Shown here: positions 1-64,000 of the stretch, in pieces | Layout: each line of letters begins with the position of its first letter | Position numbering within the stretch: the first letter of the stretch is position 1 | Assembly (NCBI GenBank): GCA_009869945.1 | Contig: WIXG01000154.1 | Span: 62,001 to 126,000, forward strand | DNA from: Mesaphorura yosii | Lineage: Eukaryota; Arthropoda; Collembola; Poduromorpha; Tullbergiidae | Length of the DNA stretch: 64,000 nt | Direction: 5' to 3' | Notes under the pieces: generated by a model | The model's input: the letters and a program-made list of their open reading frames with translations, nothing else | Told to the model about the DNA's origin: nothing | Databases searched by the model: none | Program-made: the position numbers and the translations under genes

Positions 1-332
1 GGCCTGGAAGACCAAATCTGCTGCCAGAGCATCGTTGTTGCGTACGGACTCGTCAGCATCACGTCTGCATGTCTCCCGAACAATTACTGCTGCGTTTTGA
101 AGGCGGAGGCGCCCCCAATTCTCCAAAATCTTGCCGTCAACTGCTAAAATCCTTGAACGGGAACGGAGTCGATGAATTGTCACCTTCACATTTTAGATTT
201 TATTTACAATTTCAGGAATCTCAAGAAAAATTCTTTGCAAAATGTTAAAAGTGCCCCCAAAATTCTAAATTTTCCCAAATTAATGTAGTTTATCTCATCA
301 TTAAAGTTGAATGATAGCAGTAGATCTAAGAA
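1..332. other. Left edge, no gene seen
   Basis: I see no open frame or splice-linked exon in the first 332 bases. The stretch is probably the 3' flank of the CRAL-TRIO gene that ends at 333 on the minus strand. Confidence 0.5.
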
Positions 333-1413
333 TTACGACGAGATCTTCGTTACAAGCTTATCCAGCCCCTCCTTCTCAAAGACTTTTATCAACTCCGGTG
401 CAGATCCTTCCTTTGCAAACTCCTTGATGACGTCCTTCGGGTCTGGAATGTATTTCCCAGCATTCTTAAAGTAATTCTCGCCAAGTGGCCTTGTACCACC
501 AAATCGCTCGAGGAGATTCTCCGGCCCAAACTTCTCCAGCAGCTGCGGCTGCCACTTTACGGGTTTCCGTCCAAAGACGTGGAGTCGGTCGAGCAGATCT
601 GAGCGCACAACGGGCCGGGCCATGTTGATGGCGAACTTGGCCATTCGCTTCGGAGTGTTGACCATGTACACGCCATGAATGAGTCCGGGGTAGTGCCGGT
701 TCCAGATTTTGTACACGTCCACGGCGTACGGGAACGCAAACGTGGCGAACTTGACAAAGTCGGCAAAGGCCAGTTCCTTCTCAACCATGTCGGCTCCTTT
801 GCAGTCGCCCACGAACACACCAGCGTGAAGGGGCTCGCCAGTCTGGGTGCTTTTCTTGTTGAATAGATCCATGTCACGAAGCTGTTTCAAGTACCATTCC
901 ATGTAGTAGTACCCATAACGCATGATTGCTTCGATATTCGCATCCTTTTCGTGCTGTTTCGCCAATTCGTACAGTTTTTCGGGGCTGAATTGACTCCGAA
1001 GGTCAGAATCTTCATCAATCAGCTTCTTTTTCTCTTCGATTATGTCCATCAAAGCAAATCCAACGAAAACTGCGACAACGATCAGTTAGTTAAGTACAAG
1101 TCGAAGTGATTTGAGTCAGATTTCACTTACTTGGTCTTCCTTCCGGGTCAAATCCAGTCTGCTCATGATGAACAGGTGCCCACGAGTCGTCAATGTGGTT
1201 CTCATTGAACACGTTGTCAATATTGTTGTCAGTTCGCCACTTCATCGTCTCCCGGATGCGCTTGGCAGCCTTTTTCACGATGAATTTCTTTTCTTCGAGC
1301 CAAATGAGGAGGTAACCGTCGGTCAGGAAATCCTTGTGAGAAACGTCGTCCTTCACGATCTCTCGGAGATCTTTGATAAGCGCAAGCTTCTCTTGCACAG
1401 ATTTCGGTGACAT
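333..1413 (-). CDS. CRAL-TRIO (Sec14-like) domain protein, cytosolic type
   Basis: Two exons on the minus strand, 1413-1131 and 1069-333, joined by a 61-bp GT-AG intron; the join gives 339 residues. Exon 1 carries the helical CRAL-TRIO N domain (DGYLLIWLEEKKF, AAKRIRETMKWR) and the junction creates GRPIFVG, the conserved entry into the lipid-binding CRAL-TRIO fold. Exon 2 holds the rest of the fold (VFVGDCKGADM, NRHYPGLIHGVYMVNTPKRM) and a lysine-rich tail. Proteins of this family carry single hydrophobic ligands such as phosphoinositides, tocopherol or retinoids between membranes; the ligand cannot be told from sequence. There is no signal peptide, unlike the pair at 24.9-28.4 kb. The start at 1413 was chosen because an earlier in-frame ATG would add a weakly conserved extension. 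Family certain, ligand unknown. Confidence 0.87.
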
Positions 1414-2686
1414 TTTTGGGAAAATTTGGAGACGCGGATGAAAGGGCGAAAATTTTCGTAAGTCTCGAATTGAAGATTGGATGATCTTTAAAATCTGTGC
1501 AATTGTACGATGGCGTTGCAATGCAATGGAACTTTGAAGACTTTGAACCTGCTTCAAATCGACCTGAATCGCGATTAAATTGGTGGCTGGACCTTCGATC
1601 AGAATTAAATACGTGAAACTGAAACACGCACGAATTCGACATTGTGAGAATTTTACTACAATTGTCTCTGAATTCCCATAAGCCGCTCTGTCGCATTGGC
1701 TTTGCTTCTGGACATTAATCCTTAATTACTGCTCACGATCATCCAGTAAGTGCAAAAAATGCCGTCAACCACGGTTTTTCCTCAAACTAAATACTCTCGC
1801 ATTTCGTAGATGTTTAATGCGTTTATGACTGACGTACGAAAACGAAAACACAAGCGTGTAAGGCAAAAAAGTTGGCACTGCACGAAATTCGCTCAATGCG
1901 ACTGCAAAACTGCGATTGCAATAGACTGCCCTTCAACTCGTATGATATTGAGTTAGTCGTTAATCATAAAGAAAACCAGTTTAGCATTTCTTCGCCAGCA
2001 AAATGTTACTTAACCGCCTGATTCCTTACAATCTGGGGCTCGGGAAGGAAACGTCAATTGATATTTTGTGGTTGTAGTTCACAGGCGATTTGGCAATCGT
2101 CAAACTGAGCCACGCGTGTGCAGTGCAGTTCCAGTGAGATGAAATCCAGAATCTTCCACCGTTCCGTGTTCATCCGTGGCTGGTGACTCATAAGAATTTT
2201 ATGAGGAAAACTTTCAGCGCGCACGCCGGATTGCAGATTCAGAATTCAGGCAAATAATTTTAAGGCCAAGGCCATGTCAAATTCTGATGCGAATCGGTGG
2301 ATAGTTGGATGACACGTTAATTCACTAATTCCCCATGATTCATGCTCTTGCATATGAAGGCCATTTTTGACGTTTCTGGGCTGGACCGTCAATGAAATTG
2401 GTGGATTGCAAAATTTGGTATCGAAATGCGAAATGTGAACTGAAACGACTTGCGTAAATAATGCCCAGCATTTTATTACTGTCTTTCTACTCTTTCTTCG
2501 TTTTACATTTTTTAAATTAGTTTTTCCGTCGTGACGTAAACGGTAAGCAATTAACACAACAAAAACTAAGATTCTTAACAGAGACCAGTTCAGCTTAAAT
2601 TACTTTATCAGTAACTCAAAATTCATGAACACCGCTAAGATAGGCACTTGAGCACTTAAAGCTGCTGCTACTACTTCAGAATAAGA
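1414..2686. other. Intergenic, no gene seen
   Basis: About 1.27 kb between two minus-strand genes. Open frames here are short and lack family resemblance or splice partners. It probably contains the promoter of the CRAL-TRIO gene and the 3' UTR of the ZCCHC7-like gene. Confidence 0.5.
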
Positions 2687-5203
2687 TCAGTCGAAATATC
2701 TTGGAGCTCTAGCCGGCGGCGGAGGTTGCTGCTGCTGCTTACGATCCCTGTCCGACCCATGCCCTCGCTCACGCTTCTGATTTCGATTTCGGCGGTGCTG
2801 ATAAACCTCTCTGGAGTGGTGCGGATCGTGTTGACGTCGGAAACGTTCTTGCTCGCGTTCCTTTCTGAATTTAATCCTCTCAGCTGCCGAGCTCGAGCGT
2901 GAGCCGACACGCCAAGCAGCATTGTCAGCGTCCGCGCTTTCATTGTGGCTATGCGTCTCTTTGACGTTGTCAGGCTCAAGGGCGGGGTCTTCAGTTTCAG
3001 TTGGATCGGACTTGATCACATTCGTGCTCTTGTCTTTGTCCTTGGAGTACAATGGATTAGGAACCATTTGGTTCATTTGCCCAACTACCGTCTTCAGGTA
3101 CAAGCCTTGACTTTTCTCTTTGAGGGTCTCCATGTATTTGTTACTGGCAGAATCATCGGCAGCGGGCCAGTTCCGATTCCCGATGGGGTCAACCGAGAAT
3201 AGAAAGTCAGCATTCGCTGTCTCTAGTGACAAATCGTCCGTCGAAGCGTGCTCCATCTCCACGAGCCCCTTCTCGATCCTCAGCTTTGCCAGTGTGCGAA
3301 ATAAATTCCGTTTTGCGTTGCGGACTTTCGTCGAACTCGCTCCGTTCAGGTGAATGTCAATTGTCTTCTCGCGAGGAACAATTTTGATGATATTGTGAAT
3401 GTGGCTGCTGAAGAAGAGAAGTGCAGCCGGCACTTTCTGCTCGTACGCGTCCCGCAGAAGTTCGTGGTCAGTAGCGTCGAGCGAAACGATTCTTTCGTTT
3501 CTGGAGTTAAAATTTGGAGGCAGCGGCAGGGTTCCCTGGCCGTGGCCGCCTTCTTCCTTATCCGTATGCGGAGAGGTCGCATCTTCTTCGAAGTCGTAGC
3601 CGTACTTCGGATTGGCTTTGTTGTTGTTATTGCACATTTTCTCGACCTCCTTCAACTCGTCGGCGCTCAGTTCGTGAATGATGAGCGGTGTGTTTATGAA
3701 GCATGCGCTTTGCTGCCTGCTTCCTTTGCACTGGTAGTAATTGTGACCTTTCATTCCACAATTTGCGCACGATGACTTGCTCTTCCGGAGATATTCGCTC
3801 TTGCCGTTGTTCTCTATCTTCCAAGAATTGGTTGGGGTCTTCTTCGAGCCGCCGCTGTCGTCGTCGTTGCCGTCACTCGATTGAGTTTGAGTCAGTGTTG
3901 TTGAATGGAAGCGTCGCCAGTGATCAGGGCATCGGCCATCGAGATGTCCTTCCATATCGCAGAGCGCGCATTTGCCCAACAAAATCGAATTGCGGAGCCG
4001 CTCATTTGGAGGGCCACATTTGTGGCATGGAAATTGAAATCTGTTGGTGTGACGTCCGCAGTTCAGGCACATTCTCTTCGGGCAGCGTTCGACGTGGTGA
4101 TCGCCATGCTCACCACACATCCAGCAGATCAAGCCTTTAATCTCCTCGGGACAATCTCGGGCACGGTGGCCTCTTTGCTGGCAGTTGTTGCATTGAATGT
4201 ACATGTTTTTCCTCCGATGTCGTTGGCCACCTTCAAAAATTCGCCATAGGCGTGTTTCATCTGACTGCTTGCGGTAAATCTTGGTGGTGCTGAAGTTTGG
4301 TCTCTTGTCTCCGTAAAAGTGCTGCATTTCGGGAGTCCACGTCGGAGGGAAGATGCACATGTCGCGTGTTGGCGTGGGCGACTCGATTACTTCCAGCTCC
4401 AGCTCAGCTGCTGCTGCTTCAGCATCTGACTGAATCTTTGCTGTCGGATTCACAAATCCTTCCTTTGGCGAACTTGGCGGTGGCTCCGATGTAGATGTAG
4501 GTTTAATATTGACTAATTTCTCTCCTCCTTCGTCGTCATCGTCGTCGTCAAGAACGATGCAATCATCGTCGTCGTCATCTTCCTCCTTATTAATGTCTTC
4601 CCAATCAACAGGACCAGCATCTGTAAAGTTATTTTTAGCACCTTTCCTCAAAAGTTCTTCTTGAGATTCAGGACTCAGAACTGGCACGCCAAGAGAAGCA
4701 GCGAAGCGTATGAATTCTTCCCTTGTCTCGTTGGTAAAGGACTTGCTAGGAGTCGATGACGCGCTGTTGTTGGTTTCACGCTGCCGCCTAGTAGATTTGC
4801 TCCCGGAAGGTAACGTCGAAGGCTTGGTCCATGACTTCTCAATCGTCGACTGTGGAGCACCCCCGTCCTCATTCTCGTCATTTGGGCTCGCTTTATCCTT
4901 AACCTTTCGCTGGGAACACTCCGCTGAAGTTGGCTCTGGCCCATTAGAAGCAGAGGTAGCATCTGATTGTCGCGTAGAATATAATTCCGACAAATTTCCG
5001 CTGGTACGACCGACAACAATACAGGAATGAACTTTACGTTTCTTGGGTTTTGGAGATGACGATGGCGAATTCTCTGAACACGTACTCTCGTCCTCGCTTT
5101 CAGCAAGTGTAATCAAAGGCGGAGTTGGCTTTACGAACGGCACAATTACAACTTCTTCTTCACTCTCTTCGTCGTAGACTTCGACGAAGGTCGTCATTTT
5201 CAT
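2687..5203 (-). CDS. ZCCHC7: ZCCHC7-like CCHC zinc-knuckle protein (TRAMP/Air-like)
   Basis: A single-exon frame of 838 residues. The middle holds a run of zinc knuckles: CNNCQQRGHRARDC, then CWMCGEHGDHHVERC, CLNCGRHTNRFQFPC, CALCDMEGHLDGRC and a last CANCGMKGHNYYQC. The fourth is followed by PDHWRRFHSTT, close to the CPDxWRxxHxT signature of ZCCHC7 and yeast Air1/2. In that family the knuckles bind RNA and the non-canonical poly(A) polymerase PAPD5/Trf4 within the nuclear TRAMP complex, which feeds RNA to the exosome. The N-terminus is acidic, with a run of aspartates around residues 215-225 next to a hydrophobic CIVL that resembles a SUMO-interacting motif. The C-terminus is basic and RS/RD-rich and ends in a Gln-Pro tract. 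Lack of introns over 2.5 kb is unusual for this neighbourhood. Confidence 0.87.
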   Translation of the reverse strand: MKMTTFVEVYDEESEEEVVIVPFVKPTPPLITLAESEDESTCSENSPSSSPKPKKRKVHSCIVVGRTSGNLSELYSTRQSDATSASNGPEPTSAECSQRKVKDKASPNDENEDGGAPQSTIEKSWTKPSTLPSGSKSTRRQRETNNSASSTPSKSFTNETREEFIRFAASLGVPVLSPESQEELLRKGAKNNFTDAGPVDWEDINKEEDDDDDDCIVLDDDDDDEGGEKLVNIKPTSTSEPPPSSPKEGFVNPTAKIQSDAEAAAAELELEVIESPTPTRDMCIFPPTWTPEMQHFYGDKRPNFSTTKIYRKQSDETRLWRIFEGGQRHRRKNMYIQCNNCQQRGHRARDCPEEIKGLICWMCGEHGDHHVERCPKRMCLNCGRHTNRFQFPCHKCGPPNERLRNSILLGKCALCDMEGHLDGRCPDHWRRFHSTTLTQTQSSDGNDDDSGGSKKTPTNSWKIENNGKSEYLRKSKSSCANCGMKGHNYYQCKGSRQQSACFINTPLIIHELSADELKEVEKMCNNNNKANPKYGYDFEEDATSPHTDKEEGGHGQGTLPLPPNFNSRNERIVSLDATDHELLRDAYEQKVPAALLFFSSHIHNIIKIVPREKTIDIHLNGASSTKVRNAKRNLFRTLAKLRIEKGLVEMEHASTDDLSLETANADFLFSVDPIGNRNWPAADDSASNKYMETLKEKSQGLYLKTVVGQMNQMVPNPLYSKDKDKSTNVIKSDPTETEDPALEPDNVKETHSHNESADADNAAWRVGSRSSSAAERIKFRKEREQERFRRQHDPHHSREVYQHRRNRNQKRERGHGSDRDRKQQQQPPPPARAPRYFD

Positions 5204-6053
5204 TAACGTATGAACACACCTTTGGGCGTATTAATTTCTGCAATACCAAAGAAAAATCAAATAATCTGCTGTACTGTAAAATCAAAATCAATAACGATTA
5301 ACCATTAATCGGGATGAAACCTAAGTCTGAAGCTGTACCTTTTTCATTCACCAGCAGAGAGACATCACGTGTCATTGTCCTTATCTACGAAGAATACGCC
5401 GAACCATCGATTAGGATTAGATAAATGGATTTTGGTTAGGTAAACTGCGTTTGAAGAAACTCACCTTTATAAACGAAGTGCTGGGATTCCGTTCACGAGA
5501 TTCCTGCTCGCAACTCGCAACTTGAAGATGGACGTTACGAAATTCTTATCGATTACGATTATAAAATCACCGAAGCCGATAACTGACCCAAATGTATTAA
5601 AAGTCTTGTCAAAGGCCTAACTTATAACTTTCGATTGATACGAATGCTACATGTGTTCTTGGCCTCCTTGACTTTTGGTGCGTGCGTGTTCCAGATTCAG
5701 AACTCAACTCATGTGTTCAACTCGTTGAAAATTCGTTGTTGCTTCTTTTCCTTGCTTGTGCACCACATGAGTTCTGAGCCACTTGCTAAAATATAAAATT
5801 GTTTGCATTATATTATTATAAGTGGCAGTGGCAGGAAGGCGAAAGAAAAATCCAAAATTCGAAGTTCGTTCGTCAGATCAAATTTGTTTTCAGGTTGTGT
5901 GTCAGTGCGATCAGCATTTGTGAGTTCTCACGATAAGGCATTGGAGAGGAAAAATGAATTAATTTGTGTGGGGCTCCCGAGCTCCTGAAATTGAAATTAA
6001 ACCAGGGCATATCGTAAGAATACGTATTCAGACTCTACGGGCTCTGCCACGCC
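5204..6053. other. Shared upstream region of two divergent genes
   Basis: The ZCCHC7-like gene leaves to the left and the zinc-finger gene to the right, so these 850 bp must hold both promoters and 5' UTRs. I see no coding sequence and no convincing TATA box. Confidence 0.5.
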
Positions 6054-8085
6054 ATGATGGAGTGTCTAGACCTTGACTCGAGTCTGATGGGCGACAGTGA
6101 GATAGTTCAAGTCGACTTCTTGCAGGATATTCAGCAGAATATTTCCAAATTCCAAACCCTGCTCGAGAAACTGAGCTCGAGGGTGGAGCAACTCGAGAAT
6201 ACGACGTCAATGCACAGCAAGACTTGTATATGTATGAGCAAATCGGTTCAGGAACAGCAACCTTCGACCTCATCAGCAGCACCGTCAGGGCCTTCAAGTA
6301 AACCTGCTCAGCATCCGGAAATTGCACGCATCGATTTCAGTGTCAATGCGTTGAACAGCAAATTCGAATCACTGAGTAATGATCTCAAGGAATTGACGGG
6401 TAGTATCAATGAACTTAAAGGACAGCCCCCACAAACTGATAAGAATGTTGGCGCAGCGGTGTCAAGTTCGAGTGGATGCGTCTCTTCAGCCGCGACTACA
6501 ACAACCATGCCCATGACCGCGTCAAAATTACATCTGAATCAGAGAAAGCCTCAACTTGCATCCGCGTCTGCAGACACCGTCCGCCCAAGGCCGCCGTTGC
6601 TGATTCGTGCCCCTGCTGCGCATGCTGCGGGTACGTCGATTCTCAAGCCACAAACGCAAAAACCCCAGCCAGACGCAGCATCCACAAATATGAGTACAGG
6701 CTTGACGAATTTTGACAACGAAAGTGACGAAGATGAGAACATGAGCGACGAGTATGAAGGAGAGGATGAGAATGTTGGCGCTGGTGGACAAGCGGACGAA
6801 GAGCACGACAACGACAATGATGACACATTCATGCAAATACAGCCAGAAGTGATCTTATACGATGAAGATGATGACCATGACCAAGGTGAAAGGCCTAATT
6901 TCGACGGACAAGATGGCGACGATGATCTGGGTGATCAGGACGAGTTTGATGACGGAATGCCCTTCGAACTGGGTGGATTTGCCGGAGAAGGAGAAGACGA
7001 AGGTAATGATTTTACTGTGATTATTTCCAATTAATAAACCTTGTGAATTATGAACTATAATCCCGCGATTAATATTTTCAGGTCCAATGGTTGAGATTGA
7101 ATTCCGCGATAAACTTGGAAACATTGTGCAATGCCTTGCATATGAGCAGACGGGTAAAATCAAGTGTCCAATTTGTGAGGTGCAGTGCATGTCAAGGCGG
7201 AACATCATCCGACACTACAACAATAAGCACGCGGACCCCAAATACTACGAGTGTTCAGTCTGTGGAGCAATTCTGAATCGGAAAGACAGCTTGACTGTGC
7301 ATTTAAGAAATCAGCACAATATCATTGAGCAGGGAGGAAGTCTCGTTCTTGCGCCGCCTTCCGAAGCGCCTCCTCGTAAGTCCTGAAAACTTCTACCGCA
7401 TTTAACTTTCTAATACTAAACAAATTCAAACTCATGTAATTTTTTAGCGGAATCAACAGCCGGTAGCAGTACCAGCGCCACTTCTCCTTCGGTATCTGGT
7501 ACGTCAAACCCTAAATCATCCAGCGGAATTCAGTACTCTTGCAACTCCTGCGGCAAGTCGTTTTCAAGACCCGACGCCCTCACCTCACACAACTGCAAGA
7601 ACTCCAGCAGCAGCAATGGTTTGGCTCCCACCTCCATGCCGATGCCGAAGTTGAAGGCGACCTTGCCTTTGTCCATTCCGTTGTCCATAAAGCCGAAGCT
7701 TAGACTACCCAAGCAAGAGTCGCAATCCCTGTTGCACCCTGTCATCGCCAAAAAGTGCCCACTCTGCCCAAAGACTTTCACAGTGCGAAGCAATCTTGTC
7801 CGTCATCTGAAAGCCCATACGCAGAACAACCAATGTGTGGCGTGTGGAAAGACGTACTCACGCCGCGACAAATTACGGGCACACCAACGGAAGCACCACG
7901 GTCAAGTGCTCGACGACAATTACATCGACAAGAACCTCAACATGAACAGAACGTACGACGACGGCGATGGCGAAGGCGCGGACGCCGCTGAGGGTGAAGG
8001 TTTTGGCTTTGGAGAGGTAGATTTGGACTTGGATTTGGATGCAGACGAAAGCCTGGTGAACACACCGATGTGGGCCTACAGTTAG
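6054..8085 (+). CDS. C2H2 zinc-finger protein, probable transcription factor
   Basis: Three exons, 6054-7002, 7082-7375 and 7448-8085, both introns in phase 1; the product is 626 residues. The first 315 residues are low complexity with a short coiled coil near the start (LLEKLSSRVEQLEN) and a very acidic stretch rich in Asp, Glu and Asn. Exon 2 encodes two fingers, CPICEVQCMSRRNIIRHYNNKH and a second with CSVCGAILNRKDSLTVH. Exon 3 has a degenerate finger (CNSCGKSF...HNC) and a last pair, CPLCPKTFTVRSNLVRHLKAH and CVACGKTYSRRDKLRAHQRKH. The finger style resembles arthropod BTB zinc-finger proteins such as lola and tramtrack, but there is no BTB domain. A nuclear DNA-binding role is likely; the target is unknown. 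Confidence 0.85.
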
Positions 8086-8533
8086 TGTGTTAGACGGTTA
8101 AGTTTTCTAACTCTAACGGGTGTAGATTCAGTAATCAAATTAGACAAAAAGGGTAAAATGCATAGCACACACGTATTGTAAAATTACTTCAAAGGCTACA
8201 TTACAAAGAAGTAAAATGAGACTTTAATACTTAGCTTACATTACAATGAATCACAGGTGAAAATTTTGTAATAATTTATAATACTAGTTGTTTTATTGTT
8301 TTAGATCCAGGCTAAAGGCTAAAGGCAGGGGCAAATAAGAAATAAATAACAACACACTTTCAGAACGAAACGAGTACGAGCGATCGGTGGGTTTAAATGC
8401 TTAAATGATTTATTCTAAAACAAACGCATAAAGCAATTGACGAAATTGTGAACTAAAAAGTCACACACAACAACAGATTTTAAAAAATGAAATGAGATTG
8501 CTTGTTACAAGTTGATTGCGGATTGATTGTAAG
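8086..8533. other. Convergent 3' flanks
   Basis: This stretch separates the 3' ends of the zinc-finger gene (plus) and the RLIP gene (minus). It is AT-rich, with AATAAA-type signals near 8340 (AAATAAATAAC), and I see no coding sequence. Confidence 0.5.
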
Positions 8534-11133
8534 CTAGGCAACGGAGACGGTGGTCGCCGCAGCCGCAGCCTGAACCTGGTCCGACTCCTGTCCTTGCTCC
8601 TGCAAGTACTTTAGCCGCAGCTCCAGCTGAAACTCCTCTAGCTTCGCTTTGGCCACGAGAGATTTCAAGTTGTTGACTTGGTCCTGAAACACAGAAAAAG
8701 AATAACCCACAGCCACAGCGTAAATTCCCTTATCATTATCAGGTGAGGTAATTATTGAGAGTTCGTAAAGGCTTGGCTTACGTGTAGCGCGTCGTTCTCG
8801 TGCTTGACTTCTTCGAGCATTGATACGAGTTCATCGTTGTCCAGCTCTTCCAAGTCTTGAATGGTAACACTGGACAAAAATTACAAAGCAAAATAATGAA
8901 ACAAGACGAGTAAAAATGATGTAAAAATGAATGTAAAATGATATGACCAATTTTTACCCGAGTAGAAGTCCATGATTGTGTTCGATCAGCCCGCCAAGTT
9001 CCTTCACGAGCTTCTGCACTTCCGCCTCTTCTTCAATAATTTGGTCCTGCAGCGCCTGATTAAACATTATGAGAGCTTCGTTCTCCAGTGCGATGAACTC
9101 ATCTGTTTGAAATACGGGGACAGCGAAAGGATTGAAAGGAGAGGTCGAATATTCGACGTCGCCGTCGCCTTCATCATCACAACGCTCACGCTGAAGTCGC
9201 TGGTTGGAAGGAAGTGAATTCCTTTTGGCACGAGCGTCAACGTGATTTGTAAGGTGAAGGTGGCTGAATTCATTGTCCACTTCGTCCAGCCCGTCCGGAT
9301 CCGACATCGGCTGCTGCAGCCGTCTGTGTTCCTGCACGTGGCTGTGGCTGGTTGTGCTCGTATTCGTTGAACTTGTCTTGGATTTACCAATCGAGTCTCT
9401 GTCCGAAGCCGAAGCATTTTCAAGCACGACTGCAATTGAGGATGATGAAGATTCACTGCCTTTCTTTTCAAGAACCGCACTTCTCTTCTGGCTTGACGCC
9501 GTTTCTTGAACCATTCCAATCGTTACGTTCTCGTATTCTCGGTCGTCTGTGATTGGGTACTTCGCCGTCGCCGTCCTTTCAGTGGCTGCAGTATGCACTT
9601 CAGCAGTAGCGTGAACTTGTGCGGTGGTTTCAACAGTTGCTGGTGGAGGTGGCGGTCCTGGCGGTGGTGGAGGATGCTTGCTGCTGGTACTGGCACTGGG
9701 ATTCGCAAGGCTGATTTCCTCCACGGGCTCGGGTATCAATTCAGGAGGTGCGACGACTCCCACGACCACCACGGGCTCGATCGGCACCTTTTGCGGCTGA
9801 AGAATAGTCTGCTGCGTCTGAGGTTCCACATTCGCATTTTGTGGCTGGGGGTGTGCCTGTGCGGCCTGTGCCTGAGCGGATTCAACGTGCGTGGGCTTGG
9901 CAACAGTTCCAGTAACGGCAGGCGGGTTACTGATTGTATTGCCGGCGTTGGTGATCGACGCACAAGACAAAGCGTTGACAGATCGCAGTTTTCTCTTTAG
10001 TTGAGTTAAAGTTCTCTGCAATTCCCATAACTGCTCCTCGTGTTTCTTGTTCACTTTCTTGCTAGACTGAATTTGACTGTGAGATTGTTCCAAGAGTGCT
10101 TCGTACTTTCTGATTTCCTTCGCCAATGTTTCGGGATCTTCAGGCAATTGTCGACCGGACGGCGATTGCTGACTCTGGCTAGGAGGAGGACCGATGGCAA
10201 CCGCCGGGTGATCAGCAGCTGGTTCCTCCAGCGAATTCTTTGACCCTCGCTTCAATTTCAATCGGACTTTCACTCCGTCAATAATTTCCTTTTTGCTATG
10301 CTTCTCCTCTTTAGCCGCCGCCGCCGCGGTCGGTGAAAATGGCAACGGATGCCGATTCCGGCCTGTCGATGACGGACGCTCGATGACTGTGATTGTCGGA
10401 GGTGCCAAGCTGACGGATGTGCTCACAGCATTTGGCACCGAATGTTTCCTCACAAGATCCAGCAGAGACTTTTCTGATTTGGCTGGCTTCACTGCCTCAG
10501 AGGACAGCTTTCGCTCTCTCTTCAGATCTTTTTCAACACTTAGAGAGTGCTTCTTGTCTTTCTTCGATGGTTCTCCCGAAGAGGCAGCAGCACCGGCCTT
10601 AGAACTTATGTCAGCTTTTGCATCCTTTTCCTTCTCCTTATCTTTGTCCTTGTGCTTCTTTGACGATGAAGTCAGCTTAAACGCCTTCAGTTTATTGACA
10701 CGCCCAGGGCTCCTAGATGATGGGTGATTAAATTCCGGTTAGGTATTTGCTTTCGTATATTCATAGCCCTTGCCCGCATTGACTTACTTTGATCCGGGTC
10801 GCTCATCTTCGTCGGGCGAGCTTTCGCCAGCCAATGCGGCGTATCCTTTATCTTTCTTTGAGTCCTTCTTGTCCTTCTTCTTCTTGGACGACTTGTCGGA
10901 GTCATCGTCATCTAATAAACCACACGTATAAAGGCGCATTAGAGATTTCGTAGGTAAATGATCAGCTATCACGCTTTCAGTTCACTTTTGGACTTACAAT
11001 CGTTTGGGTCGTTCATGCTGCCGTGGTTGGTCTTTGGTTTCTTCCCTTTCTTGCCCCCACCACCTCCTTCATCAATGTCTTCGTAATACAATCCCGGAAA
11101 TTCTTTTGCAACGTCCGGGCTATCAAACTCCAT
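8534..11133 (-). CDS. RALBP1: RalBP1/RLIP76 homologue lacking the RhoGAP domain
   Basis: Five minus-strand exons, 11133-10998, 10911-10788, 10712-8958, 8869-8782 and 8683-8534, join in frame to 750 residues. The N-terminus (DSPDVAKEFPGLY) and the following KKDKGYAALAGESSPDE match the start of RalBP1 (FPGLY, then EGYAAFQEDSSGDE). The Ral-binding helices are present at about residues 278-335: EIRKYEALLEQ, then LWELQRTLTQLKRKLR, matching human LWEVQRILTALKRKLR. A C-terminal coiled coil (ALENEALIMFNQALQ, then exons 4-5) also matches. In known RalBP1 proteins a RhoGAP domain for Cdc42/Rac lies between the basic N-terminus and the Ral-binding region. Here that place, about residues 88-277, is Ser/Lys/Pro-rich and has none of the GAP motifs. 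The protein should still bind active Ral and act in endocytosis or exocyst traffic but should not stimulate GTP hydrolysis. Around residues 380-450 it has long proline and glutamine tracts. Confidence 0.88.
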
Positions 11134-11630
11134 CCAGGCAGGGTCTGACTTTTTGGCGAATTTAGGTTCGACTTCTTTTGCAAGACATTTTCACGTATTC
11201 GTGCATTCGGAGTTATCTTGAATGCAAGCACAGATCTCAGGAAACACGCCCGGTATCAGAATTAAAGAAACTAACCACCTGCAAATCTAAAACTTGGTTA
11301 TTCTAGTAAATGAATTAAAATCTGTCAGCGTCAACTCGAACTCAAACTCGAGAACCTCAAACATGTAAAACTTTTCCTTTCTTGCACACAATACAAATCC
11401 TTTGAATTGAATTGGCGAGAGATTCATTCGAGTTATTCGAGTACCTCAACACAGTCTTTTTTGGTGTTCATCCTTTGGTCTTCCTTTATTGCGTAACTTC
11501 TGTGTAAGATTCTCGATCTCTGTTTACAGCTCGAGTCAGTGCTTCACGAACCAGATAACGGCTTAACGGCTGGTAGAAACCGACTAGTATTTCAATTTGT
11601 TAAATAGTTGATACTTGATGTTGGTGGAGA
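11134..11630. other. Divergent upstream region
   Basis: Between the starts of the RLIP gene (minus) and CAMLG (plus). In-frame codons continue for a short way 5' of the chosen RLIP ATG but meet a stop without another ATG. Nothing else was recognised. Confidence 0.45.
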
Positions 11631-12424
11631 ATGGAGACGGAGTCGGTACCTCAAACGAAGCCGGAGCCACCGCCGCAGGTGGTGCTGGATACGAAGTCTT
11701 CATCCAGCACCAGCACAGGTTTATCAGCAGCTCAGCTTCGGCAGGAGCGCATTCGGCGTAAAGTACTTGCCAATCAAGGAGAGAGACTGAGAACGGTGCT
11801 CGGACCAAGTAAGATTCTTGGTTAATTCTTACCTTTCCTATTATTCTGTTAAAAATGTGTTTCGTGTTCAATTTCGCAGGTGCCACAGACGATGACATTA
11901 AAAACCTCCTGAGGTCACAATTACCTCCAGAAGATGATTTGGAACCGAGACCTCGGACGGCTACTGCTACTGCGCCCTCAGAAGCATTCATGTCAGCGTT
12001 TTCAAGCGACCCAGACTCGAATGGTAGCAACGCGAAGACGTCCTTGTCGGATCAAGTCGCCGTCACGCCTCTGATTTCAGTTTCCACACAGCGACGCATT
12101 GCCTTACTTGTCGGAGCCCTGCTGAGCGGTCTATCGATGATCGTTCCATCAACAGCCACCGCCAACTGGAACTTCCTCGTATACTTTGCTGTCTTAGAAT
12201 TCATCATCTGGTGGTTTGTCAAGCGTGAATCGGTCACAAATTCGAGCAACACTTTGCCGCTCGCACTGACAATGTTTCTGTTCCTTATCAACAAGCCTGG
12301 GTTCAGGGATCCCCTCAAGCTGGCGTATGACCTCTGGAGTTGGTTATGGGTTGACCTTTGCTGTTATCTGACATCAATCTTTGCTGTACAACTGATTTTT
12401 GCATTCTTTTCTTATTTTATTTGA
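11631..12424 (+). CDS. CAMLG: Calcium signal-modulating cyclophilin ligand (CAML), GET receptor subunit
   Basis: Two exons, 11631-11808 and 11880-12424, join with AGT at the seam and give 240 residues. The N-terminal basic helix LSAAQLRQERIRRKVLANQ matches the human LSASQRRAELRRRKLL helix, which captures the ATPase GET3. The second half has three hydrophobic segments: around RRIALLVGALLSGLSMIV, NWNFLVYFAVLEFIIWWFV, and the C-terminal CCYLTSIFAVQLIFAFFSYFI. CAML with WRB/GET1 forms the ER membrane insertase for tail-anchored proteins. At 240 residues it is a little shorter than the vertebrate protein (about 296). An AATAAA at 12437-12442 follows the stop, and the next gene converges from the other strand only 49 bp away. 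Confidence 0.85.
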
Positions 12425-12473
12425 ATACATTGATCGAATAAATCCGTGTTCCCGTTGCAAATTGTACCGCGTC

Positions 12474-12906
12474 TTATAATTGGAAAATCTTGTCCATTGG
12501 CACCCACTTTTGGCCGGGTTTCGCCCACGGCAGCGCCTGCTGGAATGTCCACATGAACGTTTCCCACTCCTGCACCTTTGGGTTCGGGTTGGCTTTCGCC
12601 TTGGCTTCTCGTTCTTCGAAACTGAACGAGTCCACAGTCTCCATGATCATGAACAGACGATTCCCTGCCAGGCGAGACAAAAGTTAAAGCTAGTCAGTCA
12701 GTGCTTGCCAGAACAAAGGTTAATTAAGGGTCTAATTTTTGACTTGACTAGACATTGGCACCTGTCCGATAGAGTTCCATGTTTAGGATTCCCGAGTCTC
12801 GAATGTCCTTCAGGATTTCCGGCCAGACTGCTTGATGCTGCCTTTCGTACTCGGCGATGAGTGCGGCATCGTCCTTCAGATCCAGTGCCAGGCAAAATCG
12901 CTTCAT
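12474..12906 (-). CDS. L-rhamnose mutarotase family protein
   Basis: Two exons, 12906-12762 and 12664-12474, with a 97-bp GT-AG intron, give 111 residues, the usual length of the family. It starts MKRFCLALDLKDD and continues with IAEYERQHQAVWPEILKDI, SGILNMELYRTGNRLFMIMET, VQEWETFMWTFQQALPWAKPGQKWVPMDKIF. These are the motifs of bacterial RhaM, a dimeric ferredoxin-like fold that interconverts the anomers of L-rhamnose. The invariant histidine (Gln-His-Gln-Ala-Val-Trp) and the WKFQQ-like segment (WTFQQ) are kept. The family is mainly bacterial and I know of no rhamnose kinase or isomerase in this window, so the substrate could be another 6-deoxy sugar. The spliceosomal intron and flanking animal genes rule out simple contamination. 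Convergent with CAMLG. Confidence 0.88.
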
Positions 12907-13444
12907 AGCTGCGTGAATTATTGCTTTAATTAAAACCCTTGAAGAAATATTATGTCTCCAACTCCTGTGAGGTTGAATTTAACAGCTGCTGTTGTAAACT
13001 GAATTGCAAAGCTTTGGGCAAGGATAGGTGCAGCGGATTCTGGAATGCAATTTTACAATTACGACCCAATCGATCAATTTTGTTATCAATCCGATATGAC
13101 TCAAAGAAAACATGACAATTTGGACAGTAAAAAATAAGTACGAGTTTTTTTAATGCGCGACACATGTGAGACTTTTTGTTGAACGTATAATTCTTTTAAT
13201 AAAATCGATCTCACTTCACAATATAAATGGCATTGGTCATGATAAGAGAATAAATTAGATAATTTCATGTCTAAATCTAGCAATGACTAAAATAGAATGA
13301 CTTGTGGTACGCATACGTATAAGAAAAGTGCTAAAATCAAGGAACTCAATGTTAACTTGTCACGGTGACCCACTTTCTTCGATAAATTCGAGTTGATTGC
13401 ATTCAACCCGGCCGCTTAGTTATGGCGGTCGGTCAGCTTTTGGT
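12907..13444. other. Intergenic, no gene seen
   Basis: 538 bp between two minus-strand genes: the upstream side of the mutarotase and the 3' side of GGPP synthase. AT-rich; nothing supported. Confidence 0.5.
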
Positions 13445-14413
13445 TTAGTTACCACTCTGGTCGCTGTCTGCCATGTTGATCTTATCCGCGCTTTTGATTG
13501 CAAGCTCGTCCAAGAAGCGCTCCAACAACGGATTTCCACCCAGCCCAAAAATTTCAGCACGAATCTCCCCTTCCAGGTTCTTCATCGCGTTTTCTGTGTA
13601 GCTCATCGATCCGTACTTCTCCAGCAGCCCCACAAAATACCGTTTCAAGTCCAGGTCATTCGTACGCTGCTTCAGAATGTGGAGAATCTGCGTATCATTC
13701 GGTCGTGAATGAATTCCATGAATGATTGGGAAGCTAAACTTGCCCTCGGTGATGTCTTCGCCAAAACTTTTGTTCGCAGAGTACGAAGCGAGCTTGAGAT
13801 TTGCGTAGTCGTCACGGATTTGGAAATACAGTCCGAGCAATGAGACCAGATTCTTGTAGTCTTGTTGATCAACACTGAAGAGCTGGAGAAGGCGAATTGC
13901 GAGCATGAAGAGCCCACCAGTCTTTTTGACGATTGTCTCACGGAACTGGAGTTCAGTCGGGCACTGGAACGTGTCCCTCCAAATGATTTCCATTCCCTGG
14001 CCACGATGAAGGTCCAGCATTTGCTCCGTGAAGATTGGCACAGCTTCGGGTTTCTTTAGTTCAAGCACTCGCTCCAGTGCCATGAAGTACGCGTAGTTGG
14101 CGGCGTTAATCGTTTGTGGAGTGCCATAAATCGCGTGGGCGACGGGCTGTCCACGGCGGAGATGACTCCCGTCTTGAATGTCATCAATAAGCAGAGATGC
14201 GTTGTGCAGGAGCTCAGCAATGTCGCTTATTTTTTCAACGATGTCGAGATCAACTTGAAGCCAGTGATTGAAGGCAACGGCGAGTTTGGTACGGACTTGC
14301 TTGCCTGGTAACCCACAAATGTAGTGGAATGACTGAAGCAGCGTGGCGTCTTCGTCTGGATCCCCGTGCAAAGATTTCATGTTAACAATGTTGCCAATTC
14401 CGTTTGGTTTCAT
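13445..14413 (-). CDS. GGPS1: Geranylgeranyl diphosphate synthase
   Basis: A single-exon frame of 322 residues, close to the animal length of about 300. The first aspartate-rich motif is LLIDDIQDGSHLRRG and the second is YFQIRDDYANL; both chelate Mg and the allylic diphosphate. Other matches are GLPGKQVRTKLAVAFNHWL, PVAHAIYGTPQTINAANY, RGQGMEIIWRD, KTGGLFMLAIRL and EDITEGKFSFPIIH. The enzyme makes C20 GGPP from farnesyl diphosphate and isopentenyl diphosphate for prenylation of Rho/Rab proteins, and in arthropods also for terpenoid products. It is type III, as in animals and fungi. The absence of introns in a neighbourhood of intron-rich genes suggests either ancestral loss or a retrocopy that kept an intact frame. 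Confidence 0.95.
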   Translation of the reverse strand: MKPNGIGNIVNMKSLHGDPDEDATLLQSFHYICGLPGKQVRTKLAVAFNHWLQVDLDIVEKISDIAELLHNASLLIDDIQDGSHLRRGQPVAHAIYGTPQTINAANYAYFMALERVLELKKPEAVPIFTEQMLDLHRGQGMEIIWRDTFQCPTELQFRETIVKKTGGLFMLAIRLLQLFSVDQQDYKNLVSLLGLYFQIRDDYANLKLASYSANKSFGEDITEGKFSFPIIHGIHSRPNDTQILHILKQRTNDLDLKRYFVGLLEKYGSMSYTENAMKNLEGEIRAEIFGLGGNPLLERFLDELAIKSADKINMADSDQSGN

Positions 14414-15076
14414 GATATTTTATCAGGACTGGAGAAGGAGAACGGAGGATCACCACTTTTCGACAAGTAATACTGGATTGCCTGGAAGGCAGTGAAAAAA
14501 TACTCGTAAATAATTACTTGATGCCTTTCATTAATCGAAGAGCTTGGTGGATGACTGTTACCTTGCACCTGACGATGACGATACTTCTTTCCGGCTGAAT
14601 AGTGAATATGTTGAAGAGATCCAAACTCCAAGCTGTGATCATGTAAATTGCACTAATAGAAAATTAAACAACGGCAAACGACTAATAGAAAAATACTGTC
14701 GGTTCGGCTTTGCTAATGTTAAGTAGATTTTGTGCTAATGACTCATTGTTTTATGACTTGGTAATGGATTGGTCACAAACAGCAATCCCAAGTCCAGTCG
14801 GAATTCTTTTACACTTTATGTACTGACAAGAGCATTATAAGGGGGCAGGATGACGAACACGAATTATTGGCAAGCTGACCGAATTGAGTCATTCAACTCT
14901 TTTTGCTGACGACGACCGCGTGTGTGTGCTTTTGAGGTTTCCTTGTTCTTGTATCGCTTTTTATCATAGACTTGCATCGGCTGCAAAGGTCGACTGAGAA
15001 CACCCGTACGTTTATTCTCACCCAAAAAATGATAAAATTATCCGTCATAATTTTACGCATTATTGCCAAACCCAAA
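14414..15076. other. Intergenic, no gene seen
   Basis: 663 bp upstream of the GGPP synthase and downstream of the SMYD4-like gene. Only short unconnected frames. Confidence 0.5.
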
Positions 15077-17902
15077 TTATGCCGTCGTGTAAAGGTTAAG
15101 CATCTTCTCCGCTACTTCGTTTAGTCCTCGCAATTTTTCAGGGTCTTGAAGGTCCGGGCATTTTGCGCCTTCCTCTTCCGGCGGCAATTCTTCCACTTGA
15201 CAGCTCGCTTTGACGTCCATGAATTTCTTGAACTCTCGCGCCCACTCAATGGAATGAACCCCGTACCGTTCTTGAACGTAATCAAGGCTCTGGGTTGTGA
15301 ACTTCAAGGCTTCTGAGTAATTGCCTAAAATGGAGTAACATTTGGCAAGGCAGTCGCTGAAATTTCCAAGATCCGAATGGAACGGGTAAAATATCTTCTT
15401 CCGCAAGTTGTAGCATTTTATGAATTCGTCCAGAGCTTCGCGTACTTGTCCAACATCCATGAGTTCCATGCCTGGGAAGTAATGCGAAGGAGTCGTGCGC
15501 GTGAAGTAAAACAAATTAGCGTCACAGTCAAAATTCTCGAGCTTGCTCACCTCTGGCGAAAAGTTTGTCAGTTTCCAATGCCAGTTCCATCGGTTTCTTC
15601 AAATTCACAGAAGTATTGCAGCTGCTGCAGGTCGAAACGAACGACTGATTGTCGTAATCAGGTTGAACTGGCCCATCGCAGTGATTGCACTTGAATGCGG
15701 AGAACTTGTCCTTCAAGTAAAAAATTGTGAACATGGAGAAGAGGAAATTGGAAGCAAACAGCTTACTGCAAAACTGGAATTCTCCTGCAGCTCATTCGTA
15801 CAAACTCCGCATTTACAATGGAAGAAATATTGCGCCAACAAATTCTCCTGACGCGTTTTGTAATTCATTCGTCGAAAATGTGGGCCGTAACAATTTAGCA
15901 CTTCGGACCCTGCAGGAAGGTGGTCGACGGCAATTTTCACGGTCAACGTACGTCCGTCTTTAAACTAAAATGTCGCCAAACATTTTTTTTCAGTTTCAAT
16001 TAAACAAATCTATCAGGAAACTTCCATCGTCCAAAAGGTCATGAGCGCCCGACTTACCGAGCTTAGGATATTTGGACAGCATGAATGGTTCATTAAGCTA
16101 GCGGAAGGGTAAATTGCGGAGGCGATCCGGGCTTGACTGAATTCATCGATCCTTCCACTTTCGCTCGTCGTTTCTGTTAACGACAGACAGACGGATCAGA
16201 TTAAATGGTAAATTAAACGATCGGATTCCTGCCGCACTGTGTGTTGTGCTGTATTAATACCTGAGTGCATTGAAGATATTGCATTCGCATTGCAAATGAG
16301 TTGACAAACATGGTGAAGAATGGCTCCTCCGACGATTTCGTCCTCATCAAGTTTCGTGTCATTCAGGAATTCGGTGCGAGTTTGCAAATAATGTGTCAAT
16401 AAAGTAGCAGTCTTCACAAAATACCACAAACCGCATTAGTAATTCAGTTAACGAGAATGACAAAGAATGCAAGTCAAGGCTCACCAGCGCATATTGAAAA
16501 GCATCCTCTGGATTCATTTCTTGTGTGTGGTGAAGCAAAGAGAATACGCGCTGATAAGGCCTCGCACCAAGTGCAAAGATGGTCAAGTCCTGCTGCAGCC
16601 GGGTTTTGTGTGACTGCGTCCTGAAATCAGCAACTGTGCGTAGGACTTCAGGCACACCTACCACCAGCACTATTCGCAATGCCAAGTGAGCGATGCCGGT
16701 TGACGCAAGAAAGTTGAGGCGAAGACACTCGTGTTGGTGTGATTCCGTCCAAGATTCAATCGAGCAGGATTCAGTGCAGTAATTAACTTGTGTGCATCCT
16801 TTACATCTGCAAATAAGAAATTAAGTTGCTAATTTTTGCAACACTGTCGAAAGTCATACTTTGTTTTTAGATTGTGGTTGTCTTACGGAAAGAAGGTGAG
16901 AGGATTCAGTTCCCGGTGGCACTGATAACAGTATGAATTGTAATAATCGGGTAGCAGCACAGATGAGAATGGCTTCTCACAGTAGACGACGTCCCCGAGC
17001 CTTAAGTTTTTGTTCGTAATCACATGTCGACCTTGATCCAGGGAATATTTAACCTCCAACGGCGAAGCAGCACTCTCGTACGTCGAGCTTTGCTTAAAGT
17101 TTGTCGTGCACGTTTCTGCTTTCGAATTCTCCGAAGTATAGCTCTTATCGCAGCTTTGTATTGCTTCCTCCAAAGAACGAGTGATATCATCCAATTTCTC
17201 CTTGAGTTCTTCGTGCCACTCGTAGCATTTCCTCAGCAGTTCACGAGCAGGACCAAACCTCTTCAGATTGATCAGAATAGAAAGTTTCCTAAGATGAACT
17301 TTGCTCTTCAACTCTTCAGGGTATTTGTATTTGTCCAGTGCTAAATTGATATCCTGCAATGCTTCCACATATTTGCCTAACTCGAATGACACGGCTGATC
17401 GGTTCGCTAGACAGATGGACACGTCCTTTAACTGTTCCGCATTCGTGAAGGAGCAGTTACGCAGTGATTCGTTGTAGCATTCTAAAGCTTCGCTCAATTT
17501 CCTCTGCTGGAAGAGTTTATTGCCTGCGGTTCGCTTCATTCGACCATATTCGTGACATTTCTTGAACAGCAGTTTGGTGTTAATTTTATCCGTCTCACCG
17601 TCGATTTCATCAGCTTGGTAGCTCGGATGCTGTGTCATCCATTCGTCAAGCTTCTTTCTGTCATCAGAAACACAAACACGAAATGTGAAACTTAGAACTT
17701 GGCTAGCCTAATCAATAGCATCGCAGACTTACCTAATTGTCGGATGTTCAAGCATGAATCTGATTATGTCTTGATTTTGATATGAATCTCTAGGCTTATG
17801 GAATTTATCGATGTATTCCATGCAAGCGGCCTTCATCCCACTGGAAGTGGAAGTGCTCGCACGTGGTTCCTCTTGGTGTCTCAGCCCCAGTCCCATGTCC
17901 AT
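15077..17902 (-). CDS. SMYD4: SMYD4-like SET and MYND domain protein
   Basis: Eight minus-strand exons join in frame to 746 residues: 17902-17733, 17657-16887, 16806-16485, 16411-16261, 16131-16058, 15964-15767, 15710-15551 and 15471-15077. The N-terminal third has TPR-like helices (AGNKLFQQRKLSEALECYNESL, then LANRSAVSFELGKYVEALQDI). A SET start follows (DVVYCEKPFSSVL). The MYND zinc finger spans exons 2-3 (CYQCHRELNP, CKGCTQVNYCTESC, HQHEC). The SET core has IYPSASLMNHSCCPN, the family NHSCxPN motif, and later GSEVLNCYGPHF. A post-SET cysteine cluster reads HCKCGVC, then CNHC and CSSC. The C-terminus returns to TPR-like helices. SMYD4 is the family member with N-terminal TPRs and acts as a putative lysine methyltransferase in muscle and heart. 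Key S-adenosylmethionine and substrate-channel motifs are present, so activity is plausible. The fourth-to-fifth exon boundary (acceptor at 16132) is the least certain. Confidence 0.86.
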
Positions 17903-18372
17903 GTCTACTCTTCAGGCAACCAGCGACTGTAATTAATTCGAGCTCTCAGAATAAAGCAATAGACAAAATTTACTTAGCTAATGAGGCACTAATTCATCTT
18001 GCAATCACTTCACATTTCACATACTGACTCTTCCCGCAAATTATTTTGATTTTCTCGCCAAGCTTGCACTCAATCGCACTAAGCAAGAGTTGGATTTGCT
18101 GGATGAAATTCAGAATCATATTCTGGCAATTTAAAGACGTTGATATCCGTCCAGATCCGGGTTTATTCTTATCAGATAAGTTAGCAAGTCAGTGGATATA
18201 ATATGGTATGATACTAATCTAATTCTAACCCTAACGAGTCTCAATGGACTAATTAGGGATGGGAATGTATTGCTATGGCGTATCCGAAAGATCCTTAGTG
18301 CAGTCTTCGTCTTTACCTTGTTCTGGCTTTTATCACTTCCGTGCAGTCATTTCATAACATCAAAACTTAGAA
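17903..18372. other. Intergenic, no gene seen
   Basis: 470 bp between SMYD4-like and POFUT1 genes, both on the minus strand. No supported element. Confidence 0.5.
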
Positions 18373-20110
18373 TTACAGTTCTTCGTGTGCAATCTTATTT
18401 TCAGCAGCGGCCCCAAAAGAGTCTGAAGTTGCACTTGCCGGTCGTGTCTTTGGATCGGGCGGATACGCCCAGAATTCCGACTTGAACCCGTGCACATCTC
18501 GTTCCCTTTTGACAAATGCGGAAAAACTTGATACGCAGTTTCCAATGAAATGATTAGACTGCCCAAGAATTGCCAAATCGACGTGAGGAGATTCATAGTC
18601 CAATTTCGCCACTTGAACCTTGAGATTCTTGAGTGCCGTCGTGAGATCGTTGATCAAATGGTTTTTGTCAGAGGCAATAAATACTGATGTTGCATTAGTC
18701 TTCTTAATGGCACGCTTGAGCTGCTTGATAATTGTTGTCCACGATGGAAAGCACATTTCGTAAGTGAGAGAATGAGTACGTGGCTGGCCTTTACGCTGAT
18801 ATCCAGTGCATTGTTGTGATGCAAATAATTCTTGATTCACACCGTCGACAAGCTCACATGCTCGAGACTGAAATAATTGTAATAAAATTGCGTAAGGAAT
18901 TGCAGAAGTTGCAATTATTCGAAGTCCCGCAGTACGAAATGCTTACCCAGTCAATGCCATTCCTCAAATGGACTCCAATGAACGGGCCTTTGATTAAAGT
19001 CTTGATGAATGCGTTTGCTTTCTTCATAATTTTTGAGTTCCAGACTAAATACCTTTGTAATGGAATGTTCTTTTCTTCGACAGGAAACGCGCTCGGTGGG
19101 CCAACAAACGCCAGAACTATTATAACACATATTCAAGCAGTCATCAGTAAACTCATCACAATTTCGGACAACCGTCAATGTCAATCTACCTGGCCATTCC
19201 TTTCCAGAATACTTTGTCCATCCCTCTAAATTATATTTGCTGTTTGGATATGTAACATAATGCAAGTCTGGTCCAAATATTTCAGATTTCACAAAATCAA
19301 TCTGGAAATAATTACAGAAAAGAAAGCAAACAATAGAGTTTAGACTGTTAAGTTATGAGTTGATATGAGCTTACGTTAAACTTATCCCAGAATGGCCCGA
19401 ATGGATTTCCATCCTTCGCATCACAACCTTTGCCGTTTCGCTCAACATAACAAAATGCTAAAAACAAAAGCAAGCACAGAAATTAGACGTACCGTAACCA
19501 CCAAATCTAAATTGTTAGAACGCTGGCAAGATAGCTTAAACTTACAAATTCTCTTGCTTGGTGGCCAAATTGCTGGAGCCAACTGCTTCATGAAAACTTC
19601 CATTGTAATAACTCGATGATATGACTCAAGAGCCTTCACATCAAAATATGTATCAAAAGGAACTTGCAACTGAAATCGGCAAGACAAACACAGTTATTCC
19701 AAAATGCCGAATTCTTTCAAGCGTCAGAGCACGCTAACGCAGATATTCTTACCGATCCAGCTTGATAAGGAATGTATTCCACCCATGGAGGCAATATCAA
19801 TGTTCGATCAAGCGCCTTAGCAAATGCCAGTGCGCCCAGAAACTGGTCGGCTTGATTCCCGAAGCGTCCTGTCGCAATGACAGCGTACTTTCAGGCCAGG
19901 CCAAGCAATGATTAATTAATAGTATTTATGTGCTGACTTACCCATGCATGGACAATACACAATGTGCCCATTGGGATCCACATTTAACGTCCCGTTGGAG
20001 ACATCAGCTGCAGCGACAAACGAAGTCTTAGTTTTTGAATGAAGCTCAGAAATCACAATCAGCTGAATGGTTGAAATGAGCAGGGTCAAGCCGGGTGTCA
20101 AACGGAACAT
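18373..20110 (-). CDS. POFUT1: GDP-fucose protein O-fucosyltransferase 1
   Basis: Seven exons join in frame to 422 residues: 20110-19942, 19868-19753, 19669-19546, 19457-19375, 19301-19190, 19116-18947 and 18867-18373. A hydrophobic signal sequence ([16 protein letters not shown]) is followed by [20 protein letters not shown], the donor-binding start of the enzyme. Then come [32 protein letters not shown] and [12 protein letters not shown], and the GDP-fucose motif [13 protein letters not shown], with the conserved HxRxG arginine. The end has [23 protein letters not shown]. The last four residues, HEEL, are a KDEL-type ER retrieval signal, as in fly O-fut1. The enzyme adds O-fucose to EGF repeats with the C2-x4-5-S/T-C3 motif in Notch and similar proteins in the ER lumen. 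Reading frame shifts between neighbouring exons are explained by a 73-bp phase-1 intron at 19117-19189. Confidence 0.94.
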
Positions 20111-20939
20111 TCTAGGATCCTATTTAAAATACTGGTACTTGATGGACAAACCTCTCTATCAAAATAGATTGAAGTATCTATATACAAGGAAAGACTATAA
20201 ATCTACAAACGTCCTTCATTAATCACACAAGGAGTGCTGATGGTACATAAAATATTCAGCAGTGCTATGCTGAATCGTCAAATATTTTGAATTCGCCGAT
20301 TCGGATCTTTTCCCTTGCATTCGATAATTCGATTCATGACGAAGTCTTTGTTGTGTTGACTGTTGATGATGCTTTCAAGCTGATCCTTTCGGAATGGATT
20401 CAAATTGTGCAAACTTTGTCTTTTCTTACATAAGATTTTGTTTAGGTATTAATGTTCACGGAAGAAGACGATGACTTGACCACTGACCTCGGTTCAATTC
20501 CTCTTTCTTCTTTGCGTTAACAAATTGCAAGCGCGTGCGCGTGCAAAATCACAATCATATCAATCGGTGATGGTGACCCAGGTAGCAATGCACTAGTACT
20601 GCTTAATCATTGTACTTAGTATGTCCTTCAATCAGTTCAGTAAACAAATTCAGGTATTCCTGGAAGAATTTGCTTCGGTGGACGGTGGCTGTCTTTGCTC
20701 TTCTGCAAACTGAAATTGAGGCTCGTGGCAAGATAAGCAGCTAGCTTCCGAACAAACCGTACATGGCGATAATGGTCAAGTTCAAGACGAGTAACAAAGG
20801 TCAATCATAGAAACATAATTCTCTGACTTAATTTTATCCACTTAATTATTCAGTACATTCTATTCAAAATGTCTGCTAAGGTCAAAACATATGCGGAAAC
20901 GAAAACGTCAATCTGGACAGACTTTCGACCTATGCTGAA
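20111..20939. other. Intergenic, no gene seen
   Basis: Divergent region between POFUT1 (minus) and the defensin-like gene (plus). No coding sequence recognised; the right end leads into a TATA box. Confidence 0.5.
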
Positions 20940-20947
20940 TATAAAAG
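20940..20947 (+). promoter_or_regulatory. TATA box of the defensin-like gene
   Basis: The sequence TATAAAAG lies 161 bp upstream of the proposed ATG at 21108. It leaves room for a 5' UTR of about 130 bases, and such a box is typical of inducible secreted-peptide genes in arthropods. No initiator was firmly identified. Confidence 0.45.
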
Positions 20948-21107
20948 AATCATTCATTCCCAATCGCCATCAATTCCAATTTTAGTCTTCGATCAGCCGA
21001 ATCGCTAATACGTACTCAAAGCTTTCCTTAAAGTTATCAGACCCTGCTCGCTGTACTGTGATTACTGTGAAACTTGCTGGAATCTGAATTTGAGCGCTCA
21101 TCTGACG

Positions 21108-21952
21108 ATGAAATCGACAACAGTCTTGACCGCCGTCGGTGTGGTCATCCCCCCGACTTACTTCGAAGGTAAATGCGATTTGTTGCTAAACTTCGGTTTC
21201 CTTTAGCTACTGACGTCCTTATTTGAAATTTAAAGGAGTGGACGCTGGTATCCAATACGACCAGTGTTCGGATAATAGCCTTTCCGTCATTCCGTGCAAT
21301 TATGCCTGCCAGACCAACCACGCAGCAAATTTTGGGACATGCACTACTGACGGGAATTACAATTGCATCTGCGACCGTAAGGCGGCCTCGAGGCTTACAC
21401 CATGTTTAAAATACTTTGGCAGTTCGACCTTTATGGACGATGACTTTGTTCTTTCTCAGAATCTGGGACAAACTTCACCAACACGCAGTGCACGTAGATC
21501 AAACCCGCTCTTCCAGTTGCCGTTATTCTGCTAATGCACAAGTGACCTCCTGCCGGTGATTGCTGCGGTCTACCAAGAAATTTGCGCGTTTGACTGTCCT
21601 TGTAATCACGGTGCCTACGGAGGAACGTGCTCCTTTTCCACCCACGCACGCGTTTGTGATTACAATTTTTCGGTGAGATATGATTAATTTGATGAATTGC
21701 CGAATGACAACCATGACTAGGAAACAATGCACGTACAATTATCCGGTGCGTGGGCAGAGTGGGCACTGCTGACGCCTCATCTGTCTTTTCGGTGACTTGT
21801 CATGTTTTATAAACTGCCTACTCTCAATTTCTGGTTTCTGGCAGACTGGTTTTCACTGGACTAGTCAAAGCTGCCCAATTCAAGTCGCCTACAACTCCAC
21901 GCAGGCAATCATCAGTTTTCTAGAACATTATTTTTTACTAATTCGGTACTGA
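21108..21952 (+). CDS. Two-unit defensin-like cysteine-rich protein
   Basis: Proposed exons 21108-21168, 21236-21376, 21460-21493, 21543-21672 and 21845-21952 join in frame to 157 residues, and an AATAAA follows the stop by three bases. Exon 1 encodes a short, weak signal-like start (MKSTTVLTAVGVVI). Unit 1 has the exact spacing of an invertebrate CS-alpha-beta defensin: Cys31, 41, 45, 56, 64 and 66, that is C-x9-C-x3-C-x10-C-x7-C-x-C, with Gly-Thr before the fourth Cys (GxC). Unit 2 aligns to it (QCTDLLPVI against QCSDNSLSVI; CNHGAYGGTC against CQTNHAANFGTC) but has an extra Cys at 99 and Tyr119 where the sixth Cys should be. A tail repeat after each unit also aligns (SGTNFTNTQC and TGFHWTSQSC). 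A secreted antimicrobial role is inference. The 49-bp third intron and the last exon are the weakest parts of the model. Confidence 0.55.
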
Positions 21953-21955
21953 CGG

Positions 21956-21961
21956 AATAAA
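21956..21961 (+). terminator. Polyadenylation signal AATAAA
   Basis: AATAAA begins three bases after the stop codon of the defensin-like gene. It supports the proposed last exon 21845-21952. Confidence 0.5.
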
Positions 21962-22481
21962 TGAGTTGCAAATGCAAGATTCTTGACTCCAGACGAGACG
22001 TCTGGACACATATATGATTTCAGTTTTGATATGTAAATACAAACATTAACATTAACGGTGTTTATCGCTTCCGTCGTCTCCGTCTTTCCTCAAATTCTGC
22101 TTGCTTGCAGTGCCTTTTGTAATCTCTTTCTTGTGGCTTCTTCTAGGTACTCCGCTCCGTAGTACTCCTTTACGTAGCGTCGCTGTATCAGCTGATGATG
22201 ATTCATAGCTAACTTCGGCTCGTACTCCTCTGCACTTGGAAAACTGGGTTTGTTGACGTGCAATTATAGTGACTGGATCCACCAAACCAAAATTAATGTA
22301 AGTTAAGAGGAGTTCAATTACGCTACGACGTAATTTCGTGAAGCTAATTACAAATTAGGGAACGTTGAGGCCCACCCTTCTGTATTGTTCCACAGGTACA
22401 CGCAAACAGGAAGTCCCTTCGATCCCAGCTTAATTCTAACACTTCAATCCATCAGGGGTTTCTAAATTCACAGTAGCAGAA
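21962..22481. other. Intergenic with an orphan minus-strand open frame
   Basis: On the minus strand 22243-22090 follows a good acceptor (CAACAAACCCAG) and reads FPSAEEYEPKL, then NHHQLIQRRYVKEYYGAEYL and a basic helix before a stop. The composition looks coding, but I found no upstream exon or start and do not recognise the family. Confidence 0.25.
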
Positions 22482-23946
22482 ATGGAAGGAGAGTACGATC
22501 CGGCAAACCCTCTCGTTGATGACGAGGAAGGGCTTCGGTTTGGCCATCTCCGGAATCCGAATCGTGCAAGGGCAAGATTGAATTCCTACAAGCAATCGAA
22601 ATCGATGGCTTCTCCAGCAAGCGTTGCAGATCGATCTGAAGATGAGACATATGATCCAATGAATCCACTAACAGATGACGAAGGTGATGAGAGAGATAAG
22701 TTCAGCCCGACCTCAACCGGGCGGGTGTACACAATACAAGCAACAGGCGGGGACGGGGACGCTGGAACATCCGGTTGTGGAACATCCTACCTCAACGGTC
22801 ACAGGAGCAAAATAGCACGAGGGTCAGGGTCACCAGAAATGGCTGAAGTTGTGGTTCTGAGTGACGATGATGGTGATGACGAAATTCAAGTACTTTCTAT
22901 GACTGAGAAAGCTGGCCTGACTTGGAATAATAAGGCTGCAACTGGGAACAACCATAAAAACAATTCATTTTCGCACCCGAACAAGATGGCCGAACCACAT
23001 CAGGAAGGAACTCAAACTCCATACACATGGAATCCAACGCCAACGTATGCGTCTTCTGTGCGCATGGGCTCGCCTCAACACGATCTCTCGCCAATGCCAA
23101 CGCCTTTCAGCCCGAACGAGAGCCTGCTGGAAAGAGTCGCCGAAATATTGTACAGTCCACCGGCAGTGATTGCACAAAAGCACATCACCCTCGATAAGAT
23201 TTGCCGTCAAAGTCTGATCAAACTTCCTGAGCCTGTACCCATAGCAGAGGCGGAGCATATCCAGAGCCAATTGGACGACGAAAGTATTAGCTCATTCGAG
23301 CCTGAGCCCGGTCAGTCCATGATTCATATTTTCCAATCTCACCTGCCAATACTGAAACCAGATATACCAGCACCTCCGAAAATTCGAACAATGGCGCAGA
23401 AGCAGCACGGATACCAGATGTCAGAGCTGATCGACCAGCGACACGAACAAAAACAAGAATGGATTAGTGCCGGTCCCTCAGACAAATCAGACCTGCGCAC
23501 CGAAGCACAGAGCAAAGTAAGAATTTCAAAGAAATTAAAAGCTCGAAGCGTGGAGAAATGTGGAAGATGTAAGACGCAGACGTGGTATTATTTTGTTTAG
23601 CATTTGGAAAAACTCGGGATTCTGGAAAGGGCCGTAGATGAAGTAAAGCACGCACTGAAGCCTCATTACCTTCAGAGGACCATCAACAAAGCGGGCTACA
23701 AGGAAATTTTGGGACGATCTGTGCGAAAGGTACCCTGATGCTGATGCTTCTTCGGATGATTTGTCGAGATTTTGAATAAATTGATGCTGGCTTATTGCTT
23801 TCCTTTCTTCATCTGAAAAGATCTGCAATTCTTCATCTGGAAAAATTGATCCGGCAAGGGTTGCCCTTTTGGTAGAAGCCTACGTGAAAAAATTCGAAGT
23901 TCCAAACACTGAAATGACTGTGGATTCGGATGGGCAAATTGCATAA
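22482..23946 (+). CDS. Short SCAF/PHRF1-like protein with the family C-terminal domain
   Basis: Exons 22482-23516, 23601-23729 and 23821-23946 join in frame to 429 residues. The C-terminus, ALKPHYLQRTINKAGYKEIL, then RKICNSSSGKIDPARV and LLVEAYVKKF, matches the end of the SR-related CTD-associated factors SCAF1, SCAF11 and PHRF1 (VKPFYQKREITKEEYKxILRKAV...SGEINPVKVxxLVxxYV). The N-terminus has two YDPxNPLxDDE motifs (EYDPANPLVDDEE, TYDPMNPLTDDEG), also seen in that family. In these proteins the domains couple splicing to RNA polymerase II. The middle is low complexity and contains a SUMO-interaction-like EVVVLSDDD. There is no RING or PHD finger and no RS domain, so this is much shorter than the human relatives (over 1,300 residues). 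An upstream 5' exon cannot be excluded because an acceptor-like CAG lies 9 bp before the ATG. Confidence 0.72.
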
Positions 23947-24925
23947 ACGCACCTGTGGTTAAACATGGTTAAAAGATTGGTTGGCTGGTGTTTTCTTCGA
24001 TTGCTTTACTGTAAATACGTGAACTTTTGCTAGACTACGAATCAAGACTTCTTCGCTTCAAGATAGAAGTTAGCTTCTGCTTTTAATAGCTGACACTCCT
24101 GGCACAACAGTTACATGATACGTGTAACGTATCATTATTCATTACGCATTTTTGATGGTGAACAATAAACAATTTTTTCTATTAGTTTCGTTAGCATACT
24201 TTGAGTTCCAAATAATAATTTTTTTTTCTACGTTATAATTGCAAAACCGTCCAGTCTCTCAGTATCAGAAGAGCATACTCAAGGTCATGCCATAGTTCAA
24301 GGATTACAAGTCGTAAAATTGTTCTCACGCAGTACAATTTGTAAGTAACACAAAAATCAGTCCAGTGCAAACTGAGTAAGTTGAAAGAATATTTTACGAG
24401 GGAAATTTCGCACGCCAGCGCCCACGCCTCGCATGCAACTCAATGTCCGTCCGCCATCACGATTACTTGGGAACCAGCAAGCAAGCTGCAAGCCAATCCA
24501 AGCCATAGATCTTCTGTGAATATTTTTGATTTTTGACAAACTGCACTTGAAAGTCGCAAATGCTTTTTGTGCACTTTTTGTCTTTCTACTAAACTGGGCT
24601 GACTGTTTTCTAAATCCCCGAATGCCAATTCTCTGACATTTCTTAACTTGTGCCCTGAGGAAAAATGAAGAAAGCAGTTGTAAGGAGTTCATATCACAGG
24701 CACGTCGTCCATCAAATTTCTCGAAGTAATGAAATTCCGGGTCAGTGTCAACTACCAAATGCAATCACAACGAATTTCAGGTGCATTTCACCTTGCATTT
24801 TGCATGAAGGCAATTGAAATCTGCAGTGCAATGTCAGTAATGACAGCTGCAGTTTTGCACACAAGAGGCTTGTACATAGATTTGTACTTAGTTCGGTTCA
24901 TGCCCAGCTCGACTGACTTTCCAAC
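23947..24925. other. Intergenic, no gene seen
   Basis: 979 bp between two plus-strand genes. AATAAAC near 24166 could end the SCAF-like transcript. A 135-codon frame on the minus strand (24764-24357) has no family resemblance and I treat it as chance. Confidence 0.5.
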
Positions 24926-26440
24926 ATGAAGTCCTTCCCGACGACGTCTTTGTGCATTTGCATTGCACTGACTATTGCTACGCCTCTGACCCTGGGCAAC
25001 TGGACTTTCGAAGTTGCTGTCAATGATCTCGGCGTCTACGAGCAGGAAATCCTCGCCGAGTTTCGAGAGGCCGTGCAAGATTTGGCGACCCCGGACTTTA
25101 TGAAGGTAGACGCGTACTTATTGCGATGGCTAAAAGGTGGATTTCATAATTCCAGAGATTTACTGGCTAGCTCTTTGCTGATACTGACACTCGTCCTCTA
25201 GCTGCTGACTTTAACTTGCCTGAAGCCGTGCAGTGGTTCATGAAATCATTGGCGTGGCGAAGTGGGAACAATGTTGACAACGTACTTTTTGAGAACTTTA
25301 CATTCATCGAAGAGAAGTATCCGATTCTTGTTGATGGAGTGGACAAGAACGGTCGTCCGCGTAAGCTGTAAACAGACTCGACTAGTCCAAGTGAAGGCTA
25401 ACTTGGCAGTCCGTCACTTTCAGTTTCTTCTCGCAGTGGCGTTCACCAAAATGGGTACTTTCGACTTTCGCAAGATTGCAGTTTCTGGGAATGAGGCGTT
25501 GTACCAGCGGTATGCGATTTGGATGCTCGAGCTCTATGAGGAGTACCTGCATCTCTTGCGGGAAACGACAGGGCACAAGAATCTGACGAATGTGGTGACC
25601 ATCCACGACCTGAATGGATACAATATCAATCGAGGGGCTTGCCTTCAGTGTGAGTGCAATCTGATCTTGGACTTATGTGGTGGGGTCTCGTAAACGTTAC
25701 GCCTGATTTTTAGGTTTGAAGATGCTTCCTGAATTCATATCCAACTACGAATTCAACTACCCTGGAGTGTACTATCGAGTGTACTTCATTAACAGTAAGA
25801 TTGCCCATTTTCCATTGAGCTGAACAATTGCTAATGGTGCCGTTTTTCTGGCTTGACAGCACCTGCAATATTCCACAAGGCGTTTCGCATTGCACAGAAC
25901 TTCATGTCCGAGTCAACTAAAGAGGCAGTGCAAGTGTACGACTTTGACAAGGCAAAGTGGTCAGCGGAGCTGCTGCAGCAAATTCCAGCCGATCAGCTCC
26001 CGACACAGTTTGGTGGGGCAAAGGAGCTCAAACTGGGCAAAGGCTCAATATTCAAGACCAGAGGTGTGCTTCAGATGTTCCGAGATCGCTACCAGTCAAA
26101 GTCGAAAACCAAGAGCGCCGAGGTCAAGGAGCTTGTACTGACAATGAATGAACAAGAATTAGAATTGGAGTCGACATTAGTGTTAAAGAATGAACACGAA
26201 CATCATCACCATTACAGGAAATTGGACGAGAAAACGTCGGAAAAGATGGTTGTGGAGAATATGACTCCCCACGGTCCCGGTCTCAAAAACATAAAGTCTC
26301 GATCTTACGCCGACGATCAAACTGACACGGGAGCAACACCCGTCAATGCCTCTAGCTCTATTTCTGGTGGGTTAGCGCCTTACCTTTCGAAGAGTGAAAC
26401 CCTCGGGTTAGTTTACATCATTGCAAGTTTCTGTATATGA
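24926..26440 (+). CDS. Secreted CRAL-TRIO protein, copy 1
   Basis: Exons 24926-25136, 25202-25360, 25437-25649, 25714-25794 and 25860-26440 join in frame to 414 residues. It begins with a clear signal peptide (SLCICIALTIATPLTLG). The CRAL-TRIO N domain follows (DAYLLRWLKAADF). The lipid-binding fold then has YPILVDGVDKNGRPLAF, RYAIWMLELYEEYLHLLRE, VVTIHDLNGYNI, KMLPEFISNYEFNYPGVYYR, PAIFHKAFRIAQNFMSE and a gate-helix region QLPTQFGGAKELKLG. Most CRAL-TRIO proteins are cytosolic lipid carriers; a cleavable leader points to an extracellular or lumenal carrier. The tail after residue 300 is charged, with a short His run (EHEHHHHY) that could bind metal. There is no GOLD domain. The stop codon overlaps an AATAAA, so the 3' UTR is very short. 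A paralogue with the same exon layout follows directly. Confidence 0.85.
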
Positions 26441-26445
26441 ATAAA

Positions 26446-26936
26446 ACAGAATGCACATCAAGGGCATCAAACCAGAAAACAGCAAATTACTCTATCTGCA
26501 TACGCATAATGGCAACCCTACAAGCAATCGCTCAGTTGGAACTGGAGAGAAACTGGACGATTTAATTGAAGTCACACATGCAAGATGCTCCAATTATGGA
26601 TGCAAGATAGAAATCTCCTGAGAACGAAACGCACAGAATTTCGCAATGCACTGTAAACAGGATATTTGACGTCGGATGGCGAATCGTCACAGAGTGGCAG
26701 GTGGCAAGCCTCATGATTTCTGTTTGGTTTTGTCAAACATACTAATTATTAATGGCCAGTGACGCCTCTGACCGACCAACCAACGTGGGATGGGAATTAC
26801 GTGCGATGGCGATGGCAATGTCTCCTGTGCCATGGATGCTGTGCTGGTCAATCAACAATTTTGAATTCTACTCTTTATTTGTCCATAATCACATCAGTTT
26901 CTTCTCCGTCGCGTTGAAATCAAAACCGCCCACGCG
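26446..26936. other. Spacer between the tandem CRAL-TRIO genes
   Basis: 491 bp that must hold the promoter of copy 2. A 62-codon frame here is a chance frame. Confidence 0.5.
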
Positions 26937-28447
26937 ATGAAGTTCACGCCGGTTCTACCGTTATTGATCGTGATCCACATTTTGCTGCCGCTGCTTCTGG
27001 CAGCCACGGTCTACGACATGACGGACGAGGAGCAGGGAATCCTGGACGAATTTCGGGACGCGACACAGGATTTGGTGCCAAAGGACTACATGAAGAGTGA
27101 CGCGTACTTATTAAGATGGCTAAATGGTAAAAGGGAAATCTGGAATCTCAATTTGAGAGTTTAAACACTGACGTCCTTCGTCTATTCGTTAATTTGTGGC
27201 AGCTGAGGAATTTGATTTGCACGCTACAATCGAGCGATTCAACAAGTTTCTGGCTTGGCGAAAAGAGAAAAACGTGGTCACAGCTCTGACGGAGAACTTC
27301 ACATTCATCGACGCGGAGATTCCGCTGGTCATTCTCTCATTCTGCTGGGCAGGACAAGGACGGCCGCCCTTGTGAGTCTCCAACTTTATTCGACCTATGA
27401 GCAGGCCGTGAATGGTTTTGCAATTGGCAATTTTGCAGTGGTTGCTGCGCATGTTGGCGCAATGAATTTCCGGAAGCTTGCAATCTCCGGTAGCGAACCC
27501 TTGTACGTGAGGTATTGCATCAGAGTCTTTGAACTCTTTGAAGAGTATACGCACTACTTGAGAGAAACGATTGGGCACCATAATCTGAGTCAAGTCACGG
27601 TCTTTTACGACCTCAGCGGGTTCAGCGCCAAGCAGAGCGCCTGCTTACAGTGTGAGTACAACAATCGATCTAGTTTAATTAACAGGCAATAGGAGACCAA
27701 TTAAAATCTTGTCCGAACATTTGAAAGGTGTGAAAATGATACCGGAATTTCTTACTAATACCGAGCCGTATTATCCAGACGTCTTTTACCGAGTCTACAT
27801 CATCAACAGTAAGAGCCACTTTGAGTTTGTAGTATTGCATTGCATAGCTTAGTAGTATCAGTAATTCGTTTCCAGAGCCTGCAATCTTTTACAACATCAT
27901 CCGCATTGCCAGGAATTTCCTATCAGAAAGGAACCAGAAAGTCATTCAAATCTTTGACTTTGACAAGGCCAAATGGACGCAGGCTCTGCTGGAGCAGATT
28001 CCCGCAGATCAGCTTCCCACGCAGTACGGCGGGACGAAGATCGTGAAACTCGACAAGAGCTCGCTGGTCCATAATCGGGAGCTGCTGCAGATTATTCAGG
28101 GCCGAGCCGTAGGGTTGACAGTATCGCCAATTTCGCCAACGTCGCCAAAGCCCATTTCTCAGGATAACAACGATGTGCGGCAGCAACAGCAGTCTAGTAC
28201 AAAAGCTCTGGAGCCGGAAGAACGAAGCCTTACATCCGAACCAGGACGGGAGCGGGAACTGGATGAATCGTCGACACTGACACCGACACAAGTTGTACCC
28301 ATCAGACGTCATCATTATCACAAGAATCGGAACGCAGTAGACGGAAGTTCGAGAGTTAGCGGCAGAAAGGAGCATGGACACAAGATCAAGAATGAACTTT
28401 ATGGGCAAGAGGAGGCAGGCGCTGACGGGTGCAGGCGGCGCTCGTAA
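26937..28447 (+). pseudogene. Secreted CRAL-TRIO protein, copy 2, frameshifted
   Basis: Exons equivalent to copy 1 lie at 26937-27126, 27203-27371, 27439-27651, 27728-27808 and 27876-28447. Exons 3 and 4 have exactly the same lengths as in copy 1 (213 and 81 bases). It begins with a strong signal peptide (VLPLLIVIHILLPLLLAAT), then DAYLLRWLN, GMNFRK-like and GFSAKQSACLQC segments, PDVFYRVYIIN and QIPADQLPTQYGG. In exon 2 the frame that reads NFTFIDAEIPLVIL must change by one base before DKDGRPL, otherwise a stop follows; the change falls at about 27330-27350. It may be an inactivating indel, an assembly error or a strain difference. The rest of the frame is well kept, which argues for recent loss or an error. 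The C-terminal half is Ser/Pro/Gln-rich and differs from copy 1. Confidence 0.62.
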
Positions 28448-28777
28448 GCTCTTCAGATAGGGCCTGGGCGAGGTGTGGATCCCTTCCGAGACTGGTCCAA
28501 TTCCTGATTCTTATTTTCCAGTTGTTGCCAGTATTTGCTCATGTATGATTTTCTCTTGCACAGTGCATAGAAGACAGAAATCTTTATTTCAACTCCTAAA
28601 TAAAGCGTTGAAAAAATAAAAGATCAAATGGCACGTCTGTGTTCACTTTAATTCGCGAATTGCGATAGCGCGTGTCTGAAATATGAATTCAATTCAAATA
28701 GAGTCACACTGTAGAATCTTGACTTGACTTGAACAACGATTTGATTAGGGCCAATAAATGCAGCATTCAAATACCGA
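28448..28777. other. Intergenic with polyadenylation signal
   Basis: AATAAA at 28599-28604 probably ends the copy 2 transcript. No coding sequence otherwise. Confidence 0.5.
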
Positions 28778-31569
28778 ATGGACACGGATTCCCAACAGCC
28801 CGGTAAGGTATTATTTCTAACTTTTGCAATTTGCATTGTATTGTGTGCAGTGTACGAGTTTAAATTGAGTTAACTGTTGGGCTTATTTTCTTGTCCAGAT
28901 TCTAATACTCAGAAATTAGAATCTGGAGGGTTGGCTATGGCTGCCTCGCCAGCGACAGACAAGATCAAGGACCGTGATCCAGATCCAGTTGATACTTCTG
29001 AGGAGGAAGGCTTGATAAGTGCAACTGAAGGCCAGGAGCTCTTATTGGACGCCAATAATTCATTATCAAACATCCCATCTGACGAGAGTACGATTACGGG
29101 GTGAAACCACCTCGGAATTGATCACGGAACAAACTCACAACAATCTTATCTTGTCACTTGGCGTTTGCTTTCCACTTTTCAGCGTTCAGTCGAAGTAAAA
29201 TTGAGTTGATTCAGCCTGACAGCGATGTTCTGATGGTGACAGCTCGTTCCATGTCTGATTCTGAATTGGTCGAGGTTCAGGGGAAACTCGATGAACATGA
29301 AAAAAAGAATCTTGTGGACAGGCCAAGCGAGGAAGGAAATTGCCCGTCCCGGCCAGAAGGCCTTGCTGTTGCTGCTTCGTGTTCAAGACTAAATCAAGAC
29401 GATATCGAGAGAATTGAGCCAGACATGGATATACTGATGATAACAGTGTGCAACGTGAGCTGTGAATTACCTGGAGTTCAAGATCACACAAATGGCGATT
29501 TATCGACTAATGGCGGCGGGCCGGCCAGCCAGCGGGGTAGCAATTCACTTGCGGATCCTTCGTTCGCAGGAGCAGCCTTGTTGCTTAAACTCAGTCCGTC
29601 AGCCGCTGCCACTGATACTGATTGTAAAACCGCATATTAATCTATTATTTATCGTTGCCCTAATTTACGTATTTGGATCTGGATATTTTTTTTCTTTCAG
29701 TTGGGCACGAAACAGCTGAACCCCATGGCTCTGGAGGTATTATTAAACCTTCGGAGAAGGAAGCGAATGACATCTTTTCATGTCCAAAGTTAATTAACTT
29801 AAGCCAAGACAAGGAAGAGGGCGAGATCAAGGACTACGAAGGCAACGGTAACGGCGAGGGTGACGACATCAACCGACTCGACACGAAAATTACTTGCAAC
29901 GAAAATTGTGCGAACGCCCATACAACCAATCTCCAATTCTAACTTTCAACTTCGTTCTGTTTTCTTTTCTCTAACTATTATCTTATTTAATCAGGTGTTG
30001 AAGGTGCAGAAAAGAGTTCGGCTATCGAAATCAAACATTCTAGAGAGCTCGAGAAATCTGAAGCGAAAACCGTTGAAACCGAAAAAGCGTTGGCTGACAG
30101 CGTGATGGATGAAATTCTCAAAAATACTCGCTTTTTTACAATAAAAAGTTGGAATCAAGAAAATGTGAATATTGCTAAGAAAGAAAAGGTCTGGTCAACA
30201 AGCCTGGACATCTGTGTAAAACTACAAAAGGCTCTTGCAACGATGAGGAATGTCATCCTCTTCTTTTCTGTAAACGAAAGCCATGAATTCGCCGGTTTTG
30301 CAAGAGTGTCCGGATGCATTGACCGAGCGCATCGTCCAATTATCAATTGGGTTGGTGTTCGTCGGGACCAACTTGCCCCAGACATGTTTCAGCTCGATTG
30401 GATTTCAAAGTGAGTGGCTAATTACAATTCATTTAATCGGGACCGACGTTTATTTTCATTAATTGCCTGTTTTCTGCTTTCCGCTCATACGCAGAAGTGA
30501 GCTGGATTTTGACCGTACAAATTTTTTACGAAATAGTTGGAATTTGGGCAAGCCCGTCAAAATTGCACGAGATGGTCAGGTAGGCGGTGAAGACAGTCAT
30601 GCTCTCTTTAAATAATGGCTCAACAGTTAAATGATCATTTTGTTTAGGAGATTGCACCAACGACTGGCGCAATCCTGGCGTCACTTTTTACGATTGATAA
30701 GAGCACTGACTGGAAGAAAATTGCAAAGCATCTTGAAGACTCAGCGTCAGCAAAAAGACGAAATAGATGCGACACCAATTCCGAGTGTTTGAAACCTACA
30801 TTTCCTTTGCGCTGTAGTGAGTTTGAATTCGAAGCACCTGACGCAGTAAATTATCGCGCGTTCAGTCAGTCGTTGAAGATGCCGAAAGGACGCTCTAATC
30901 CTACGTCGACCCCACGCGTGAACTACTATCAGAGCAGTGGGTAAGTAAGTTCTCAATTAAACCCCGAACACTGACAAAAAGATATACCTTTTTGGTTGTT
31001 TTGTCTCAATTTGTTACAAAATCTTCAAGTTTTTGTGTGTTTGTGATTTTGCGAGTCGAAAACGGGTACACGATGAAGCTACAACTAAGAGGTGCAGCAG
31101 TCCAAGTCCGATGCACAAGCGAAGCCGAGGTCAGCACGTGAAGAGCAGAGGTCAGTAAGTTAATCTTCACCTTCTTGAAGCAAAAAATATTTCATCATTT
31201 TTCTCCTTCAACTTAGGCCCATTTTCGTGGGAGGATGTTTGTGCATGGGGTTCTCAGCATGTTTGGCGTTTCGTGCCGCCGTCTCCACCGATGCCATTTC
31301 CACCACCGGTATTAAGGCTTCGAGTATTGACTTTCTACTTCTGCACTGCACGCATTTTGAATGAAATCGTGCCGAAGCTCGAGACATCAACTCATCATTC
31401 TTTTGTCTTCGTTTCACAGGCTCCTTTTGACTTCTTTCCACCGCCACCATTGCGAGTGCCGGTGCCTGTGACCGCAGTTGGTTATCCCATCTTTCCCCCA
31501 GCCGGGCCACCCATTTTCTGCCAGCATGGTGGTGCTCCACTTCCACTTCTCCCGCGTCCTCCTTACTGA
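28778..31569 (+). CDS. YTHDC1: YTHDC1-like nuclear m6A reader
   Basis: Ten exons: 28778-28802, 28899-29100, 29190-29623, 29701 to about 29907, 29995-30409, 30495-30579, 30648-30940, 31056-31150, 31217-31308 and 31420-31569. With the longest form of exon 4 the product is 665 residues. The YTH domain lies in exons 5-7: RFFTIKSWNQENVNIAKKEKVWST, VILFFSVNESHEFAGFARV, PIINWVGVRRDQL, FQLDWISKSELDF, then LGKPVKIARDGQEI. The tryptophans of VWST and INWV correspond to two walls of the aromatic cage that holds N6-methyladenosine. The N-terminus is acidic with two near-identical hydrophobic motifs; the C-terminus is Arg-rich, then Pro-rich (PPPPLRVPVPV), as in YTHDC1. The protein should act in the nucleus in splicing and export of methylated RNA. 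The end of exon 4 is ambiguous: phase-compatible donors exist after 29847, 29859 and 29907. The Arg-rich exon 8 also has an alternative donor after 31154. Confidence 0.88.
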
Positions 31570-31941
31570 AATTCTCTTCTGGCTCTGCTGCAAGTCATTG
31601 TCGTGTTCTCGTCGGCAGTGTCAGTCAGCATCCATGGAATGAAATTAAGTATTTGACACGGTTTTGTTTTTGTTTGTCCTGAACCGAATTCGGATATTTT
31701 ATTGCATTTTTAGCGTCGCATATAATAAATTAGGAATTTGAACTCGCCATATCAATTGTTGTCCACACCCTGAATTTTGTTTACCACTGGCTGACATTTG
31801 ACTAATTAAACCCCAGTCTGTCGTATTCGCATTCACCCGTCACCAATTTGAGATTTGAGCATCAGGAAACACAGGAAGTAGGAAACTAGACCAAAATTGC
31901 TGCTGCTGTTTGTGCTGCGGCTGTGCTGCGGGCTCAGCAGA
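31570..31941. other. Convergent 3' flanks
   Basis: Between the YTHDC1 stop and the stop of the small secreted peptide gene on the other strand. A possible signal ATAATAAATTAG lies near 31725. Nothing else seen. Confidence 0.5.
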
Positions 31942-32332
31942 TTACCAGCCCTTGGTTGGTGCATGCCATCCTTGTTGGTAGACGACTGGGGCAGACCAGC
32001 CTTGGTTTCCGTACAGCCTGTTGTAGAGGAGTGGGCCAAAGACTCCACCGGCGGCGACTCCACTGAGGAAGGCCAAGCTGGCTGGGTCAATGCCGTGTGG
32101 GGAAGGCGAACGCTTGCTGCGCACTGCACTCATCTCCTCGTATTGTCCGTACTCGGCTGGTTCGTAGATCACATCTGCAAGAAGAGATTCGGTTTATCAG
32201 TAAAATTTCACTCCTTCCAGCCCACAGCGCAGCAAGAGCCAGTAGCCAGTATTCGGTTTTTAACTTACCAGTGTCACAGAGGACCATTGCGACGGAGCAC
32301 AGGAGAATAGCGGCCAAGATAACGCACTTCAT
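31942..32332 (-). CDS. Small secreted pro-peptide, unknown family
   Basis: Two exons, 32332-32269 and 32174-31942, give 98 residues. Residues 1-19 are a clean signal peptide (KCVILAAILLCSVAMVLC). An acidic pro-region (VIYEPAEYGQYEEM) ends at RSKR, residues 40-43, a good furin-type site. The predicted mature part of 55 residues starts SPSPHG, has a hydrophobic Gly/Ala/Leu core (LAFLSGVAAGGVFGPLLY) and ends in a Gly-Trp rich, aromatic tail (YGNQGW, YQQGWHAPTKGW). It has no cysteine after the leader. The layout is that of a processed secreted peptide, such as an antimicrobial, cuticular or silk-associated peptide, or a neuropeptide precursor, but I recognise no family. A strong core promoter lies just upstream, so high or tissue-specific expression is likely. 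Confidence 0.72.
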
Positions 32333-32423
32333 GGTTGCAAAGTTGAGTTGGGTTTCGTGAAGTCGAGAGATTAATTGTTTGATTGCTGATTGCTGATTGC
32401 TGCTTGAGGCTTCTCAGGAATGC

Positions 32424-32460
32424 ACTGATGAATTGTGACGATCCTGATTCGCCTTTTATA
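32424..32460 (-). promoter_or_regulatory. TATA box and initiator of the small secreted peptide gene
   Basis: Read on the minus strand, TATAAAAGGC (32460-32451) is followed by the arthropod initiator TCAGT (32428-32424). The spacing puts the first T of the TATA box about 33 bases before the predicted start at the A, close to the textbook value. The ATG lies about 94 bases further downstream. Confidence 0.7.
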
Positions 32461-33254
32461 CGATAAAATACACGCGATACATGCAGGAATCTTTCATGAG
32501 TGTGGCTTTGTTGACATCGTGAACTCTCTCCGAGCGATCGCGATCCGAAGCCATTGCCACCACAAAAAGACAGGCGCAAAGCGAAGCACCGCAATTGTTT
32601 TGGTATAGAACCGGTTATCAGCTGAATCGCAGAGTACTCAAGGTAGCGAGATGCTATACAATGTCTCAAGAGGAAGAAGGAAGTTGGCAACGCAGTCGTC
32701 GGCAAATTGCCATTTGCCGTTTACCACTCTTTACAAAAACGAAAAACCTGTCGAGACGCCGTGCAGTGTACAGTGTACAGTCGTAAAATGAGTAAAATTC
32801 GAACATATGGAGAAGGCCCGAAAGGAAAAAGAAATTTTGGGGAAGACTTGGCAATAACAAAAAGAAGCCTGCATGCATAATCTGTTATATAACGAACCGG
32901 TTGCTCATGAATATTAATTTTGATTAATTATTTTGTACTTTTCAAGTGCTGCTGGGCAGAATCAAGTTACATAACTCACAACTTCCTCTCGATTCTTCAA
33001 TTTTCTTTTGGGCAATTACGAGAATGAAAGTCAACACGTCACACTCGTAGCTCGTTGGTTCATTGATGAAAATCGCAAGTGACATTTTGATCGTTGGATC
33101 GCTTGCCTTGGAGAAATAAAATAACGGCTTCATTGATGGTGATTGTGCTGGAATTCGTAGCATAACAAACTTCAACAATGGCTTTTGCTTTAATACAGAT
33201 TTACTTAACAGAACTAAAGCGTTTATACACACGCCAATAATTGCTATAATAAAT
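32461..33254. other. Intergenic, no gene seen
   Basis: About 0.8 kb upstream of the peptide gene. A 206-codon minus frame overlapping 32942-33562 is the out-of-frame shadow of the hypothetical protein below plus chance extension. Confidence 0.45.
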
Positions 33255-33624
33255 TCATGAATTGAGCTTTGAGTACTCGGTGGCGATTCTGATCTTTGCA
33301 ATTTTAGTGTCGGTTGCCCTCTCATCCCACTTTTCCAAGTAGATCCGTTTGTATTCGTCTTCATCACGCGCAAAGTCCTCCCAGAGATCCTTCCCGTTCT
33401 TGAGCACATGACTCCCGAACAGATTGTAGTACATTTGCCGGATTGTGGCACTGTGGCGGTCGCGCTCTTCTTTCCGGCATAATTCAATGTTGAGGCGCAT
33501 TTGTTCTGGGTAGGAATGCCGACGTTTCTTCTCAACCTGGACGCGTTCGTGCATTTCATCACAGAGTGACAGAATCAGAGTGAAGAGTAAAATATAAGAC
33601 GTTGCAGATTGAACGCTGAGTTCT
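33255..33624 (-). CDS. Hypothetical protein, start unresolved
   Basis: A minus-strand open frame ends at 33255 and reads upstream through a hydrophobic stretch (SYILLFTLILSLCDE) that looks like a signal peptide, then a charged helical region (KEERDRHSATIRQMYYNLFG, KDLWEDFARDEDEYKRIYL). No ATG precedes the hydrophobic part before a stop, so either a first exon lies upstream or translation starts at the internal ATG at 33554. The charged, helix-forming composition favours a real gene. I do not recognise a family. Confidence 0.35.
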
Positions 33625-33819
33625 TTGCCTTTGTTTCATCTGAAAATTGCTCTTCAGCACATTTCGCAAACTTAAGCTACAATCGAGATTTTGTGATAAC
33701 ACCACTTTATCTGGATAATATTGGTGCAATTTAGTGTATGAAACTTATTCCCTGAAGTTCAAAGAAGCAAGCCAACTTTTAATTATGATCAACCTGCAAA
33801 AAAGTACATTGACAATTAA

Positions 33820-35277
33820 CTATTTAGGAGGAATAATAATAGACGCTGATTCAAACTGGAATAGGACCACAACGTAGGAGAGAATGAAGGTAGCCAAGCT
33901 CGCGTACAGCGGGCGATCGATGACACAGAATGAACGACAGCCACGCAGTTCCCATTTCCACTCACAAATCTGACGTCCCAGCCTGGCCCGATCTTTTTGA
34001 AACTCTTCGTACTTCTCCTTGTTTCCGCCTGCGAATTTGAGGGTCGTCAGCTTTTCTTTCAGATTTTGTTGAATTTCGTGGATCTAAAATCAAAGCCAAA
34101 ATTTAAATAGCATCAGCCAAAAACTGGGCGAGAAGAGAAAAAGGCAAAAGAATGACATTCTTTTGCCATTCCTAACTTAACCTGTTGATGAGCCCAGCTG
34201 CCCAGTTCGACGAAGCAGAAGATTGAACACTGAGAAAACAGCAATGGGAAGGTGTGTGTCAGGAGCAACCCGGTCCTACTTTCCAGAATGACTGCAATTG
34301 TACTCGAAATGCTAAGTCCTATTTGTCCCAGCATCATTGGTCCGAAGATTTCGGCGTATTGCTCGAATTGGTGTACGATTTTGCAGAAATCAGCGTGAAT
34401 CTGTGCCAGGGCCAAAATCCTACAGCGGAACACGGGCAGTTCCATTCCAGCTTCGGCTGTTCCAATGCCGTCCGTAGCACACACTAATTTATTGCAAATC
34501 CCTTCGAAATGTTGAATCAACCCCGAAATCAGAATCACACCAACGTAGAAAGGAATCATGAGGACGATCGGTGTAGGAATGGCTACGAGCAGAATCCAGA
34601 CACTGTGTGTGAACCAGGCCATGCCCATGTTGGGAAAGAGCGACCCAAAGTAGGTGTGATGTTGGTTCCTTACAACAAACCTTGACATTACGACTTCGGC
34701 TGCTGCCCGAGCTATGAATTGGAGCAGCAGCAGACATTTTGCGAACCGGGAAATCCGTATTCTTGCCTCCTCCTGTTTTTGCACTGCGACGCAAAGTTCC
34801 GTAAGCTTGTCAGACTTGTAAATGCAAAAGATGCGCGTGAACAGGTTGACAAAATTGAAGATTACGGCTGAGAACTGCGTGTAGCGAGATATAACACTGT
34901 GGGCGGCTTGTGTCGAGGAATCTGAAGACGTCAATTTCGCGGCACTGCTCGTGTTGAAGAATTGCCCACGATGATAGAAAAGAAAGACGAATACATCCAA
35001 AGGAAGAAGAATAGATACGGAGGCGATAAGCAGTGAATAAAGCGCATAGAAACGGTTCACGTAAACTTCTAGGCACCTCCGCTTAGCAAAAGTGGGGAAA
35101 GCTGGATATTCTCCAGCTCGATTGATCGCCAAGTAGTTCTTTACTGACAGAATTCCTGTGGCGCAGGCCAATGCGCTTGGGATCAGAAAAGGTGACATAC
35201 CGACCGCTGCTCCGCTGATCCTCCAGTGGCTCTGACACACCAGAAGGCAGTTGACTAGTCCGATCCTATACACGCAC
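33820..35277 (-). CDS. Gustatory-receptor-type chemoreceptor, 5' end incomplete
   Basis: Two exons on the minus strand, about 35277-34182 and 34083-33820. The long exon has several membrane spans, for example SPFLIPSALACATGIL, YALYSLLIASVSILLPLDVFVFLF, FNFVNLFTRIFCIY and WILLVAIPTPIVLMIPFYVGVILI, and ends in SWAHQQ. The second exon begins with the long cytoplasmic helix IHEIQQNLKEKL and ends with YASLATFILSYVVVLFQFE, which matches the TYxxxxxQF signature in the last helix of arthropod gustatory receptors. These are inverted seven-helix ligand-gated cation channels of sensory neurons. The upstream end of the long exon coincides with an acceptor (GGCTTTAG), and no ATG precedes the first span, so a 5' exon is missing from this model. 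Ligand unknown. A short hairpin sits in the intron. Confidence 0.72.
34143..34167. repeat. Perfect 12-bp inverted repeat in the chemoreceptor intron
   Basis: GGCAAAAGAATG and CATTCTTTTGCC are exact reverse complements separated by one base. The hairpin lies 13 bases inside the intron from its donor (GT at 34181-34180, read on the minus strand). Confidence 0.6.
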
Positions 35278-36173
35278 CTAAAGCCAATCAAATATAATCA
35301 TCTTTTTTTGTCAAAGATAATGTATGTTCATGATAATTGTTCCCGAGTAATTGTCAACTCGGTTCTTGAGAATTTCTCGGCTCTTCAGCCAGAGACAATT
35401 ACGGGACCGAAGTTTCTTAAAGTTTAGCACGGACAGAACGAGCATGCATGCAGAAGGGATGTAATTAACTACATTTTAATGAGAAGCTTCTATTAGAGAA
35501 AAACAAAACACTTCAGAAAGATTAGGCTACAACTTCGAACTTCGACTTCGACAGTTTCAGTGTCGAGCACATACCTGTGAGAAACCCCTGCCTATGGTAA
35601 CCTTACTGAGAAAAATTTAATTGCATGGTTAACATTTAACGTGCTTACAAACGACGAAGCAGCACGGCACACAGGCAGTAAGACAATAGTTGGAAATATT
35701 GCATAATTTATTAAACATGCAATGCAATGTATAAAGAACTTGGTTGTATTGTGGCTGCATTATGACATCATCGTTTAATACGTGATGCTTGGCATTGTAT
35801 GAATAAAAGAGTCCACTCGATGGGTTTGCCTTTAACTGCTACGTTACGTGTTTTAGTGATTCACATTCACACTGAGCTGAGCCATGGCCAGTCTGTGAGC
35901 GATGATTCATCGTCCATCGCCCGTACTCATTCCCTGTTTGTGATTCAAACCGAATACAACCACGATTCTACGATTCCGGACGTTCAACGTCAACTGGAAA
36001 TCAGTCAAACTCCGGAGCTTGATCGTGCTACATATCAGCTGTGCTGTGATTCGTGTGTAAAAGTGCCCAATCAAGTAAAATTGTGATAAACTAGCCTTAT
36101 CAGTTGTTACAAATGCAATTGGGATATTAGGAACTGACTAATCTACTCAAGTCTTAAGCAATTGGTGGCAATC
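35278..36173. other. Divergent upstream region
   Basis: Between the chemoreceptor (minus) and the BRO1 protein (plus). It should contain the missing first exon of the chemoreceptor, which I could not place. A 95-codon plus frame at 35799-36086 has no family resemblance. Confidence 0.4.
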
Positions 36174-37804
36174 ATGTCTGACCAACTCATCAGTATTCCG
36201 CTGAAGACAACAGTCGAACTCGACTACATTGAACCATTGACCAAATACTTGACGAAAGACTCATTCGTGAAAGATAAGACGAAACTGCACTCTGTTTGTT
36301 TTGAACTCACTCGTATGCGTAATCAAGTGATAAACAGAGGCCTAGACAAAAATACGACTGGACTACAGCTGCTTTCAAGGTTGACCTCACGTTCATTGTT
36401 GTATATTCAGTTCTTTCGAGTAAAAGATAAAAGATTTCTACAGCTAACAATTTTTTCTTGCAGATATGCTGACCAGATCTACGTACTTATCGCAAGAATT
36501 CCGTCCTCCAATCATGACCTCACACTACAATTCACATGGGAAGATGCCCTGGATAAGGGGACATTGTTCAGTGGAAAGAAGGCGAGTACGAGTAAGTTAC
36601 CAATATGCACCTTTTCAGAATGATTGCAAAGATTGCAAAGATAGTCAGCCTAACTTGTTTTGGTGTTAACTTTTAGCTCAAGCAACATTTGTTCTGGAAC
36701 ATGTCTCAACTCTGTTTAATATTGCGGCTCTGCAAAGCCAAATGGCAGCTGATCAGCGCATGGATTCAGACGAAGAACTGAAATCGGTCGCAAAATGGTT
36801 ACAGGTAAGATTGAATATAACAATAAAAGGATTAGCTGCGTTCTATCGAGTCCTATCATTTAAATTAAATAATATATTCGCATGTTTACTCGCTTTAGAA
36901 TGCAGCTGGAATCTTCGAGCATCTGTCCATAAGCGTTGGAACCGCTTTATCAACACAGAGCCTTACTCCAGATCTAACTTCCGATGTCTTGACCGGGTTA
37001 GCAAGTCTAATGCTGGCGCAGGCGCAGGAAATGATTGTCAAGAAAGCAATTCGTGATAAAATGAAGGACGCGCTACTGGCAAAACTTTGCGCTCAGACTG
37101 AGGAGATGTACACGGAGACACTTGGGAAGATGACTAAAGAATCTGCAAAGTATCAATGGGACCGAGCTTGGATAAATAACGTGAGTCACCAATCTTAATC
37201 CTGTGCTAATAATAGTTTGTTAAAACACTATCTGATTACGTGTCATTGAATTGTTGTCTGTACAGATTACGGCAAAGCAGCTTCTTTATTCTGGGCTGGC
37301 CAACTATTTCCAAAGCGTCGTTGCTGGAGTCGGAAAACGAGTTGGAGAACAAATCTGTCGACTGAACGTTTGCATTGCGCAGCTCAAGAAATCACAAGAC
37401 AAGCTGAAGACAAATACAGGCACACAATTCTTGACCGAAGCCAATCGCCTTGTGACTGAATGCAAAAAGGAGAATGATTTCATCTACCACGAAATAATTC
37501 CAGATCCAAAGTCGCTGGAACCCATTGAGAAGGTGGGCTCAGCTCGGCTTGCAAAGTCCACTCAGGTTCCAGTGAGGTTTTGCACGGATTTCGTAGACAT
37601 GTAAGAAAACTCAACGCGTTTAATTTCACATTGACCATAACTGTGAGGCTACATCCAAGGCTAATATTCGTCCATTACAGATTTGCGGAGCTGGACATTG
37701 AAAAGAAAGGACCGACGGAGGCACCACTGAAGACCGCGATTGACGCCACAATTCATGCTGCGGGCTATTACATGAACAAATTGTTGTCTGGGAAGAAGAA
37801 ATAG
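36174..37804 (+). CDS. BRO1-domain protein, ALIX-like but without V domain and proline tail
   Basis: Exons 36174-36379, 36464-36591, 36677-36804, 36899-37180, 37266-37600 and 37681-37804 join in frame to 400 residues. The whole chain is a BRO1 domain close to ALIX/PDCD6IP: SIPLKTTVELDYIEPLTKYL, YADQIYVLIARIP, FTWEDALDKGTLFSGK, FVLEHVSTLFNIAALQSQMA, LASLMLAQAQEMIVKKAIRDKM, then KENDFIYHEIIPD. ALIX continues for more than 450 further residues (V-shaped domain and proline-rich tail that bind LYPXnL proteins, TSG101 and CEP55). This protein stops shortly after BRO1, ending in a basic LLSGKKK. The nearest domain layout is BROX, but BROX ends in a CAAX box, which is absent. It should bind CHMP4 of the ESCRT-III complex through the BRO1 surface. 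Reasonable roles are modulation of, or interference with, ESCRT events. Confidence 0.85.
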
Positions 37805-38119
37805 GAACACTACACGCATCAACTTAATTAGGCAATGGACAATTAAAAGAGGATCTTAATATTGTTATTTTTTGCTGCACCTGTAATAAACCAATCTTCT
37901 TAACAGACGACTAAAACTGTTGTGATGTAGTTTGTGTTGATTCTTCGCTTTCGGAAAAGTTTGCGGCGTGCCAACGGAAAGACAGCCGCAATTAAAAGCA
38001 CAGCCAACATTTGCTGACAGCGAAATTGGTTGGTTGGTCAAAAGTTTAGACTGCACAATGATTTATTGCCAGTAAAAGATATGGAATGCTTGGAATCTCA
38101 ACTACGCCAATTAAGGGAA
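37805..38119. other. Convergent 3' flanks
   Basis: 315 bp between the BRO1 protein and alpha-amylase stops. CTGTAATAAACC near 37883 is a possible polyadenylation signal. Nothing else seen. Confidence 0.5.
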
Positions 38120-41325
<3,206 letters not shown>

Positions 41326-44300
41326 TTACTCTGATCGATAATGCCGGCTCGTGTTGCTTTTCCCAGAAGAATCGCCGCCATTGTTGCTCCTCAAAGTAGA
41401 ATACTTGATCGACATGCCAGGCAGCGTGTTTGTGTTCTTATTAGAATCCTGATTTTGGTGTGTAACACTCTCTATCCGTGGTAGATGATAATCTGACTCA
41501 TATTCTTTTAATTGCGGAGGTGATGGCGTGTGAAACAGGCGATTATCCTTATCGCACTCGTCCTTCGCGTGGCTATTTGATTTGGACCATCGAGTAGGCG
41601 TTGTAGCGTTGTGGGTATTCGACTCTTTGAGAGAAGGAAGACGAACAGGCTGCGATCGAGACCGACTCCGGTCAAAATGCTGAATCTCATGAACTTTGGC
41701 GGTGTGTTCCGATTTCTTCTCAATCCGCCGATCAATATTGTGGTCCAACTCGGCGGTGCGGCCAGTAATTGCTAAAAACGAGAGAAACATGCAAAGCATG
41801 AAGGGCATGAACCTGACTGAATATTTCTTATTAAAATGCTTGCCTACCATTAAAGAAATGTCGTTGAGTGTAGATGATTGCTTCGCCCAATGTTTTCTGC
41901 CTGATAAATCGAAGCAAAAGCTTTCCTCGCGATTTTAGTTCCGTCTCGATCTCAGCCGACATTTTAACCATTTGCTCTTGCTGCAGTTTGCAGAGCAGAG
42001 TCAAAATTTCCCGCTGCGCGTCCGGCAAATAATTTGTAGCCAATTCTTCTTGGTCCAGAATCTTGCCTCTGATCACTCTCAACTCTTCTTCGACGGACGC
42101 CCGCTTGGCCAGAAGTTTCTCCTGCTCTTTTCTCACCACTTTGAGCTCCGACATGATGGAATAGATTTCAGACTTCCCGCTGTCCCAATCCAGATCGTCC
42201 GACGATGACGAAACTGAGCCTTCGCTGTCCGACTCCTTCTTGAGTTTCAGGTGCTCCCAATCCAGAACCATCAGCCTCAGAATTTCACAGTCGACGGCCA
42301 GCTGAAACATTGTCCCATCAACTTTTAGCAATTCGTTTCGCAGGTGAAATTCTTCGTCAAAGTATCCCGTAATTTTCTCCTTCAACGCAGACAAGTTTGG
42401 CCGATCGAGATTTCGGCCGATGAACTCTTTTGGGTATCCGAAATTGGGCGGCACGTCGTCCGTATTTGTCGACCTGGTCTTGCTGTGCTTGTGTGAAGGC
42501 GCCGGTGACTTGCTAAATGCAACTCTCAGTGCCGGATTTGAATTGGCATTGGCGTTGTCGTTGTCGATGTCAGGCGATGGTGGGAGGTTCATTTTCAAAT
42601 CAGGCGAACCAGGGCCCGAGTCCGACAAGGAGGCGGCTTCGGCTGTAGCCACTCGCGCGTTGCTTTCGTCTAATTTCATTTGTAGTCTCTGAATTTGATT
42701 TTGCAAGTCTTGAATCACGTTCAGGCTCTGCGCGTCCATGACGGCCATGTTGTTCAGGAGCAGCGGGGATTGAACGGCTAGCGAGGCCGTGCTCGTAGTG
42801 AACGCGTGCACGTTGTTCGAGATGGAACGGGCTCGTTGCGCGTAAATCAGTGTATTGCGAGTTTCTTCGAGTTGGCGGGGGATCGGGTTCACGTGGGCGA
42901 TCATCGCCGTTCGAGATGGACCGCCCAAGGCAGTCTGCGAGCGAAAATGAAAAGAAGATCAAGTCAGGAACCTAAACTTCATTTTGAATTGGCGTTAATT
43001 TTAGTTACTTTTAGGAGTCTGGTCAGCTTCGAATCGCGGTAATTCACGTATCTTCCAGCGTCGCGCCCGGCAGCCAAGGCCGTGATGCAGTTTCCAAGAG
43101 CGAGAAGAGACCGGTTAATGTGGGCGCCTTCACGGAGACGGATGCCAGAATTCTAGACACGGCACAAGAATGACAATAAGCATTGTACGAAAACAATGGG
43201 TTACTCCAACGTTTTATGAAATGATGGGCGTCCTGTACCTTCGTCATGGACGCTCTTTCTGATCTGCAAGGACAAGGACAAGCTGTCAGGCAGTCAAAAT
43301 CAAACCACACCATAATCCATGCACGTGTTTGATTAATGGCTTATAAATAGCTCACCCCGCGAGATCAATCAGGTACAGTTTCCCGACGACGATATCTTCC
43401 TCTTTTGTCTGGCGGACAGTGACAATGAGGATTGCGTGACTCCGCGATGACGCTTCGTTGGCGGACGTGGACTCGACGATGCGCACACGATTTCCTTTCT
43501 GAAGCAGGGTCAGCACCTGTGCAAGGAACCGTCAATCAGGATCAAAGCGTCCTCAACATTTTTCATTATCATTGTCAATCAAGAGCCTTGGGCTTTGGGC
43601 CCGGACACTCTTTAATCACCTCATCTTTCGATCCGACTTGTGCCTGGCTCAGCCCTGAGATGTGAACTTGATCTTTATCGTCGAGAAGCTCGAGATGCAC
43701 GCCAGGAGTCGAAGGTTGCAGTAAATCATGAATCTGCTCGTTGTACAGCTCGAGGTAGGAAATGAAGACCTGGACAACAATACGAACGAACAATAGAATG
43801 GACAGTGCAGACACAGACAGACAAAAGAGCGGGTGTCATCATTCGCAGTCGCAATTCTCTATTCGCAATTTCCATGTTCACGGTCACTGCATAATAGAAT
43901 TTAGAAAGCATTACGTCGTAGCACTACTGCATTGATTAATTAACCTCAGCATGAGTTTCTCTTTTCTCCAAAGACACGAATACTTCTTCGACGGCACGCA
44001 GCATGATGCCAGGAGCTTCCATTGTACCAATCATCGAGTACGTCTTCCCGGACCCGGTTGCCCCGTACGCAAACACGGTGACGTGGATCCCATCGAGGAG
44101 CGAGCCGAGGAGCGGTGCGACGGTCGCTTGGTACACGTCCTCTTGGCTCGAGTCCTCGTCAAAGACGTGGTCAAAGTGGTATTGTGAATGTTTTATGAAC
44201 GCGTGTTGCTGCTGTTGCTGCTGTAGGCCGAAACCGTGGCCGTGTCCATTGCCAGAGCCATTATGAAGATTAAAGTTGTTGAATATCTGCTGGTGCTGCT

Positions 44301-46268
44301 GGTTGTGATGAGCGTGAGCCTTCCTGTTGTACGAGGAACCCATGATGCCATTGCCATGGCCGGTGTGGTTGTTGCTGGTACGAAAATGGTGCTCAAGGTC
44401 GGCGCCCGTCGTGTTTGGGAGTTCAGTCAGGACGATTGTCTGCAAAGACAAGAATAAGAATAGGAAGAAGACGAGTATAGCCGCACAGTGCACGCATGCT
44501 TTAGATTTGGACAGCATGGCAACAACACTGCTGATCATTATTTTGCATAAATTACTGTTCCACACGCAAAGCTCCGTGTCCACATCTTGTCATTATCAGG
44601 GTAAAAGAAAGAAGGGAAGTTATAGGTGCCTGCATATGCATAGCAAATGACGATTAATTATAGTAATGTAAGGAATTGTTTGATATTTCGTGCTGGCTGA
44701 ATCGAGCCGGCAATAAGATTCTCAGCTTTTCTCAGGCTCGGGCCTGCCTGCCTTGGTCAACGTTTACTTCAGTGGAATTGTCCTTCCAATTCCGTCCTGA
44801 ATTCATGATGCTCTAAGTTGTTTAATTTCGCGTTTGGCGAATGGCGAATGGGACAAGGCTCATGTCCAGTCAGCAAATTGTGAAGTTTTTCGCTTTGCAT
44901 TATGAATTACGAGTGTTCTGATCAAGATCGAATGAATGCGAATAAATGTAGTACATGGAAGTGGCTGGTGGGCATGGAAATCGGTTTGGAGCGTGTACAA
45001 CTGCAATGCAATGGCAATAACGGTTCTCATATTCGTTCTCCTTTCTCCGTGTTATTTGTAGCAGATGATGACTGACCATGACGAAAGAACGAATAAAGCG
45101 AATATGACTACGCGAGAGTAATCCAATGCATTTACAGCTTTTGCAGGGCATGCCAGAGATTTCTTTAGATTTGATCAAGATTTGCTGAACGTATTGCATT
45201 TGGACAGGCGATGCCGTGACCCGTCCGTGCCAGCATGGCGAAAGTGGTACAAGATCGCGTACACACTTGAGAATGTCAAGACCAATTCTAATTGCACGAG
45301 CATGGATTCGTGCGAATGCGAACACCACGCACGCGTCTTGCTAGTATTCACACGACACAATTAAATGATGCGATGCCCTTTAAATGATAATTGGCGATGA
45401 GCAATCAATCCGATGGCTTTTCCCAAGCTATTTTGAGCTTGACCAACTCCTCCGAAGCGAGACTATAAGTCAATAAAAACATGGGCAATGACAAATCGGC
45501 CGCGCTCGCGTTTGCGTTCTGGTTGTTGACTTTCTCTTTCAATTCTACGTCGCCGATTCTCAATTCTTGCGAATTGCGAAGCCAAATCAATTTCAATTCC
45601 ATCGGGACGAAATTCGCTGCTGTAGTATTCGAATTATTGCGTAGGAATGCAAATACGAACGGAAAGAAAGCGAATTATGAGTTACGACATGGCCACGGTC
45701 ACATTACAGTCAAATCGCCAAATGTCGGACTGTTCAACAGCCAAGCCCAATGCTCATTCATCATACAAACTTCACAACGGGCCGGTTACGAAACGGAAAT
45801 TCGATACATAAATGAGCAGCATGAACTCCGGATCTCGACGACTGACTCGAGTCTCAATGCAGTCGATAAATCGAAAATCCAATTAATGCCTACGCAAATA
45901 AGCGAATACAAACGCGAGCAAGAGCAAGGGCGACTGGCCACTGGCGACTGAGTTCGACTTTTGTTCCTTGGCGCAGCGGCTTTTTTAAGACTTACCTGTT
46001 TGTTGAGTACTTTCAGGATCTTTGGCCCCAGCTTGAGATTCTCGATTGGTCGAACGCGAATGGCGACCTGCGAATGCGGGCCATGAAATTACGAATTAAC
46101 GGCTTGGTTAATGCAGAAACAATATTCGCAAAATTCGAGCCCGGTGATAATTCTTACGTGTAATCTTTCCTTATGCGACGTGTTGCCTCCACCGCCACCG
46201 GCGCCGGAACCACCTGACGTCGACGTCCCTCGCGAGGAGTCCTTCTTCGTTCCGTTGGTGTTCGCCAT
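41326..46268 (-). CDS. Kinesin-8 family motor (KIF19-like)
   Basis: Nine minus-strand exons join in frame to 896 residues: 46268-46158, 46067-45996, 44439-43945, 43769-43620, 43516-43356, 43263-43239, 43152-43009, 42934-41848 and 41771-41326. Motor motifs in order: [33 protein letters not shown], the P-loop [29 protein letters not shown], switch [12 protein letters not shown], switch [32 protein letters not shown] and [28 protein letters not shown] and the neck [10 protein letters not shown] follow, as in KIF19 and KIF18. Between strand 1 and the P-loop sits an insert rich in His, Gln, Asn and Gly. The tail is a coiled coil ([36 protein letters not shown]) and a charged end. Kinesin-8 motors walk to and depolymerise microtubule plus ends, with KIF19 controlling cilium length. 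A 1.55-kb intron separates exons 2 and 3. Confidence 0.88.
44440..45995 (-). other. Large second intron of the kinesin gene
   Basis: At 1,556 bp this is the longest intron in the window. A 156-codon plus-strand frame at 45481-45951 lies in it; it has no family resemblance and no clear promoter, so I do not call it. No repeats or RNA genes recognised. Confidence 0.6.
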
Positions 46269-48395
46269 TCGGGTGAGCAAAAGACACCAAGTTAATGATG
46301 ATAATGATTCAAACTGTTTCTGGGAGGTTTAGGTCTCATATTTATTGCGATAAAGTCGTTCGTGTTGTGTCAAATCAAGTCAACTCAAACAAGACAACTT
46401 GTCTCATTATTCGGAGCACAATGCAGCTGTCAATCAGGACAGGACAGTCAGGATCTCGTACTCATAAAGCACAAAGGCACCGACGAGCGTCGTCGAGAAA
46501 AGCAGTCGTCAAATGGACGGCTGGCTGCTATTTAGTGTTTAAATAGCGTTCGAGTATTTTCACATTCACACGCTTTCACCACACAGAAGCTAGAAAAAGA
46601 AAGCTGCTTTGTATTCTGTCAGCTCAAAGCCTGCCCAAGAGTTCTGACGAGAATGAGAAGCAGAAATGAAATGAACTGAGTTGAACGAAGGAAGGAACTG
46701 CCTGCCTACCTGCTCATACTGCTCAAGACTCGTACGACTTATACTTATGCTTATGTTTATTGACACAAAAATTGATTTTCGTTTCTAGTCGGCTCATAAT
46801 AATAAATGAGAAGTTTAACATTGAATATGTATTCGTATGCTGAATGGACGGCAACGGGCTCCTCGCTCGAAGCAGTCGTAGTCCAATCCATGTCTTGCCC
46901 TAAACATTAAGCACTGGACTCGCATTCATCCTAGAAAAGTGTACATTTCTGTCAAAACATTCCAGTAATTGTATGCTACGTTACAATACAAATGCAGCAT
47001 TAGGCCGCACGGCACAGCTACAATTACGTGACATACATTCACCGGGTAGGCAAACGATAAGAGGCGGGCGTAGATTTCCTGACTCCAAATCTCAAGTGGG
47101 CCCGGCTCGACCGAATTGGTTCATGACCCCATTTCTTGTTTAGCAACATGCAATTAGACATACGTGGTTCCACTGGTTCCAACTATTTGTGGCATGGCAT
47201 GGTGTAAACCACGCACAAGAGTACGAGTGACGAGTATGGATTTGGTCCATGCATTTTTAATGAAGTCTGGCCATGGCTGGCGCAGCGGCGAAAGCGTGAG
47301 AAAATTATGCCAAGATCATTTAAACCTTGGCGTGGTGTCCAGGCGTATGACTCAGCTCGGTCACGCAATAAGAAAGATGAAAGACCAACCATTCGGTTTG
47401 CTATGAATCTGGAAAACAAAAAATTCATACACTGCTCATAAGATTAATTGATTTCGCCCAATTTACAGTTGGACTTCATGCCTCGATTCACAGACGGTAC
47501 AAAGAATGTTGTAATAAATGCATCTGAGATCTACTCCTGGCCTACAACTGGATGAGTTGATCATCAACAACCTGGAATTCAACCCTGCGAACTACGTGCT
47601 AAGTCCCAGACTGCCGTGCGTCACAAAATTCGTATTGGTTCTCAAGACTCTGGACTTTGGAGACACGGGGCTGGAGCACGCCCGTCTTCAGTTGGATTAG
47701 CCGTTCGATGCTCTCACTCCAATCACTTGCAGTCCACACTTCCAGTGCATCAACAGCGTCCGAACTGACTCTTCGAACTCTGATCGAAAGATCTCCAACA
47801 CTTTGTAAAATTATTTTGCACATTTGGAATGAGAAACCGGCCATCGACGAGTTCGAGGCGTGGATCGCTGGGACAAGCGGTCAAGTGGAAAGAAAATGGG
47901 AGGAAAGAGCTTATAGCTCGACATACGAAATTACAATTCGTGGTCCGTTGCTCTCGACTCTCGGCCAGGCCTTGAGCTAAAGCACACCTCACGAATTAGG
48001 AGTCAGTCTTGCCCAGTCCCTGTTCAATCAAAATGCACTTGTCTAATAAAATTGACTTGACTCTGACCGACTTTCGGTGTGTGACGATCTAATGAGAAAT
48101 TAATGTACTTTCATCCACGCTAGCAGGAAGGCAGCTGAGGATTGCAATCGATTTATTGGGATTTTCTGTGTTCTAGTCAGTCCTTATCAGTATTATTCAT
48201 TGTCCAAATTACTACCTTTTAATAGCACAAACAAAGAATCCAGCCCTCGACAAAAACGAACAGTTTCCTGCCGATTGACGAATTCGATTCGACTCGACTC
48301 GACATAGTTTCACTTATTCAAATCTCATTCATCTATGGCTTGGGACCAAATAGAATTTGCATTTGACGTACGACTTGAAATATGATAGAAACTTT
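46269..48395. other. Intergenic with a possible LRR-like remnant
   Basis: Most of this 2.1-kb stretch shows nothing. At 47518-47980 on the plus strand two overlapping frames together read like part of a leucine-rich-repeat protein (LPCVTKFVLVLKTLDFGDTG in one, LQSLAVHTSSASTASELTL and IERSPTLCKIILHIW in the other), with a frame change near 47690. It may be a decayed gene; evidence is weak. Confidence 0.3.
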
Positions 48396-49709
48396 TCAAC
48401 GGAGTGCCATTAGAAGGGAGAGAACCGTCTGCGCCACGACTTCAAGGGTAAGGACAACAAACGTGGTTTTCTTTATGACAGACAGACTCCCGATTTTTAG
48501 TGTCATGGGCCTGTAGGTCTTAAATATTCTGAATTGGCTTCTGTACAGGAGGAAGGGCAGAGGTCCACGTCCACGCGCAGGAACGGGAACTGAGTGCTTC
48601 ATTTGCTTCTCTTTCGATTTCTGCTTGTTGCCTCGTGCCGAGACAGCACGATTGCTCTTGCGAATGCGCCTCGCCCAGTCATAGAACGAATTCCTGTAAT
48701 GTTCGCTTGCACTTGTGAATCTGACCGCAAAGTCAAGGCAAGCTTTTGTCCCTCCAAAAACCCCGGCAGTGATCAGAGACAGGCGTACGGCACGTATCGG
48801 GCTTTGCAGTGCGACCTTGACCAGGGTGAATGCGCCAGAGATCTGAATGAGACAGCAGCACGCGAGGCAGGCGCCAAGCGTGTTCTTTAGGAACTCCGTC
48901 ATGAAGGCATGGATCACCTGGTGAGAGCGGAACAAAGTATGCTTGGCTTTTCTGGCTGAGGGCGGATCGGTCGGGTCGAAGGTTAGCCGGTTGAGGAAGT
49001 TGGCCATTGAGTGCATGTAGGTTACTTTGAGAAGCACGAAGAATGCGGCGTTAAAGAAGGTGGCTGCGACCAGGTACGCCCAGAAGAAACTCAGCAGGAG
49101 GTTGAGAGTCAAGTATTCGGACCGAAGAAGGCTGTACAGCCGGTGGCCTTTCTGAATCAGGACAAACACTCCAATCCACGTCACGCACGCCAGCGAGGAA
49201 AATGTTACCAGAATGAATTTGGAAAAGATTGCTAACGTGTCACGCTGGCGCTGTTGTTGTTTCGCCCTGCTGAGTCCGTACAGCGCTGCCAGTCGTTTAG
49301 AGAATAAATGTACAGACGAGAGGAGCGATGCAAACTCGTACGGGTACAAAATCGATTGCATTTGGATGGCAAGGGAGTAGATGAACCCAAAAAACGGAAG
49401 GGTGAAGTAAATGAGATCGAACACGCTGGAGTCATCGGCAAACAGCGGTATTCCATTTAGAATAAGCGGCATCGCCTGAACTGCTATTTTGCACATCGTG
49501 ACCCATCTCCAGACGCCAATTCGTGGCGCCACTTCCAATGTGTGCTTGCTTTTGTTGTACTGGTATGGGAGGAACCTGGTCGCGCCTCCAAAACGGATCA
49601 GATACGAAAAAAGCTTGAAGGACTCGTCGGAAATCATGGTCTCGAGAGTTTTTCTTTGCTGGTCGTCGCCGCAGAAGGGAACAAACGAAACGTATTGCAG
49701 GCAGGGCAA
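48396..49709 (-). CDS. Chemoreceptor-like seven-helix protein, intronless
   Basis: A single-exon frame of 437 residues with several membrane spans: MCKIAVQAMPLILNGIPLF, FDLIYFTLPFFGFIYSLAI, FILVTFSSLACVTWIGVFVLI, YLTLNLLLSFFWAYLVAATF and GACLACCCLIQISGAFTLV. The last part, RPMTLKIGSLSVIKKTTFVVLTLEVVAQTVLSLLM, has the layout of the final intracellular loop and TM7 of arthropod gustatory and odorant receptors (LxxGxxxxxxxxTxxxxxxxxxxxxxxLL), though the TYxxxxxQF core is not kept. Length fits the family (about 400-450). An inverted ligand-gated channel in sensory cells is the likely role. Lack of introns fits the expanded single-exon receptor lineages of some arthropods. A related, decayed C-terminal fragment lies 2 kb further along on the same strand. 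Confidence 0.6.
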   Translation of the reverse strand: MPCLQYVSFVPFCGDDQQRKTLETMISDESFKLFSYLIRFGGATRFLPYQYNKSKHTLEVAPRIGVWRWVTMCKIAVQAMPLILNGIPLFADDSSVFDLIYFTLPFFGFIYSLAIQMQSILYPYEFASLLSSVHLFSKRLAALYGLSRAKQQQRQRDTLAIFSKFILVTFSSLACVTWIGVFVLIQKGHRLYSLLRSEYLTLNLLLSFFWAYLVAATFFNAAFFVLLKVTYMHSMANFLNRLTFDPTDPPSARKAKHTLFRSHQVIHAFMTEFLKNTLGACLACCCLIQISGAFTLVKVALQSPIRAVRLSLITAGVFGGTKACLDFAVRFTSASEHYRNSFYDWARRIRKSNRAVSARGNKQKSKEKQMKHSVPVPARGRGPLPFLLYRSQFRIFKTYRPMTLKIGSLSVIKKTTFVVLTLEVVAQTVLSLLMALR

Positions 49710-51239
49710 GAATAAAAGAAAGAACGGAAAACAGCTAGGAGCTTTGACTTGTCTGCCGTGCCATGCCGTAAGTACAAATTGCCAAATTGATGCAATAATA
49801 CTACTTTAGACCGAGCCTCGAAATTAAGCAAAGGAAATATGTATTTTTGAATTTTTGTGCACCGGAGGCAATTTTTGATATTGAGTTCTTGCAAGAATTC
49901 AGTTTTATTCTAGGAAAACTATTTTATTTTGAATCGTAAGAAAGGCAGAATTGCAGAGCTCCATTCTTGCAATTGACAATTTGGGTGCCTTCTTTAACTT
50001 CGCTGATTTTTCAAAACACAAAACATGACAGCGACAATTTCTTGATACATCAACAAATTGGCATTCCATCAACTGCTGCAATTATTCGGTGGTCTGACCA
50101 GGCACGTCCTTTTCCTTTTACAAATTGGCTTTAAATTTGAATGTTCAATTTTCTTTACTCAATCGCTGCTGATTACGCGACCATTAAATACGGTGCACTT
50201 ATTCTTGATTGCATTGAGCAAGGATTGTTGACGTCTTAACGTGTTTACTTAGCCTCAAGGGTAAAGCCAGAGTAGAGTTAGAGTAGAGAACTTGCATAGG
50301 ACCAGCCTTGTTTATTCAAACTTGAAAATTGAATTGAATCACAAAAGGCGTGGCGTGGCGCGTGACAAAGTAAATTGCAGCTAAGTGCAGGTCAACTCTC
50401 AATGAAGGGCCACGAGGAGTGAGACGGAACATAGTGTGCACCACGACTTCAAAAGTGATGAAAAGGAATGTCGTCTTTTTATGACGGACAGATTCCCGAT
50501 TTTCAGCCTCATCGGTTCATTTTTTATCGAGGATTATTTCGCATGACACAAAACATGAAATGACACAATGCCAAATTAATCCGAAGCTTTTTAGGAACAG
50601 AAAATTCCATTAGCAGTAAACAACTAAATTAATCTGCAAGAAGCAAAGCGACCTACGGACACGTGAATGGTGAATCACTTGGTTTAATAAATAACCCCTT
50701 TCAATTTTCTCGGCCATTTAAGATAGTGAGTGATTTCTTCTGAATGCTTTTACAACTACTTTAGAGAAAATGCAAAAGTCAATCTTGAACTTCTTACTGG
50801 TGCATTGCAACAAGCTTTAAATCGTCCCAAGAATTTATTGGACATGTGGCAATTCTGATTTCTCGAACTTTCCAGTATTATTTTGGCGTTCTTTACTTGA
50901 TTATGAACTCACGACACGAGAGAGGGCCAAAATGAATGGAAATCAGGAAGATAAACTGGGCTGTGTACTCTGGCCTGAGTTACAACTCACGTTTAATGGC
51001 TAATGGCTGCCGTGCCACCATCACTAATTTAATTGGACAGGGATGCCACTGCCCAGTTAAAACCTAATGTGTAATGGAAAAAGAATTTATACAATCGAGC
51101 ACTGGGGTCTGCTGTGGGTTCTGTCGGCTTCTTCACACCGCTTGTAAATGAATGATTTGAACTCATCATTAAGAAATTCTAACTTCTAGTCAACAGCTTT
51201 TAGCAGCTCGTGTCTTGTCTCCTGCCGTTCTACCTGACT
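49710..51239. other. Intergenic with one chemoreceptor fragment
   Basis: Apart from the pseudogene fragment at 50436-50515 I see no gene, repeat or RNA in these 1.5 kb. AT-rich. Confidence 0.45.
50436..50515 (-). pseudogene. Decayed C-terminal fragment of a chemoreceptor
   Basis: Read on the minus strand it gives PMRLKIGNLSVIK, then after a one-base deletion TTFLFITFEVVVHT, matching PMTLKIGSLSVIKKTTFVVLTLEVVAQT of the receptor at 48.4-49.7 kb. DNA similarity over about 80 bases is clear. Sequence upstream on that strand shows no further receptor, so only the end of a duplicated copy survives, or the rest lies in unrecognised exons. Confidence 0.65.
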
Positions 51240-52037
51240 TTAATTACTGGAAACTGCGTGTAATGGAAGTCGAAACTGAATCAACGAAAGTGAATCTTTC
51301 TTCGAGTAATGAACACACAATGACGAGCAGATGATCCCGTGATTTCTGTTCCGATCCGCAAAAATGCAAGAATCAACGCCACCACTTGAGCTAGAGCCTC
51401 GTCGTTTCAGTAATCTGGCTTTCTCACGTGCACCTCCGTCATTGCCTGAAGGGCCAGCAGCAGCCCGGCCAGCATCTTGACAGCTGTAACTGTACAATTA
51501 AAACACAAGCAGACATATAGCGAACTGACGGTTATACTGATAGTAACGAAAGCCGGAGTACTGCAATATTCAATGGTCAGTTACCTTTACCCCATCAAGC
51601 ACTCCCTAGAAATGAGCTCCAGCTCTCAGTGTGTTCAGCGGGAGCAGGTTCACTCGGATCCCTCTTTACACAATCAGTCATGGATGGAATACTCTAAAAC
51701 TCATAATTAGTAGTTATGAATTAAGTACGTGAGAAATGCAATTCTTCTAACCTGTTAGGTCTAGGGTTAGGACTAGACACAACATGCTGCACGCTGTTTC
51801 GTAATGAATGTGAAGATCGTCGAAAGCTATCGCCTTCATCTTCCAGGCATTCGAGATTCAATCGTCGGCTTTGTTCCTCTGTTTGCCTTTTGAGCTTGGC
51901 TTGAGATTTGGGCTGTTGCAAGTCGGAGATGTTATCGCCAGTAAGAAATGTATAAATGTATAAACTTTTAAAACGGAGTCAGTACCTCCTTGGCCGGACT
52001 TTGCGTTGTCTCGTCCAATTTTCACCTTGTGATTCAT
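51240..52037 (-). CDS. Hypothetical protein, three exons
   Basis: Exons 52037-51986, 51899-51752 and 51483-51240 join in consistent phases to 147 residues. It starts MNHKVKIGRDNAKSGQG, continues with a charged helix (KRQTEEQSRRLNLECLEDEG), then Ser- and Arg-rich sequence (RRSSHSLRNSVQ) and a stretch with KARLLKRRGSSSSGG, a possible basophilic kinase site. No signal peptide or known domain. The support is three splice junctions with matching phases; the acceptor of exon 2 was chosen to keep the frame. The gene diverges from the glutaminase-like gene, with about 530 bp between starts. Confidence 0.38.
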
Positions 52038-52563
52038 GATTCAAGAAGCTTTTAATTGTCCATGTAAAGGCACAATTACGCTTTAATGACAAAGGCGTGT
52101 GCAAGTCTTAATTAGCTACTTGCTTAATTGGGTTCAGTTCAGACCGCACCCTCTCCTGGAACATCAGCTTACGTAGGCGTCACTCGTAAATGGCCCAATC
52201 AACTGATCACGAGCCCTGGCGTGCTAGACGGTAATAATGCTCTGCTCGATCTGTAAACTTTGGACATCATGGAACTCACTCGCAAGTTGGCAAAGTCAGG
52301 CAGCAGCAGTTAATGAAAATAGGGTGCTGAATGCTTATTTATTGGAGAAGGCACTATTTTGAGCAACCTTTGCATTTTAAGAGCCACTTAACTGGGAACG
52401 TGCCAGCTTAATCTGCATTGGCAATTCTCTGCTCTTAATTACGATGAGTAATTAGCTGCTTAATTGTCTTACTTGTAGTGGCTTGTGTGTCTGATCTAAT
52501 GAATACCAACAGTTTCTGAATTCTGGCCGTCAGTAGCACGTTCAGCTTCAGTCAGCCTACAGA
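52038..52563. other. Divergent upstream region
   Basis: Probably holds the promoter of the glutaminase-like gene. No TATA box or coding sequence recognised; GCACGTTCAGCTTCAGTCAGCC just before the ATG may include an initiator (TCAGT). Confidence 0.45.
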
Positions 52564-55261
52564 ATGGCGACCCATTTCAAGGAATCCGATGCCAAGGCTC
52601 CGACAAAGTCCCCCAGCGCACTGCGAAAGAATTTTTTCACATCATCCTTTAGTAATCTGGTCGAGAAGCGCCTCAGTCTCAAGAAGAAGAAATCCAATCC
52701 GACCATGGCGGCTTCGCTCCCGGCTTCCAATCACCAGGAATCGGCCCCGAGTAGCTTGGATCACGACGGGCACAGTCATGACGAAGCGTACCGAGCCAAG
52801 ATCATCGCCGAGTACGAAATAGAAAGATCAAAGGGCTTAGTGGATTCGACAAGGAAAAACACGACAGAAAGTGAGCAGCATTCGACAACAACAAGTAACG
52901 AGAGTCTAAACGCTGAACTCGGAGTCGGCGCGAGCGAGGGCGTCGCCGTTACAGCGCCGATCGATATCAAAATGGTCAAAATCCAGGAACCGTCGTTAGC
53001 GGGGCCTACGATCGAGCTCATTTCCGCGTCTCCGACTCCATCATCAGGAAGCGGGTCGATAGCGCAAAAGAAGAACAGATCAGCATCGATGCAGTGGGTC
53101 GCTATGCTGACTGAGGACGGGGTTCAGGTGAATGCGGGGGAGTACGGAGACGACGAGGCGGAGGGCGACGACCTTTCTCAGAGCATGCAGAGCCTGGAAA
53201 AGCGCAAAAACTGGTTCAACAAGGTCGGCGAGAATGAGCCAGAAGAAACTAACAGCCAGGACGAGTCGGCGATCAGCGCACTGTACAAGAAACTGCGCAA
53301 GAATTCGACCTCGCCTTCGTTAAGGGACAGAAACACGCCAGAGCCTGAGCAGGCATCGTCTCCGGCTCGATACGTGGACAATCTCATCTTCGACATGTTT
53401 ATGATCAGCGAGGATGCAGAAGAAGTCGTGCTTATCGGGACCTTTCTCGCCGCGCTCGAGCGCACTGGCCTCGGGCGTGGCGACCCACGCCTCGTCGAGC
53501 TATTCGAGAACCTGCGCCGAATCCGTAGGCAAATGGAGCTGAATGGCAAGCCGACCAGTTCGATCGAGACGCTGAAGCTGGACCGAAACGCGTTCAAGGC
53601 TGCCATCACGGACAACATCGTCCTCATCTCGAAGGCATTCCGCCAGCAATTTGTAATCCCGGAATTCCAGAGCTTCTGCGGCTACATTGAGGACATGTAC
53701 AACAAATGCAAGGATTTGAAGGGCGGGAAAGTTGCGAATTCTGTTCCTCAGCTGGCGAACGTGAACCCAAACTTCTGGGGCGTGTCCGTCTGCACGGTGG
53801 ATGGGCAGCGATTCTCAATCGGAGACACGAAGAACCCGTTTACCATTCAGTGCTGCAGGTAGGCTCACTTTTAACTTAAATATTAATTGGTAAGCTAATT
53901 AATTCACGATTCAAATCTTGTTCACTTCGCAGTAAGCCATTAGCATACGCAATTGCACTGAATGAACTTGGCGAGGAGCTCGTGCACCAGTACGTTGGTC
54001 AGGAACCTTCTGGGCGCACATTTAACGAGCTGGTGCTCGATTACAATAGTAAGCGCACACTCAATTAACTAACTACGCAGCTAGACAACCTTTAACTTAA
54101 TTACTGCGCATTTACTTAGAGAAACCACACAATCCAATGGTGAACGCTGGTGCAATTATTGTGTGCTCACTCCTCAAGCAATTTGTGAAGCCAGAAATGA
54201 GTCTGGCTGAAAAATTCGACTACACTTACCAATACTTCAAGGTAGGTGGATAATGAATGTACACATTGGATACGAATTAGCAATTTTCTACAGAAACTGG
54301 CTGGAGGAGAGTACATTGGCTTTAACAACGCCGTCTTCCTCTCCGGGCGGGAGGCAGCTGACCGGGACTACGCCCTGGGATTCTACATGCGGGAGAACAA
54401 ATGTTTTCCGGAGGGCACCAATCTCGAGGAGTGCATGGACTATTACTTCCAGATGTGCAGCATGGAGTCAAACTGCGAGTCAATGTCCATCATGGCAGCA
54501 ACACTCGCCAACGGCGGCATCTGCCCCATTAGCGGAGAGAAGATTCTGAACCCAGACTCGGTTCGGGACGTGTTGGCGTTGATGCACTCGTGCGGAATGG
54601 TCGACTACTCAGGACAGTTTGCGTTCAAGGTCGGACTGCCCTGCAAGTCGGGGCTGAGCGGGGCCATCATGCTCACTGTCCCCAACGTGCTTGGCATGGC
54701 GGTCTGGAGCCCTCCGCTGGACAATCTGGGCAATTCCGTCCGTGGAGTCGCCCTGTGCCAGGAACTGGTTCAGGTGTTCAATTTCCACAAGTACGACAAC
54801 TTGAAGCACGCCTCGGACAAGGTCGACCCACGCAAGCATCGCTATGAGACGAAGGGCATGAACATCGTCAACTTGCTCTTCTCCGCGGCGTCCGGTGACG
54901 TGACTTCCATGCGTCGCCATCACTTGTCCGGACTCTGCATGAATGCAGCGGATTACGACGGCCGCACTGCGCTGCACTTGGCTGCTGCAGAGGGGCATCT
55001 TGAGTGTGTGGATTATCTGTTGCGGCAGTGTCACGTGAAGCATGATCCCGTGGATCGGTAAGCCTTGAGCAATCTTCCATCGTCCGATTCTCCATCGAAT
55101 GATTGCACTGACTCACAATTTCCTTCCTAATTAGATGGGGACATCACCCAATTTACGACGCGGAGAAGTTTGGACACTTTCATGTGGCAGAGTTCTTGCG
55201 CAAATGGGAGGCAGATCTAGAAAGTGGGAAGACGGGAGGCAGCATGGAAGTCGAACCGTAG
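52564..55261 (+). CDS. Glutaminase-family protein with a degenerate active site
   Basis: Exons 52564-53858, 53933-54048, 54120-54241, 54294-55057 and 55135-55261 join in frame to 807 residues. The glutaminase fold is well kept: [101 protein letters not shown] and [20 protein letters not shown], then ankyrin repeats ([35 protein letters not shown]). Against human GLS the active site is changed: Tyr249 is Ser393, the nucleophile Ser286 is Cys430, Glu381 is Gly529, Asn388 is Asp536, Tyr466 is Val614 and Val484 is Leu632. Lys289 (Lys433), Asn335 (Asn479) and Tyr414 (Tyr562) remain. The N-terminus of about 300 residues is Lys/Ser/Thr-rich and is not a typical mitochondrial leader. Normal glutaminase makes glutamate and ammonia; here hydrolysis is doubtful and a scaffold or regulatory role is inferred. 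Confidence 0.9.
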
Positions 55262-55819
55262 TCGTAAATATGAATGCAACAATGTCATGTTATAACCGAT
55301 CTGCGTATTATGCATTTTGTGCCTATTCTGCCTATTAAAAATTTAAACATTCATGCAGGAGAGCGGGCTGTTCAATCGCTTCCATTCTCAGCTTCTGAAA
55401 TACAATATAATATGGAACTTGTCTAGGAGTACTCGTTTTCCAATAGTGTGGCCGATTTTCCTTATGAAGCCATTTGGATCTGACACGGAGACTTTGAATC
55501 TTAAGTTAGAATTGAACTGAATGCGATACAACTTTGTAAATTTTCGCAAAATGCTCCAGCTGCTGCGGTTAGGTTAGGTTAAGAGGTGCCAATTTCTTCC
55601 GCCAAATTTGAATATTTATAATTAAATATGAAGACATCACTCTCACCAGAATTCGCCAACTTCTATTCTGCCTTGCTTCTGTGCCCAAAGTCCTATATGG
55701 CTTCCCTTATGAGAAGTCGAGTCGTAAAAATAAATGCAAGTATGTCATGTCATAAGCGTTCTGCTCATTATGCATTATGTGCCTGTGCCTGTTCTGACTA
55801 TTAAAACCTGAAGCATGAA
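55261..55819 (+). repeat. Diverged direct repeat of the glutaminase-like 3' end
   Basis: About 98 bases starting GTCGTAAATATGAATGCAAC at 55261-55358 recur as GTCGTAAAAATAAATGCAAG at 55721-55819. Both run through ATGTCATGT, TATTATGCATT or CATTATGCATT, GTGCC and CTATTAAAA. The second copy has a few extra bases. The repeat covers the last base of the stop codon and the 3' UTR. Confidence 0.7.
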
Positions 55820-56106
55820 CGTCTTTCCTCTTTCGTTTGCTTCTCCACGTTTTGCCACGCTTCACTTAATTTATGTCAGCAGCTGCAAAATGACTTTATT
55901 ACCAGAGAAAAGTTGACACGGGTGAGGTTGAGTTGAAGATATTTAGATTTGACATTCGATAAAGAATATGAATGAATAAAATACTTGACTAGAAGATTTG
56001 GAGACTGGATGAGTATTACTTGGTACTGTTGCACTGCAATGCAGCTGCTGCTGGTGAACAAAATCGAAAATCTGAAAGAAGACCGACAGCTTCCGTCGAA
56101 GACGGT
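55820..56106. other. Intergenic
   Basis: Between the repeat and the troponin C stop codon on the other strand. GAATAAAATAC near 55975 could be read as a signal on the plus strand. No gene seen. Confidence 0.45.
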
Positions 56107-57042
56107 TTAACCAGTCATCATCTCCATGAATTCTGTGGGCAGAAAACAAAAGATTCTCTTTATCAAATCAAATGCACAAAAACTAAAACACGAAAAAAAA
56201 CCGACAGCGCAAATGAAAGAGCAATTAAAAAATTGGTCCAGTGCCAAGATTCTTTTGTTGATAATGAGAGACAGGCATGCGTGAAGTCGCAAGTCGGCAA
56301 GTCACCTGCCTGTCTTTCACGATCATTAGCCAGCAATTAGAGGAGTTGAAATAAAAAGTGTCGTCAAAATTCTGTTTGCATACCGTCAAAGTCGACTGTG
56401 CCCGAGCCGTCCTCATCCACCTCTTCAATGATGCCGTCCAGCTCCGCTTCGGAGAGAGTGTCATCAATCTCGTGCATGATTTGCTTCAGTGTTTTGGTTG
56501 TAATGTAGCCTTGGCCTGATCATTAATCATACGCGACAGCAATTAGTCAGTCAGTCAGCCTGTCGTAGTGACATTTCACACTTTTCTCTTCTCACTTACC
56601 GTCTTTGTCGTACAGCCTGAACGCTTCCTTCAGCTCGCGTGCCACGTCCGCGTCGTCCTCCTCAATGATGAACTTGGCCGCGAGCGTGCAGAATTCGGTA
56701 AATTCAATCTCACCAGAGCCGTCAGCGTCGACTTCGGCGATCGTCTCGCGCAGGGTCTCGCTGGTGAAGGCCGTTCCCATCATGTGCAGGATGGAGCCGA
56801 CCATTTCCGGGGTGATGTAACCCTTTCCCTGCGAAAACGTGTCGAACGCCTTCTGCAAGACTGAAAACCAGCAAAGCAAGAGTATGAGCATGAGGTAGTT
56901 TACAATTTGTAACATACAAATCGTCATATCACTTACTGGCAATCTGAGCCTTGTCCAAATCCGACTGCAACAGACAATAGACAACAATTTATCAAAAATA
57001 TCGAAAAAATTGACGCGAGCGTAAAAAAAAATTGCTTACCAT
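56107..57042 (-). CDS. TnC: Troponin C
   Basis: Five coding exons, 57042-57040 (only the ATG), 56964-56937, 56860-56600, 56515-56384 and 56132-56107, join in frame to 149 residues, the arthropod troponin C length. Four EF hands: hand 1 ([15 protein letters not shown]) lacks calcium ligands; hand 2 is canonical ([12 protein letters not shown]); hand 3 ([12 protein letters not shown]) lacks the final Glu; hand 4 is canonical ([12 protein letters not shown]). Calcium at sites II and IV is the usual arthropod pattern. The C-terminus is EFMEMMTG. The protein is the calcium sensor of the troponin complex on thin filaments and starts contraction when site II fills. The ATG-only coding exon followed by an intron is the classic gene structure for this family. 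The second exon is only 28 bases. Confidence 0.95.
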
Positions 57043-58503
57043 TTTCTGGCCGAATTCTTTTTGGGTGCTTGTACGCTGAAACCCGAGACGAGACGAGAAT
57101 AAGATGCAAAACTCGAGTGAAGACGCGGATCTCTGAGTCGTGTTTCGATGGAATGAGACAGAAAATCGGATTTTTCTCTTCCCCGACTAAGACCAGCACC
57201 AACCAAGATTACACGTATTAAATTACGGTCTTGTGCGGAAACGAAACAAGTTTAGAGAATCTATTTATAGGAGGCGTTTACATAAATACGGAGGATGAGC
57301 TTTTGCTTTTGCTTGGTTCTTGGAAAGAAAAATTCGCTTCATCTTCGCCTTCATCTTTATCGTATCCGAATTGATGTAGTAATGATGATCTTGTATGTAC
57401 ATTTGTGCCATTTAGGAGGAGTAGGCCGAATAGGCAGCATGCTTTCTTATTTTTACCCATGACAACGAAGATTCAAGATTTTTTTGACTCAACTGCTTTT
57501 TGCTGGTTGAATTCTGCTGGCTGCTGTGGCTGTGCTGAGTTATGATCGCACGCAACTGTGCACATTTGTCGACAAAAAGCTATTAAAACTGTAAAACTGA
57601 AATAACGCAGATTGAATCTCTGCCAAAATTAAAATCAGCATCGTCTTTCTAGATTTCTGTTGTAGAAATGGACATGTAAACAGATGAAATGAGATTTCAC
57701 AGTGGGAGATTGCCATTCTGGTGCACCCGTATTCACAACATTCGCTGGCATTTTTATTCATTCATGCTATACATATGCTACAGTTTGCGAATACTTCGAC
57801 GGTTTCGAGGTCACGACTGGAAAATGGTACATTTCAAGCGAATATGAACGCAGCTGAAAGTAAATTCACGACCATCTTCAATAAATCGGTATCCCTTATA
57901 TTTGAGTTGGGTCTGGTCACGGGATTGAAACTTTGGACTTCGAGCTCCATACCGAGCGATGCATGAGAAAAATAATCGAGATTTGACGATTCGATGAACG
58001 ATGACTCGGTTTTTTAGCGTATATGAATATGAACTTTAACAGCCTGTTGCCAAAAACGGCAAAAAGGTGTGGATGAGCCGAACCTATGTCAGATTAATTG
58101 AATTTTAATGTTATTGACAGTTACTGACACTGAGACTGTCACACATTTCGAGCCTTCACGGAGAGAACTTGCACGCCTTACCGTCACCGCCCTCTGAGTC
58201 TAACCACTCTCCGGAAAAACCTTACACGCGCGCAAGCACACTGCCCACGCGATAAGATTTAGCTAATGTCCCTTTCGTTGACAAGAACAACAGATTGTTC
58301 CAACTGATATGAAATCATGTCTTCCTAGAACAGGCGTTTCGTGCGTAGTTTGCTTCTCACGTAATTACATGCTAGTAGCCCTCCACATGTTGCATTGACT
58401 GCAAAATGTAAATAACCCGGAATATTCATATTAATGTAGCACCATGCACCATGAGAAGGAGCGTTGCAGAATGGAGATTGCAGTTGACCGAAATCTATGA
58501 GCG
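57043..58503. other. Divergent upstream region
   Basis: About 1.4 kb between troponin C and the SLC17 transporter, partly 5' UTR and promoter. An 81-codon plus frame at 57721-57966 and other small frames show no family resemblance. Confidence 0.45.
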
Positions 58504-60103
58504 ATGGTGGAAGCACATTCACATTCGAGGAGGAAAAGCCATGCTCCAATTCCAAGTAAGTTACAGGGCTCAGACTCTTAAATTCTGATTTCATTTGGCA
58601 TGTTGCATGCAATGATTGATTGATTTTGTCTGCAGAAGGCCGCGGTTACCGCCACAAAATGGTGTACATGTTTTTCACGACCTGCCTGGTCTCGTACTGC
58701 CTTCGCTTCAACCTTTCGATGGCGATGCTGGGAATGGTCAGCCGTTCGAGCAGCAGCGGGAATGGCAATGTCAATCGCACCAACTACACGTGCCCCAACT
58801 TGCTGCCCGCTAACAGCTCCGAGGTGGACACGACGGATGGGGAATTTGAATGGAGCGCTCGTACACAGGCAATGATATCCTCGGCTTTCTTCGTGGGCTA
58901 CTTCGTGACATCAGTTCCTGGGGGCGTAGCGGCCCAGCAATACGGAGGCAAATGGGTTGTCGCGGGCGGGCTGATGGCGACCGCCGTCCTGGCACTCGCC
59001 ATTCCCTTCGCTGCCCGTACCCATGAATGGGCTCTGATTGGGGTCCGCTTCTTGCAAGGGCTCAGCGAAGGCGTGCTTGCCCCAGCGATGCACGTGATGC
59101 TTGCGCGGTGGTGTCCGCCGCTCGAACGAAGTGAAATGGCATCGACTGCGTTCGCGGGAAGTCCGGCCGGTGCAATCCTCGCCATGCTCCTTTCTGGTCT
59201 CATGATTTACTCGCGTGACATGGACGCTTGGCCGGAAATCTTTTATATTTCCGGCTCTCTGGGGGTTGTCTGGTGCGTCTTCTGGACGCTGTTCGCATAC
59301 GAGCAGCCTTGCGACAATCCGGACATGAATGCCGCTGAGAAGGAATACATTCGAGCCGCCATTGGAGACCAAGTGCGCGTGCGCCGAGAATATCGGCCAG
59401 TGCCTTGGAACGGGATTCTAAAGTCCAAGGCTGCATGGGCAGTCGTCATCGCCCAGGGCGGGAACGGAATCGGAAACTTTACTTTCATGGGCGCGCTCCC
59501 AACGTACCTCAGCAAAGTACTGCATTACGACATCAAGCTGGTAAGGAGTAACGCAGTAACGACAACTGATAAGGGCGCTGGCGCTGGTACAGTTGCATAA
59601 TTTTCTATCTACTTGGCAAACAGAATAGTTGGCTCTCCGGCTTGCCGTATGCGGGCATGCTCCTCGTGATGATAATCAATGGCAAGCTCGCCAGCTGGCT
59701 CGTGTCTTCCCGCGCCGCCACAACGCTTCGAGTGCGCCAAGTTTCCAACACCATCGGTCACTGGCTGGCGGCCGTAGCATTCCTGGCCCTCGTTTTCATC
59801 GATTGCAATCGAGAGCTCGCGGTCACTTTGATCTTTGTCGCAATTTCAGTTGGCGGATCCGCGCCAGTCGGCTTCTTCGTCAACAGCCTCGATATTGCGC
59901 CACAACAAGCTGGAGTGCTGCTGGGGATCGGAAATCTGCTTCCAAGTGCCGTGCTCGTCGTCACGCCGCACCTGATTCCACTGATCGGTAATCATCTCCA
60001 CTGGCGGCTGCTTTTCGGTACCGCGGCGGCCGTACTGTTTACCGATAACGTGTTGTACTTGGCTCTCGCGTCGGACAAAGAACAGGATTTTAATCGGAAA
60101 TAA
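58504..60103 (+). CDS. SLC17-family organic anion transporter (sialin/VGLUT group)
   Basis: Exons 58504-58555, 58636-59540 and 59624-60103 join in frame to 478 residues, normal for the family. It has the first-helix motif SYCLRFNLSMAMLGMV and an extracellular loop with N-glycosylation sites (NRTNYTC, NSSE). EFEWSARTQAMISSAFFVGYF follows, then PGGVAAQQYGGKWVV, RFLQGLSEGVLAPAMHVMLARW, PPLERSEMAS, GSPAGAILAMLLSG and the second half with APQQAGVLLGIGN. These match SLC17 members, major facilitator superfamily carriers that move organic anions, phosphate, sialic acid or glutamate with sodium, protons or membrane potential. The start at 58504 was selected because it gives the phase needed to join exon 2 (KGRGYRHKMVYMFF). 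The substrate cannot be assigned. It converges with the SLC22 gene, whose stop lies 47 bp beyond. Confidence 0.87.
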
Positions 60104-60150
60104 ATTAAACACCTAATAATAACAATTAACACTGTTCAAATTGGCTATGG

Positions 60151-62742
60151 CTATTGTGTATATCTCTGCTGAGGGTGGCGCCAGATCGGTTCCTTGTGCC
60201 CTCCTCCGGGAATCAGCCGAATCGTTTCCATCGGCGTGGCCCTCGAGCCTCTGGAGCCGCTCGACCCCGATAGGATACTCGATCGATAAGTTTCACCTCG
60301 AATCGATGCTCGCATTCGGTTCCTCAGTTGCACCGGTGTAGGTTCTTCCATCAACGCAGAGGGCTCGGGCTCGGGCTTGGTTTTGGCGCAGATAGGGCAG
60401 TTCCAGAAGCTCTGATCCTTGCCGAATACTTCTCCATCCTCCAGCGTGTTGGGTAGGTCTTCACCAAGGGACTCTGGCAAGAATAGCGAGAGAACACCTC
60501 CGGTGATGGCGCTGACACCAAGAATCATGCCTGCGAGCACGGGATTGGTGCGCCCTAACGAAGAGATGAACGGCGATACGATGGAGGCAACGTTACCCAT
60601 TATGTGAATCGTGTTTACGCCCTGAGCCCGAATGACGGTCGGCAAAAGCTCGGCGGCGTACTGCAGGCCGATGTTGAGTGCGACGTTGACCCAAAAACGG
60701 GAAATGAGCGCCATGGCTAGCGCGAGAGTCGTCACTGCAGCGAAAAGCAAGTGAAAACAGAAACTGGACACACCTACTTAAGAATTTAGCTTACTGTTAA
60801 CTGGAACCACAGCCGAGGCGACGCTGAACACGCCGGAGAGCGTTAGAGAGAAGAACGCGAGCCAGCGCCTCCCAAATCGGTCCAGTGTGAGGATGAGAAG
60901 CATGTCAGCCGGGAATTCGGTGCTGGACGCGACGGTGAAGAGGATGAACGTGTCCTCGCCCAGGTTCAGGATATTCCTCGAGTGGCCATTGTACACGAGT
61001 GCGATGAGGCTCCAAATCAGAGCCAGTAGGACAAAGTTCTTTGCAATACGCGGCTTGCGAAGTGCATCCATAAACGTCGGCTGCTTCTCTTTCTTGGCTT
61101 CCTCGTAAATGGCAATCGCCGTCTCCTCAAACTCGGCAAAGATGGCCGGGTCCACGTCGCGTTTGTTGACGCGGGCGAAACTGCGGAGAATCCGAGTCGC
61201 TTCTTTAATCCGGCCCTGCGAGATGAGCCAGCGGGCGCTCTCTGGCACGACGAAGATGACGACGATCGCGAAGAGCATCGGGAGGCTGATGGCCAGGGTG
61301 AACCAGCGCCAGTCGGCAATCGCGACGGCAAGCCACGGAAGGACGAGAGTGCCCATCGTGTAAAAGACGGCGATCGAGAGATTGGCAGCGATTGTCCGGT
61401 ACGTTGGGCCAACATATTCAAGAACTGCAATCATCAAGATCAGGTTAATTAATCCAATGCATATGCCAATTTTCAATGGCAGCTTACCCAGCACGTAAAT
61501 CATCGTAAAGCAATTATCGAAGCCCATGCCGCATATGAAGCGGAAGATGCAGAAGACGACGTAGTTATGGTAGAACACTGCAGACAGCGATCCGCCGATG
61601 CAGCCGAGGATGTTGGCCGCCACGAGCGCGGGAAGACGACCACGGCTGTCCGCAATGTACCCGATTCCAACCCCGCCCACGATCGATCCCAGGAAGAAGA
61701 TGGCCGAGGCAAGCGTGTCAAGCGTGATCCAGCTCTGCGGGCTACACCACCAGCCAACTTCAGAGACGATTGTTGGGTAGCGGAGATCGGTCGGATTGTG
61801 CGCCCACGCGGAGCAAGCACGAAGTTGCCCGTTCCAGCGTGCGGTGAGGTTCTCGGCGTTGATCCGCACGTTGTTTGGCAGGGTCGTGTTCGTGATGCAG
61901 AGGTTGCCGGTCTCGGGATTGGCTCTACACTCCCGTTGTTGGCTCTGGGTTGGATTTACGGATGTGGAAGGTCCTTGCAAGGCAAGGTTGCAAGTGCTTC
62001 GACGTCCAGCAGCAGTGCCTGCTGGAGTTGGACTTGGACTTGAGCTCGGTCTTCGTGTGGGTCCGCCTCGCGGATTGTTTGGAACTGGAGAAGGTGCCGC
62101 TGTTGGCGGCGGCGGACGCCGTGGCTGAGGTTGTTGAGGAGGCAAAGTTGTTCTTGATTCTTTTCGTGGAGGTTCAGTTGTTGTTGGTCTTCTAGTAGAC
62201 GTAGTAAAGCCCCAGCCACCGCTTTCCCAGCCACCGCCGCCCCATCCAGGCGTTGGAAAGCTTGGAGGTCCCTCTCCTGGTTTCTGCCACCATCGTTCGT
62301 CCCATTGTCTCTTTCGTCTTCGCTTCCCCGTGCTCGCGCCTTCTTCCAATTCTACAGTCAGGCACGTGCGATCTGCAGCATTGTATTCACAAGCAAATCT
62401 TGAAGGGTCCTGGCCTTGGTTTTGGCGGCACGCAGCACAGTTACTCCCCGCCTCGCTGACGATGGCCTCAATTTCCTCCTCATTCACACTGTACGTCTGG
62501 CAGGGGTCGTAGGCTCCGTTGAGGAAGGGCACGGTGAGATTCTGTGCCTGTTCCCTCCGAAGCCCGGTGAAGTTGAGGCAGCGGTCCTCGCACCAGTACA
62601 CTCGCGGGGACAGGAAAATGAACACCTGTCCGAAGAGAAGCCATGTCACGAAGAAGCAGAAGGGTGCCTGCACCATGAAGAGAATCTTCTGGTAGAGCCC
62701 AAATTCGCCCACGTGAATGAGCATCGAGTCAAAATCAATCAT
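60151..62742 (-). CDS. SLC22-like organic ion transporter with a giant first extracellular loop
   Basis: Three exons, 62742-61488, 61424-60795 and 60734-60151, join in frame to 822 residues, against about 550 usual for the family. TM1 is YQKILFMVQAPFCFFVTWLLFGQVF. Typical SLC22 motifs follow the loop: WWCSPQSWITLDTLASAIFF, GYIADSRGRLPAL, YVLVLEYVGPTYRT, VPESARWLISQGR, TLDRFGRRW and AELLPTVIRAQGVN. The loop between TM1 and TM2 spans about residues 46-340. It starts and ends with the usual cysteines but contains a KRRRKR furin-like site at 140-145 and a Pro/Thr/Gly/Trp-rich stretch at about 157-248. The cytoplasmic tail holds CPICAKTK. The intron at 61425-61487 is 63 bp and free of stops, but YVLVLEYVGP is only formed when it is removed. 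Substrate unknown; the usual ones are organic cations, anions or carnitine. Confidence 0.86.
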
Positions 62743-63630
62743 TTTGAATTCCGGAGCCAAGTCTTAAACTTTTAACACCGTTCGATCGCTGAACGAATTG
62801 CAATTTAACACTGCGAATTCAATTAATGCTAAAATCAATTAAAACTGTGTAACAATTTAGTGGAAGTGAATAGGAAAATGTTGGTCCGAAATGTCCGGAA
62901 ATAAGTTTCCAGCAATGAAACGACGTGCTGACCACAAATTTCCCTGCTTCATTCGTGAATCATTGTCAATGAATTAAAAGTAGCATTTGTTAATACCAAA
63001 ATGAGTGCTTCGAGTGATTAATGGTGCACCTAGGCTCCATGTGACCTGCTCCTGTTTCTTTTCTTGCATCACGTACTCGTATGAACGACGATGGCATGAC
63101 GTAAATATGCCACCCACACAAACATTACGACAGAGTACGACCTGGTTCGCTGCTGTCTTCGACTTTCGCCATGCCAGAACGCCGAAACATCAGAACTTGA
63201 GCCAAGGAGGGTTGAGAAAGCGAAAGACAGGCAGTGTTACGTGTAAATGATTGCTGTTTACCGTTCGTGTTCGTTCTCGTCGACGTTCTTGATCTGATAA
63301 GTGGAATTCTATAAATAATCCGTGTCGAATGACTCAGGTAGCAGAAACCACATGCCATGCCATGCCATAAGCCATTATCCAATGCTAAATGGCGTAGCAT
63401 GACTGGCCTGCATCCGTGTAGTGTATCGATGCACAACTTATTTTAAGATTCCAATCTCCGATGAGACGAGAGATGATCTTGAGATCGCATTCCTCTTCCT
63501 CCGCCTGCGACAGCGACTGCATCCTGCTTGCGCACAAATCCCAATTACCAGTTCGTCATTTCTCTTCGCAGTCTGACACTTTTCACGGCAGGTCGAAGTA
63601 GAAAATCACGACTCGCAACTCGACGCAGTC
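62743..63630. other. Divergent upstream region
   Basis: 888 bp between SLC22 and the gene at the right edge. A short run of CATGC repeats occurs near 63352 (CATGCCATGCCATGCCATAA). No gene seen. Confidence 0.45.
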
Positions 63631-64000
63631 ATGGCGTCCGAATTCACACGCAAAAGCATTCTCAACGAGTGCCTGTACAATGGACTCTACGCCCCAGGGG
63701 CCGAATCCACCCCACAAATCTACAGCCCGTCCGCCAGCTTCCTGACCTCCAAGACACGAATGGCCGATCAGCAAAATGTGAGCCTTTCTTACTGTCACTT
63801 AAGCAAGTTTTCCAGAGAGGAGATTGTTTGGATTGGTTGATTTGCTTTGTTTCCAGGCGCTGAATTACGAACGAATCATGCAGCGCATTCGTGCTGGCGA
63901 GCGGCGGTTGCCGTGCAGTCGCCAGCAGGCTCAGGCTCAGACTGGCCCAGCAAGCCTTGGCGTTGGCGTTTCTCCATCTGGACTCCAGTCGGACGGTCTC
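63631..64000 (+). CDS. Unknown protein, 5' end, cut by window edge
   Basis: Exon 1, 63631-63777, begins MASEFTRKSILNECLYNGLY and ends at a GT donor in phase 0. Exon 2 starts at 63857 after TTTCCAG with ALNYERIMQRIRAGERRLPC and runs open to the edge in a Gln/Ala-rich stretch. Both exons are in the same phase and the acceptor is good, so this is probably a real gene. I do not recognise the family from the first 97 residues. Confidence 0.6.

Follow-up and report, generated by a model that had tools for sequence, protein, structure and literature searches.

Human glutaminase is the closest described system for the gene analysed here. Its catalytic triad is Ser286-Lys289-Tyr466 (PMC13218152; we use human GLS numbering, and the chain numbering of 8gwr_B agrees with the published one), and proton transfer is carried out by Tyr414 and Tyr466 (PMC10770349). 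Tyr249 belongs to the lid and is inserted above the substrate, with which both it and an active-site glutamic acid interact (PMC10912226). In the same study, filaments lengthen upon substrate binding and lid closure and disassemble once glutamine is spent, and their growth is tied to the way in which the lid tyrosine and an active-site glutamate engage the substrate (PMC10912226). In the Y466W mutant of GAC, glutamine is bound, hydrolysis is absent and filaments persist (PMC10912226), and K320A+Y466W human glutaminase is catalytically defective and filament-competent (PMC13142944). The review that lists this double mutant names F355A, F373A, N375A, F378A, Q379A and Q416A as changes that disrupt filaments (PMC13142944).

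Non-catalytic paralogues of metabolic enzymes are described from eudicots. TSB-like is a non-catalytic paralogue in which two key residues are missing and which acts as an allosteric activator of a metabolic enzyme (PMC12727527), and PDX1.2 is described as a non-catalytic pseudoenzyme that regulates vitamin B6 biosynthesis (PMC6829848). TSB-like is unrelated to glutaminase, and its regulatory effect has been demonstrated experimentally, whereas a regulatory role for the protein described below is inferred; PDX1.2 belongs to a different enzyme family, in plants. Among the matches listed for open-licence PubMed Central, none described a pseudoenzyme of the glutaminase family, an inactive paralogue or a duplicated arthropod glutaminase.

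Gene structure and family membership

The stretch of DNA analysed, hereafter the window, covers 64,000 nucleotides of a 173.8-kb Mesaphorura yosii contig, in a genome assembly of 93.0 Mb in 1127 contigs. At least 66 chitin_bind_4 matches in this assembly are in keeping with an arthropod, and a search for globins gave three matches, which did not narrow the animal's placement further. It contains a five-exon gene (Table 1), here called the focal gene, whose spliced product is an open glutaminase-family protein of 807 residues followed by a stop; the intact frame given in a preliminary description of the locus was thus recovered. The four introns are all GT..AG and measure 52-77 bases.

Table 1. 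Positions of features in the window
Feature	Position	Strand	Description
Focal gene	52564-55261	+	Five exons
Start context	52556-52566		CCTACAG, similar to a splice acceptor, one base upstream of the ATG in AATGGCG
Exon 1	52564-53858	+	N-terminal extension of about 270 aa, then the EF-hand-like GLS N-domain and the first part of the catalytic domain
Shared N-terminal motif	53077-53124		R-S-[AS]-S-x-x-W-[VIL]-x-[FM]-L-[TI]-E-x-G-V
Codon 393, TCT (Ser)	53740-53742	+	Human Tyr249, lid 'lock' residue (PMC10912226)
Codon 430, TGC (Cys)	53851-53853	+	Human catalytic Ser286
Exon 2	53933-54048	+	Lys433 (K289) kept; activation loop begins
Human phosphate-site positions	53933-54389		Exons 2-4
Exon 3	54120-54241	+	Asn479 (N335) kept
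Exon 4	54294-55057	+	Remainder of catalytic domain, most ankyrin repeats
Codon 529, GGG (Gly)	54345-54347	+	Human Glu381
Codon 536, GAC (Asp)	54366-54368	+	Human Asn388
Codon 614, GTC (Val)	54600-54602	+	Human catalytic Tyr466
Codon 632, CTG (Leu)	54654-54656	+	Human Val484
Exon 5	55135-55261	+	End of ankyrin region, tail, stop
Neighbouring gene	about 56380-57045	-	EF-hands, troponin C-like by eye, several exons

The Pfam glutaminase profile PF04960 matched the focal protein over its full length (positions 1-286 of 286) with 357 bits against a cut-off of 27. Pfam domains are arranged in the order PF17959 (EF-hand_14), PF04960 and PF12796 ankyrin, with the EF-hand-like domain at residues 272-366, the glutaminase domain at 388-678 and the ankyrin repeats thereafter. 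KGA and GLS2 likewise have an EF-hand-like N-domain and an ankyrin C-terminus. Judged by homology profile and by this architecture, the focal protein is an animal-type (GLS/KGA-like) glutaminase. Its best solved relatives were human KGA (8gwr_B, E = 1.4e-189, aligned over residues 276-793) and GLS2; the long N-terminal extension falls outside the alignment with both. Catalytic-domain identity was 62.0% to GLS (KGA/GAC; 194 of 313 aligned positions) and 59.4% to GLS2 (186 of 313). Because identity to the solved KGA structure is this high, the glutaminase fold is predicted to be conserved. The difference from GLS and GLS2 lies in the pocket, where six of nine residues are replaced, among them two members of the Ser-Lys-Tyr triad, the serine and the tyrosine.

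The Lys/Ser-rich N-terminus without a clear mitochondrial leader had been put forward as distinguishing this protein from the normal enzyme. We dropped it as a pseudoenzyme-specific feature, since an N-terminus of the same kind is found in both canonical paralogues of the same genome and is thus common to all three. The three extensions, which otherwise diverge, have one motif in common (Table 1), which could possibly be a phospho-regulated docking motif. The acceptor-like AG just before the ATG means that an upstream exon, and hence another N-terminus, is possible, so the compartment cannot be inferred from the N-terminus.

Glutaminase paralogues in the same genome

A PF04960 search of the 93 Mb assembly, in which nine of nine candidates were scored, gave ten matches that correspond to three genes: the focal gene and two others named here after their contigs, C389 (L009) and C711 (L010). 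Searching the proteins of this genome with a fragment of the focal protein returned the same three glutaminase genes. Both paralogues are open, at 771 and 819 residues, when spliced by eye on conserved junctions. They carry all nine pocket residues, so that the focal gene is the only one of the three to lack any. The preliminary description had suggested that a pseudoenzyme could regulate an active paralogue, and the genome contains two canonical candidates for that partner. Catalytic-domain identity to the focal protein was 88.6% for C389 (281/317) and 75.4% for C711 (239/317).

Intron positions, with junctions placed by eye, were partly shared: three are common to the focal gene and C389 only, and the last is common to the focal gene and C711 only. 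Two introns occur in C389 alone, the one within the N-terminal part and the other following ...SLCQ, and C389 has no intron at the last position shared by the other two genes. Another two are private to C711, located in the N-domain and behind ...FYFQ. In maximum-likelihood trees, the focal gene grouped with C389 at 81% bootstrap, at 74% without the pocket columns and at 49% in a bacteria-rooted catalytic-domain tree. With these values, a sister relation between the two is likely but not firm. The possibility that they are alleles or collapsed copies was ruled out by saturation of the synonymous sites that separate them.

The human phosphate-site residues are absent from all three paralogues: R317 (Thr/Met/Met), K320 (Glu) and K398 (Asn), with E325 replaced by Tyr/Tyr/His. 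R387 and Y394 are retained in all three. From these sequences, mammal-like phosphate activation of this animal's glutaminases appears unlikely.

Loss of pocket residues

All six replacements noted in the preliminary description (Y249S, S286C, E381G, N388D, Y466V and V484L) were present in the spliced protein when aligned to human KGA. The three residues said to be kept, Lys289, Asn335 and Tyr414, are indeed retained as Lys433, Asn479 and Tyr562. The active-site glutamic acid that contacts the substrate is presumably Glu381, and Asn388 and Val484 are counted as pocket residues following the earlier description. For the triad of an active serine glutaminase, the lysine is in place, with Cys430 and Val614 at the positions of the serine and the tyrosine. 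Since two of three triad residues are lost, ordinary glutamine hydrolysis by the focal protein is very unlikely. In the lid, 5 of 13 residues at 245-257 differ from those of C389, and all of these changes occurred on the focal lineage.

We rejected an alignment error or incorrect splicing as the source of the pocket changes, as three of the four introns lie at C389 intron sites and the fourth at a C711 site. Mis-splicing is also argued against by the position of the changed codons, five of six of which are well within exons; codon 430 ends 5 bases before the exon 1 donor.

Changes at otherwise invariant positions were concentrated in the pocket. Across the catalytic domain, 163 columns are invariant in C389, C711, KGA and GLS2, and the focal protein departs at eight of them (H230Y, Y249S, I250V, S286C, E381G, N388D, Y466V and V484L). 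These comprise six of nine pocket residues and two of 154 other columns (hypergeometric P = 1e-7, a value that is partly post hoc, as the list of nine residues came with the original observation). The same count with C389, C711, KGA or GLS2 as the focal sequence gave 8, 17, 9 and 16 changes, respectively, among 171-180 columns, none of them in the pocket. Restricting the pocket to active-site residues named in papers (Y249, S286, K289, N335, Y414 and Y466) left three of six changed (P = 0.0015). A leave-one-out comparison of 37 near-universal columns, which uses no pocket list, gave six departures for the focal protein, the highest of all against 91 other sequences; the bacterial maximum was four (2 of 87 sequences), GLS2 had two, and C389, C711 and KGA had none. 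By these comparisons, the losses are specific to the pocket and extend to two of the three catalytic-triad residues.

Bacterial glutaminases served as a control set. The 87 sequences comprised 80 loci (the best 80 of at least 597 confirmed in a contig search with a bacterial alignment), E. coli glsA and six plasmid genes, the last from 207 plasmid records with a match, of which 30 were among the matches listed and eight were retrieved. Two loci were left out of the counts, one with a stop in the stretch as cut (L019) and one partial match (L020). A contig scan of prokaryote genome collections with the arthropod alignment gave 59 pattern matches, with no relative among them. S286, K289, N335, N388, Y414 and Y466 were identical in all 87 sequences, and variation was found at E381 (two sequences), Y249 (three) and V484 (five); the two retrieval patterns took in the surroundings of N335 and V484, which biases those two columns, and the other pocket columns lie outside the patterns. 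All nine residues were present in 78 of the 87, one was missing in eight and two were missing in one. Cys at position 286 was found in none of the 87 bacterial homologues and none of the four other animal sequences examined. Two glutaminases from bacterial MAGs, L035 and L055, have Ala at E381, and L035 also has His at Y249, which makes them natural pocket variants outside animals.

Selection on the focal gene

The codon model gave omega values far below 1 on every branch of the 515-codon core: 0.020 for the focal gene, 0.034 for C389 and 0.003 for C711. The model used three sequences with a separate branch each, and dS was saturated (2.8 on the focal branch, about 48 on C711), so that these values are approximate and support no statement finer than 'far below 1'. 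On the focal branch, omega = 1 was rejected for the core (2dlnL = 21.6, P = 3e-6), for the core without pocket codons (P = 1e-6) and for the catalytic domain alone (P = 7e-5). It was also rejected for the ankyrin part (P = 0.01), but dS there was unbounded (above 37) on every branch. Equal omega on the focal and C389 branches was not rejected (P = 0.67). Nothing was drawn from the fit of the N-terminal extension, which was unstable (omega 7.3 and dS 0.03 on C389).

Direct comparison of the focal gene with C389 indicates an old duplication, since only 66 of 190 four-fold sites are identical and 238 codons of the core differ synonymously only, compared with 76 that differ by replacement. Replacements were more frequent in the focal protein than in C389 in the catalytic domain (21 vs 4, P = 0.0009; 15 vs 4 outside the pocket, P = 0.02) and the N-terminal extension (30 vs 15, P = 0.04), with 8 vs 2 in the ankyrin part (P = 0.11) and 5 vs 4 in the N-domain. 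This faster replacement suggests that constraint is somewhat relaxed. Taken with the codon model, these counts indicate that the focal protein is under strong purifying selection, though less tightly constrained than C389.

With essential residues missing and purifying selection in place, the gene is, as far as codon comparison can tell, a long-kept pseudoenzyme and not a decaying gene: omega stays near 0.02 despite saturated synonymous sites, and omega = 1 is rejected. The preliminary description had proposed that selection keeps the fold while ordinary catalysis has been abandoned. The pocket losses, the conservation of the surrounding protein and an omega far below 1 on this lineage bear this out, with abandonment of ordinary catalysis very probable.

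Assembly surfaces and possible roles

Of the six residues named for the filament interface of the human enzyme, the focal protein keeps five (F355, F373, N375, F378 and Q416); at Q379 it has Leu, as do both active paralogues. Against C389, N388D is the one difference in the dimer-dimer helix (386-398) and M317T the one difference in the activation loop (308-334). Conservation of the assembly segments did not significantly exceed that of the remaining catalytic domain (4 of 78 vs 24 of 226 positions differing from C389, P = 0.18). Since the interface residues match those of the active paralogues and the helix and loop are nearly as in C389, mixed assembly of the focal protein with an active paralogue is plausible.

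We suggest, with about even confidence, that the focal gene is an old GLS/KGA-like duplicate that lost hydrolysis and was kept as a non-catalytic partner of an active glutaminase, likelier as a damper than as an activator. The protein would fold into the glutaminase dimer or tetramer, and its pocket would neither hold glutamine in place nor hydrolyse it. The retained assembly surfaces would admit the protein to mixed tetramers or filaments with an active paralogue, of which C389 is the closest. With the lid tyrosine and active-site glutamate gone, such a subunit may uncouple assembly from glutamine, because the residues that hold substrate during lid closure and filament growth are the ones lost. 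It would more likely dampen or cap filaments of the active enzyme than activate them, although the direction is a guess. More speculatively, and in our view possible but somewhat doubtful, the focal protein could be a natural regulatory subunit with the substrate lock removed, the ratio of dead to live subunits setting filament length and glutamate output. A bolder form would have the dead pocket, with its vicinal Cys430-Cys431, sense redox state or another ligand and relay this to the filament.

Several other explanations could account for a dismantled pocket in a conserved protein. The pseudoenzyme may work independently of the active glutaminases, not assembling with them but serving as a scaffold, a binding protein or a sensor of some ligand. 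Retention of the N-domain and ankyrin repeats fits such a role, as does purifying selection on the ankyrin part, within the limits of dS noted for that test. A co-assembling subunit predicts the same conservation, however, and the interface residues named in papers are the same as in the active paralogues; we consider independence unlikely, though a serious candidate. Activation of a paralogue, for instance by nucleating constitutive filaments, is very improbable in our estimation. It draws on the filament-competent K320A+Y466W enzyme (PMC13142944), as Glu and Val occupy positions 320 and 466 in the focal protein, but Glu at 320 is also found in both active paralogues, and loss of both Tyr249 and Glu381 is at odds with filament growth tied to the lid tyrosine and active-site glutamate (PMC10912226).

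Other readings retain catalysis or deny function. Cys430 and Lys433 form a Cys-X-X-Lys pair, and a neofunctionalised enzyme could use the cysteine, a possible nucleophile, to attack another substrate in a pocket of altered shape; the retained equivalents of Lys289, Asn335 and Tyr414 and the very low omega would suit such an enzyme. We regard this as improbable, given that Tyr466 is Val, that Glu381, Asn388 and Tyr249 are lost together, and that Cys at 286 has no counterpart among the bacterial and animal sequences examined. Residual or normal glutaminase activity with a cysteine nucleophile could appeal to the retained fold and Lys289. It is remote when the replacements cover two of three triad residues and others in the pocket, and when Y466W alone blocks hydrolysis in human GAC (PMC10912226). 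A replacement rate above that of C389 is what a decaying pseudogene might show, but decay, like an assembly artefact, is scarcely credible for a gene with an intact five-exon frame, omega far below 1, saturated synonymous sites and its own 173.8-kb contig.

Implications for the glutaminase family

If the focal protein is a non-catalytic partner of an active glutaminase, glutaminases would join the metabolic enzymes that have regulatory dead paralogues. The protein raises the question of what a subunit contributes without catalysis. Activity of human glutaminase is coupled to substrate-driven filament assembly (PMC10912226), and a long-conserved natural variant that has lost its pocket and retains assembly residues would allow this coupling to be tested.
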